NCBI GenBank assembly: GCA_021234155.1
Contig: JAJEKV010000036.1
Coordinates: forward strand, 3,533,182-3,597,181
Length of the DNA stretch: 64,000 nt
Origin: Isoetes taiwanensis
Lineage: Eukaryota > Streptophyta > Lycopodiopsida > Isoetales > Isoetaceae
Direction of reading: 5' to 3'
The notes under the pieces are model-generated. The model saw only the letters and a list, made by a program, of their open reading frames with translations. It searched no databases and was not told the origin of the DNA. Within the stretch, counting starts at the first letter, position 1. Each line of letters opens with the position of its first letter. This document shows positions 1 to 64,000 of this stretch, in pieces. Made by a program: the position numbers and the translations under genes.

Positions 1-417
1 GTAGGCTTTCACATCCTACTTGCTAATTAATACAGGATTGCGCTATTGGATATTGTTTTATGGCTCATTCTGAATGAAGCTTGCAAAAAATTACCATGCA
101 TTTTTAGATTTTGAGGCAGTTATTAAGCAAATTCCAAGGCTTCTAGATCCTTATGCTAACAAGCAGAAAAGTTTCCCACTTTGGTTTCTCACCACAAGAA
201 TCCACGAAGGCCAAAGGCTGCTGTTAAATTCTAGTTGAAAAATGTTTGTCTATGGGTGTTGCAAACTTTATGACTTTCAGAATAATGGGATCAATCTGCT
301 CTATCTTTATGGTAACTTTTACTTATGTTCTATTTGTTTTATTGTGATGAAATTCAAAAGCTACAGGTGATGAAAGCCTCAAATGAATTCTAGTTTTTAT
401 CTGGTTTGAATTCTAAA
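1..417. other. AT-rich stretch, no gene seen
   Basis: There is no long open frame, no recognisable domain and no repeat pairing with the rest of the window. It is probably intergenic or intronic DNA of the flanking region. Confidence 0.5.
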
Positions 418-911
418 ATTTTTGTCACACCGCGGGGGAGGGGGGGGGGAACGTCCCTAAGGCCCCGAAGGGGCTAAAAATTTTTTTTTGCAACACAAAC
501 CATTAACATCCAACATATAAAAATTAAATCCCCCAACACATAACAACCATTGACATTAATTAACACAACCATTGGGTCCAACACATTTAAATTAAAATCC
601 CCCTTAAATCCCCTTTGGTTTGGGTGCATATTCACACGGGGGGTGACGTAGGGCAGCGAGAGCCCTCATAATTGTATTTTGCACGTACAAAATCAACACC
701 ATATAGTATTCCGCTTGAAATCTTATAGTATTTTGCGAATCTTGTTATACAGTATAGCAAATTTTGTACTTGCATACCCCACAAACGAGGAACTTTAAGT
801 ACGGTGTAGATTAAGGAATAATGGATGAATATGCCTATTCAACAGCTCTCGTTGCCCGGAGTCACCCCCGTGTGAATTTGCACCCAAACCAAAGGGGGTT
901 TAAGGGGGATT
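418..911. repeat. Foldback (MITE-like) element, copy 1
   Basis: The core at 595-911 has long imperfect terminal inverted repeats. The left arm (about 595-660) contains CCTTTGGTTTGGGTGC, then TTCACACGGGGG and a GCGAGAGC block; the right arm (about 845-911) is its reverse complement. The AT-rich centre holds no coding capacity. To the left (418-594), AACACAA-CCATT and AAATTAAAATCCCC motifs repeat about three times. A related sequence lies at 43333-43800, where the left part and centre are conserved but the right arm is missing. The structure suggests a non-autonomous DNA transposon; the superfamily is unknown because no clear target-site duplication was found. Confidence 0.7.
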
Positions 912-3720
912 ATACCGGTCTAGAAGCTGAAAAATCCTCCTGCTGGCCTGGCGCCTGCTGCCTTCATTGAAGTTGTATAAAGACTTGAGATTGATGATTG
1001 AGATATGACAACTAGAAAGGAAAAACGTTCAGCACATATACTTTTCAAATGCATAACTTAATGACAAGTAAAACCTTGATTGCATACCAAACCTGTAAGG
1101 CTATAATAAGGCTATAAAGGATGAAAGTCGTCAATGAACCAGTAGTCATTTTGCCGTTTAAAATCAAATTTGCATCATATACAACAACAATTGACAAGGT
1201 AGTGGCAGCAAAGAAGCATCCATCAAATAAGGTATAGTAAGCTGCAGGTAAAGAATTTTTCCAGTTAGGTTAACCTGTAGTGACAGAGTTCATTCGCCAA
1301 GTTCTTACTCCACATCTGTTCGAAGACCTGCACAACATGTTTTAATCAATAACTACACATAAAGCATTAAACTTCAACAAAAGAAGACTTTAAAAACCAT
1401 TGAAAGCTATTTTCTCATAATGCATGTATCAAACATTCAACATATTTATATTTCCCTGCTATTTAAGGAGCAATTCAACCTGATTCCATCTACAACGAAG
1501 CTAAATATGCATCTAGGCCCATAAACTGTCACTGCCATAATATTTTCAATGAATTAGATGGCACAATAGTAACCCACTTCTGCCACAGAGATGAATAAAA
1601 AATATAGCGTAGCCCTTAATGCGCAATATCCTAGGCACAATCAACTATTACTCCTAGGCGCAATATCCTAGGCAATATCCTAGGCACAATCAACCATAAT
1701 GGGCATGCATGTGCACCAACAACCTAAAATAGCATTAGAATTAGTCTTAAGTCAAATGCACCCAGCATGAATAGTTGGAGCTACTGGCAGATCTGCAAGC
1801 AATTCTATAAAACACTGACCACCATAGAGGCATGCTGTTATGAGTCTGTCTTAGCTGCCACATATAATGTCATGGAATCTTGGTTCTCAATCATCGAAGG
1901 AAATAAAGGTGTCGCATGAAGTCTTATACTATCTCATTAAGTACTGTCTACAATATGTAGGCCTTTCCAGATGCAAACATGTACATATACCAGCAAATGA
2001 AAATCTGTGCAAGGTCTCTTTTCGGCCAGTTGCTTCAAGTCCTGCAAGCGACAACTACATATAAGAGCAATTATGTCTTGCTACTTTAACTACACTACAT
2101 CTTCAAATTACAAATTCCTACCAACACAATGCACTACAATCTTTAGGCAAATTGGGCAATTGGCCTCTGAACTTTTACCTGTATTTATTTCTAGCAAGTA
2201 TAGAGACTACATGATAGCGCTAAAAAGTATAGCTTCTGCCTCACCTACTGAACTTGTTTGAAGTGTAGTTCTGCTTAGGAAAGTGCTTGGATGTTCTGGA
2301 AGCCCAACATTGAATTCACTCTGAGCATTTCACCTTGCTGCCCCATTTTGTGCTTCCTGTCCACCAATATGAGTATTATGGTAATTAACAAACTAAACTC
2401 AGAATCTTGATTGCATTGCATATATCTCTTACTCCCACTGGAAGTGAAAGAATAGATACTTGGCAAGCGTAGAATGCAAAGAAATATAATCTAAGTTGCC
2501 GAGATAGTACAACTACATTCCATTTCTGCATAGAAATGAAACGGAAATGATTGTATTTAAATTGTCTAGCTATTAGAGCTATGAAGTAATGATGGGACAA
2601 TGACGTGCCAGTAAAATTTGCACTATGCAATTAGCAAATGACATGAAAGACATAGATACAGTTAGCCAAATGCATCCTACACGATTTTCAACTCTGTTTC
2701 CTTGGCACTTCAGAAGCCTAAACCATCAAGGATCAGATGAAGAATAGGAGATGTGATGAGACAGAGAAGAGATTATGAGTTCATGAGTATCGTCCAAGCT
2801 ATTAATTACAGTCTGCATTAAATACCAGGGATCAGAGACTCTAAACAAAGACTAAAAGCTAGAAAAATGGAAATAACACTAAAGGAGCATCATCCAAGTT
2901 ATTCCCCACAGTTTGTACCAAATTTATCATGCATCAAAAACTCCAAAGCAAGGATTAAAAGCTAGAGAGATGGAAAGAACACTGAGGAAAATTGCAAAGC
3001 AACTGGAACAAATTTAATGACGATTTAATTTGTTTGTACATGTTACATGGCATCCAAAATGATGACTGGATGATGGGAAGACATGCCTTCATGCTCATGT
3101 TAGCTGAACAATAGAGGTAAGACCAGAGCCTGAAATGAATGTACCAAGCCTGAGGTTCCATTATCTAAGTGCAACTGCAAAACGACTGCACAAATGCACA
3201 TAGAAGAAACACCTTACCAATAAAACGAATCAAATCTTCAAATAGGAGTGAACTGTGCATTAAGAACATCCAAAATGCATAGCACTGCATTGTAATGATC
3301 TCTGTCCATCAAATGGAGAAAATCTCTTTTGCAGCCCAACATTTTCAGTAGGCAGCCTCCTCGTAATAGCTATCCTTCTTGGATGCTACACAATTTAAGT
3401 GTTTGTGACCATAATGCTGCACAAATATACAGATGTTCATTATCAACACCAGGATACCCTAATAAATCCATAGGAACCCTATGCCAATGTAGAATCAAAA
3501 ACTATGCTGTGTGCCTCTCACGCAGCCACATTGGCTCCAAGCCAGGGTTGGTAAACTACATCAAATAACATCTTTTTTTCTATTTGCTATTGTAAATATA
3601 TATCACCTTAATTGACCCCTTGCCATTGGTAGAGGAGACTGCATTCCTGTCCCATTATGAGACCACTGTAAACTGTCCTATTCCAATGAAGAACAATAAG
3701 TTCGATACAATTTGATGAGC
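912..3720. other. Gene-poor AT-rich DNA
   Basis: I see no supportable exon or transposon domain. The short open frames (under 85 codons) lack splice-site support and are probably chance. A small tandem array at 1621-1697 repeats a CAATATCCTAGGC-type unit several times. The stretch could be intron or 3' flank of the weak minus-strand candidate at 4.2-4.6 kb, but nothing proves it. Confidence 0.4.
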
Positions 3721-3726
3721 ATAAAT

Positions 3727-3995
3727 TGCTTCATAAGGACTCCCTTTGAATGTTAACATCTCTAAAAGATACGCGTATATTACTTAGAAGAACCCTTCTG
3801 GAATCTAATGCAACAACCATGTTTCATAAGGATTGTCTTTCAATCTGGAATCACACATGTTCCATAAGGATTCTTTTCGAATCTGGACTCTAATTCAACA
3901 CAAATGTTTCATAAGGATTCTCTTTGAATGTGCAACGTCTCTAAAACATAAGTGTATATTACTCAGAAGAGCCCTTCTAGATCATCAACACAATT
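3727..3995. repeat. Tandem repeat of about 180 bp with inner subrepeats
   Basis: The block beginning CATAAGGACTCCCTTTGAATG at about 3733 and running through a GTATATTACT-AGAAGA-CCCTTCT segment recurs about 180 bp later, at about 3912. Between them, the CATAAGGATT-CTTT-GAAT motif appears two further times. This is a local tandem duplication with diverged subunits and no coding content. Confidence 0.65.
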
Positions 3996-4161
3996 TGTTT
4001 GTCTGATCATTTTCCATGAAAGCTGAAGCTAGTATGCATACTCTACCCTAAACGAACATTTATTAAAACAAAATGATACAGGATGCAACTTACTAAAGAT
4101 TACCTTCTACTGAGCCACGCTTATGACCTCCTGAGCTCAAGCTAAACTTTTAAGACTTTGG

Positions 4162-4593
4162 ATCTTCAAGATGAAGAAATCATCCATGCAGATCGAATTA
4201 CCTGCACAAAGTTATCTGAAATGGCATTTCGGTGCAATATGTAGGAATTAAAACAATCAAAATAATATTTTGAATCTACACAAATGATGGTGTAGATACA
4301 GGGTATCAATCTCGTAAATTTAGATAGATGGTGGCTTAGACACAGAGTATTACCTTCAAATGCAAATATCTATACCCGTCGGTTCTCTCAACATCTGGAA
4401 TCCGAGAAAAATCGCATGTGCCATCCATGCCGGATGAATACGCCCCCAAAATCAAAATATTTAGCCAGCCAGTTAGGCTATGTAACCCGATCCAGTTGCT
4501 ACAGCATCGAAATGCATACCCATCTGCTATCTGCTGGTGCATGAAAAGGGAAAAGAGTCGTGGCATGCATGCGCAGAAGAAATTCTCGAACAT
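4162..4593 (-). CDS. Weak candidate two-exon gene, function unknown
   Basis: On the minus strand an ATG at 4593 opens an 80-codon frame to 4354 that ends at a good donor, AAG|GTAATA. A plausible acceptor, TTTGTGCAG, precedes 4200; joined in phase it adds about 11 codons before a stop. The C-terminal half of the first exon (…SRIPDVERTDGYRYLHLK) reads like real protein. I recognise no domain. The support is one splice pair and ordinary composition, so chance is quite possible. Confidence 0.22.
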
Positions 4594-4599
4594 AGAAAT

Positions 4600-5036
4600 T
4601 CTTAACCAAAAATGTTGGCCGATTTTTGGATTATCGGAGTTTTTTTCTGGGATCCAAACTCCCTAAAATCTTAGGAAATCGATATAAAAAAAATCCAAAA
4701 ACATTTTCAATCAAGCCGGAAACTTTCAAATTAACAAGGTTGATTAAAATGGTACTAACGTAGTATCGACCTGCAGGCCAATAGAGCACTCCGGAGGGCA
4801 AGGAGGTCGAGCTACAAAGACTTGCAACACAAGTTTTGTGGGAATGTGTTGCAAGGAAAGAAGAGTACCTGGAAGGATAATTTTATATGAAATTGCTAAA
4901 TCTTGATAAACTTAAATGTTGTATTAAGTGAGGCTAGTAAGTACCTTGCCTTAATGAAGTGATGAATTGATAAGTTATTGGGATAATGTAATGTCGTAGT
5001 AATGTTTTAAAAATATTACCTTAGAGTAATTCTAAT
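4600..5036. other. Possible decayed retrotransposon interior
   Basis: AT-rich, with no long frame. Because it lies directly upstream of a polypurine tract and an LTR, it may be the remnant 3' interior of the Ty3/gypsy-type element, but no reverse transcriptase, RNase H or integrase motif is readable here. Confidence 0.3.
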
Positions 5037-5140
5037 AATTGTGTAAGTATAATAATAATAAATTGTATGCATCAAGTTGGTTGCAGGACAAGAAGATCCC
5101 AAGGTGGGGAGACCCACGGCATCGCGGACAACATCATTTC

Positions 5141-5154
5141 AAGGTGGGGGAGAA
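5141..5154 (+). other. Polypurine tract of LTR retrotransposon
   Basis: AAGGTGGGGGAGAA lies immediately 5' of the LTR start TGTGACG. This layout, including the GGGGGAGAA-TGT junction, is typical of the plus-strand primer of plant Ty3/gypsy elements. A weaker near-copy (AAGGTGGGGA) lies at 5101-5110. A short open frame across 5039-5154 may be the last codons of the polyprotein. Confidence 0.7.
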
Positions 5155-6600
5155 TGTGACGTTCAAACACGATAACGGTCCCAGGGGCGATATATTATGC
5201 AAGCATCATCACGCAGCGTACGCGCCATCCCTTGGAGATTGACGGTATGCGCAAGGGGCGTGTAGCTAAGCAAGTAGCGCCCTAGGGGGCAACTTGCAAG
5301 TGTGTGCACATTTATTCATGTTTGCACTTTAGCCCACTTAAATAATAAGTGGGCAAGTGGGCCAAGTGGGGGCTACATCTACTTCCCCCACAAGGGCAAG
5401 TGGCATGATCTCAAGGGTTGATGGAAACCCTAGCCCTAACTTATAGCCTATGTAAGGTATCCAAACCCTAACTTTCCATTTTCGTCCATAGCCTTCTAGA
5501 GCTCCATTTTGCTTGCTCCAAGAGCCAATCTTGGCTCCCAAAGTCTATCTGAGCAGCCTAGCTCATCAGCTTTCCTTTCTGGCTGCATCTTCAAGCAGCT
5601 CCGCAGCATGGACACGTTCAGAGCAGGAGGAGCAAGCCAGGGATCAGGTATTTTGCCAATTCAATAGTCTAATCTGCCTTCCAGGCATAGAGTAAGTAGG
5701 TTTATCCTATTGAATTGCCTATAGAAGCCATCTAGACCTCTATATATCAAGCCATAACTAAAGAACCTAACTTTTGTGATTTAGATTAAATCTTATTCTT
5801 TAGTTCTTCTATGATATGTATGTGATGATCTCTGTGGAATCATTGTATTGGGAAGGGGGGTAGAGGTCCTAAAAGCCCAGTAATTTGATGCTCCTAGCTA
5901 GTCCTCTTTAATGCACTATTAAATTCGGCCTGTGTACAAGAACCACACCGGCGTGGGTGGAGGACGGGCTTAACAAGAGGTTCATGTCACGGCTCATGAT
6001 CCGTCCCTCCGTAGTAAAGCACTGTCGGGGACCTGATTGCACTAGACCTAATGCTCTGCTGCGTCACGGGCTTTGCATGGGTTCGACACTCTTGGGGTGG
6101 TGTACACCTTCCGGGGAGTTAGGTCGGGTACGAGGCGGTGGCCCCCTAGTCACCGAGCCGACCTCACGGTGGGAGCAATCCTACCCGCCCCATCCCTAAA
6201 CCGGGAGATGCAACCCGGGAGGGCGGATGGGGAGAACTACCCAATTGCCATGTTCCTATACCAACTCCACCATTATTGCACTCACAATACGCTTGACCCT
6301 CACGAGAGCCAAGCTTGTCAGTCCATCCCAGTAATGCCAACTTGGGTAGACCTTCCATATGTGATGTACTGATCTCTGTCTATGCAGATATGTGGTGTGC
6401 CATCCTTCGTGATGGTCATGTGATGTTGATGTATGTATACTTACATGTATGTTACGCTTCCGCAGCTAGGTAGGCCCTAAGAGAGCCAGGGTAAAATGAC
6501 CCCTTCATTCTTCCCACTGGAACTCGTCAAGAGCTTGTATGGGGGATGAACTCCTGTTTGTATAGGGTGAGTGCACCGTATATGAGTAGGGGACGTCACA
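5155..6600 (+). mobile_element. 3' LTR of a Ty3/gypsy-type retrotransposon
   Basis: The segment starts TGTGACGT and ends ACGTCACA, a perfect 8-bp inverted terminal pair with canonical TG...CA ends, directly after a polypurine tract. Its length of 1,446 bp is in the range of long plant gypsy LTRs. Orientation is plus because the tract is on the left. No matching 5' LTR and no polymerase domains are in the window, so this is a 3' fragment, not a complete element. Without the other LTR neither target duplication nor age can be judged. Open frames inside it (such as 5957-6372) have no retroelement similarity and are treated as noncoding. Confidence 0.75.
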
Positions 6601-6767
6601 GACCCTTTTTGGATTAGGTTAACCACTTGGCCAAATGGATTCATGCCATTTGGAAAATGGGGTTCCCGGGGTTTGTTGTATATGTTTTATTAACATGCAT
6701 AACATTCGAGGTTGCCCCCCTAGGTGCAACTCTTGGCCCCTAGGTGCAACGTTCTTTGGCTCTCAAG

Positions 6768-6848
6768 TACATGTCATCTATGACATGTACGTGTGATGTG
6801 GCAGTATAATATACGTATTCGGAGCATATATTATGCTGGAACGTCACA
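6768..6848. repeat. Boundary repeat of the 4.1-kb duplication, copy 1
   Basis: GTACATGTCATCTATGACAT and the following bases form a palindrome with 11-bp arms and a 2-nt loop (6768-6791). It is followed by a 57-bp block that begins TGTGATGT and ends ACGTCACA. Diverged copies lie at about 10878-10963 and 14918-15000, that is, at each boundary of the duplicated segments. They may mark the recombination sites. Confidence 0.6.
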
Positions 6849-7188
6849 ATGTTGACTTTGTGTCTGATATTAAACTCGTATAACATTCAATCCTTGCATT
6901 GTAGTACAAAAAGGAGATAGCATAATTGTTGCATAAAGCATATATAGTGTGAATTCATGATAATTATAGTGCCTGCATAATCCGTTGATAGAAATGTGAG
7001 CTTGCACAACCAGATCATTATTTTGCCCTTGACTAGTTTACATTTGCAACTTGCTCGAGTAATTTGCATCTCCTTATCCACAGAAGATTGATAGCATTGA
7101 TATGACCAAGAAATGCAAAATATTGCACCCAAGCATCTAGCAAATCCAAGACCTGCCTGTTGTTCTTAGTTTGTGACAGGCAGTCAAA

Positions 7189-7670
7189 TCAAAAATCAAA
7201 ATTCCAAAAAAGTTGCACATCTTTCTGCAAAAAGCATTCTTGAACATTGTGTGCAGACATTCTTGAGCGGGATTCAAGCATCAAATCCCAAAAAGAAGTT
7301 ACCTTTATCGAGTTAGAAAATTTGACTCTCTGCCAGGGATATTGACCAAAAATTGACCTGGTCAGGGATGCATTTTTGAGAGGCTTGCTCCAATCAAAAT
7401 CTATTTGACTTTTTTCCCAACATCCTTCAAGGTCTTGAGTAGCCTTAACATCAAAAATTATGATGATACCTACTCTGGACAACATTTGGCATCTATTCTT
7501 GCTAGGCAGACTTTTTTTTTCTTTAGGGAAAGTGGTTCATAATCATTGTTTGAGCATTTTGCTTGGGGATTTTCACTCAGAGTGGTTGCCTTGAGTAACC
7601 TGGAGGTTCTAAACCACTGAGGTTGAAGGTTTGCCAGGAATACCTTCAACAGGGAGCAAGCACAAATCAC
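7189..7670 (-). other. Minus-strand open frames upstream of LINE A, unknown
   Basis: Two adjoining minus-strand frames (98 and 66 codons) match one continuous frame in copy B at 11352-11878, differing by a frame break near 7480-7510, where a poly-A/T run differs in length. The product is rich in aromatic and basic residues and I recognise no domain. It sits opposite and upstream of the endonuclease remnant. It could be a fragment of another element into which the LINE inserted, or a chance frame copied by the duplication. Confidence 0.25.
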
Positions 7671-7737
7671 GAGAATAAACGAGATAAGTGGTTAGTGGAT
7701 ACAAACAGCGAGATCACAAGATTGGAAAAGAAGTACA

Positions 7738-10293
7738 GAAAACAAGGCGGAAATCAATGCCAAAGGCGAGTTACTGATAGAGGTATGCACAATGGTAGGG
7801 GTCATTATAGCCAACGGGGTACAAAGATGGAGTGGATCAGGGGAATTCACGAGTCAGAATACACATGGGAAAAGCATAGTTGATTATGTAATCTCAAATG
7901 TCAAAGCAGCGACAGACATTTCAAGCTTCGTACTGCATTGGCCAACTGGAAAATGGAAGAGCCACAAACCCATCCAACTGGCAATAGAGCAAGAGGAACA
8001 GGCACAGACGGGGGTACCGGACAAGGAAAAGGTCACGAACATGAAAATATACTTCCAGAATAAACATGCAGAGATCTTCACAGAAGAGGTCAGATCAAAA
8101 ATGGATAAGTAGGCATGGGAGAAGCATGGAGCAGACGAGAATAGGAACAGGCTGGATGACATAATAGTGAAGGTGGCGACAGACATCTTCGGGAAACAAA
8201 AAAGATCCAGGAATAACCAGCCATTCAGTGCCTCAGTATGGTATGATGAGAAATGTAGGAAACATAAAAGGAGAGTCAGAGACCACAAAGGCACGGAAAC
8301 ATATCAAACAGAAAAAGTGGTTTACCTAAGACCGCTGAAATTAAAACGAAAGAAAAACTTATTACAGCACCAATGGGCTGACAGACATGTTAAAAACGCA
8401 GCTCAGGAGGTTCTAGAAGGGACTGAAAGTAAAGGGAGGGAAATAGAAAGTCAGAGAAGACACATCATGATACTTGGGGAATCGAATGGGAAAAATACGT
8501 TGAAAAATTATATAAGACATGGGCCACACCGATGCCAATACCCACCCCACCCAGAACAAATAAGTCGTGCTTCCGCATGCAGGAAGTGATGGTAGCACTA
8601 CAGAAAATGTCTAATAACAAGGCCACCGAGATATTCCATGGCATAATCAACACAGGGCTACCAGATAGATGGACATACAATAGGGTAACACTCCTGCACA
8701 AGGGGGGAGACAGAGACGAACCAGGAAACTACAGGACGATAATTAAGCTCTATCTTCGCGAAGTGGTTCGGGAAGGTACTGGATAGTAAACTGAAGCACT
8801 GGGTCGAAATAGAAAAGCGAAGAGCACAAGGGCAAGCAGGCTTCAGACCTGAACACTCAACCACAGATCATTTGGTAACCCTTTGAATACAAATAGAGCA
8901 AAGCAAATCACAAGGAAAGAAGATAATATGCTGGTTCATGGATTTCAGAAAAGCATTCGACACCGTCCCAAGGGAAAAGCTGTTGCAGAGATTAGTAGAC
9001 ATGGGGGGCCCAGAAGACATGGTAGGGTCGATCGCACGATTATACCAGAGAGTGTATGCCAAAATGGAACAGGAAGGACAGACAATAGATTGTGACACAG
9101 GAGTTAAACAGGGGTGCCCATTATCCCCGACACTATTTGCTATTTACATTGATGCATTATAAAGCTTCATAGAAGAAAGGCAAGGGAATGCGCACGCCCC
9201 CACCCTGGGGGATACTAGGGTACCTATCATGTTGTATGTGGATGATCTAGGCATGATGGCTACCAAAAACAAGGGTATGCACAGGTTATTAGGGCTTTAG
9301 AGGTCTTCTGTAATAGGACAGGCTGACAGCGAACCTAGCAAAGATCAAAATAGTCACTTTCGGCACCAAGAGCAGACACAGAATATGGGGGCAGAACTGG
9401 AAGAATCGGCATAACACAAATACCTGGGATACGACGCACACGGTACAGGCAAATGGTATAAGGGAACAGATGGCAGATTCCAGTCAGCCATAGGAAGCTA
9501 CTTCAATATGAAAAACTTCTGTAACAGGAGCAGAATAATTGATTGGGAGATCAAATGCTACTTGTTTAATACAATGGTCGCGTCGACACAACTATATGGA
9601 TCAGAGGCATGGGGACCCTGCCTATCAGACAAGAAATGGGATAAACAAGAAGGGATTTTCAGGCAATGGCATAGGCAGGAATTTAGAGTGCGGTCAAACA
9701 CACCCCTGGCAGTCATGGTATATGAGATGGATCAGAGACCAATGGAGGTAAGAGCTTGGGAAAGGACCATCAGATATTTGCTGAAAGACAGCATTAGAGG
9801 ACACACTTGAAAATTATCAACAATCGCAATCAGCGAATCGGCCAAATCACATATCGTCACAGGTAATGGGTGGTTCAGGGAAGTAGCAGTATGGACCAGA
9901 AAGATGGGTTTGAATCTGAGCGACCTAGTAAGTGATGGGAAATGGAATGAAGATTGGGCCGACAGAGTGACAAGAGCATGGCTACAAAAACACAGCGGTC
10001 CGAAAACACTCTGGTTGACAAAAGTCTTCAACCCGGACCAATAGATAGGACAACAAATGTAAGCCCGCAAAAACCCAGCTAAAAGCTGATGATAACGACG
10101 CACCACTGCGCGGCCACGATGCCGATTATAAGCGGGGTGCTGGTATCAATAGAAAATAAGACAAGCCCTCTGGAAAGGCTACAATGTATCAGCATGCAGC
10201 ATTAATAGCACCTTTTGAGGAGCTCGCCCATGCTACGTCAGTCCGGGGGCCTCAGGGCACTAGGGACAATAATTCTATTCTATTATATTCTTA
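7738..10293 (+). pseudogene. LINE (non-LTR retrotransposon) relic, copy A
   Basis: Plus-strand remnants appear in order. First comes the C-terminal part of an apurinic-type endonuclease domain (7738-7990, with the GKSIVDYVISN and HKPIQ motifs). Then comes a reverse transcriptase: the LLHKGGDRDEPGNYRTI block near 8693-8745, the motif FMDFRKAFDTVPREKL near 8935-8982, GVKQGCPLSPTLFAIYIDAL near 9102-9161 and the active-site YVDDL near 9235. A connection region with a KYLGY remnant and a C-terminal basic region follow. The endonuclease N-terminus is missing. Stops at 8110, 8884 and 9160 and several frameshifts kill it. The 3' end carries a TTCTA repeat instead of poly(A). Confidence 0.85.
10271..10293 (+). 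repeat. Pentanucleotide 3' tail of LINE A
   Basis: After GGCACTAGGGACAATAA the element ends in an interrupted (TTCTA)n run. The equivalent site in copy B has a cleaner, longer run. Tails of short repeats in place of poly(A) are known for several LINE clades. Confidence 0.75.
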
Positions 10294-10786
10294 TTCGCAG
10301 AAGTACCATTCTGGTGCTGGTGAGCATAAATGGTTGATAATAATGCTAAATCTACAGTTGATAGCTCCAGTTGATGTTTAATATGTTATTAGTCATGCAT
10401 AAATTGAATAATATGATTGACTAGGAATTTATGCATTTGATTGAACTTAATAATTTTCTAAATCACATTCACATGCATACTATAATTGATCATTTTTTTT
10501 AATCAAAGATTGTCATCTTGACGACATTTGAACTCTAAACAATTGGTATTCGCTACACGAGTCGATGAAGAGAAATGTTCGCGGCGACCTTGGCCGTCGC
10601 AATAAATTTCCTCTATTACCTAAGTTACATCATATATATTGATACTAATGGTAGTAAATATTTTTACGTATATAATAATACGACAAGTGCCATCGTTGCC
10701 ATGCACTCCCATACTAGCGTATCCTTGTGCAGCCACCACCCATAGGCTCTCGACATGTAGGCTACCTACGTGGCATGCATGTGTCT

Positions 10787-10851
10787 GTGACGACCATCTT
10801 CATATTACCCATGTGACGACCATATGGGTATAATATGAAGATGGTCATCAC
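10787..10851. other. Long hairpin in the duplicated flank, copy A
   Basis: The left arm GTGACGACCATCTTCATATT pairs with a right arm ending GAAGATGGTCATCAC around a short centre containing CCCAT/ATGGG. The stem is about 27 bp with few mismatches. It lies about 500 bp downstream of the LINE tail. The copy B version at 14822-14888 pairs slightly better, having gained or kept two extra bases. It may be a tiny foldback element; a small-RNA precursor is less likely. Confidence 0.7.
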
Positions 10852-11351
10852 AGTGTTGAGTGACGCATATACTAACCTTGTACATGTCATCTAGGTGACA
10901 TGTATTGTGATGTGGTAGTATGAGATACGTATTCATGGCATATAATATACTGGAACATCACAATTGCAGGGCTTGGGCACACATCCTTCTCTCACACATG
11001 GTGAAAGTATTATGTGAAAGTATTATGTTGACTTTGTGTCTGATATTATACTCGTATAACATTCAATCCTTGCATTGTAGTACAAGAAGGAGATAGCATA
11101 ATTGTTGCATAAAGCATATATAGTGTGAATTCATGATAATTATAGTGCCTGCACAATCCATTGATAGAAATTTGAGCTTGCACAACCAGATCATTATTTT
11201 GCCCTTGACTAGTTTACATTTGCAACTTGCTCGAGTAATTTGCATCAACTTACCCACGAAAGCCAATATTGATAGCATTGATATGACCAAGAAACGCAAA
11301 AAAGTGCACCCAAGCATCTAGCAAATCCAAGACTTGCCTGCTGTTCTTAGT

Positions 11352-11878
11352 TTATGACAGGCAGTCAAACCAAAAATCAAAATTCCAAAAAAGTTGCACA
11401 TCTTTCTGCAAAAAGCATTCTTGAACATTGTGTTCAGACATTCTAGAGAGGGATTCAAGCATCAAATCCCAAAAAGAAGTTACCTTTATCGAGTTAGAAA
11501 ATTTGACTATCTGCCAGGGATATTGACCAAAAATTGACCTGGTCAGGGATGCATTTTTGAGACGCTTGCTCCAATCAAAATCTATTTGACTTTGTTCCCA
11601 ACATCCTTCAAGGTCTTGAGTAGCCTTAGCATAAAAAATTATGATGATACCTACTCTGGACAACATTTGGCATCTATTCTTGCTAGGCAGACTTTTTTTT
11701 TTCTTTAGGGAAAGTGGTTCATAATCATTGTTTGAGCATTTTGCTTGGGGATTTTCACTCAGAGTGGTTGCCTTGAGTAACCTGGAGGTTCTAAACCATT
11801 GAGGTTTAAGGTTTGCCAGGAATACCTTCAACAAGGAGCAAGCACAAATCACGAGCATAAACGAGATAAGTGAAAACA
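11352..11878 (-). other. Minus-strand open frame, copy B, unknown
   Basis: One uninterrupted minus-strand frame covers this region and continues to 11984, antisense to the LINE endonuclease start. In copy A the same region is split into two frames. A frame of about 175 codons conserved across a duplication could be a real fragment of an older element, but the two copies are too similar for conservation to mean selection. No domain is recognised. Confidence 0.25.
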
Positions 11879-14340
11879 AGGCGGAAATCAATGCCAAAGG
11901 CGAGGCACTGATAGAGGTATGCACAATGGTAGGGGTCATTATAGCCAACGGGGTACAAAGATGGAGTGGATCAGGGGAATTCACGAGTCAGAATACACAT
12001 GGGAAAAGCATAGTTGATTATGTAATCTCAAATGTCAAAGCAGCGATAGACATTTCAAGCTTCGTTCTGGCAGATTGGCCAACTGGAAAATGGAAGAGCC
12101 GCAGACCCATCCAACTGGCAATAGAGCATGAGGAACAGGCACAAACGGGGGTACCGGACAAGGAAAAGGTCACGAACATGAAAATATACTTCCAGAATAA
12201 ACATGCAGATATCTTCACAGAAGAGGTCAGATCAGAAATGGATAAGTAGGCATGGGAGAAGCATGGAGCAGACGAGAATAGAAACGGGCTGGATGACATA
12301 ATAGTGAAGGTGGTGACAGACATCTTCGGGAAACAAAAAAGATCCAGGAAGAACCAGGCCTCGGTATGGTATGGTGAGGAATGCAGGAAACATAAAAGGA
12401 GAGTCAGAGACCACAAAGGCACGGAAACATATCAAACAAAAAAAGTGGTTTACCTAAGACTGCTGAAATTAAAACGAAATAAAAACTTATTACAGCACCA
12501 ATGGGCTGACAGACATGTTAAAAAAGTAACCCAGGAGGTTCTAGAATGGGAAAAATATGTTGAAAAATTATATAAGACATGGGCCACACCGATGCCAATA
12601 CCCACCCCACCCAGAACAAATAAGTCGTGCTTCCGCATGCAGGAAGTGATGGTAGCACTACAGAAAATGTCTAATAACAAGGCCACCGAGATATTCAATG
12701 GCATAATCAACATAGGGCTACCAGATAGATGGACATACAATAGGGTAACACTCCTGCACAAGGGGGGAGACAGAGACGAACCAGGAAACTACAGGACGAT
12801 AATGGTAAGCTCTATCTTCGCGAAGTGGTTCGGGAAGGTACTGGATAGTAAACTGAAGCACTGGACAGAAATAGAAAAGCTAAGAGCACAAGGGCAAGCA
12901 GGCTTCAGACCTGAACACTCAACCACAGATCATTTGGTAACCCTTTGAATACTAATAGAGTAAAGCAAATCACAAGGAAAGAAGATAATATGCTGCTTCA
13001 TGGATTTCAGAAAAGCATTCGACACCGTCCCAAGGGAAAAGCTGTTGTAGAGATTAGTAGACATGGGGGCCCTAGAAGCTATGGTAGGGTCGATCGCACG
13101 ATTATACCAGAGAGTGTATGCCAAAATGGAACAGGAAGGACAGACAATAGATTGTGACATAGGAGTTAAACAGGGGTGCCCATTATCCCCGACACTATTT
13201 GCTATTTACATTGATGCATTATAAAGCTTCATAGAAGAAAGGCAAGGGGATGCGGACGCCCCCACCCTGGGGGATACTAGGGTACCTATCATGTTGTATG
13301 TGGATGATCTATGCATGATGGCTACCAAAAACAAGGGTATGCACATGTTATTAGGGCTTTAGAGGTCTTCTGTAATAGGACAGGCTGACAGTGAACCTAG
13401 CAAAGATCAAAATAGTCACTTTCGGCACCAAGAGCAGACACATATCCTTCAAGTATATGGGGGCAGAACTGGAAGAATCGGCAGAATACAAATACCTGGG
13501 ATACGATGCATACGGTACAGGCAAATGGTCTAAGGGAACATATGTCAGATTCCAGAATATAAAAAACTTCTGTAACAGGAGCAGAATAATTGACTGGGAT
13601 ATCAAATGCTACTTGTTTAATACAATGGTCGCGTCGACACAACTATATGGATCAGAGGCATGGGGACCCGGCCTATCAGACAAGAAATGGGATAAACAAG
13701 AAGGGATTTTCAGGCAATGGCATAGGCAGGAATTTAGAGTGCGGTCAAACACACCCCTGGTAGTCATGGTATATGAGATGGATCAGAGACCAATGGAGGT
13801 AAGAGCTTGGGAAAGGACCATCAGATATTTGCTGAAAGACAACATTGGAGGACACACTTGAAAATTATCAACAATCGCAATCAGCGAATCGGCCAAATCA
13901 TATATCACAGGAGGTGGTTGAGGGAAGTAGCAGTATGGACCAGAGAGATGGGTTTGAATCTGAGTGACCTAGTAAGCGAAGGGAAATGGAATGAAGATTG
14001 GGCCGACAGAGTGACAAGAGCATGGCTACAAAAACACAGCGGTCCGAAAACACTAGCTGACAGAAGTCTTCAATCCGGACCAATAGATAGGACAACAAAT
14101 GTAAGCCCGCAAAAACCCAGCTAAAAGCTGATGATAACGACGCACCACTGTGCGGCCATGATGCCGATTATAAGCGGGGTGCTGGTATCAATAGAAAATA
14201 AGACAAGCCCTCCAGAAGGGCTACAATATATCAGCATGCAGCACTAATAGCACCTTTTGAGGAGCTCGCCCATGCTACATCAGTCCGGGGGCCTCAGGGC
14301 ACTAGGGACAATACTTCTATTCTATTCTATTCTATTCTTA
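11873..14340 (+). pseudogene. LINE relic, copy B
   Basis: Same order as copy A: endonuclease C-terminus (11873-12130), reverse transcriptase (about 12430-13310) with FMDFRKAFDTVPREKL near 12997, GVKQGCPLSPTLFAIYIDAL near 13164-13223 and YVDDL near 13298, then the connection region with EYKYLGY (about 13482) and the C-terminal region. The longest intact piece is 12304-12948 (214 codons). The endonuclease catalytic end that usually reads SDH-x-P has become SRRP here and SHKP in copy A, so that active site is lost in both. Stops at 12247, 12946 and 13222 match those in copy A. Confidence 0.85.
14313..14340 (+). repeat. (TTCTA)n 3' tail of LINE B
   Basis: CACTAGGGACAATAC is followed by about five uninterrupted TTCTA units, then TTATTCGCAG, the flank shared with copy A. 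This fixes the 3' end of the LINE inside the duplicated segment. Confidence 0.8.
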
Positions 14341-14821
14341 TTCGCAGAAGTACCATTCTGGTGCTGGTGAGCATAAATGGTTGATAATAATGCTAAATCT
14401 ACAGTTGATAGCTCCAGTTGATGTTTAATATGTTATTAGTCATGCATAAATTGAATAATATGATTGATTAGGAATTTATGCATTTGATTGGACTTAATAA
14501 TTTTCTAAATAACATTCACATGCATACTATAATTGATCATTTTTTTTAATTAAATATTGTCATCTTGACGACATTTGAACTCTAAACAATTGGTATTCGC
14601 TACACGAGTCGATGAAGAGAAATGTTCGCGGCGACCTTGGCGTCATAATAATAAATTTCCTCTATTAAATTACATCATATATTTTACTAATGGTAGTAAA
14701 TATTTTATAATAATACGACAAGTGCCATCGTTGCCATGCACTCCCATATTAGTGTATCCTTTTGTAGCTACCACCCATAGGCTCTCGACATGTAGGCTAC
14801 CTACATCGCATGCATGTGTCT

Positions 14822-14888
14822 GTGATGACCATCTTCATATTATACCCATGTGACGACCATATGGGTATAATATGAAGATGGTCTTCAC
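14822..14888. other. Long hairpin in the duplicated flank, copy B
   Basis: GTGATGACCATCTTCATATT continues into ATACCCAT, and pairs with ATGGGTAT followed by AATATGAAGATGGTCTTCAC across a roughly 9-nt loop. The stem is about 29 bp with about one mismatch. It matches the copy A hairpin at 10787-10851. Confidence 0.75.
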
Positions 14889-15141
14889 AGTGTTGAGTGA
14901 CGCATATACTAACCTTGTACATGTCATCTAGGTGACATAATGCGTGATAATGGCGATTATGAGATGCATTATTCATGGCATATAATGTACTGGAACATCA
15001 CAATTGCAGGGCTTGGGCACACATCCTTCTCTCACACATGGTTCACCCCACGCGTAGAGGCAGGAGTGTGTTGCACAACCTATGCCGAAGTTGGTAGAAG
15101 ATTGGCATAAAAGCAGATGTATCGATATAAATCCATAGACT

Positions 15142-15683
15142 TTTATTGAGCACTTTGTATAATGTCTGCAATTGTGGCTAGAATTTGGAGTTTGATTGCG
15201 AAGAATCATCGCCGCGAACTTGGCGAGCACTTGTTTTTGCAGAATGGAGGATATAGTGGAACTTCACATGCTCGGTATGAAGGTACCACAAGGCAGAGCA
15301 TATACTTTCATGCACCATCACAATGTTCTGGTGCCAAAGGATCTGGTGGTCATCTCGCATCATGAAGTCTTTGATGGGTAGTTGCCACTCCCATATCCAG
15401 AGATAAAGATAGGGACACTTGTGAGGTTGTGGGTGCTTTTATTCTCTGGCACAAGAAAGATATTAAAGGTCTATTCGAGGAGACACATGTCGTTTGCACC
15501 CCTCCATCACAGATTAAACGTATCAATTGGCAATGCCAAGAGAATGGTGCCTTTGAAGGTCAAGAGGCCGACACATTGCAGAAGATCTCGAGAGACGAGC
15601 TCACTCTATTGCATGAATGCTGCAATCTGGCTTACGCATCTGGCATCATTATTTTTATAGATCCAAATCATGATGTAGGTGAT
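15142..15683 (+). repeat. Dispersed repeat with decayed coding, copy 1
   Basis: Closely matches 40285-40789 on the same strand. The pieces read as one broken protein: MEDIVELHMLGMKVPQG, then HHNVLVPKDLVVISHHEVFDG, then a frame with GAFILWHKKDIKGLF and a long hydrophilic tail. The arrangement (GxAxxF...hinge...PLPYP...GAFILWHKKDI) resembles the short domain often found with plant En/Spm-type transposon proteins (DUF8039-like), but I cannot confirm that. In-frame stops show it is not functional. Copy 1 keeps about 47 bp that copy 2 has lost. Confidence 0.55.
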
Positions 15684-16248
15684 GTGTCTGCATCGCCCAA
15701 TTGCAGAGAAAGCCCGCATCCACCATCGCTATTGGTGAAAAAAAATGTCCGGTGGAAAATGTTTTACATGCGTAATTAAGCCCGTGAGTGTATTACGTTT
15801 TGATATTTTTCGGCCCGTCGGATTCTCGGGTCGAGAAAAAATATCTTGGCCGGGCCGCCCGGCCTCGGCGATTGCACTTCAGCGGCTCCGGCGCTCTGCC
15901 CAGCCGCCTCGAATTTTTACCGGCCGGAATCTCTCCGGCCAGAAAATTATCTAATACATAATAGCGATTATTAGATTTCATCTCATAATCTTCTTTATCC
16001 ACGTGGATTCGACACGTGGGATTAGGTCCGCGAGAACACGTTAAAACCTAATATAGGGGAGGGTGCCCATGAAGCGCCCACTTAAAGAAATATATTTTAT
16101 TATGATGGACAATTTTTTTTTTAAGTCCTCTTCTTAACATACCATATTGAAGCTTAAGTTCTTAGGTTTCAATTGATCCCACACAACAGAGTTTTCGATA
16201 AATTTGGCGTTGGCTAGGAAGGTTTTAAGTCAGGAGGCTAATTTAACC
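15684..16248. other. No gene; GC-rich island at 15810-15945
   Basis: A short GC-rich island contains GGCCGGGCCGCCCGGCC and CCGGCCGGAATCTCTCCGGCC self-complementary blocks. It stands out from the surrounding AT-rich DNA but has no recognisable gene. It could be a fragment of a GC-rich element. Confidence 0.35.
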
Positions 16249-16250
16249 CC

Positions 16251-16359
16251 AATAGACCACATTTACCCTTCAATGGACCACAAAGTGCCCTTTAATGGAC
16301 CACTAAGTACCTTTCAATGGACCACATGGGACCTCCAATGGACTACATTAGAACCTTCA
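16251..16359. repeat. 22-bp minisatellite, five units
   Basis: Five consecutive units start AATRGACYAC at 16251, 16272, 16294, 16316 and 16338 (approximate). Each is about 22 bp and they differ by several bases. No coding role is seen. Confidence 0.8.
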
Positions 16360-18210
16360 AGAGCCAACTATCTACTTGCGAGGCAACACTAATTATACAT
16401 CAACTTTTTTTTATAGATATATGTCTCACACTATTCTAGAAGCCTGGCATGGCCCTAAATCTCCACCATAAAGGTTTCCAACCTTCATGGTCCAAGGTTA
16501 ACACGGTGTAAACCCAGTTATCTATCTAACGAAGACCTAAGGAATTTGATAAGTGAGAAGTTAACGTGCAGAGTTGATCATCAGTTATGTATTAATGAAC
16601 CTCATTGGAGCTTCTGGACTTTTACTAAAAGCTGTGTTGTATCCTTTACATAACTTGTTTTCATCAACTCGGCAGCCAATTATACAGGTTGCTTGCAGTA
16701 GATTAAGGGTCTCATTTACTTGTGTACTTCTTTGTTGATCCATTCCGTCTCTTCTTATGCTATGCAGATGGTTCATTGCTGTTGCCTTGGTAGTACAGTA
16801 GGACTCCAACTTGTTTGGGTACCTTATGCACTGCACAATATGACACCATGGCTGTCCTTGTGCTGGCACCTTTCTCAAAATGACTTGTTGTTCAAAATGA
16901 TGTCCAGCCCTCAGTGCACACATTGGATGGTAATGAGTCAAAAACACTTGGGACTAGAACAGTCAAGTTTAGAATTCATCTTAACGAGAAGGGCCTGCAC
17001 CTGTTTGCCTACTGCTAGTGCAGCATGAGTGGCACATGTAATGGTGCCTGGCAAAAACCCTTCTGCTTGCACTAGCTGGAAGTTATAAAGGGCGTGCTTT
17101 CCGAACCCATGCTGTGCATATGCTGCAATAATAGAATCCCCTGAAACTAAACTGAGGCATCTGTTGAAGTAGCTTCTAGGCTTCTTCTAACTTCCCATGA
17201 TGTACATATCAAAATCAATCGAATTCCATGTCATAACATTTTGCAAAGGGTTGGTATCAAATACTGTTTTGGCAAATTGAAGAATGCCACATCATGTAGT
17301 GGCATACTACACTTTGCAAAATGTACAAAGGTGAAAAGAAATCATCAAAAGTTGGATACCTGCAAAGGACAGAAATCAGGAAACCAATGTCATATTCAAG
17401 CCAAAAAATAGAATGCAACCAACAAAACAATGCATGAAGCTGTGATGGATCTAACAGAAAAGACTGAAGAAAAACTGAAGAAAAAACATGCAAGGTTGTG
17501 TTGCAAATCTTTCTTGAAGATTAGGAGGTGGATGTACAGTTCCAACCTTGCAAACGTAATATTGGCATAAGATTTCTTGATGTTCTCAATTCAATCTGTA
17601 TGCCCAGTTGTCTAAAGATATATCTCATACATAATATCTCAGCATGTAACAATTAAAATGCATGGGAATAGAAGGTTCAGTTACCTGATTGAGCTATAAA
17701 TCGTCATTTGAGTCTTTATCATTATCCGAATTGGTAAAGAACACTATCTTCAACACTGCTAAAAGCTTCAGCCCCTTGGAAATGTAACAGAAATTTCTTT
17801 ATGCTTGCTTGGGTCATTTCTATCTTTGCCAGGGTCTTACTATTCATTCTACACAAATCTAGTAGCTGTGCCTTAGTCAACTGAGTGTCACTGTGCTCCA
17901 GGTGATTCCACATCAGCAACTAAATCAACCTGACAATTTTTTGAGAACTGGACTACAGAGCAATGAGGATCAATATGTATTTTTTTTATCTGAAGTGATA
18001 TACCAATGATCATGATGCACTGTCGAGGTAATAGATAAAAAGAACAGAGGACTGGATAAACAAGGGCGAAGTACCTATGTTGCGCAAAAGATCAATGATG
18101 AATTGTTGAGATGATAGAGAAAAAAGACAGAGGTCTTCTTAGCAAGTCAGTTGTGGTACGAGTATAGATCAAGAATAACTATTCAGTGTGATGAAGCTGG
18201 TACAAGGAAA
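16360..18210. other. No gene recognised
   Basis: Short frames on both strands (up to 120 codons at 16585-16947 minus) lack domains or splice support. The sequence is ordinary AT-rich DNA. It could include the upstream region of the gene at 18571. Confidence 0.4.
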
Positions 18211-18218
18211 GAACAAGG

Positions 18219-18232
18219 ATATATATATAACC
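18219..18232 (+). promoter_or_regulatory. Possible TATA box of the downstream gene
   Basis: GGATATATATATAACC lies about 340 bases upstream of the ATG at 18571. It is the only strong TATA-like string in the stretch. This assignment is inference; the 5' leader length is unknown. Confidence 0.25.
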
Positions 18233-18570
18233 AGTGTGCTGGAGGAGTACACAAGAAAGCCGGTGTGATGAAGCTATCCTAGAAGAAAAACAAACCTGAT
18301 GGCAACCTTAAGAGGAGCTCCTCTCTGCTGCTCCATCGCATCCATAGCCTACCGGAACCCTGTCGCCAAAATTTGCTCTGTCGCCAAGCGTCGGAGGTCC
18401 AAATGGAGGAAATAGGTGGGCGTAAAAGGGCCAAAGGGTGGGCGAAGGAAGGGCAAAAAATGGGCGTTGGGCGGAAGAAGGGCACCCTCCCCTAAAACGT
18501 TGAACGCAAGAACGCCCAACAAATTGAATCCGGAACGACGAGTCGACGGGTTTGCTTTTTGGCGGCTCCA

Positions 18571-19320
18571 ATGTCGATAGCGGATGATTTCGATTTCGGG
18601 GAATCCGATGTGATGTTGTTGGAAGTAAGTATGCGTATGTCTTCTGAAGGTTTATCAGGTTAACGATTTCTTTTATCATATTCGAGCGTTTGATGCAGCC
18701 AGATGTTGTTTGGTATATGTTTTGAAGTTTTATTAGGTTAACGACTTCTTTATTCATAACTAGCGTGTTTTTGCAGCAAACCCTTGGTTTTCGCCTTAAA
18801 ACGTTTCGCGAGTTTGTAAGTATAGGTTTTGAAGGTTTATTAAGTTAAGAACTTCCTTACTCAGTCTTGAGCTTTTTAAATGCAGATGAAAATAAAGGAC
18901 ACACTTGTAAGTCTTTTTTTTTGAAGGTTTGTAAGGTTAAAAAGAACTTCATTTATACTAGATTTTTTTAGCTTAAGAGAGCCATTGTTGTAAGTTTTTT
19001 CTTTGAGGGTTTATTAGGTTAATGACTTCTTTATTCATACTTGAGTGTTCTAATTGCAGTCAGATGACGAATGCTTTGATTACTATGACAAAATGATGGC
19101 CGAATTTGCCGAAATGGTAAGTTCATTTCGAAGGTTTATTGGGTTAACAACTTCCTTATTCACTCTTGAGATTTTTAAATGCGGGGAGGCTGACAAGAGG
19201 AGGCAGCCTACTATTACACGGTTGGAGACTCATGATTTTGAAGAAGACCTTCGGACTGTGGCGTTATTGGGTATAACCTACCACCATATTTCCAGGGGGA
19301 GCATTATGAGGAGGGATTAA
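18571..19320 (+). CDS. Seven-exon gene with six homologous tiny introns
   Basis: Predicted exons: 18571-18624, 18699-18707, 18777-18815, 18886-18906, 18972-18989, 19060-19116 and 19189-19320. Every exon is a multiple of three, so all six introns are phase 0, and the spliced frame is open from the ATG (context CCAATGTCG) to TAA at 19318. The product is about 109 residues: an acidic N-terminus (MSIADDFDFGESDVMLLE), a short basic middle (QTLGFRLKTFREF) and an acidic stretch (SDDECFDYYDKMMAEFAEM), then a basic-acidic C-terminus ending GSIMRRD. I recognise no domain. Five introns start GTAAGT; the second starts GTTTGG, placed by alignment to the others. The last acceptor is weak: the expected TGCAG reads TGCGG, and AG at 19187-19188 is used in the model. 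If that intron is retained the frame stays open, because it is 72 nt without a stop. The coherent phase across seven pieces argues for a real gene, but expression is unproven. Confidence 0.6.
18625..19188 (+). repeat. Six homologous introns (introner-like)
   Basis: Introns at 18625-18698, 18708-18776, 18816-18885, 18907-18971, 18990-19059 and 19117-19188 (74, 69, 70, 65, 70 and 72 bp). All share, in order, a GT donor, TTTTGAAGG, TTTATTAGGTTAA, a GACTTC block, TTTATTCATACTTGAG and a T-rich end with TGCAG (TTTTAG in the fourth). The similarity covers almost the whole of each intron, far more than splice signals require. GAAG...CTTC inside each copy can form a small stem. The copies differ from each other at many sites, so they are not brand new. 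Confidence 0.8.
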
Positions 19321-19669
19321 AATTGGTATGAATCTTTGCTTTATCAAAGTTTTGGGCAAAGAAGATGGTACATCATTACCTATAGACAATGTTGTTCTTT
19401 GTTATTATTTTGCTTTTAACCTTTTACGTTTCCTCTTGCATCGGAGATTATGTAGGGGGATTGCATTTGCTCCCCCGATTGCTGTTTGTGATGAAAACTC
19501 AAGAATATGCACTGTTTTCGCTTTCGGATTAGGTACCATAGAGCACAAGGTCAGCTGAAAATACGAATCATAGGGTGTATGTTTAAGATACTTTAACCAA
19601 AGAGTGTTTATTTTACAGGGGGTGGAAATAGGAATTAGAGAACGCTGACAACTAGGGTCAACCAGGAGC

Positions 19670-19675
19670 AATAAA
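19670..19675 (+). terminator. Possible polyadenylation signal
   Basis: AATAAA lies 350 bases after the stop of the seven-exon gene, in GGAGCAATAAAGTTAG. It is the nearest canonical hexamer downstream. Assignment to this gene is inference. Confidence 0.3.
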
Positions 19676-19699
19676 GTTAGTGGTTTGTAGCATGTCTAT

Positions 19700-20325
19700 T
19701 ACCAGTTCTGGTATTACGTGGCTTGGGCTTGGCATTGAATATGCATATCAATCATGAGGCTTTAGAGAGCTGAATTGCATATTTTGCCAGCACTGCTGAA
19801 TTATGTAGTCTTGAGGTAGGATCAGAAAGGTATGATTATACATAAATCTGCAGTGATTTTTTTTATTAAATATGGATGGATTATATACTGCTTGCATCTC
19901 CGTTTATCTATGCAATGATATTTTGACATGAGCATGCTAACAGAAGTAAATATAATTAGGTTGTGAATCCTTGCATACATATGATTAGGTATACGTTTTA
20001 GTGTCTTATTGACTTATTGAGTAACGCAGGAAACATGGTCTTGTTATGGCATCTAGCCGTGCAATTAGGCATTTTGTATGATGCCCTGTTAATAAACCTT
20101 TTGCACATGATGTTTAATATACCTAGAAATTGCTGCATGGCTGTACTGGGTATAAGAATAGATTTTGTTATTTATGTGATGATTATTTATGTAGGTTTCA
20201 TGTATTGTTTGCCAGATATGAAAGCCTGTGCATCTACCTGGTAATGGATAGGACTATCAGCATCCATATAATCGTTCTTTAAAAGTGTTCCTGTTTCATT
20301 GCATTGATGAGTCTTCCCACACAAA
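19700..20325. other. No gene recognised
   Basis: AT-rich DNA between the seven-exon gene and the Mutator-like element. Only short frames without domains are present. Confidence 0.4.
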
Positions 20326-21408
20326 AAAATTCAAGGGAAAATTATAAAAATGGCCCTATATTTTGACTTATTTGTCCAAATACCTCGATATTTTTAAGAT
20401 TTATTAAAATGCCCTTAATCTTACTGAATCGTTCTTTCTGCCATAGCCGCCAAGTTTAGTTCCTCATCATCGAGCTCAATTTCATATCTTTTCTTTTTCC
20501 CCTGCCGTCCTCAAACCGACTCTTCAAGTCTTTTGCCCCAATTCCTCCTTTGCAGCCTGAGGACTTTGCATAGTGTTGAGCAAAAGAGGATCTTGTTGAT
20601 TGTTAAGGATTGCGGAAGTAAGAATAAAAAAAGGGACCCTCAAATTGACTCTTCAAGTCTTTTGCCAAATTGTTCTCGTTTTTTTTGTCCCAATTCCTCT
20701 TTTGCAGCCTGAGGACTTTGCTTAGTGTTGAACAAAAGAGGATCTTGTTGATTGTTAAGGATTGCGAAAGTAAGAATAAAAAAGGGAAGGATGGGTACAA
20801 TGTTACGGAAGGGATTTCTTTGCATCTATTCCAACTGCTTTGGGTTCCGTAGCGCAGGATTTTTGTATAAACTCTAGTGGCTTTGCACAGAGGTATATTA
20901 GCCCATCAAAAGTTGCAAGATTCAGCAACCTTTCTTTCGGCAGGGTATGCAAGAGTGCAATGTCTTTGTTTAGAGCAGGGTATATAAAAGTGCAATGTCT
21001 CTGTTTAGAGCAAAGCCCCATCTAATATTCAATGTCAGAATGAGCAGAAAAATTCAGGTTGAATTTGATGGTAAGAATAGAGAGAAAAATTGCAATGGAA
21101 GCCAAGCAAAGATGGAAGGGCAAATTTGGTGGTAAGGAGATTGGCTGTAGTGGCACTGTGATTATAAGGATGGAAGGAATTTGGTGGTAAGAAGATTGGC
21201 TGGGCAAATTTGGTGGTAAGTAGATTGGCTGTAGTGGCACCGTGATTATAAGTAGTCGCCCTACTTGTCCTTCTACGTTTTATTGCATGCACGCCATAGC
21301 TTTTCCATAAAAAGCTGTATAAAATAAGGGCATTTTCACAAATACTAGAAATACAAGGGTATTCTCACAAATATATAGGGGCATTTTTAAAAGTTTTCCA
21401 AAATTCAA
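20326..21408. mobile_element. Mutator-like foldback element with 9-bp TSD
   Basis: The element proper is about 20335-21399. Its left end GGGAAAATTATAAAAATGGC and the following roughly 60 bp (CCCTATATTTTG...AAAATGCCCTTA) match the reverse complement of its right end (TAAGGGCATTTT...GGGGCATTTTTAAAAGTTTTCC). The resulting terminal inverted repeat is about 80 bp and imperfect. Both sides are flanked by AAAATTCAA (20326-20334 and 21400-21408). A 9-bp duplication with long inverted repeats is the signature of Mutator-like elements. The interior (about 0.9 kb) encodes no transposase and is itself built of tandem duplications, so it is non-autonomous. Confidence 0.75.
20518..20789. repeat. Tandem duplication inside the foldback element
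   Basis: A block from GACTCTTCAAGTCTTTTGCC through GTTGATTGTTAAGGATTGCG occurs at about 20518-20627 and again at about 20647-20775. The second copy carries about 23 extra bases (a T-rich insertion near 20670-20690). Further small tandem repeats lie at about 20940-21015 (GTGCAATGTCT-TGTTTAGAGCA twice) and 21120-21257 (TTTGGTGGTAAG-AGATTGGCTG three times). Confidence 0.8.
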
Positions 21409-21560
21409 AGACATAGAAGCTTTCAAGTAAACCTATGCCTACCTAACATCACAAAAAAATTCAAAGACATAGAAGCTTTCAAGTAAGTCTATGTGCATCA
21501 ATTCATAGGACTATCAGCCTAACATCAAAATGCCTACCTAACATCAAAATGCGCACAGAG
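21400..21560. repeat. Short direct repeats beside the foldback element
   Basis: AAATTCAAAGACATAGAAGC and TTTCAAGTAA occur at about 21401 and again at about 21458; CCTACCTAACATCA also recurs. The string ATAGGACTATCAGC occurs at about 20248 left of the element and about 21507 right of it, so the element sits in an already repetitive locus. Confidence 0.6.
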
Positions 21561-21600
21561 TTTGCAAAGCGCAACAGCAAATAATTTAATTTTTATTTTA

Positions 21601-21746
21601 TGGGAAAATTATGAAATTGCTCCTGTATTTTTCCTTATTATGATGACAATGAAGCCGAACATTGTGAGGATAAAGAAATTGATGCTAAAGAAGGTAATGG
21701 TGATAATGAGGATGTGGTTATTGCTATTGTTATAACAGATTGTTAG
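21601..21746 (+). other. Second Mutator-like end plus acidic frame remnant
   Basis: GGGAAAATTATGAAATTGCT at 21601 resembles the terminal repeat of the element at 20335. It is followed by an acidic open frame of about 36 codons ending with TAG near 21746 (a DDNEAEHCEDKE stretch). No partner end was found downstream. It may be a broken element end next to an unrelated exon remnant. Confidence 0.3.
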
Positions 21747-21973
21747 TACTATTACTTAAGAGCATTGTCGTAAAATTATTGTTTTAGTTATTTTATTTTA
21801 TTATGAATATATCTCTAATATATAATTGTAATATGGAGGATAAGGGGGCAGCTTAAAGTTATGTGCTATTGTTATAGAAAGTTAATATTTTTGGTTAGTG
21901 TTGCACACGTGTAAGCTTCTAAAATACGAAGGGGAGGTTAAACCTTTAAGAAGTTGACACCTATGCAGCTCCA

Positions 21974-22067
21974 GAAGTTTCTGGAAAGCTCGGGCTTGAA
22001 GCTTCTTGAAGATTCTGGGAGGTCTTAGGCCGGCTGTTCCAGAAGCTTCCGAATTGTTGTATAAAAG
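21974..22067 (+). promoter_or_regulatory. Heat-shock promoter: three HSEs and a TATA box
   Basis: Heat-shock factor sites are alternating GAA and TTC triplets spaced by two bases. Site 1 (21974-21986) is GAAgtTTCtgGAA. Site 2 (21998-22015) is GAAgcTTCttGAAgaTTC, four perfect units. Site 3 (22037-22053) is TTCcaGAAgcTTCcgAA, three perfect units plus a degenerate one. A TATAAAAG box follows at 22060-22067. The dense array just upstream of the TATA box is the classic layout of plant heat-shock promoters. A further perfect site, TTCTGGAAGCTTC, lies at 22938-22950. Whether it drives the small frame at 22107 is inference. Confidence 0.7.
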
Positions 22068-22106
22068 AGTGAGAAGCGAACAATTCGAACTGATTGGTGG
22101 AGGGAG

Positions 22107-22331
22107 ATGTTTGATCCTTCCATTCGAAGATGCCACGGGCCAGGAATTCATGGCTCAGTAAGCACGGTTTACCCTGTTGCTTTTCTTTTCTGTATTATTA
22201 AATCCCAGATGAGCTCCAATTGCTCAAAAAAGGCCTACATGACAGATTATCTCGCAAGTAATCAAGGAAAACCCGAGTTAAACAAATTCCTTTACGAATT
22301 TGTAGGTAGATATCGTCGCGACCATACCTAG
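22107..22331 (+). CDS. Small frame under the heat-shock promoter, unknown
   Basis: The first ATG after the TATA box (about 40 bases downstream of it) opens a 74-codon frame ending at 22331. A likely intron of 51 bp (22158-22208, GTAAGC...CCCAG) would shorten the product to about 57 residues without changing frame. The second part (MSSNCSKKAYMTDYLASNQG and following) is basic and polar. It is not a small heat-shock protein; no alpha-crystallin motif is present. It could be the start of a longer, decayed gene or a transposon-borne transcript. Tandem repeats at 22744-22930 break any longer reading. Confidence 0.35.
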   Translation: MFDPSIRRCHGPGIHGSVSTVYPVAFLFCIIKSQMSSNCSKKAYMTDYLASNQGKPELNKFLYEFVGRYRRDHT

Positions 22332-25300
22332 ACAACCTCCGGCGTTCCTTCTAGCTCACAAGTTCTAAACAACCTTCAAAAAAGAGTAATCTACCATGCG
22401 GAAACACATTGCACTTGATTGCAATTTTTGTGCTTTTATTGGCAGAGAAAGAATCGTAAGAATTAAACAATACCTTCTGATTACGTCTCTATCTTTCAAT
22501 TTTCTGTTAGTTGCTTGAAGTTTTGCAAATTCTCTAAGCGAAGAGGTATTCCTGATGCATGAGTTGTCGTCTCGTGACCTTCAAACTCTCTGTTGGTTTT
22601 GCTCACGGATTACGGCGACCTTTTCATCTTGTACTTTTATCGGTGCTTTTTTGTTAGTGTCTCTTTCTATTTTTTTGCATCCTTAGAGGGCGTCGTTTTT
22701 CTACTTAAAAGGTATGATGCTCAGATGGCCTTTCAGAGCATAAGGCATGTATGGTCATACTTGAAAATTAGGTGGTGGGACGTGTATGGTCATATTTGAA
22801 AATTGTGGTGGGACTCTCTTTGTGAGAGAGCTCTTTCTTGTGATGGTTTTAAGCGGCGTGAGGGCTTTTAAGCGGCAGAGTTTTTAAGAATGCTCTGGAT
22901 TAAGGTTTTTAAGCATGCTCTGGATTAGAACCAAAGGTTCTGGAAGCTTCTCCTTTTTGCAACAACGACTTGCTCTGGCCTGCGAACTTTATGGCTGTTA
23001 GACAATCGTAGCATTGTTATCACTTGACGCCTTGCCGTTGTTGCTCTACAAATTCGTTTTTCTTCCTCTGTTTCTAAGCATTTATACCTGCATGCAAAAA
23101 GAAGTTTCTCTTGATAACTTCGTCACTATGCCTTGGGTTCCTTTTCCATCGGTGACTAATTTTGGAGACAAATTTTGTCTCATTTTTAGAATCATTTGGC
23201 GCATTGTTGTGTTAAGGGCGAGGTGACAAAGTGTTGTTTAAATTTGTTTCTATCTTCCGGGTTCATGGCGGCTAGATAAGCACAGGAGGCAGACCATTAG
23301 TGCTTTGCTTTCGGTTGAAGTGGAAATTTTTCCCGAGAGGTATATGGGTTTCGGTTTGGATATTATAGGTTAAAATCCCTTTGCATTTATGCTTTCGATT
23401 TCGGTGAATACTAAATTAATGCGTGTAGGTCTTAAGAAGTTTAGATGTTGGAGCAAGGTTTGATTCCAATTTAAAAGAGTTGACGTATGACATTCAAAGG
23501 AAGAAGACACTACCTATTACTGATAATGGCTTGCGTTGTGTAGACATTAAGGGAGGTTTCAATTTTAATCCTCGATTGAAAGTGGTAAAGTTCTTACTTC
23601 TATCCCTATTATAACATTTGGCGCATATTTCAAAGGTTTTACTCAATTCACAATCTATTTTGTCATGGATATATTTTATATGCTCCACCTATACAACATG
23701 TCTAGTTTCTGATTCTGCAGTGCTACACGATCTTGCACTTTTCGTGCATGCTTATAAGAAAATTAACAATCACAAGGTTCAATTGAAGCTGGCATAGATG
23801 CATTTTCCTTCTGCTAGCAATTTAGACCCATCAATTGCATTGAAGATTGTAACGAAGGCTTCTATACAACTTTCATCATCAGCTTACACAATTTTAGAGC
23901 CTCTTTAATGTACTCATTCTTGATATTTGCAGCAATAAGTACCATGAAAACTATAGTTGCATGTAAAACATTGTTGATACATAATTGATACTGAATTATA
24001 TTGTGTTTTCAGATTTGAAGCCTGCTTAGATTCCAAAGAGGAATTATGGAATGAGGAAGCTTTGTCTTTGCCGTCTCTGCTCCTTCTACGGGTTTTTTTT
24101 TTCACGAATTTTAGTTGTGGGATCTGTCTGCTAGCCTATCGGGCCAGGATTCTAGAAGCCCATCGGCCGGATTCTAGAGAACCCCGTGGGGCGAAGTGTG
24201 AAAATATTTGCTCCCAAGTGGCGCTTACAAGGTCTTACAACAGGAGGCTGGTTGGCTGAGTGGATCAATTTTAGTGATTCTAGTGCGAAAACTTATAAGC
24301 TCCAGAGAACTTATGATTCTTGAACAGCGTATTGTCCTGATGCAGTGCGTGAATATATGACTATTCAAAATTGATTGTTCCTTTTCAGTATTAGTTCTAA
24401 GATTTCTAAACCTGCGGTTTGGATTAGTGGTCCTGGACACATTCAGCACTCGAAAAAATTCTGAATCAATTGTTTTCCTCTTCAAAGATCTTTTAATAGG
24501 CAAATGAAGACAAAGAATGCAATAACGAACTATTGATCTCATCTTGTGATTTAACAACAATACCGAATGGCAGATACTCTATTAAAGAAGGAACAAAGCA
24601 CGCATTAACAAACTCTTCATAGCGTTTTTGGTTCAATCGAACATGTAGACAACAAATTCGGTAACTTGTGATAGCTTTTGGTTCGTGACTATAATCATGA
24701 TCATGTCTGCCTCCCATATGCAACCATTAGAATGGCTATTAGCTTTATGCATATTTGTAATGCCCCAACTATTAAACACCCCAACAGTATTAGAATGTTA
24801 AGCTATATGATATTTGCAACCATGCAACATGACTTCAACGCTTTATATTGGTTTTATTGTTGTTTCGAAAAATTAAAGAGCGGCCTTTGTTTAGATCAGC
24901 ATTTTGAAGAGTTAAATTAACTGTTGATGGTTAAACTATAAATATAGGAAAAAAAACATTGGTAGAAAAGAATATGATATTCTTCAGATTGTACGTTGCG
25001 GTGGCGACAGCCACCGCGATAAAGTACTTGTATGTTCTAAGGCTATCATGAACATTTGTTATAATAGTAAAATTGCTCTTTAAGTGATATTTGTCATAAA
25101 ACATAAATTATCTGACGTTTTTATGTATATTTATAAGAAAATATAACACGATATAGTCTTATTTATTAGGCCATTATTATACATTACCCTTTGACATTTT
25201 AAACTTGAAAACTAGTTCAATAGGTTAATTATACCATGGGAATGCCAAATCCATTTTCAAAATTTAATTTTTCCAACGTTGGATGTTCCCGTTTCGAAGT

Positions 25301-25396
25301 GTTCCAGTTCCGATTTTTGGGGTGTCGTTCCAGTTCCAGGTAACCATGAGTTGTGGCAGTAATATCCCCCTGTGACCCAACCTAGAGAATGACTGT
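22332..25396. other. No gene recognised; scattered small repeats
   Basis: A 31-bp tandem pair (GTATGGTCATA-TTGAAAATT) lies at about 22748-22805 and AAGCATGCTCTGGATTA-type repeats at 22850-22930. A perfect heat-shock site is at 22938-22950. A small perfect hairpin GCGGTGGC-gaca-GCCACCGC is at 24998-25017. Frames such as 24225-24560 (minus) have no domain and are probably chance. Confidence 0.4.
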
Positions 25397-25615
25397 GTGT
25401 GGCATTTTGTAGCGAATATTTCATGGAAAAAAGGATTTTGTTCGGACTTGCTACAGGCAGCTCTTCATGCAATCTCCTCTGCCTCCATCGACGCTCCGGA
25501 AGCAAAGCACGCATTGGTCTGGTCCAGAGTGTGGGACAAGAATATTATACCAAAGCATTCAATCCTTTTATGGCAAGTTGTGTATAGGGCAGTGAGGACT
25601 AATGTTCGAGATTGA
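25397..25615 (+). pseudogene. LINE fragment: zinc-binding RT-associated domain
   Basis: The frame contains ALVWSRVWDKNIIPKHSILL and then LWQVVYRAVRTNVRD. This is the pattern of the zf-RVT region that follows reverse transcriptase in plant L1-type LINEs (W..vW...ipPKhs..lW....ravrTn.R). A cysteine-bearing continuation seems to follow to about 25690 in another frame. No reverse transcriptase is next to it, so this is an isolated 3' fragment. Confidence 0.6.
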
Positions 25616-25699
25616 TAAAACTATCTAAATAAGAACATAACACAAATGGTCGTAGATTGTAGTTTTCTTTTTCTTGCCCATTCTTTTGTTGTCATGAGC

Positions 25700-27380
25700 G
25701 AACATGCACAAGAAGAACCATTCTAGAGAAAATTTCTTATGCACAAACATCAACATCCACGTAGTAGAGTAGAGTTTTATTGAGACTAGATGAATGAATA
25801 CAATGAGACCCTATAGGGTAAAATACAGAACCACAACATGAGTAGAGGCAGAATAAAAATACCCTAGAGCTAGACAATTACCGACGATATAAAGGTAAAC
25901 AATCCTGTAACAAGAAGATGCACCCAAAATTAGATCGTTGATGTCAAAGAGCACATATAGGTAAAACTGGCCTGGGTCAAAGTTTTAGTGTCGGGATAAA
26001 CCTCGCTCTCCCAAACCAAAACCAAAGACCACCAGCAAGTCAGAGCCCGAATCACATCCCAAAATGCATTACTGAAACTATCCCCAAACTACAGGGGGAA
26101 AACCCAACCAACTCGATCATGAATGCGTTAGAGTTAGAAGAGATCAATGGACCATCTATATATCATGAAACTAAAAATGAAAAGATTCCAAAGAGAAGAA
26201 TTATTGAGATATCATATGAGTTCTGCAGTATTAAGTGCTGGCTATTTTTGGAATACTTTACTGACTACTAAATGATACTTTCTAAGGGACACTCTAACAT
26301 GCTTTCTCCTAAACCTATCTTGAAGAAAAGAATAGTTTATGGAATCCAGACCTATTCGTGTCCATTCAGTGATCAGTTTGCTACTCTTCCGTGCGCTCAT
26401 CAAGTAATGAACTATAATAGAAGACACCAACAATTTCATCCATTTTCGAGAAACTCTGATCCTAAGCTAAGCATCCATGATACGATATATAATGTATCAA
26501 ATAAGACCAAAGAATAAAATCCTTGCATCTCTCTGAATTTATATTAGAACTATTTCGCAGAGTCTACTCAATGATGTTTATGATCTTTAGTGATTTTGTG
26601 ATTTCCTTCTCTTCCAACCCTTGTGCCTCTCCTTTGGTATGCAAACTACTCTAAGGGCACAACTAAGATGCTCCCACGAACTCTCTCCTCTAGTGACTCG
26701 TGGGATTTCATCCTCGAAGGGACGAATTTGAGAGTTTTAGGATCACTGTGTAGATGAAAGATTAGTTGGAAAAGTCAAGGGCTACATAGGTGTTTGTAGA
26801 GTCCACCTTGGTATTGTACATCTCTCTATCTATCTCATGTATACTATACATGTACCCCTATTGTATAATTTGATCTTTCGTCCTTACATTCCTATCAAGC
26901 AAACATTAATTACTTTGAGAAATTTAAAATTCTATTTGAGCACGAAATAGGTCGCACGCTACCCACACGATGCAACATATGGTCGGACTGAAGCAGAAGT
27001 TGGCATTTTATTCTAAGAATTACGCCAGGAAATTATAGCGTGTGTGAAATTGCATTCAAGGGAACTAAAAACAAATGCGAAGAAGATGCTAGAATGATTG
27101 TGAGAATTGCGAAGGTGAAACTTTTTGGCAATTAAAGAGTAATTTCCTTAACTGCTTCAAAAATTAAAGAAGGATAAAAGTCGCAAATAACATTCACAGT
27201 AATAATACAAGTACATTTTTATATTAAAAATATGTTAAAAAGGATCGTCACGGTGATCTTCTCGACAACAGAACATAGATGTTATTAACAAAAGACAAAC
27301 AAAATTGACTATTAAAGATGGTCATTCCTATTCATCATATGTTATATCATGTATACAAAATCGCTTGAGCGATAAAATCA
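25700..27380. other. No gene recognised
   Basis: AT-rich DNA with only short frames. I see no repeats matching elsewhere in the window. Confidence 0.4.
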
Positions 27381-29188
27381 TTAAGTTTCTGATACAGAAT
27401 CAGGTGCCACACCAAGTTCTTTAGCTATCCGCAGAACATGCTCTCTTCCAATTTTTATCGCCTGTGAGGTGTCCATCTCTGAATAGCTGGTCACATCTGG
27501 CACATCAATGTCCATGGCCTGAGCGACTGTACATCTTGAGTTATTGGGACTGATTCTGAACCGTCGAGGACTTGAGGTCCAAGCAACTCCCGTCATAGCA
27601 CATTTGTGAACTTAGCTGAATGAAATATTTTTAACTTTTTGGAGGCAATATCGTGCTCCTGGGTTCCACCTTCTTGAACCTCCTCGTTTTCAAAATCGTC
27701 AGAGCCCATATACTCGAAATTACCTCCCCATGTAACCATGGGTAATGCACGATGAAGAAGCTTATTAAGATCCTGATGCTTTTAAAAAGTAGGTTGTAAG
27801 GCCTCAATACCTTTCTCAGTGGACTCCAATAGTCTTTTCGTCTCCTACATGCTTTCCTCGTAGCTGTTCTCATCCAACCCTTGTAATATTTGATCCAGAT
27901 TAGACAAGTTTGTGCCTTGGATTATCTTGAGATTAATTCTTGAAGTGGCACCCTCTTGTACATTCTCCTCCTCTGCCTTCTCATCTTTGGAGATACCAGT
28001 TGCCATTTTCTCCAGTGTTTTAAGGAAAGATCTAAGAAATCTGCATACTTTATCGTCTTTTTCAAATGCCACACTCTGCTTTCCTTGCATGGCATAACCG
28101 TGAAGGCATTACTGCCTGAAAAGGAGTCTAGGATGCATCCATTGCAACCCAACTGTATCTCAGCTTACCTGTGAAGTAGGTCTGGTATTTTTTTTTTCTT
28201 CATCTGCATTTCCGGTTAGTAGCATGGGCGGCAGGGGAATGCTCTTTGGAGCATTGCTCAACTGGCTAAGGTGTGGTTCTAATTCAGGTTGCACTGGCAG
28301 AACACGTGCCTCGCTCTTGTTGATGCACATATGGGTGATGTAGTATTGATATTCCTTCACCTTCATTTTGCTCATATACCCTTGCTCATCGTATGTTCCC
28401 ACGGAAATATGCAAATCCCCCTGAATTTGATTCTGGTTATACAAACAGTTCGGCAAGCTAGTAGAGCGCGTTAGTATAATAAAGTGATAAACCTTGGCTA
28501 TTGTCATGTTGTCTATCCTTGTAAACAGCTCCAAGTATCTCTTGCATTGCCATACTTTGGTTATACCACGTATATCAATAAAGGCCAGGGTTGCATTCTC
28601 AGAAATGCTGGCAGAAACAGAAATACCCTCTTTCGTTCTCCTTCATTCTCCTGGCCTCTTCCGGCTTCAATATTGACCTGATAGGTTCCAAAAATGAAAT
28701 GGGCAAGTTACCAAGCACGTGATCTTTATTCCAATTTCTCTTCATGTATTCGGCGTCAGCACCATCAATATCTAATATCCTTTGTTCAGTGAAATCTGGA
28801 AAATCCTGTAGCAGCTCTTCAAAAAAGGTGTATTCCTTCTCGAGTATGCTACTGGCATAAGACAAAATTTCCCTCCTCATGAAGGTTAGAGTTCTGATGT
28901 CAATTGCCCTCTACTTGCAATCAAACCTGCCGGAATACCCAAATTGCACTTTCAGGTAGGTATTCCCTTCTAGAATTCCATCTAGCAACTGGTCCAGTTC
29001 TGTGTTCGACATGCCTCAAAGGTATCTGAGCCAAGTTTTATTGAAAAAATCTTTGCTTGATTTCTCTGGGGGTTGACCATGATCATCATATAGTTTCTTG
29101 CTCACCCATTTTGTAACCACATCCGTCAATTTCCTCCAAACTCTCTCCTCTAAAAATATGAATTCTTTCTCATCCTTTAGCTCCTTTA
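27381..29188 (-). pseudogene. Decayed coding region, 3' half, unknown family
   Basis: Read on the minus strand from 29188 down, protein-like blocks follow one another with stops and frame changes: IKVKELKDEKEFIFLEERVW (29100-29190), a block with FFEELLQDFPDFTEQRILDI (about 28780-28840), a block with MKVKEYQYYITHMCINKS (about 28310-28370), then LRSFLKTLEKMATGISKDEK (about 27975-28040). An acidic stretch (YMGSDDFENEEVQEG, about 27660-27710) leads to a C-terminus HVLRIAKELGVAPDSVSET ending at 27381. Composition and order look like one former gene of several hundred residues. I do not recognise the family. It continues on the far side of the LINE at 29198-31218. Confidence 0.45.
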
Positions 29189-31227
29189 CTTTAATGGGCA
29201 GGGCAGCCGGTGGTCTGCGATCCTCACTACTACTGTTCAGCGAGCATTGCGGGGAAGGTTTCCCCGACAATGGACCCAAAGCGGGGTTGTCCCCATTCAC
29301 AAGGTGGGCGACCCACCTTTGTCAGGCCAATTCAGGACGATCATGGTCGATTCGGTATTTGCCAAGCGTTGGGCGGCATTCTCGGCGATAGTTGACCCAT
29401 TTGAGCGAGGCGGCCGGATGTGCAAGCCCTCACACACAAGCGGGCTTTAGACCCGCCACTCAGCGATTGACCATATCTTTACTGCTGCGGGCGATTGAAG
29501 GCGGCCCGAAACCATCGGCGAGGACTTGTATTCTTTGCTTTGTGGACTTCGCCAAAGGCTTTTGATCACGGTCCCGGGGAAAAGCTATGGGCTAAGCTGC
29601 GTCAGCCCTGGGGCTGCCGCTGCACGTGCAAAATGCCATATACGGGCTGTATGAGAGTTGTTTTGGCGGGATGACGTGGCAGGCGGGCATTCACCCGATA
29701 GTATCGAGTGCGGCGGGGGCCCCTCTCACCAACACTTTTGGCCTCTACATTGACCGGTTAGAGCCACGGGCGAGCATGGGGGGATGGCATCACGATTTTT
29801 TGCACCGGGTCATCCGCCCGGCTCATCTATGCGGGCGATGTTGACCTTACGGCCCACACCCGAAGCTATGTAGTCTCATCACGGATGCCCTAGGCACATT
29901 ACGCGGGCTTCTGGACATGCGCGTGAATCGGCCAAGACCGGGGTGGTTCTCATATCCTCTTCACGCCACCCCCGCCTCACGCACTCACATGCTCGGGGGC
30001 CTTTGTGGAATCCGCCCACCTACAAGTACCTAGGGGTGGAGTTCCCCTCCACCGCTGTTGGGGCGTCCATCGCTGGTGGTGTGATGAAGGCTGAAGCGCT
30101 TTATGCCATGCAAAACAGCAGTCACCGGGCGAGCTCTATGATTGGGGCCATCGGTCACATCTGTTTTGGGCTGGTCGGGCGTCTGTCATATGTAAATTCG
30201 AGGTTTGGGGCGGTCGTCTTTTGGCGACACGGAATGACTTGGGCAGTGCGAGAAGGCATTTTTTGCCACGGGCACTTGGGGTGAAACAACCGGTCCCCTA
30301 TCAAATTCTGGCTGCGAGCCCGGATTCTTGCCTTGTGGTGAGGCGTATGATAGACACATCGTCTATTTTGAGTAGTAGTTAATATGGGTGATGCTCGGCT
30401 CCTTTTTGGCTTCTTTGTGGCAATGAGCCCATTGCGGCTCGGGAACCTGTGGAGGGTAAGAGGGATCGGTGGTCGCTAGCTAGATGGAATGTCGGGGAGC
30501 AGTGCGTCGCAGTGGACCGAGAGGCCGATCATGGCGGACTTGGGGAGTACACGGGCGCTTGCTTCCTTGGCAAGCTCACGGGACCCGCGGCTCTAAAACG
30601 GTCAAAATGGCCCATTACAAGGGCACATCAACCCAGCGTTGGCGGGGCCGCTGGCTCTACCTGCGTTCCCGCTGCCCGCCCCGAAAAAGTCGCGGACTCA
30701 TTGCCTCCCATTAGCCGCGAGGTGCCCACCATCTCGCATCGAGGCAGGCGGTGGATTGGGGAGCCGCCGGGGCCGGGCTCTGTCGGTCTTTGTCAAGCGG
30801 GTGCCGTGAGGATGAGTCTCACACTTTCGAGTTACCCGGCATTGGTCGGTCCGGGCGGAATCGTTCCTTGAATGCAGTAGGACTTGCCCCTACATTTGCT
30901 GATGAACACCGTCGATGCGTGCTGCGGGGTATTACATTCGAGGAGAATCTTTGGATCTGCGAGCCCACCTTTGCCCTGCCTAGGCGCTTTCGTCGATCGG
31001 GTACTCACAGTGCGGTACATGAGTGTATATATTTTGTGTGTTTTGCATTTAGTATATTGGAGCGGTTTGTGGGGTGATTCTTTTGCCCGCGGTTTTCCCT
31101 CGAAAACGCGCCGGCGGGGTTTTAATCCGGGTAGTAATCCGCTTGCTGCGCTTTTGTATTGTGTCCCATAGACCGATTGGTCTTCGTGGACGATAAAAAT
31201 ACCTTCCTTCCTTCCTTCCTTTAATGG
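29189..31227 (+). mobile_element. 5'-truncated LINE insertion with perfect 9-bp TSD
   Basis: The element is 29198-31218, flanked by CTTTAATGG at 29189-29197 and 31219-31227. It is GC-rich compared with the AT-rich minus-strand gene it interrupts. Plus-strand remnants of reverse transcriptase are present: VVPIHKVGDPPLSGQFRTIM (about 29285-29345), CFVDFAKGF (about 29538), FGLYIDRLE (about 29738) and a PPTYKYLGVEF connection motif (about 30018). The catalytic YADD box reads YAGD (about 29827), a lost aspartate. Frameshifts are many. The 3' end reads CCATAGACCGATTGGTCTTC, GTGGACGATAAAAATA and then a (CCTT)n tail. The intact target duplication points to a simple insertion event. Confidence 0.85.
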
Positions 31228-32640
31228 CATAGTGGCTATGTTAACAAAATGTTGCAAGGAAGAGGTCATCAAAATCGCCACCGCGATCGTGACGAGCTAA
31301 AACAAGCATATACCTTCCATGCTGAGGACGTTGCAGTGCCAATCGGTCCTTGAGCAGGACAACCGTATGCCTTATGCTGATGCCGAAGCTGTTGAAGAAT
31401 TTCTATGAGCGGTTCCTTATACACTGTGTTTGTAATCACCTCATTACATTGAATGCTTAACTTGATGTATTCTTTGTCTATCAAATTCCCGTTAAGTACC
31501 CTAGATCTTCTTTGTGCATATGCCTTTGCAAATTCTAGTTGCAATTCATGGATTAAATTTGCCGGAGCTGACTCCCAATAAAAAATAGACACTTTCATAA
31601 ACCAATTTATGCCCATCGGATAGAATCATTTAAACTGCTCTAGTTTAAAAGCAGTCTGCTCTGCCATCTTCTTCTTTTCCTCAGGATTAAACCTCAAGTC
31701 AGGGTTGGTGCTGGGTGCATTTAGCCATCCTAAAGCATATGAGGATGACCCACCTTGACTGAAGGAGGTGTTTAAGAAGCTGGGCCGGTGGGAGAGCATC
31801 ATCGGTATTATCTTCTTGTGGCACGATCTTGAACGTGGATATTTTCCTGGGGGGTGCATCTGGGGCCTTCATGGCTAGGGGTTGGGTCAGATTGACCACA
31901 ACGGATGGCTCAATAACAGGTGTGGGTTCCGCATGCATGGATCTTGCCGCTGACGGTTCGCCCAGAGCAGCTATTGGTTTCACGCTTCTTTTCTTGGCTG
32001 TTGCCCTTAACCAATTGGTATCCATCCTTGAAGGCATTTTTTCATCTCGTTCGACATTCAATGCTCTACTTGGATGTTTCTTATCATTTGATAACCCCTT
32101 TCTACATGTAGAAAACCCCACTAGAATATCTCTATTGCCTTTTATACCTGATAAGGACAAGGACTCATAAGATGGCAAAATCCAACCGAAGCCCTTTGCG
32201 CTGATGGGTACATTCTTCCCAGTGGCCGGCTTGTTCATCTTGATGGCAGTCATCATTGAAGGATCATAGTTTCTCCAGTTCAAAACATACTCCAAGAATT
32301 GAAGTTGATGGGTATCCTCGACACTACATATCAGAGTGTTTTGCACGTTGTTTGCAATAACAATGCCTATCTGCTTGACATCATCTGGACTGGAACCTAT
32401 GCGCAAGAACAAGCATAGGTCTTTCCGACGATCTCCTCTGATATGCGAAATAGGTTGTGCAATTTCTATGCACTATTTCTGATCATTGGAAGGTGTGAGG
32501 ATGCGCATAGGCTCGACATCAGGGCCTTTGAATAGCTCCAAGACTGAAACACCATATAGTTGATCAGTCTTTGCTATATCAGATTCATGTTGCACTTATG
32601 GAATCTTACAAATGCATGGTCGAATTTTGTTGTCAAAAGG
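31228..32640 (-). pseudogene. Decayed coding region, 5' half, unknown family
   Basis: Upstream part of the gene split by the LINE. From about 32560 downward: a block with YGVSVLELFKGPDVEPMRIL, then a long frame (32412-31699) with IGIVIANNVQNTLICSVEDT and LEYVLNWRNYDPSMMTAIKM followed by a Lys/Ser/Pro-rich linker, then a GGSSSYALGWLNAPS segment (about 31690-31760), and a 115-codon frame (31616-31269) with MGINWFMKVSIFYWES. Reading across the empty target site joins …HYAI to KVKELKDEKEF in one frame. Stops and shifts make it a pseudogene, or an intron-rich gene I cannot splice. The family is unrecognised. Confidence 0.45.
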
Positions 32641-33690
32641 AAGTGCTCTGCATAATTTGCTACAAGTTCTTGATTAACCTATAACATTGCAAACTTTAGG
32701 GGTTTTGGATTGCTATATTGCCTTTGTGGATTCTTTAGGCTTCTTAAAGATTCTTCTCAAGCCTTTGCTTATTTTAACTCGAGGTTTCAACCACTAAAAA
32801 CAAGTGGAGATAGACATAGATTAATTGCCATTCAGGAATCTATTATCTTGGACAAAGCTTTCATGATTATACGGATTATACAAAAGATATGGTCTTGATG
32901 GACAAGAAGGCATGGCTATATGATTTAAGGAACAAGGTGCTGATCATAGCTAACAAACTCAAATGTTTGTTGATATAGCTTCACTATGAAATAGAGGAAA
33001 CTTAAAAAACCCTCATGGTCTAGGAATGTCTAAGTTAAATAAGTTCAAAAATAACATTTAAGAGGCTAGCCAACAATGTTCAAATAAACACAAAAGCTAA
33101 AGCATTTAAATTACAATCTACAAAGATCACATAGCTCGACCATGCCAAATTTGGATTCCTAAGAATAGAAGCTTACATCCATGGAGACCAGCCAACCAAC
33201 CAATACAAATGTGTTATTTATGTAGCTTTACTAAGATATATTATAAACCAATTCTAATGTTGATCATTCTTGAACTCTTTTGCTTTTTCATGATCCATTA
33301 GAATGCTCAATTTCACATAATCAACCACATTAGAATACAAATGGAACTGAATTGTGTAACCCTACAGAGTCATTGTTCAATGCATTTTTTCACACAAAAT
33401 TTAATCAACCATAAATAATTTTCATAAACCATTACTTTTAAGCAACTTTTAGTTGTACCATATTAGGTCCCATTTGTACCATGGGAACACCTGGCATTCG
33501 TTTGTTGGACATTTACCATACTAACTTTTTTCTAATCACTAGAGAGTACTTTATAAGGAACACTGTATGCTTTTACCTACATACAATAAATGAAAAATTA
33601 TTCCCATGCAACCACATGTAATGCCCACTGAAGGTAGGCAATAGTATGTAGGTGTTTAAGAATGGGCAAGTGAAACAAATGATCATGCTT
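32641..33690. other. No gene recognised
   Basis: AT-rich DNA. A weak hairpin TGCCCACTGAAGGTAGGCA at about 33622-33640 resembles the better Helitron-like hairpin at 34009 but lacks a clear CTAG end. Confidence 0.4.
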
Positions 33691-33804
33691 TTTAACCCTG
33701 ACGGTAATACGCTTGCTGCTCTCTTTTTTTGTTTCGGTCCCATAGGCCAATTGGTCTTCGTGGGCGATAAAAAATCTATTCTATTCTATTCTATTCTATT
33801 TTTT
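33691..33804 (+). mobile_element. 3' end of a severely truncated LINE
   Basis: Matches the last roughly 100 bases of the LINE at 29198-31218: AATACGCTTGCTGCTCTC, then CCCATAGGCCAATTGGTCTT, then CGTGGGCGATAAAAAA. The tail here is a (TTCTA)n run of about five units instead of (CCTT)n. Only the 3' end was copied, as is usual for target-primed reverse transcription. Confidence 0.75.
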
Positions 33805-34008
33805 AGTTTGTACTTTTCCCTAAAGCCAAGTCCTAAATCTAAAAAACTATGATATGTAAAAGATTGCGCATTCTAGGCGTTTTAAAAGGGAATAAGTACT
33901 CAAACAGATTTCCACAAATACATTACAATAATTGGAGGAACACACACAATAACTTATGTTGACCGTGGTCCAAGCATTTTTTTAAATCTTCGGCCACAAT
34001 CACATGGA

Positions 34009-34037
34009 TTGCCCACCGAAGGTGGGCAATTTACTAG
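34009..34037 (+). mobile_element. Helitron-like 3' end 1
   Basis: A perfect hairpin TTGCCCACC-gaa-GGTGGGCAA (34009-34029) is followed six bases later by CTAG (34034-34037) and then T. A GC-rich hairpin just upstream of a CTRR terminus, inserted before T, is the Helitron 3' signature. The body would extend to the left. No helicase is present. Confidence 0.5.
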
Positions 34038-34050
34038 TCTTGTATTATAA

Positions 34051-34079
34051 CTAGTTACGGTGCCCAGCGTTGCTGGGCA
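34051..34079 (-). mobile_element. Helitron-like 3' end 2, reverse orientation
   Basis: On the minus strand a perfect hairpin TGCCCAGC-aac-GCTGGGCA is followed by CCGTAA, CTAG and T. The body would extend to the right. The same hairpin, near-identical spacing and the same TTATAATA flank recur in opposite orientation at 38693-38729, so the two bound a 4.7-kb interval. Confidence 0.55.
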
Positions 34080-35090
34080 TCATATGGACTTGTAAACAAC
34101 ACTAGGCATCATGTGAAGACTATTTTATACTATTTGTTTAGGGTTGGGAGGGGGCACCATTGTGTATGATGTTACGATGCTATGTGAGTAGAATATCTCA
34201 GGATTTTGTCCATTTAAGCCGTTTGACTTGTATGCAATAAAGTGGCCTATGATCGTTGAGTGGCCTATGATACTCCTTTTTGTATGCCATTTTGCTTTCT
34301 TATTGTAATTTTGCACTATAGATCTTAATCATTATAATATTGAAAACCAAGTTTTTCATTGCTATGGCATTAAAAAAAAAAGGTTTTTCCACATTTGCCA
34401 CCTCGTAATGTTGATTTTTAATCAAAATTCTATGTCATTCACATAGAGTTGTGCCAAATGTGACAATTACCACCCTATGAAATTGCCTAGCTTTTATAAT
34501 AAAATTCCCTAGCTTTTTTATACACACTTTTCCAATTTTCAAAAGTCTAGACTTGGGGCATTTCTTCCCGCAATACCATGAAAATCTACAACGTGAATGT
34601 GGAATATAATGCTTGATATGAGCATTAATTGGTTTTGCAACATCTACGCATAGGTATTTGTTATCATTATTTTGCTCTCATCTTGGTTCATAGTTCATAC
34701 TGTTAGAAGTCAGTAAATTGAATAACTTGTAAAATATACAGCTACATAATGACATGAAGAACATATAAATTTGCAATTTATTTTGCACCCATCCATTCAC
34801 CATAAAATGTCTCATGTTCCAAGCAATGTAATGCTTTTATGCATTATCCATTCCAAAACTTAGAAGTGTGACATTTGAAAACCTAGCACTATTATGCTAT
34901 CATCTGCAGTCGTTTTATAGATCTCAACTTCATAAAAGGCTTTGCCTTGCTACATAATGCGTATACGCATTATCTATTCCAAAACCTAGAATTGTCTATC
35001 TACTTGAAAACCTAGCACTATTACAGCTATCATCTACAGTCATTTTACAGTTAACTTCATAAAAGGCTTTGCCTTGCTTATCCAAAACAC
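34080..35090. other. No gene recognised
   Basis: AT-rich DNA inside the interval bounded by inverted Helitron-like ends. A direct repeat is visible: CATAAAAGGCTTTGCCTTGCT occurs near 34932 and 35049, with similar upstream text (CCTAGCACTATTA). Confidence 0.4.
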
Positions 35091-35209
35091 GACACAAAGG
35101 ACATAAACAGAAACTACAACCACCTTCTAGAAAAATCATGATTTCAGAAAATATGTTTTAATACAAATAAGCAATGGCAAGTATCATTCCTTTTCAAGGT
35201 AATTTCTCA

Positions 35210-36987
35210 CCTGATGTTAATCTGGCTGCATAACCTCCATCTGTCAGTGCCATACGCATATCACAATTGGTAGACATCTTCATACCTTCTAAATCTAAGT
35301 AATAAGATAAGCCAAGAATACATGATTTCTAGAAAGCATAATTTCTAAAAACCCCCAAGTCATAATTGCAGGCCACCTAACTTCAAATGCAGCATTTAGA
35401 TCATAGCCATGGCAAGTGCATTCACTGCCAGCTTTCAGACTTTTTATATATGTAAAATCCCATTTTCTTTGAAAGGTCTGTAGATCTTCTTCATCTGCCT
35501 TGCACGTCATCCGTCTTCGACCCTCAAGAGCAAGCTCTTGAAAACGATCATCATCAACCTAAAAACCTACATCACATACGTTAAGAGCTAGTTTAAGTTA
35601 CACTAAGACAGAAGTGCCTTATACCTTAGCATCATTCGCCTTGATTTTCCCACCCTTGCACTATTATAGTATTTCTGCTGTTAGAAGTATAATTCCCATA
35701 CTACATGAGAATAAAAAATGGACTATTATAGAAATTCTACCGTTAAAAGTATAGTTATCATCCTAAAAAGGTATTACCAGCAATTTCTTCATCGCTTTCT
35801 ATATCATCATCCACAATAAAGTCCTTCAAAACGTCTTCTTTTTTCCTCCTTTGACTGCCACAAAATATTAGGGTGGCTTTATATCTAAGACATGGAGAAG
35901 AAAACAATAAAGAAAACAACGGTTATAGAAACCAAAATGCAGGTTCAACAAATTTTATAGTTACCTTTGATACACAGTGATAGGAAAAAAGAAAGAAGGC
36001 TCTTCCTTGGCATCCTGTGTTGTTGAATCAGCATGCTGGCCATTCTATATAGGGTTCTGAAACCTGCATAAAAATAAGTGCGAGTTTAGATTATGCCCTT
36101 CATCAAAATACCATCGCTTCAGATAAACTGACCTATTCCAAAAATTTGCTGCTATTCCCAGGAACCCTTCACATAAAATAATATGTTATCTGCACCAACG
36201 AACTCAGTTTATAATATAGGAAATTCTTAATGAGAACTCAACGCATTCACCTTTGAGTTTGAACTTGCAAAGAAAGTAGAGCAAGAAAGAACTTAGAAAC
36301 TGTTGCCTCAAGACACATAGCTGCAGGTCCCAGGCATCGGCTGTGCTTCCATGGTATTTCGACTTCCATGGTATTACCATTTACACCTGCACCATAGCTG
36401 AAGCAGAAAGAATGGAGCAAGCACATTGATTGAAGAGTTGGGACTGTCTAAAACCTCCCAAGAAGGAAACAATGCCAAATACAAGCACTATTGATCATAC
36501 CCTCGACTATGGCGATCTTTGGGGAGCATGTTAGGGCCTACATGTTTTGGAAAAACGGAAAATCCGGGTAGTCAAAGATGATGATATATTTGAGTTCTTA
36601 ACATCTTCTTGACATCACAAAGTACCTTACAACATGTATGTACTACTACTCTTCAACATAACACAATTTCTTTTAGTCAATCTTGTAGTCTAGGTACTTT
36701 AAAATACAATTATGTACTTGCACAGAAGTACACAGAAAAGTACCTTTTTGGTAATTTTTTATGTAGGCCCTAACATGCTTTCACCCTGCTGCAAAGAGAA
36801 GAGAGAAGAGAAATAGGGTCTATGTTCCCCGCCCCTCAGATCTTAATTTAATGTCCAAACTCCATGAGCACAAATCCTTACCTGTTGCTTCGAAACATAT
36901 TTTTACTTCTCCAATATGAGCCGCATCAAAGGGAGCTCCAAAGCATTCACCATAGCTGCCGAAATCTGCCATAGCCACAAACCATGC
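35210..36987 (-). CDS. Partial multi-exon gene, unknown function
   Basis: Minus-strand exons with good splice sites: 36987-36882 (CTGTTTCAG acceptor, CAACAG|GTAAGG donor; AWFVAMADFGSYGECFGAP and following), 36386-36301 (in phase with it; NGNTMEVEIPWKHSRCLGP), 36044-35965 (DSTTQDAKEEPSFFFPITVY), 35854-35778 (in phase; RRKKEDVLKDFIVDDDIESD), 35654-35625 (GGKIKANDAK) and about 35558-35377 (VDDDRFQELALEGRRRMTC and following, in phase with the previous exon). A further likely exon at about 35285-35214 reads MRMALTDGGYAARLTS. Two joins do not close in phase, so exons are missing or the gene is damaged. A basic block followed by an acidic block suggests a nuclear protein; I cannot name the family. 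Confidence 0.45.
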
Positions 36988-37135
36988 CTGAAACAGAGGA
37001 TGCAAGACTGAAGGTCTAGATAATGCCATGTGGCAGACTCAGAACCGCCAAAATCTGCCATAGCCACAAACCGTGCCTGAGGATGCAAGACTGAAGGTCT
37101 AGATAATGCCATGTGGCAGACTCAGAACCGTCAGA
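36956..37135. repeat. Tandem duplication across an exon-intron border
   Basis: The block AATCTGCCATAGCCACAAACC through GCCATGTGGCAGACTCAGAACC occurs at about 36962-37048 and 37050-37132. The first copy has about 8 extra bases (the CTGTTTCAG acceptor area on the minus strand). The duplication copies the beginning of the 36987-36882 exon together with its upstream intron end, creating a second, weaker acceptor-like copy upstream. Confidence 0.8.
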
Positions 37136-37165
37136 TCTAGGGCTGGGTTCAACACTTACAATAAA

Positions 37166-38600
37166 ACATTATAATATAGTAATATAGGATGTTTTAGCGT
37201 GTTGTATCAAGCCCTAATTTGAACGATTGTTATCATTTGATTGCATCCAAAGGCCGAGATTTATTGCACAGTTTTCCACTATCGTGATTGGTCATGCTTT
37301 GATCTCTGAAGGGGGAAGGGAAAAAGAAAAAGGGAAAAAGGAAAAGGGAAAAGAAAAGGGAGAATGTACGGGCCAAAAGGCAAGGAAAAAAGGGAAAAAG
37401 AGAAAAGGAAAAAAGACATGGGAAAAAGAGAATGAGGGAAAGGGTGAGGGAAGGGGAAAATGGCATGGGAAAGGAGAAAGGAAAAGAGAAACGAAAAAGG
37501 GAGGGGGAAAGGGAAGGAGAAGAAGAAAAGGGTGGAGAAGGGAGGAAAAGGAAAGGGAAAAAATAAAACAGGAAAATGGTGAAAAAGGGAAGCAAAAAAG
37601 GGCATGGGAAAAAAAAGGAAAAAAGAAAAAGGGGAAAGGGGGAAAGGGAACCTGGGAAAAAGGGTACAAGAAAGTGGACGGGGAAAGGGGGAAAGGGAAC
37701 CTTGGAAAAAGGGCGCAAGAAAGAAGTGGAAGGGGAAAGGGAAAAAGGGAAGAGCACGGAAAAAAGGGGAAGATGGAAAGGATAAAGAAAGGGGAAAAAA
37801 GAAACAAAAAAAACATGGGAAAAGGGAAGGAAAAAAGGGGAAGAGGGAAAGGATTTGGAAAGGGAAAAAAAAAATGAAAAGGAAAAGGAAATGGGAAAGG
37901 GAAAGCGAAAAGAAAAAGTCAGGGGAAATGGCAAGGAAAAAGGGCACCGGGAAAGGGGAAGAGGAAAAGGGTGGCGGAAAAGGGAAACATGAAAATGATG
38001 GGGAGAAGAGATAGAAAAAAGGAGAACATGAAAAGGACATGGAGAAAAGGGAAAAAGGAAAGGGAAAGGAAGAAGAAAAGGGGAGGGGGAAAGGGTGAAA
38101 GGGAACTTGAGAAAAATGGCATGATAAAGAGAGAAAGAGGGAAAAGAGAATGGAGAAAGGGCACGAGAAAAAGGGGAAGAGGGAAAAGGTGAAGAAAGGA
38201 AAAACTGGAAGAAAAAAACGAATGGGAAAAGGGAAATGGAAGAAAAAAGGGGGAAGAGGAAAAGGGTGGAGGGAAATGGGTATAGGAAAAAAGGGAAGTG
38301 GAAAAATGTGTTGAAAAGGGTCTGAGAAAAGAGAAAATCAAAAGAAAATGAATGGACAAAGGAGAAAGGAAAGGGAAAAGAGCACGTCAAAAAGAGGAAG
38401 AGGGAAAGGGTAGGGAATGAAGGGAAAGGGAAAGGGAAAGGGAAAGGGAAAGGAAAAGGTCCATCATGAAAAAGGAAAGTGAAAAAGCTATGAAAAAAGG
38501 TAAAAGAAGAAAAAAAAACGTGTGATGAAAAGGGCAACGAAAAGGGAAAAAAGAGAGGGTAAAAGCGGGGTAGCACAAATAACAAAGGGAAAAAGAAATG
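37166..38600. repeat. Dispersed repeat with 1.3-kb polypurine tract
   Basis: From about 37312 to 38600 the plus strand is almost all A and G, built of GGGAAA-, GGGAAAAAGG- and GGCATGGGAAAAAG-like units with only occasional C or T. A local tandem pair of about 55 bp lies at 37628-37745 (GGGAAAGGGAACC in each). The left flank (37166-37311) matches 51768-51901, where the same flank leads into a polypurine run of only about 125 bp. The tract has therefore expanded in this copy. The long frames covering it (458, 253, 216 and 174 codons) are low-complexity artefacts. Polypurine mirror sequence of this kind can form triplex DNA. Confidence 0.85.
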
Positions 38601-38692
38601 GTTTTTCAATACTTTAACAATGAAGTACTTTTGGGTTATTCATGCTCTCTTCTCTCATTACTACAATGTATCATTTACAGGTTCTCAACTTA

Positions 38693-38721
38693 TGCCCAGC
38701 AACGCTGGGCACTGTTCCTAG
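38693..38721 (+). mobile_element. Helitron-like 3' end 3
   Basis: A perfect hairpin TGCCCAGC-aac-GCTGGGCA (38693-38711) is followed by CTGTTC, CTAG and then T. It is the inverted partner of the end at 34051-34079. The body would extend left and would include the polypurine tract. No TC-type 5' end could be fixed. Confidence 0.55.
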
Positions 38722-40210
38722 TTATAATATAAAATGCTACCGTAGAGAAAGGCAATGCTTGGAAGGATCGCAAACGCAAGCTCGATAATCACTTTCTGGT
38801 TTAGACCCAGCAGCCCACCTATTCCGAGCACATTCTGACTCAACTCGATCAGATCGTGGTGGCGATCTTAGCGTGATGATATTAACTTACTCTGTGCAAC
38901 TTTTTTAGTCGCTGGGATCCGGCCGCGATTCCAACGAGAATATAACACACTATACCTATAACATCCAGGCAGCGATCCCAGCGAGAACACACTATACTTA
39001 GAACATCCACTGCTCGACAAGATCGCGATCTTGCTGAGTAAAGCATTCATTCCTACGAAAAAAAGTATTACGATGCTAAACCAAGAACTCATAAGAAGCG
39101 CGAAAACTTACCTTCTTTAAGCATGTCTCTGCTCGACATGGATCGCAGGCACTCGGAACTTCCGGAAAAGTATGAAAATTTGGGTAACTTTTTTGGACGA
39201 TAAACTGTCTTGGCGCTAAAATTCTTTCAGGGCGCTCGCGAATTCTTCTAGTCTTTCACAAAAATGAGGAATTTATAGCACTGCCATGATGGTCTTGCCA
39301 TTAATAGCGTTGCCATTATGGTACTGCCATAATGACTGCCAGTATCATTATGGCCGGCGGCGCCATAGGGAATCCGATAAATTCACTTTCCTGTCCACCT
39401 ACTATAGGTTGACGTGGACGTCCTGATGAGAAATTTAAACCCAGAAAGTGACGCTTAACTACCTCTATCAGTGGCGTGTCAAACCATAAAACACCTATGG
39501 AACAAACAACCGTCCTTTTCCCGCAGAAATTGATATTTTAATTACGGACAAAAATTGACATTTCTTGGTGCTGCTTTTAGTGAAAGGACATTCGACATTT
39601 GAATATTTTTTGGAAAGTCTAGTCGAAGCCGCTCATCAGGAGCACTACGATCGAACTGGAATCACAAATTTAGAAGGAAGATTCATCAGAAATCGAAGGC
39701 GCCGCCCACAATGACAAATAGAGCACCACGCAATTGATCACTGAATTACAGTAATTTCGGTGGCAGCAGTTTATACAGGTATTTCAGGCGTTAATTTTTA
39801 GCTTTCAAAGAAGAATCACTTGCCCTCCCACTTTCTAACCTCCAGTTTTCACCCAAAAAAGATAGTCACAATTCCTGTAGTCGCATTAGCATTCCCGATG
39901 CTCCTTCCTGTGATTAGCACAATTTCTCGAAAGAGAACACTCATTAACCACTGCTAATTCTCATTATACCTGTTGCCTGTTAATTGCAACATGCTACTTA
40001 AGGATTTGGTTTGGATCTGCTATGGTTTAGTTAATGAAATTCAGCGAGTTCAAACGAATCGTCGCAGCGATCGTTTACACTATTTTGCTATCTCTCTGTG
40101 TCCTTGCATTCTGCTTTCTTTGCGAGTCATTGCATTTGCATCCTGCTCTGCATGTTGAAACAGAAAATCTTAGGAATGTTCCATCCTCTTGCACAAGCTG
40201 TAACCCTAGC
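38722..40210. other. No gene recognised
   Basis: AT-rich, with a few TGCCAT(A/T)ATG-like repeats at 39280-39355. Short frames show no domain. Confidence 0.4.
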
Positions 40211-40287
40211 AAACATCACCATAGTGATTTTGCTAAGCACTACAATGAAACTTTGTAGTGCTCAGCAAAATTGTGATGGCGATGTTT
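40211..40287. other. 77-nt imperfect hairpin, miRNA-precursor-like
   Basis: AAACATCACCATAGTGATTT followed by TGCTAAGCACTACAA pairs with TTGTAGTGCTCAGCAAAA followed by TTGTGATGGCGATGTTT across an ATGAAAC-type loop of about 7 nt. The arms are about 35 bp with around four mismatches. Length, loop and scattered mismatches fit a plant miRNA foldback or a very short MITE. It ends where the dispersed repeat at 40285 begins; the sister repeat at 15142 has no hairpin. Confidence 0.6.
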
Positions 40288-40789
40288 ATTGAGCACTTTG
40301 TATAATGTCTGCAATTGTGGCTAGAATTTGGAGTTTGATTGCGAGAATCATCGCCGCGAACTTGGCGAGCACTTGTTTTTGCAAAATGGAGGATATAGTG
40401 GAACTTCATATGCTCGGTATGAAGGTACCACAAGGCAAAGCATATACTTTCATGCACCATCACAATGTTCTTGTGCCAAAGGATCTGGTGGTCGTCTCGC
40501 TTCATGAAGTCTTTGATGGGTAGTTGCCACTCACATATCCAGAGACAAAGAAAGATATTAAAGGTCTATTCGACGAGACACATGTTGTTTGCACCCCTCC
40601 ATCACAGATTAAACGCATCAATTGGCAATGCCAAGAGAATGGTGCCTTTGAAGGTCAAGAGGCCGACACATTGCCGAAGATCTCGAGGCGAGCTCATGGA
40701 GAAGCAATGTACTCTATTGCATGAATCTTTGCAATCAACTACGCATCTGGCGTCATTATTTTTATAGATCAAATCATGATGTAGGTGAT
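40285..40789 (+). repeat. Dispersed repeat with decayed coding, copy 2
   Basis: Sister of 15142-15683. It carries the same broken protein blocks (MEDIVELHMLGMKVPQG, HHNVLVPKDLVVVSLHEVFDG, KDIKGLFDETHVVCTPPSQ). About 47 bp are missing between AAAGA repeats (near 40549), which removes the GAFILWH part. It has the same stop after the FDG motif as copy 1, so the stop predates the dispersal. Confidence 0.6.
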
Positions 40790-40799
40790 CACGAGGTTG

Positions 40800-43050
40800 G
40801 GTGGCCAATTGTTAGGAGCTACTGTTGTGGCCCTATTTCCTCTTACGGCTAAATTACAATCGTTGTCAAGCATCTTGTGAAATCATAAATACATGATCTT
40901 GTTAGATGGCGATAAGCGTTGGTGCTTGTTGAGGGTGTTCCTATGTCGGGCTAGTGGTAGCAGTCAAGGAGAGCGATGTGGAGATCAAACCATATAGTCA
41001 CGAAGCAAAGGTGGTAAGTAAGCCCCAAAAGACCCTAACGAGATGGTGACTCGGAGATCTAAAGCATGTAGGAACGGTAAATGTGATAGAAAAACCACCG
41101 CTGATGCCATTCTCGAGTTAAAGGTCATCATTGTCTTTTGCCTAAGGAGATGATGTGCTAATTTGACAACCAAAGAGGTAGCGAGATGAGGACATTCTAC
41201 CTTTCGGACACACAACAACCAGCATTATAATATACTAGACCTTTGTTTAGAAAATGGTAAAGTGAAATATGTAATGCTCAATAACAAGCGGTGTCTTGTG
41301 AAAGCATGGCATAGAGCATATGGCATTCCCATGTCTACTTTTTACAAATGGAGGAAGCTCTTCATGGAGGGGCATAGAATTGCGGATCATGAAATTGTGG
41401 CTCTAAAAGCCAAGGTCATATATCTTGGCTGGTAATGCTATCCTATCGATGTATATAGATGAAAATCACGGAGGCAATGCTACACCATTCAAAATTACAA
41501 GTGAGAGCATCGGACAAAATGTGAAGAGGCTACCTTCAATATGTAGCATTATAACGGGGGTTTTTGTGATTTTTATAAGCTTTTTGGCATGGTTTTCATA
41601 TGATTTCCAGGCGTATTCGTGGGCGTACTAAATGGTATTTCTAGAGTGCACACATTTGCTAGCCATTGATTTTAAAGAGGAGGGAAAATCGTGTGGTTGT
41701 AAGGCTTTTATTGTTTGCATGTTTTTTTTTTTAGGTTTTAAATGTTAGGTTAATATTAAGGGTTCACGATATTAGGGGTTTTGCGGTTATCGCTTGATTG
41801 CATCGATGGAGTGCGATGATTTCGATAATTGGCAACTTTGAAGAGGCTGTTGGGTCGTTGGGATTCATTCAAATCTACCCAGATTCTGAGGTGGGCGGAC
41901 ATCTCGAGCTGGAAGAATTTGTCGACAAGCTGCATTTCCAATTATTCCTTGTTTTGGCTGGCGAGGCTCGGCAAGGCGGTTTTCATACGGTTTTTTTTTT
42001 TTTTTCCATGGAAGGCAGCCCTGCGAAATTCCTTCCGGCTCCCTCACGAACCAATTTAACAAGGCCTGGCCGGGCTCCCTCTGAACCAATTTAACAAGGC
42101 CAAGCGCGCGGAATCGGCTCCTACAAGCAATTCGAGGGTATTCCCTTTGGGCCTTCAACTTAGGGTTCCAATTCCTATAATGGCTCTGATATGCTTTTGT
42201 GTTCAGGTGACAAAAAGGCAGCCGAGGCAGATTTATTATGCTACATGTTTATATTGCTTTTTCCACGATTATGGTTCCGGGGGTTTGGATTCGGCATACG
42301 TTTTGGCAGCGGGCAACATCAAAGCGGCGAAGATCGTGTCTTTGCAACATCAAAGTATTTAGTCAAACAAAAGATCTGTGTGCTGCAACTAAAGCGGTAA
42401 TTTTGATTGCCATTTGTAGATAATACTCCACTAAGCGACATCCGGTAGTGCGATAGTACCTATCTCTTTTATATCTGCCGGATCTCTTTACTCGAGGAAA
42501 ATATTACGCCCCAAAGCAGAGATTCAATGTGAAATGTTTGTCATACCTTCTTTTAATATTCTATGCTATCCTAGATGCCTTGGGAAGCTACAAACTCCTG
42601 AATTCAAGTGCGCATTTCTCCAAGTTTCTTTACCTCTTTTGCTTGATCTGATCAATTTTCTACAAAACTCTTTCCTTTGTCTGCTAGGAAGTTCAAGTCC
42701 ATACCTAGACTTGAGAATATATAAGAAATGGACTTGTTGATAAATCCGCATCTTTTCCTTGTCGGTGAAAATATGTCCTTGTCTTTGTCACATATCATGG
42801 CCTGCCTTCTAAAAGTTGAGATATGAAGCTTTTAATGTTTGATTTTTTGCATTTCTTCATGTCTCTATGAGAAGCAAATATATTGGCGATGCTGGAGAGG
42901 TGCAGACATGCTGACGATGCTAGAGATGCTCATGCTATTAACTTCCTGCTCATCATCTGGCACCTATGCCATGTCCTCTTGATTGTGATATGAACCCTTT
43001 GCAGTACAAATTATGGACAAATATGCTTTGGCATTCCAATATTCCAAACA
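40800..43050 (+). other. Mostly nothing; one transposase-like frame at 41235
   Basis: A 65-codon frame at 41235-41432 (no ATG start) reads VKYVMLNNKRCLVKAWHRAY then GIPMSTFYKWRKLFMEGHRI. A helix-turn-helix-like 'hGIs.stfYkWrk' pattern of this kind occurs in some transposon proteins, but the match is weak. A short direct repeat GAACCAATTTAACAAGGCC lies at 42048 and 42085. The rest has no supportable gene. Confidence 0.3.
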
Positions 43051-43060
43051 TATTGTTACT

Positions 43061-43158
43061 ATGTATATTCACATTGTAAACTTCAAACCCGATACATTTG
43101 TTTTGGCAAATATGTATATTCACATTGTGGCTTCAAACCCGATACATTTGTTTGGCAA
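43061..43158. repeat. Tandem duplication of about 50 bp
   Basis: ATGTATATTCACATTGT followed by TTCAAACCCGATACATTTG appears twice in a row, starting at 43061 and 43112. Confidence 0.85.
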
Positions 43159-43332
43159 AGATAAGAATGCATATTTCTTTCTCAGTAACGACATCACTAA
43201 AGTTGCCTTTGTTTCAAGTTGCTTCTCATCTCAAAGATATTTTTTCTTGTCTACTTTCTAGCTAATAGTTACACATATTTTATCATAATATGATATATTA
43301 TCCTATTTCTTGGCCTACATATTGCTTTTGTT

Positions 43333-43800
43333 AGGGTCAGAAGGGCCCGATATTTTTCTAATGTAACAACTAGCATGTAACAACCATTAATACTAATTTA
43401 CATAAACCATTATACCCAATACTTCTAAACAAAATCCCCTTATAATATCATTTTGTTTTTGTATAATGTAATGATTTGTGTTTGTTTTTTAGCCAGGAAG
43501 GGAAAAAAAATTACAACCTATAACACAAACCATTACATTACGCCTTAAAATTAAATTCCCCTTAAACCCCCTTTCGTTTGGGTGCATATTCACGGGGGGG
43601 GGGTGGCGTAAAGGCGGCGAGAGCCCACGTAATTATGTTTTATCGTACAAAATCAACACCATATAGTATATTGCACGAAATCTTATAGTATTCTACAAAT
43701 CTTGTTATACAATTATAACAAATTCTATACATCCATACCCCACAAATGAGGAACTTTTGTAATGCGGTGTAGATTAAAGGAATAAGGGTGAATATGCCTA
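43333..43800. repeat. Foldback element copy 2, right arm missing
   Basis: Matches 418-911: the left arm CCTTTCGTTTGGGTGCATAT at about 43570, a run of G, GGCGAGAGCCC, AAAATCAACACCATATAGTA, CATACCCCACAAA-GAGGAAC and GGTGTAGATTAA. The match stops near GAATATGCCTAT (about 43800), where copy 1 enters its right inverted arm. The element is therefore truncated or was never copied completely. Two ACAACCATTA-type subrepeats precede the arm, as in copy 1. Confidence 0.7.
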
Positions 43801-45240
43801 TCCATGACTCTTATTGACTAAAAAGGATATACACCAAGAGATCGATATTGCCGTCATGGAGATGGCCGGGGAAGCTACGTCTCTCCCTCATCCTTTTATA
43901 TGGATGGAAGAAGGACCATTCGAGAGGTTGGAATTGCCAAAAGAATAGCTTTTCTAAGTGCAATAGTTGTATTGTGATAAAGGAAAAGCTTGCTAAGACA
44001 AAGAGATCAAATGAAAGAGAGCTTGCGATTGAAAGAAAGCACATATGACAGACTCAAATCTCATGTAGAAGTCTTTCTTTGGTTACGAAGAGCTCTGTTT
44101 CACCCACTCTCTAGAAACGCCTTAACCATTAAACATGATAAAATGGACGAGAACAAGATCATGTTCCCCATCTAAAAAGCTAGCAAAATCTTTGTGGTTG
44201 AAGGTGGTCCTAGAGAGGGCATTGATGCATGGACATGGCATCGGTGCATGTACATGGCATCATGTGGGATCACTAAATTATATGTTAAAGACCCTTGAGA
44301 ATGCTATCTAAAGTTCCAAATCTCTTTCACCTTACCTTGTGGTGAGGTACCTAACTGGAAGGAATGCGTGAAAGGTTTCACCACGATAAGAAGGACCCGG
44401 TTGTATAGTCATTTAGAACCTCTCCTCTTGGGTTACGCATATGGATGGCCACACGAAAAGGTGTCGGGATGTGGGAGGATGCCAGCAGTGCGCCTATGAT
44501 TTCGAAAGGGTCACCCAAAAGGTGGGTGCAACCATATATGGGAGTTTGAAGTGGTGAGGTGCCCTTAGGAGAGGAATTCGTGAAGGGTTTCATCCCTAAT
44601 AAGGAGGGCCGGTTGTATGGTCATTTAGAACCTCTTCTATGCTGGGCGAAGAATAGCTTCCCTCTATGTTGCATGCAACCTACACGAAACCTCAAGGATC
44701 ACCACGATCCTATGATGCACTTCTTCTTGATAATGTTGCGAGATACAACACGCAATGAAACTATATCTTACAAACACCATAACTAGATAATAGAAAATGA
44801 TGGGTTCTAAATGGAGAACTACAACAAATCTACAAGATATCGATAGCAAATCCTTTCTTCAAATTGATGTCAAAACTTTATGTGCTAACAAATAGGCATG
44901 ACAAAAATACATAATATTTATTTTTCTTCACATTAAGACATGGAATATAACTTGTCTCCATGGAATGTAACCAAATTCTGTGTGAAAAGCTATAATCCCA
45001 AGCCAAAAGCGAAATCTTCAAATAAATGTTTCCTAACAAACAAAATGTAACATAGATTTTGGTTGTTTTTACCTCGAGAATATTGAAGAACAGCCCTACA
45101 TGAAAAAAAAAAATGTATTTAATAAAATTACGTAGAAGTATGGATACTCAATCAATTGCTGTTACTCCTTACATAAAACAGAATTTGTGAAATAAATCAA
45201 GTTACCTTTCTTTGCTAGAGGTTTGTGACATGCCATGCAT
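43801..45240. repeat. Direct repeat at 44342 and 44552; no gene
   Basis: GGTGAGGTRC through a GCGTGAAAGGTTTCACC-like block to GTATAGTCATTTAGAACCTCT occurs at about 44342-44428 and again at about 44552-44638, 211 bp apart and diverged. The surrounding frames are short and domainless. Confidence 0.55.
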
Positions 45241-45319
45241 TCACATTCAACTACAGTTTTATCTTGAAGGATAGGAGGATCATCATGCTGCAGCTCATGT
45301 ACGAGGTAGCTCCTCTTCT

Positions 45320-46720
45320 ATTAGTTGCTTGTTTCCACAATTGAAAAGCTTCGATCATAAAGGGAAAGTTGGTGATCGCACTTATATAGGCAGCGAGTTG
45401 CATCGAAATTTACATCCAATTCTGCGGCTTATTCTTTAATGAAAAAGCGAGCTAAAAAAGCTCATCTTCTACACTACCAAGTATCATTATCATAATCAGA
45501 TTTATCAGCTTAATATATTAAGCTCAAGGCAACCTTTAGATAATCATGAGAGGTTAATTTCAACCATAATCTTGTAACAACCTCTTGCTCTAGTGGTTTT
45601 CTAATAGTCCATATTGGGCATACATAGTTGTCTTAGAATAATCTTGATTGTTCTTTTAATGCTTCAAGATCCAACACACCATGTATTTCCACACCTTCAA
45701 CCACATGTCTAATACAAAAGTGATCTCTCAAGACTGCCTAGACTAGTAGTAAATCACGGAAAATAGTACCTCATGTGATGTAACATTGTTCCATAAATTG
45801 GAAAATATAATACCCATAGCATCAAAGAGCATCTCGAGAGCACGGACGCAATTCCTTCAATAGACATTCCGCCATGGAGTTCATCTCGTTTCTTACAAAT
45901 AGCGAAAGGTGAATCAAGTTCTGATTCCTTCACTTCCACCTTCCATATAATTGTTTTAGACCACATTTCTTCCTATGATATAAAAGGAACTTGTCATTTA
46001 CATGCGCATAAAACCCCATTGTTGTTGTATGCTAAAAAGCTACACGCCTTCTGCAAGGAAGGCCGGTCTACCATCTATAGAAGCCTCTCATCCCTTTCAA
46101 AGCAATCATCTCCAATATACAATCTATCAAACTTAGTACATGCTACCTTTCTTGCAATTGCATACTCGAGATATAGATGGTTTGATCTTGAGCACATTTT
46201 GATCAAGAAAATTAACTCCTAAGCAATGGGAAAAGAGCATAAAAGAGTTAACAAAGGTCTCAGCATCCGTAGAGATGCAAAATAGATCTCGTGCTGTCGC
46301 TTCATTTTCATCAGCTAATTGTGCACAAGCCCTACAATAGAAACATATTCTTTGCATAATGCGTGAGCGAGACAAAGCTATGGATATACAGCGAGTTTTT
46401 CATCTTTTAGCAACTTGACCTCTCTAAACCTATTGAAAATTGTTGGAAGTGGGCAAGCCTTTGTGGTTTGCGACAATAGAACGATTAATTGCATTACAAG
46501 GCTCTCAACCTTTTGAACACAAAGCAAAATCGGAGACAATTTTTGAAGCTAAATTTGTTAGATGAGCCATACAATGGATTGCCACCATGTAAGGCATGGC
46601 AGTGCGCAACCCTAACTTGACCAATCACGTATTGCAACGGTCATTACACTGGCTCCATCCCCGAACCAAAAGCAGACTAGTTTCCTTGCACAATCCACTG
46701 GACTCATATTTGCAACCTCA
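45320..46720 (-). pseudogene. hAT-family transposase relic
   Basis: Minus strand. Upstream block (about 46670-46560): GDGASVM then, in a shifted frame, LRTAMPYMVAIHCMAHLTNL. This is the D-G-A-S-V-M-T-G-R ... HCMAH-xx-NLA pattern of hAT-like transposases with a DUF4371-type core. A middle block (46375-46133) includes CAQLADENEATARDLF and FVNSFMLFSHCLGVNFLDQN. The C-terminal block has SVEDE (about 45476-45462), the hAT dimerisation signature, followed in shifted frames by LDVNFDATRCLYKCDHQLSL. Several stops and frameshifts make it inactive. Terminal inverted repeats and the 8-bp target duplication were not found. Confidence 0.7.
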
Positions 46721-48900
46721 TTTTAATTTCTCTAGTACAACATGGTAAAGTTTTATTATCATCCAAAGCGCCAACTTTGTTGCGCTCAAAATATGATACT
46801 TTTGGAAATCCCACAACATTATACAAATGCATACAAAGCCTAAGATGTATTGTCTTTTAAGGTGCTTAATCAAGATAAAGAAAGCTAAAAGTAGACCTAT
46901 ACCCATTCATAATTACACAATGGATTATTCATCATTCTATCGGGTGACCTAAAATTAGTTGCAGCTAATTTACTTCGCGTGAAACTCCTCAGAGTGCTGG
47001 CGAAGACGTGTGAGTTTACACCAAGCTGCTTGCATTTTTGACCAATAACATCTTGGAATATACATTGAGAAGTCTATGTCTATGTTCAGTGTTTCCGTAT
47101 AGATAATCTTCTTTTTTACCAACCATCTTTGGAGCAAATGTGGCTGCAACTCTCATGTGAATACGATTTTAGCCTAAATTACTCCTAACACCAATTAGAG
47201 AGCTCTCGATAGACAATACAATTTAGTTGCTTTATTCTTTTCAGCTAAAGTTCTTCATTCACTATAGAGATGATCATTTAGTGCATGCAGTTAATATACG
47301 GACCTTCACAGCCAGCAGAGCCTGTTTGGTTGCTCATCCTCTAATCTTCCTTTTCAATTTACTTTTGGTACCTTTCTCGATTACCTATTTTCTTTGGCTG
47401 GAATAACGTGGTCTTGTTTTTCAAACAAATAGTACCTTACCGTTTTCTCCTGCCATCCCTTTGGTTCCGCGAGAGGGATGCCTCTCTAAGCCAATCATTT
47501 TGAAGTTTTGATTTGGCATCCCGCTCCGGTACTTCCTCTCCTTATATGAGGTCCTCGCTAAAGCGCCGTTTTTTCATCCTCATGCAGTTCACTCCTCCCA
47601 CTTTCTAGACCAGCTGGAACCTCATCACCATTTGAATCTTTTGTCCAATTGATTTGGGTCATAATCCTTATCATCTGCCGGATTCATGAGTCTTCATCAA
47701 GACCCTCAATTTGGTCTATGAGAAGTGGGCGTAGAAGGATGAGAATATAGTGATGCACCTTTGTCCTTGATACGCGGGTCCCAGAACTCATTTATTAGAA
47801 GCCTGTGAAGCTCCTCCATCTTTGCATAGGATTTGTTCGGCATCAGCTGACTACTTTGCACATCTGAATGATTTTTGCACAATTGAATAGGGTAAAAACT
47901 AACCTGAATTGATGGAAGCTAAAACTTAGATTGTAGATGGGAATGGATCTCTATCTCAACCAAATCATTGAATGTCACAAATCCGAGATGCTCTGCAAAT
48001 GACAATAAAATATAATATTAAAATTATCACATCCCATTCATATTCATGGGAATATTCATATTCATAGAATATTCATATTCATATTCACATGAATAATGGA
48101 ACAATTGCATACAAGGAAGAAAGGGAAAAACCACGGGCTCCACGGTGGGAATAAACTAAGCACATTGGTGAAGAGACAGTTTTTGATGCTACACCGGTCA
48201 AAATTCAATAATATAAAACATATATGAAATCCTAATCTAGAGGGACTACAGGTGGCGATTCTTAGATGGACATGTAATATGGCCACCCCCTTATACATTA
48301 AAATTTACCTAAAGGTTCTAATTATTTCCACCTCGAAGGTTTTTTTTTCCATACCGAAAAAAATCGAGATTGGCCACACCCACACCTGGCCAGGTTTAGT
48401 AAATATTGGGTGGCTACAAACAAATAAACTCTACAAATTAGGTGTTTTAGGCTGGCCACTACCCTTGGTTAGGACATGACATTATCCCTACTCTAGTGTA
48501 GGCAACCATTTACGAAAAACATGAATGTGTGTGGCAGCCCCGTAGGGAATACTAAAAATACCACGCCCGTGAGTCCAAGTCTACCACAGGTTTCCCGATG
48601 CAGGTGATGAGGGATGGAGTGGTTGGCTTTTCTGGCCCTAGTTTTGAGCTTATCTCCTTATCAGTCTTCTCATAAATCTTTCGCCTCAATCTTCCTACTT
48701 GGCAGGCTCTTTTATCTCTTTCAAATCTTGCAAAATGTCTTTTGCATTATTGGTGGCTCCCATGTGATGGCTTCATTAGGGACAATTAGAATGTCTTCTT
48801 CTTAATGGAATGGTGGTTCCGTTCTCCATGCTTCATTTTTTGCTGCTCGGAGGTACTAATTCCTTGCTTCTCGGTATCATACCTAAAATTTGAAACAGGT
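46721..48900. other. No gene recognised; ATTCAT microsatellite
   Basis: The left part may be more of the hAT relic. A (ATTCAT)n-type run lies at about 48037-48095. The remainder is AT-rich with no supportable exon. Confidence 0.4.
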
Positions 48901-51000
48901 TTGGGTCCCGCGTTTAGAAAGCGAGTGCGGTGCGTTTGATTAACTTCATCCCAGGTGCCTTTGTGAATTCTATCTCCCCTCTATTTTTTAGGTCTCTTAG
49001 ATGGCGTTGGAATCACCATGTGGACCATTTTACCTTTAGTCCATCTAATGCCATACTTGCCCGATTTTTCAATATCAGGACTGCTACCTCGTAGTTTTAC
49101 TTTTGGCGTCGCCTTTTCTACAATTGGCGGTGATTTCAACAACTATTGCTTTCCTCATGCTTTTGGTTCACGAGGTGTTGCACCATGCTGTCTTTGCAAG
49201 GCCCGTCTTACTCGTTTCCTCTTGACCTTCTACCACTTGGTAGCCTTACTTACCCGTCGACTCCTCTTCTTAGCAACCTTTTGTTTTAGGATGTAATTTT
49301 TCTTCGCAGGTTCTCATATGCCTTACTCCCCTTCATCCTCTTCCCCATTCGCGGGCTCGTCGACATGGCGTGTTGCTTCACGTTGTGACTTTTCTGTTGA
49401 TTAAGTTGGTTTCTTTTTATCGGTTTCATTTTTGCTTACGTAGCGTGAAGCTTGTTCGGAGTTTTTCTAGCTTAGCGGTTGATTTAATATATCACGGATG
49501 GTTGGGCAGTTCCGAGTACGGATCTGTCTTCGTTTTCTATATGCGTTAGTTTCTTTATTAGATTAATTTTTTATGTTGTTGTTCCTGATTTGACTTTTGG
49601 GTATGTCCCCCTTGTTTTCCAGATCTCTTGCCATTTCACGTGATCCTCTTTTGCCCTTCTTAGCCTCGGCTTTGATGTACATCCTCGATCCGGTCATTAG
49701 TCCACTTTATGAGTTATTCTGCAGCAGGCGCAATTCCAAAATTGGTGCGGCTCTCGGTGATTCTGACCTTACACCTTCCTCTTGCGCGTTCTTTGCCTTT
49801 TCTCTTCTTTAATATCCGCCCGTACTGGCGGTTAAGAGGTCCTCTGCTTCCGAGCGTTTTTCCCTTTGTCTGTCATGTTATTGCGATTATTTTGTTATAA
49901 TTGTTCCGCTTTCTCGATCCCACTTGAAGGCGAGTCCTCTATTTTGCTCTTCCTTGTCATCCGCCCCCTCTCATATACTCTTGCTTTCGCTCATGATGGG
50001 TTTGAGTCCACATCTTATGATTTGGGCGTGGGGAATTTTATGGCACCCATGCAGTGCGTGGGAGGTGAAATACGCCACCAAGCGCTTCGTCCATTCAGCC
50101 CGACTATTGTTCTCTCCCATGGTGGCCTGCTTCATTCGCGGCTATATTCTCCCAGACATCTGAGGGCGTCCTCTTTGTGTTTCGCCATCTTAGTCTTTGG
50201 GCGGAGTTCCTCTTCTCGGCCATTTTGTTGGTCTCGGGACCCATCCTAGGAATGCCACGGTTGCAATAGAGCAGGCTTGTTCAGCATGGATGAAGCAACC
50301 ACCTCTTGCATTTTCCCTTTTTATAGCCCATTTTTCTCTTTGTTTGTGTCAGTTCTCTTGGGCTTTTTGTTCTCTTGGTTCCTATTGGTTCTATCTAGCG
50401 TCCACTCTCCTCCACTCATGGAGGCGATAGATTGTTTAAAACACGGTTAATGCTTCTTTGGAGAATAGGGGCCCTCGGTTGTCTATTTTTCTCTTTCAAA
50501 TACGGCTATGTAAGCCTCTGACGTGGTATGTAGATCGATGCAACATGTGGTTTTCTTCTTGGTTGGTTGGTAGTAAGGTGTTCTCGGCGTGGCTCAAGAA
50601 GGGCCTTTGAGCTTTTATTTTTCTCGTCAAGCGTCATTTCACTTTGTTATGGAACGTTTGACATCTAAGGGGTTATTTTTTGCGGGTTTCTTTGTAGTTC
50701 TGAGAATCTCCCGGTCCACCGGTGACTTTATGCCTCTTTAGCGTCATGACGGTTCTTTCACTCGAGGTTAGGACGAGGAGAGTACATAGTTTTGGCTTAG
50801 GAGCCATACCTTTTATTACTTATTTATATTTTGGAGGTCATGCTCTCGAAAATTGTGTCTATAGGTCGGGGGCATATGTTGTTTAAATAGAGTTTCATCC
50901 ACCTTACTAGGGGTTCATTGTATTCCAGTTTTTCAAAGCTCAGTGAGAACACTTCCTTGGCCCACTTGTTGGTCTCTGGACCATCCTAGGAATGAATCGT
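48901..51000. other. T/C-skewed region, identity unknown
   Basis: The plus strand is strongly T-rich and pyrimidine-biased for about 2 kb, with many short frames up to 127 codons (49866-50249) that lack domains. TTGGTCTCGGGACCCATCC near 50228 recurs diverged near 50969 (TTGGTCTCTGGACCATCC), so some internal duplication exists. It may be a heavily decayed element; I cannot identify it. Confidence 0.3.
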
Positions 51001-51767
51001 TTGTAGGTTCTGCATTATACTAACAACTGAGTCTGGATTCCTGAGTATTCAACCAATGGAATATAATCGGTGGGAATGTCTAGATACATTGGAGATCACC
51101 AATTAATGGAAGATTCTCTATGGGACCAACTAGACAAACTATAATAAGGAGCTTCTAAATAGAATTATTTGTACTAGCACATCGTCTGAGTAGGAGTAAT
51201 GGAATCTAATATAAATTGCTATTTTATTCTTGGTCTTGCAATTTGTTGTGATAAGTTAATGCTTGGCAAGCATTTTCAGTGAAAAATTTCATGAAACCAT
51301 TCACGAGAAAAAAAATCTACCATTGTTGGGTATTAATTTAAATCACGCTAATTCTCATACAACATATTTGTAGTTGTTTTGGAAAAATGATTCTGGGCCG
51401 GATAAGTATTTCTAAAGTCCTCGTGATTCTGAGAATTTCGATTCAAAATTTGGTTACTCCCCGATCATAAGATTTAATAGGATATAAGACCCGATAAAAG
51501 CGTGGTGTATAAGGATTTATCCCATTTGTTCCTTTTTTATAGGTAAAGAACCAAAATTTTGGTAGTAATGAAGTTTTGGTTCATTTTTCGAGCTCAAAAT
51601 TTATTCTGGGGACAAGTCCCGTCCAAATCCGTAGGTGCCTCTTCATCCCTATGTCTAGAAAGAAATTTTTCTAATTCAAGATCAAGCCCTTATACCCTGA
51701 GGGCTGCTTATGATTGACTTTGCAGTTGCAAACCATAGATTTGTAGCATGAACTTGTGGCCGAAATC

Positions 51768-52035
51768 TTATATTATAATGTTATAATATATTGGATTGGA
51801 TGAAACCCTAATTTGAATTCTTGACATTATTCGATTGCATCTTAAGCCAAGATTTGCTCGCATGACTTTCTAATACCATGGTGGTCGTGCTTTGAAGTCT
51901 CTTAAGGGGAGAAGGGAAAAGGTAGCAAATGGGGGGAAAGAAAGGGGAATCTGAGAAGGGTAAAAGGCACAAATAAAGGGAAAAAAAAGGGGAAGCGGAA
52001 AGTGAAGCAGGCACTACAGAGGAAAGGAGGTAAGC
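51768..52035. repeat. Polypurine repeat family, short-tract copy
   Basis: The left flank (TTATAATGTTATAATATATTG..., CCCTAATTTGAA, CATTATTCGATTGCATCTTA, GTGCTTTGAAGTCTCT) aligns with 37166-37311. It leads into a purine-rich run of about 125 bp (51903-52028), against 1.3 kb in the other copy. Confidence 0.75.
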
Positions 52036-54290
52036 GTCGGCCATAGAGTGAAGGGCTATTTTGGTGATTTTGAAGGTAAAAATGGTGGAGTTAATAACAA
52101 TATATGTACTTAATCTGAATTCTTTGCTACTAGTGCAAGCTAGGAGTGACTCGATGGATGATGTTAGTTCATTTAAACAAGGTGACTCTATGTTTGGCCC
52201 GGCTTTGGATGAAGTAGTATGAGTCAGGAGTAAGCTTCACATTTAGTGCGACTACAAGCATACTACGTCATCCTAACTCCTAGTTTGATGTTATGTTTGA
52301 AGCTATGTGCGACTCCTAATCACGAAGCTAATGCTAACTCTTGAATTTTACTCTACTCGACTTTAATGTTGACCTTTAGTGCCTCTATGCTTGACACTAA
52401 TAATGACTCTCGTCGACACTCATTGATCTAAGTCTTACTCTGTATTCACTCTACATGTGAGCTACTCATGACTCTACACTTCACCCTATGTTTTATTTAT
52501 GAAGTACAGATTGACTCATTTGTCAATTATGATTATATACACGCTATGAAGGAACACTTGGTTATCGTGAACCAAAATGTTTGCGATCATGATAGACAAA
52601 AAATCCAAACTTTATTTTAGGATTGTACTTCTTGAAATTATAAGCGAGAGAGCGATTATGGCCCATGCCACCTATTTCATTGATCAGCTCTTGATTCAAA
52701 TCGTAAATATTGTTGCTCAGGTAAGGGTGACTTGTTCTACTCTTGTAATGCAAAACAAGAGGACTTTCCATTACTTTGATCAAACTCCTTTGGATCATCA
52801 GACATGTATTGTCATTTAGTACTTAAAGAATTGGTTAATCTTGTTTAGCATGTAAACTTTGTAGGCTAGAACATAGTTTGAATAAGAAAATGAATCATCA
52901 AAAGGAATACATACGAGAAATCAGATATGCATGCGTTGAGAAATATAGATTTCCCAAGCTTCTATCAAATTTCTAAACATCAACATTCCATTGAGGGCGA
53001 TATTATTCTAGGAGATTCTAAAGTTTTATAAAACTATTAAGATCTCCAAGAATCTTACCAATATTTTTTTAGATTATACAAAGATTATTTTGTAGAAGCA
53101 CACCCGATTAATGAATATGCCAAGATTCCCTTAAAATCCCTTAAAAACAATGATAAATATGCCTTGCGTTTCAAGTTCTTGCCATGCGAGAACTTGAAGT
53201 TAAAGGATAATGGCCTTTTACCACCAACAATGAAAGGAGAGAAAGTGGATTAAAGAAGTTGTGTGAGAATTGTCTTCAAATTCTCAAATTAATACGCACA
53301 TTATGCGCTTATTAGGGATTCTTCTTTTCCAATTGAAAAAATTGGGCTTCAATTAAAGCGATTCAATTTTCTTTTGTTTTTAGTTTCAAAATTATAATGA
53401 ATTCCTAGGCACAAGTTAATTTCTAAATTAATTTACGTATTGCACGTGCTTCCTGAGCTATTCAAAATAAGCCTTTAGATGCAGTTCTATACATTCCATG
53501 TGAGGTTTATTATTTAGGTAGGCATGCAAATAACATAAGACATGCTAGCATAGGCAGCATTTCATTATTTATATAAGCTCAATGTGGAATAAGAGCCCCC
53601 AAACCTTCTCATAATATGGACAATGTGTTTTTGCATAAAGGTTTACCATAAAATAAAGGTTTTAAAGTTAGAAGTGCAAGTTGTAGTGGCGATCAACATT
53701 GTGTCAACATCTTGTCAAACTAAGGTCCATCATTAAACTACTATTCTTGTCAAACCTCTAGTCAAACTCCCTTTCAGGAATGTCAATGAAATATCGATCA
53801 GAGTAATGCAGTCACTTCTTTGTATAGAATTGTCTTAATTTCGTTAGGTGCTATTATCATGAATTTAAAATACTTTTGCAATTTCAAGTGAATAGTGCCA
53901 ATAGTATCGTTGACTCAATGGGTCCATAATTTGAATTTGATAGGGTCAAAACCCTATCTATCTATTGTGTCTAGCTAGTTCAAGGCTGATTTGCTTATTA
54001 ACAATATCAAGGATATCGTTCTTGGTCAGTACAAAATAACTACTTAATAGCACAAAACCTAATGAGCAACTCATACAAAAGTCCTTTGAAAAGTAACATT
54101 AGGCACATTGCTCTACACCAATGTTTAGTTTGGCTTTCGGTATCTATTCACAACGGGATAAGATTTATTTGTTGAACAATCTATAGGGTTGTTATATTTT
54201 CAATCTTCTCAAGCTGCTAAAGACTTGTGCCATGGTTTGAAAACTTCACAACCTTGGAACCCTAAAGATGTTAATTAAATCAACATTTCT
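52036..54290. other. No gene recognised
   Basis: AT-rich DNA with many GACTC-like short motifs at 52130-52510 but no clean tandem unit. No exon or transposon domain is seen. Confidence 0.4.
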
Positions 54291-54291
54291 C

Positions 54292-54352
54292 AAGGAAGGA
54301 AGGAATGAAGGAAGTATATTTTAGCGTCCCGCGGAGACCAAGCCTATGAGGC
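54292..54352 (-). mobile_element. Possible LINE 3' end, minus strand
   Basis: Read on the minus strand, CCTCATAGGCTTGGTCTCCG then CGGGACGCTAAAATATA and a (CTTC)n-type tail. This resembles the end of the LINE at 29198-31218 (CCATAGACCGATTGGTCTTC...GATAAAAATA, then CCTT repeats). Upstream (higher coordinates) no reverse transcriptase could be read, so either only the end was copied or the body is unrecognisable. Confidence 0.45.
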
Positions 54353-57300
54353 AGGTTTTAGAATATAGTGAAAAGTTTCCAAACACAAAATCTAAAACCC
54401 ACCGAATACATGTACAATGTCTCTACCTGCTGGGATGAAAAAACCCCGTGTGGGAGAAAAACCCTTGTAGTAGGCATTTGAGAGGCCCTATTTAGGCTCA
54501 AATTCCACTGTCTTTATGAGGGACTCCACGTGATTAGGAGACACTACTTGAGAATGTAGAAGCATAAGGCGATGCCACCATTGGCCCGAAGAAACCAGCG
54601 GTTGGTGAATTGCTATCTGGAAAGACATCCCGAGATTGGCATGGCTACTTTCGGATGTCAATGCACTTTATCTTTGGGCATTGTATAGAGCATAGTGTTC
54701 ATCTTCTACTATGCATGTGACTGACAGCGGCATAATCTCTCATGCCGCGAGTTCCACTGCCCTCCATCAGGTACCCGGTATTTTGTCTCAGATGAGATGG
54801 TGGGACCACAATCTCATTGCGACTATAGCTCTTCGTTTCTTGGTGGAAATGTGTGTGCCAGGATCTTGGTGGGGGTCATGTTCAAGTACGGATTGACTTT
54901 GTGTATGAGTAGTGCTTTCTGTTTTGGGCTTTGCAAAGGTGGGGGCATCCGCGAGGCTGATAAGCGTGCATTCAAATCGACTCTGCTTTCTGCGATATCC
55001 AGAACATATCCACAATGTGTTGATAGTCTATGGACCATCGTCTTGAACCATCCCCTACAATGCTCTTGCCATACTCTCTTGGGGCGTTAGCGGCCCTTGT
55101 GCTAATAGCGAGGAGCCGGGGAGGAAGGCGTTGGCATCCATTACGTCCAACCTTATGGAAATCACGCAAGGTGCTGCGCGCCGCGAATCTTTGCGGGGGC
55201 CAAAAAGCCCGATCTCATCTGACAAAATTGGATAAGGCAGATGTTCTTGGCGCCTACCGGCGTATGTCGGGAAATATACGCACCCTCTCTAGCTTATCCC
55301 AAGTACCCTTGCTAATCAGTGGCCCCAGACCTCTATCCTCTGATGATCTTGGTTCCACAGTGCTTCGGAACAAATTATTAGCTTCAAATTATGTCATGAG
55401 ATCTATTACGTATTGACTATTACGCATTGCATACGGGGCTTTCCATCAGCTGACCCTTCTTTCTACAGTCATCCCACTTAGCATGTTAAGCGAGGAGAAA
55501 TGATTCCGGATACTTAAAAGGTCCTTACAACTTCCATCTTTGTCCTCTATAGTAGAAGTCACGGGATATCATGTTGTGAGCGAGTTGGCAACATCTTAGT
55601 TTCTGTTGGTTGTTGTCATTCACCTTATATCCGCAGAGGTGTGAGAGCATCCAAATGTTCACATACTCCCCAGGTATGGGATAATAGCCAGTTATGCATA
55701 GAGCAATTGTTTCTTGTATATGCCTCGGCAATGCGGACCCTGCCACTCCATGTTCTTGCATCCGAGTCTCCAACTTGTCAATATATATAGAGTCAAAAGC
55801 GTTGGAATAAAGCGGGCATCCAGTTTAAACACCTATGGTCTTTATTCACCCGGTGGTCGGGGCAGCATGCAAAGTGGCATATATTCAAGTCATCTGACCG
55901 GTAGATGGCGATACGCAAATCACGTGGGACGTGGCTCCGGTAAAGCGTTGCCACAATAGGCCCCAGGGACCATTATCATATGCCGTCTTAAAGGAAGCAA
56001 GGCATTTCTTTCCTCGCTGATAGCGAGAAGGAGAGTAGAGAGTATGTTTATTGAATTCAAGCTAATTGAATTCCTTAAGGTTTGTTTAGAATCTTGGCAA
56101 AACCATATGACTAGGAGTTTCTCACAGCTAAGAAACAGGTGAAACCATATGAACGTGGGGACTTTTATATATAGAGCATGGATTTATCTTAACTATTGTC
56201 CAAGTGTTGCATTTCAAAGGCATATAGATCACGGGACATAGAAGGTTAGGAAAACGCCGCCAACACAATGTCTGATGGTATGCTTTATTTCTGAGGCTTA
56301 AATTAAGCTAGTGTGAAAATTTTCTCAAAAAGACATATCTCACGAGATCTCTATGGTAACAATGGCTCAAACAAACAAAACATCTCTACCATATACAACT
56401 AAAAGTGATAGCAAGAACCATGAATTATTGTAGCACATTCAGTACATAAATTTAATGGCCACCCAACCATCAATAATATGAAGAGCAAACCCTATCGTGA
56501 ACATGCTTGCCTAATACTAATTTGATTAAAATAGAGGTGTACTATGTAATGCAGGCTACAAGACAATGTACAAAAAATCCACAAATAACCTTGCAATCAA
56601 GGACTCGTTATTATTTAACCCTATTTGAACTACTGCATCCATCTTTCAGTATAACACATCAAGTTACTCAAATCAAGAACATAGGATTGTTATGTGGCAC
56701 CCAAGAATTATCTTTCCCTGTTATGAGATGAAAGAAAATCTTCTCTTCTTTGTTTTGCACCACAGTATTATTCCACATTGCATCTTGTACAATTCATGAC
56801 GTTCAATGCAAAACTAAAACAAAGTTCTTTCTTTGCACATCAAAAGAGGTACGAGGGGTTAACCTGGCTTGATTTCCAAAGTTAGGTTAAGCATACAATA
56901 GCAAAAGAGACCACCATGAAGGCCCTTACAATTGCTAAAATTCAAGGGAGACTTATTAATAGTTACAAAGGCCATCTTAAAGGGCTTCGTGAGAATATTA
57001 TACTTTTGTTTCAAGATTGGTGGAAGAAGAGTTAAGCTTCCTTTAACTCTGACTCTATAAAGCTTATTGAATCTTCAGCTCGATGCACGGACATAAACCT
57101 CAATAGCATATATTTTTTGTCCTCAAAGCTTCAAAGGCATTCTCCCTCGAAAAGACCGATTCTTGCTTATAAATGATGTCGAAATTAGATGTAGGTCTTC
57201 ACATACATGGAATTTAAAAATTCACGGAATCATAATCAATGCTTATAAAGGATGCATATCTGGTGTGAATCACGGACCTATTATTCCATGTTTGTTGGGA

Positions 57301-57860
57301 GAGTAGCATTCCATTATAGTTGGCAGAGTGACTCTTGCCATCTTTGGCATTCGAGATATGATTCCATCATTGCATCCCCGAATCATTATAAGACCAACCC
57401 GATTAGCACCATCCTCATAGATAAGGCCATTGAAAAACTTACGGTTGCACATACATGGAAGTAATTCTGCGGTGTGCGGTGAATTGTTCAAATTGTTGAA
57501 ATAAAACTTCGTTTCAAAGGCGGGGATCTACCCGATGTACAAGCCTTCTTTACTTGTCGGTAATGGTCTTGGCCATGTCAGCAATACCTCTCATGACACC
57601 TAGTGCAATTTTGTATGAGCTTCCCAATCCAAGGGAACACGAGGTATTAGTGGCAAAATCTTTAGATTAGAGGGTAAAACCACTTTAGTTTCAACAATAC
57701 CATTACCATGAGTGTGAGATCACGCTTCCATTATGAATCAATTATACACCAAAACCAAGGGTCGACCTTACGTACGTATTCCTATAAGCTAAACCAAATT
57801 ACTTGTTGGTGATCTTGAGGCCGAGAGCATTCTAATCTTTAAAACAAAGAGCGAGCGAGC
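54353..57860. other. No gene recognised
   Basis: Several overlapping frames of 60-128 codons at 54700-55960 on both strands have ordinary composition but no domain or clear splicing. If the LINE end at 54292 is real, part of this could be its decayed body. 56000-57860 is AT-rich and may contain the 5' part of the LINE at 57.9 kb. Confidence 0.35.
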
Positions 57861-60311
57861 ATTCAAAACAAGAACAAGATATATATAATGCATTTTGTGA
57901 ATTTAGAAGATACAGTTTGGACAAAATTCTTAACACGAGGTGCTATTTCCCTCATTCCCAAGTGTAAAGAGCCCAAGACCATTTAGGATTGGCGTCCTAT
58001 AACATTACTTTCCTACAGGTGTATAAAGAGATTTTTAAAGCTCACGGCGGAAAGTTGTGTGTTGTTCTTGTTGGGAGTCAATTTAGTCCACCCAAAGCTG
58101 GGGTTCTTGCACGGAAAGGTGTATTCTTGATAATGTTGCGGCCTATGAAGGTATGTATTGAGCCAAGGCTAAAAGGGCCCATGGTATCTCAAACGGCTTT
58201 GCAAGGCATATGGCCAGTGTGGATTAGAGGTTTTAGAGAAGTGTTTACATTGGCTTTGGGGTTTTGGTATCCATTCACAAGAGATGTCATGAAGTTGCAT
58301 ACTTCCAGCAAGATCTGATGCTCTTCTGAGGAGAGCCCTCTGTTGTCTTTCTGTTGGTAGAGGAGTTCGTCAAAGGATTGCCCCTTGGCTCCATTGCTTT
58401 TACAATAGTGGCCAGTGCTTTTCCACAATTATTTTCTAGATGCTGTTGAGGGATGATGTGATCGGGGGTCTTCCCTGGAAAATGGCTCTCAAAATTATTA
58501 ATGGGGTAATAGGATGATACCTTTTTATTTTGAAAGCGGATCTTTGATAATCTCAAAATGCAAAGCTTAAGCGACACATTTTCCTTGTACAGGTTTTGGT
58601 GAAATTTGGCTTAAAAGTGTTACGCTTTGTGGACTCTAGATGATGAAGTCCCACCATGTGTTCTTGCTTACCACAGGAAGGTGTTGCCTCATGGGAGAGA
58701 GCAACCAGCTTCTTCAGTATCCGGTGGGGTATTCATGTTTCAACCGATGCTTGGGATGTTATATGGTCAGTTGCGGGAGGGGCACCCTTTTTTTTTGGTG
58801 GGATCTGGCTAAGCTATCTATGCATGGAAGAGGGTATGATTGCTAAGCATGTGTGCAACACACATGTCTATAGAAATGCCATTCTTGCTTCCACTCAAAG
58901 TTTGAGATTGTGGGTGTTATTTAGAAACTTTATAAGGGGTGGGAAATAGGCAGGGGTAGTGGTGAAGGTTGCATGGTCTAAGTGTAAACACAATTCTGCT
59001 TTGGAGGTTTGGGCATAATGATTTCCATTTGCAGGTAGGTTCGATCTCAAAATTCATTTTAAGCGGCTTCTAAGTAGAGTAGGGATGGATTCTCACGGGT
59101 TCACGGCTTATTACCTGAGGCTGCCTGCTGTATCCCTTTGGTAAGTCACACTCAGAGCTGTTGGGTTTATTTTGCCAGGTTAACGGCCTTATCATAATGC
59201 TTCTCCATTCTTAAAGGGATTGTTAGATTCGGCTGCGGTCAAAACTTTATTCACATCAGTCCAAGCTGCTTGGTAATACGAGTTAGTACACCTTGTTCAG
59301 TGGATCCCTGTTAGACAATCAACCACTTTGCTTTCTGATGCACCCATTGGCCAGGCGTTGGAAAAGTCTGGGGAATCTTAACTAATGCCTGACATGGTAT
59401 GAGCTCGAACCCGATTCTTTGACATGGGGAGGCTTTTCGGTTAAAGAAGTTTCTAATGGGGCGTGGGATGGGATTCTTTGGCAAAAGTTCTTTGATTTTC
59501 ACCACAACCTATTACGCGCCACACAAGAGATATTTTGGTATGGGTTTGTCATGAAGAAATTAAGGAGTGCAAACTTGCTTGAACTCTATGTCGATTGTTT
59601 AGCGATCTTGATGTTCTTCCTCAGATCCTAATAAGTGGTCTCTTCAACTTCCTCCTCTTCAATGGCGGAAGGTGTGGTCTTGGAGCATAGGACAGCTTCA
59701 CTTCATCCTAAAGTGGCAGTTCTTTGGTGTGAGATTCTTCATGGAGTGTCTGAGGTTAGTAATGTATCCCATAAGTTTAACCCTAGAATATCAAATCGAT
59801 TAATCACAGTATGCAAAGCGTGGATGCGAGACCATTGAGCATTGCTTTTTCGTAATGTGAACACCTTAGGCGAGGTATGGAGATTTGGTTGTTTTCCTTT
59901 TTTCGGTTTCACTAACAAGTCAACAAGCACTTTTTGGCCAGATTTACCCAGAGTACACGGACAGGATTACAAGGCCGGGCTTTTTCTCAGCGGCCCGGAG
60001 ATGGTTGCTTTGGACTATCTGGAAAAGAGCCGAAGGCGGTAATCTTCAAAGATACGGATGTAGCGGAGATAATCGTGTTCTCAAGAAGCTCAAGGTTACA
60101 TTGTAAAGTCGTATCGTTGTTCTTCACTTGCCCCTCGCAAAGGCGATTGATTTTGAGGAGTTGTTGGATGTGCACTCTTATGCTTAGGCGAGGTTGCTTC
60201 ACTTTCGGTGGGTCTCGGCTTATCCACGAGATTTTATTCCTGTCTCTGCATTTTATACTTGTATTGTCTTTGATTGAATAAAAGTCGGCGTCCTTCAACA
60301 AAAAAAAAACA
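57860..60311 (+). pseudogene. L1-like plant LINE relic with poly(A) tail
   Basis: Plus-strand blocks in the expected order. RT start: TRGAISLIPKCKEPKTI then DWRPITLLS (57935-58010). RT core: GVRQ followed after a frameshift by CPLAPLLL (58361-58400). C-terminal zinc-binding region: DTWGGFSVKEVSNGAWDGIL-like residues (59420-59480) and a GCETIEHCFF motif (about 59823-59852). A final helical tail includes RRWLLWTIWK (about 59995-60030). The 3' end is AATAAAAGTCGGCG...CAAC followed by A(10) at about 60301-60311, a true poly(A) tail unlike the other LINEs here. Frequent stops and shifts show it is old. Confidence 0.7.
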
Positions 60312-62690
60312 AAAGAACAAGAGCATTGAATAGCCCACTTTACTTATATTCCACGAGTCCCAAATTCACACAAGTTCCTTCTCAAGGCAAGAGACTAATT
60401 TGACAATGGAAGTGATACTCCAGTTCCACATTCCTCTATAAAGCTGCTTTCAGTGTGAACTTTGGATGGGGAAATTACAACAATAATGTGGCCACACTAG
60501 AGTGTATATCAATGTCTTGAGGAAATAGTGACTAACAATTACTCAGCACATTCCATGGAAAGCGAAGCAACATGCTTTCCATAAGCACAGATAGGATAGC
60601 CTTCCCATCCTGCCACGATAAACAATAGCTCTTCCAAAAGGATAGGCTCCTTTCGTACTTGATTTTTGGAATGTCAATGAACTTGTTCCATGGTGATTTA
60701 AGATCCTCTAGTATCATCATCATTTTGTATCAAGTTTGGCATTTTGCTAGTCCATCCAAGCCCAAGAGTACACAAAGGAAAGAAATATAACTACACCGTG
60801 GCAATGATATCAACAATATCACGATCCTATGCATTCGGTGTGAATAAATAAAACTCCACATTTTTAAAAGCCAAAATTAAAATGTCACATCCCCTGCGTA
60901 AAATGAGTCTAAATCAGACCACACATATAATAACCTTACCTTGATCTCTTCACCATACCGAGGGCTATTGAGCTGCAAGACAAGCATCAGCAGTTTTTTA
61001 TATCAAGTTGAAGCTACTCCTTTGAAAGTCGAACATTGTTGAGCCACCTTGTTGAGCCACACGAGAGGACAATATTCTACAAGTGAGCCAAAAACCATAT
61101 AACTTCTCACTATGAAAGCTTCAAGTTTTCAACGCTACTATATCGGATATGGGGCTTATAAAATGAATCAACCTTGTATAAAGCATGTCTTGTATGCGTT
61201 GGTGATGCTTGTATGCATTTATATACAATGTCAGGGAGAGGAACGATTATAAGTCCACGCTATAAATCTACGGAGAGAAAGAACACCTATGAAAAGAGAA
61301 AAAAAAACAAAAAAGAAAAGTGAATTTGGTACGCCAGCAATTGTTGATTAAATTTCAAAGTTCCACTGACTGTGTGTTACAACGAAGCTGACCATTGGGA
61401 GGCGGTGTAAACGGCCTGCCTTTCATTCAAACATCTGAAAGGATCCACACCTCAAACCTAAGTTGCAAGAAGCGCTCATATCAGATCTCCACAAGCATAT
61501 GCACCTTACTGTTTTGGAATTTCTGCGTGCTTGCTTTTATATGCTGGGCTCCTTATCGCCTTGTTAAACTCCCGCATTTGTGCACACAAATTGAAATTCT
61601 TCTGCCGAGACCCAAAGGGAAAATGTTGCTAAAAATTAACACATTCTGATTAATTTGAATGGACCTTGGGTGAGATTTGTAAAATAGCCAAATAAGGACA
61701 AAGAAATAGCCTACCTTGACAATGTCGGCTAGAGTGTAACCTATACGTTTCCCTTGACTTTCCATGCTTCAAATGAATCCTCGGTGGAGTGCGGGCTCAC
61801 CTGGATTCCTAAACATGTCGCCAAGATCCAGCATGCATAGATTTGATCTTTGCATCCCCCTTTCATAGCCATCTCACACTGGCCCCGAGGCTGACATGTG
61901 ACCTCCATCTCCTCTCCACGGCATCTACAACCACCCAGTCATTCCTGCTTTGCGGAGATGGCTACAGCCACAATTAGAATAAAGATTGCATCAAGGTCCT
62001 TCCATGCATCCTTGTTTCATGACTTCCTACAAAGGAGAAAAAGCATTAACTACCTTAAGAGAAAATGCAATATATTAACTTAACACCTCTATTTGTTCAT
62101 AAAGGGCATCTTGAAAATGCAATCTAGCATAGCCGACAAACATTCTACTTTTCATTTTCCATTTTAAGGTCTTGGGGCGAGGAGGCATGTTACGGTTCTG
62201 CGAGAATCAAAAATAGGAAGGGTATATATTAACTCGGTGGTCTAATGGATGCATGAAAATGTAACTTAGAATGAGCTATTCTAGAAGATGGGTGAACACA
62301 CATACCAACATCCTGAATGCATCCAAGAATCCACATGACCTTTCACGGATTATGGAGTCAAGGGGTAATTTTAATTTGTTGTCCCATAGATTTATCACCG
62401 GAGCCATAATTGTAGATGTAGAAGATCCCACCTTAATGCCTTGTCCATAGGCATTTTGTGTATTTTTAGCTCTTGCATCATGGAATAGGTAATTGTTATA
62501 TCAAGTCATGAAAATCTTAAAATAATCAAACCACGGATCTCACTATGCTTGCACATGAGAAAAATGCATTGGGTTTACTAAAAGTAAATTCTACACACAT
62601 GCCATAAACATAGAAGATCATATTACGTCTAAATGGCATGATAGGCCCGGAAACAAATGGGCTAAACAAATCAAGTTACCACACGTATTA
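60312..62690. other. No gene recognised
   Basis: AT-rich DNA. An A-rich run at 61285-61320 could be an old poly(A) tail without a recognisable element. Frames are short and domainless. Confidence 0.4.
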
Positions 62691-62696
62691 TGAAAG

Positions 62697-63023
62697 CTTA
62701 GACTATACCAGGCTACATCACATAAAGAAGCGACTTCTTAATGCATCATGTTACTTGAGGTCAAGACATCCATTAACGACATCTGAGAGTTTGTAAACAA
62801 CGACGAGAATGAGAAGATCGAGGAGACGCCAAGGCCCTGAAGCATTGTTGCCGCGGTCATCAACCCTGTCTGTACTTTTCCATTATAGTTTAGACTATAC
62901 ACATCACATCGAAGCGACTTTCTAATATGGATCATATTCTGAGTCAAGACATCCCGGCAACGACATACACGGTTGTAAACCACCACGGACATACCTTTTG
63001 AGAATGGGAAAGATCGGAGGCGA
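62697..63023. repeat. Tandem duplication of about 190 bp
   Basis: The block TTAGACTATAC through CGACTT-CTAAT, GTCAAGACATCC and CGACAT-GTTTGTAAAC/GTTGTAAACC to GATCG-GGAG occurs at about 62698-62835 and again at about 62888-63023. Copies are diverged by small indels. It is noncoding as far as I can read. Confidence 0.65.
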
Positions 63024-64000
63024 AACCCTCGATTACCACAGCGCCAAACATTTTAGATTACAAAGCATCGAGCCAAAAGGCTCCTGAAGTTTATCTCGGC
63101 CGGTTAGACCTTCCATTTATAACCTCATTCCTCCTCCAAGTCGAGGCATCAGGACCTCTGCCTTCCTTTGATGCATTTTAGGCTTACGAGTATTATTATG
63201 AAGGTAGGGTTTAGAACTCAATGATCCTTCAATGTTGTTTAAATTGGCGATGCGTGCGTAATACATCTATCATCACGAGTGTATAAATGATTACGAAAAA
63301 AAAAAGACCTCTCAGTTGCTTGGTTTGGCCCAGTTTGCCCTGCTCGAGAAGTGGCCAGAGTTTCTGACCAATCATAAGTTTGGGCAGTCCACTGACATAT
63401 CCTAGGGATATTCTAGCATATACCTAGGATATGCCAAAAGCTCCCATAAACAAAGGTTTTGCCCCTAGAGACAGCAAAAATAAAATAAAAAATGAAATAG
63501 AGATTCACGTGGCAATATTTGAGCAAGGACGCTTATATTATTATTTTTTGGGGCTTGTCCTTAAAAAAGAAACATAGCCAGTATGGGTATTTTCAATTAG
63601 CTTGTGGAATACATCGCAACGACGACCACTGGACGTAATTAGAATTATATTTGGACTTTGTTCAAAGTGGACATTTTGATGTCATTATCAAATCTCACAC
63701 CCGAAAAGAGAAGAGAAGAAAATTAGTTTTACCTCATATGCTACATTAGCAAATTGGCAACATCCCACACATATGACACACACACCATACCACCATTTGA
63801 GAAGAGTGCATAAATGTTGGACATTGAATGCATGCATTTTATGCATAAGGAAGAGTCCTTGCTTGTCGTCCACTAATACTCGTAATATAGGTATGTTTAA
63901 GAGAAGGCATATACTATAAGTTGTTAAGACTTTAAAAAGGATTGTGTTTCAAAAACAATTGAAGTCTACCACTAAAATAACAGCCAATACGTAACCCGCA
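63024..64000. other. No gene recognised; small palindrome at 63396
   Basis: CATATCCTAGG (63396-63406) and CCTAGGATATG (63423-63433) form an inverted repeat with 11-bp perfect arms around a 16-nt centre. The rest is AT-rich without a supportable gene. Confidence 0.4.

Follow-up and report, generated by a model that had tools for sequence, protein, structure and literature searches.

A predicted lycophyte gene with six homologous introns

The 64,000-nucleotide stretch of the Isoetes taiwanensis genome that we analysed (the window) contains a small predicted gene whose six short introns are recognisable copies of one another. We regard the architecture of this gene as real and as unusual for a land plant, but see no introner invasion in it. 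The account that we favour, which we hold with about as much confidence as doubt, is that the six introns arose long ago, when an exon-intron module was duplicated in tandem inside a gene for a small, fast-evolving orphan protein.

A repeat analysis of the window delimits six GT...AG units on the plus strand between positions 18625 and 19188, with lengths of 74, 69, 70, 65, 70, and 72 nt. They lie in tandem, in a single orientation and a single phase, and are confined within one gene. An earlier note on this DNA had described six look-alike introns of 65-74 bp, which are recovered here, and the distances between successive intron starts (83, 108, 91, 83, and 127) match its figures exactly. Pairwise identity over whole introns is 60-85%, with introns 3 and 6 as the closest pair (85%). 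The likeness ceases at both splice sites, and beyond the GT and the AG the neighbouring bases resemble each other no more than shuffled sequences do. The units have GT...AG ends with a consensus donor and acceptor, as U2-type spliceosomal introns do; five of the six start with GTAAGT and make up 5 of the 13 plus-strand occurrences of this hexamer within the 64 kb. The intron middle, TTTATTAGGTTAA, leads into a branch-site-like TTAAC string in introns 1, 2, and 6. The five internal exons measure 9, 39, 21, 18, and 57 nt, each a multiple of three and all in phase 0, which bears out the earlier description of exons of 9, 18, and 21 bp between phase-0 units.

Searching the whole genome with the introns, the exons, and the protein places this gene in a family of five loci, on contigs C1041 (the window copy), C1019, C1072, C510, and C966. 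The features of the window copy, some of them defined by comparison with its paralogues, are:

18571..18624 (+), exon 1: from the putative start codon onward, MSIADDFDFGESDVMLLE; open frame
18625..18698 (+), intron 1: 74 nt; homologous unit, GTAAGT...TGCAG; alternative donor GTATGT at 18635
18699..18707 (+), exon 2: 9 nt, or 14 nt with the donor at 18713
18708..18776 (+), intron 2: 69 nt; homologous unit; donor GTTTGG, or GTATAT at 18713
18777..18815 (+), exon 3: 39 nt, QTLGFRLKTFREF; open frame
18816..18885 (+), intron 3: 70 nt; homologous unit
18886..18906 (+), exon 4: 21 nt, MKIKDTL; open frame
18907..18971 (+), intron 4: 65 nt; homologous unit, the most divergent of the six; ends in TTTAG
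18972..18989 (+), exon 5: 18 nt, LKRAIV; open frame
18990..19059 (+), intron 5: 70 nt; homologous unit; 100% identical in C1019
19060..19116 (+), exon 6: 57 nt, SDDECFDYYDKMMAEFAEM; open frame
19117..19188 (+), intron 6: 72 nt; homologous unit; TGCAG acceptor lost in the window copy (TGCGG, 19180-19184)
19189..19320 (+), beginning of exon 7 in the window copy, from the alignment of the five copies; early stop TAA at 19318-19320
19321..19558 (+), remainder of exon 7: out of frame in the window, open in C1019 and C1072
19561..20260 (+), 3' flank: common to all five paralogues; divergence between that of the introns and that of the exons

Introns 1 and 2 each have a second possible donor, GTATGT and GTATAT, respectively, that would likewise preserve the frame (exon 1 plus exon 2 = 78 nt); the GTATAT of intron 2 agrees with the register of the remaining units. 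The TGCAG end that had been described as common to all introns is present in four units of the window copy, but not in intron 4 (TTTAG) or in the last (TGCGG); in C1019 it closes five of the six introns.

State of the five copies

The C1019 copy is intact. Removal of all six introns leaves 195 open codons from the ATG, with exon 7 continuing as LRTCGVIAYNLPPYFRGQPYEEGLKF and open to codon 195, and retention of any single intron introduces a premature stop. This length was attained by none of 20,000 letter shuffles and by 0.7% of random cuts of the same size. These observations make the gene model credible, and we infer from them that the transcript is spliced at the six predicted introns. In C1072, exon 7 is also open, within a stop-to-stop frame of 185 codons. 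The middle of its exon 1 is altered and 21 nt longer, in frame; apart from this enlargement, exons 1-6 of the three good scaffolds are equal in length.

The earlier claim that a single frame opens only when all six units are removed holds for C1019 and needs qualifying for the window copy towards its 3' end. In the five-copy alignment, the window has one base fewer near 19256 than every other copy; this frameshifts exon 7, so that the frame stops at 19320. The TGCAG of intron 6, kept in C1019 and C510, is absent from C1072 and from the window copy, which must therefore use one of the two in-frame acceptors left, GGGGAG/GCT (AG at 19187-19188) or GGCAG/CCT (AG at 19205-19206). The frameshift in exon 7 and the weaker splice site at the end of the last intron make damage to the window copy probable, whether through decay or through assembly errors that persist in this stretch.

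Predicted product

Searches of Pfam, NCBIfam, and the PDB returned chance-level matches and no relatives, and the predicted protein is an orphan among these databases. A match to PEX5 (E 1.5) disappeared when a profile was used, and one to cysteinyl-tRNA synthetase (E 0.14) was not significant. Nothing can be learned from the AlphaFold model of exon 7 (mean pLDDT 40). By inspection, the N-terminus, MSIADDFDFGES, is acidic and has no hydrophobic stretch of the kind found in signal peptides, which argues against secretion. At the RNA level, no Rfam family matches in the window, and a conserved structure of the units was rejected (consensus energy -0.4 kcal/mol, no covarying pair).

The introns are restricted to one gene family

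We searched 1,658,258,908 bases in 1110 contigs; the published assembly of I. taiwanensis comprises 1658.30 Mb in 204 scaffolds and 909 contigs and was made from nanopore reads with miniasm, racon, and pilon (PMC8566536). A 25-nt intron core, allowing up to 3 mismatches, gave 23 matches in 1.66 Gb, all of them in the five paralogues and in one fragment (C1072:2974066); the same search would overlook copies with less than about 80% identity over the core. The reversed core, used as a control, gave none in 1.66 Gb, and a wider 34-nt degenerate pattern found no place in the whole genome beyond the five loci and the fragment. Taken together, the DNA, pattern, and protein searches found no copy of the intron in unrelated genes across the 1.66 Gb. 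Introner-like multiplication in the usual sense, which had been proposed from the sequence, does not agree with this distribution. Nor did the genome search find the repeat spread widely outside genes, an outcome that the earlier note had named as speaking against its reading. The upstream and downstream flanks of the gene are likewise low-copy, and this means that no abundant transposon carries the gene as cargo.

The fragment is broken: from the end of exon 1 it runs through intron 1, exon 2, and intron 2 into exon 3, most of which is present, and there meets a piece of exon 7. It lies at C1072:2974000-2974800 (locus L055), flanked by two direct repeats of unrelated sequence, and looks as if it had been captured or filled in during repair.

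Introns diverge more slowly than exons

In a tree of the 30 introns, each position is monophyletic, i.e., introns group by position rather than by locus. The sixfold multiplication therefore preceded the copying of the gene between chromosomes. The tree is nearly star-like and its deep support is weak.

Contrary to expectation, the introns are the slowest part of the gene. Among paralogues on the best scaffolds, divergence is 0.7-1.5% in introns, 3-7% in the 3' flank, and about 5-8% in exons. The window and C1019 differ by 0.7% in introns, 3.4% in the 3' flank, and 4.5% in exons 1-6; the corresponding values between C1019 and C1072, whose introns 3 are identical, are 1.0%, 6.5%, and 7.6%. Comparisons with C966 show the same order at higher levels (about 9%, 16-20%, and 21-25% in exons). 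Exons change 5 to 8 times faster than introns, and the lower divergence of the latter is significant (P = 0.003 to 3e-6). The pattern is not seen in C510, because introns 3 and 4 align poorly there owing to the small indels of this noisy contig.

Nearly all exon changes alter the protein. Exons 1-6 of the window and C1019 differ by nine amino-acid-changing and no silent substitutions, and those of C1019 and C1072 by ten and one. All differences among paralogues in exon 3 change an amino acid, as do the three between the window and C1019 in exon 6. The rate of replacement changes is above that of the introns (P about 5e-4 to 1e-3). With so few silent sites, however, nonsynonymous and synonymous rates do not differ significantly (P 0.4-1.0), and a dN/dS above 1 is unproved. 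Decay of methylated cytosines as the cause of the faster exons is true in part, CG and CHG sites being the most variable, yet every context class shows slower change in introns (at CG sites, 0 of 15 vary in introns and 17 of 40 in exons). That the introns are slower even than the flank suggests that they are under constraint. A length of about 70 nt approaches the minimum for a plant intron, and we speculate that the TTTATTAGGTTAA middle is needed for the splicing of so minimal an intron.

Origin of the six introns

Under module duplication, one ancestral intron would have become six by tandem duplication of an exon-intron module within the gene, which would only later have been copied to other chromosomes. 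Each module would have been in phase 0 at both ends, so the frame would have been kept at each duplication while a short exon, a multiple of three bases long, was added. From then on, the exons would have changed quickly and the introns slowly, perhaps because minimal introns of about 70 nt are packed with splicing signals, until only the introns still resembled copies. Unit duplication was among the alternatives in the earlier note, together with a tandem repeat that later became introns, and it is the best fit to a tandem array in one gene, one orientation, and one phase, with ready-made splice sites and faster exons. Its missing element is likeness between exons. The YCAGATG start reported as shared by exons 2 and 6 is not significant once the number of pairs is allowed for. 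Because the exon ends adjoining the introns show no significant mutual likeness (P 0.17-0.53), we infer rather than observe that the copying unit included an exon. The rates make this absence understandable: with 15-40% divergence between introns at different positions, and a rate 5 to 8 times higher in exons, likeness between exons would be past recognition; the same follows from the 25-30% by which the introns now differ. Fast exons beside still-similar introns in paralogous genes, as in Plasmodium var, are a known source of false introner calls, and such cases are filtered out of introner surveys (Gozashti et al., PMC9860276). Further points weigh against module duplication: the likeness ends exactly at the splice sites, as copying of introns alone would also yield; the deep branches of the nearly star-like intron tree are weakly supported; silent sites are too scarce to establish positive selection on the exons; and the assembly is nanopore-based, with C510 and C966 noisy.

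The main rival is that only the intron was copied, within this gene, into a pre-existing open frame, through some introner-like local process, for example reverse splicing, template switching, or gene conversion among introns. The halt of the likeness at GT and AG with none in the exon beyond, the lack of a protein motif common to the flanking exons, and a star-like tree of the kind expected from a burst all agree with it. It would, however, require a process that struck codon boundaries every time and this gene alone: no other gene in the 1.66-Gb genome has a copy, all six introns are in phase 0, which random insertion would not strongly favour, and no target-site duplication is seen at the six junctions. 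Moreover, a survey of 3,325 genomes reported no introners in any land plant (PMC9860276). We therefore prefer module duplication, for us an even prospect, to copying of the intron alone, which we think unlikely though worth serious consideration. The fuller proposition, that a land-plant gene multiplied its own intron sixfold by intron-only copying and that these introns are more constrained than the protein they interrupt, is somewhat more doubtful still. If copying of the intron alone were true, it would be a local burst of intron gain in a lineage without known introners.

We give less weight to three further readings. The locus may not now be a gene, or may never have been one, the units being either a degenerate tandem repeat or a conserved noncoding element in six copies, with spacers that by chance give an open frame when joined. 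Such elements would be more conserved than their spacers, as the units are, and neither the exons, in which purifying selection leaves no trace (dN/dS not below 1), nor the protein, with no known domain, speaks for coding. We consider this improbable given the 195-codon frame of C1019 with its shuffle and random-cut results and its stop at each retained intron, unit ends that are exactly GTAAGT and TGCAG, and the lack of an RNA fold, covariation, or an Rfam match. An artefact of assembly or polishing, in which exon differences are sequence errors or the array itself is false, finds some basis in the way the assembly was made (PMC8566536) and in the many small indels of C510 and C966. It is very improbable, because the same six-unit array occurs on five independent contigs and the differences between the two best scaffolds, many of them transversions, keep the frame open. 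Hardly credible is an array of leucine-rich-repeat-like coding units on the minus strand, each reading (S/N)KEVxNLINLQN and about 24 codons long. All six units are indeed open in one minus frame with a common KEVVNLINLQN core, but their spacings are mostly not multiples of 3, which breaks the frame between units, and the codon-position signal is weak. No leucine-rich repeat of Pfam matches, the sole hit being a sub-threshold one of 16 residues to a bacterial flagellar protein, and the GT and AG at the unit ends would be left unexplained. The minus-strand open frame at 18625-19188 is probably due to chance plus common descent.

Comparison with other systems

Introners of Micromonas, fungi, dinoflagellates, and others are near-complete intron copies, from splice site to splice site, with no non-intronic remainder (Gozashti et al. 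2022, PMC9860276), as are the units here. The present family differs from them in that copies occur only in one gene and its paralogues and nowhere else in the 1.66 Gb, in having no visible terminal repeats or target-site duplication, in its single phase, and in its host, a land plant, a group in which none has been reported (PMC9860276). Internal duplications of exon-intron modules share with it the tandem arrangement on the same strand, in the same phase, and in one gene, with extra introns that bring ready-made splice signals; they usually retain recognisable exon homology, whereas here only the introns are alike.

Exons outpace introns between paralogues also in Plasmodium var (PMC9860276) and in snake venom genes with accelerated exons (PMC2711939). 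As in these genes, short exon segments are replaced in frame (here exon 1 of C1072), but the product of the lycophyte gene is an orphan and positive selection on it is putative. Many very short 3n exons of the same phase in a gene for a fast-evolving orphan protein are likewise found in aphid bicycle genes (PMC9168663) and schistosome micro-exon genes (PMC4350168). The likeness to these is one of architecture; the present gene differs in lacking a start that resembles a signal peptide, in having no more than 5 internal exons, in its tiny introns, and in its plant host.

With five related copies and six sister introns, the family is a compact test case for intron origin in plants. It is also a caution for introner surveys, since quickly changing exons next to conserved introns can give a false impression of intron mobility.

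Other features of the window

Upstream of the gene, positions 6216-11002 and 11025-16055 each align, at about 85%, to overlapping parts of one C510 region, and 6216-16055 seems to hold a large tandem duplication with units of roughly 4-5 kb. Within it, at 12304-13861, open reading frames in pieces resemble a non-LTR (LINE-type) reverse transcriptase. A 2.45-kb block at 16056-18501 is missing at C1019, C1072, and C510 and is partly present, from 17134 onward, at C966; on its minus strand, 16938-17186 reads like a fragment of a PPR protein. Downstream, 37230-38610 is a purine-rich (GGGAAA-like) tract of about 1.4 kb.
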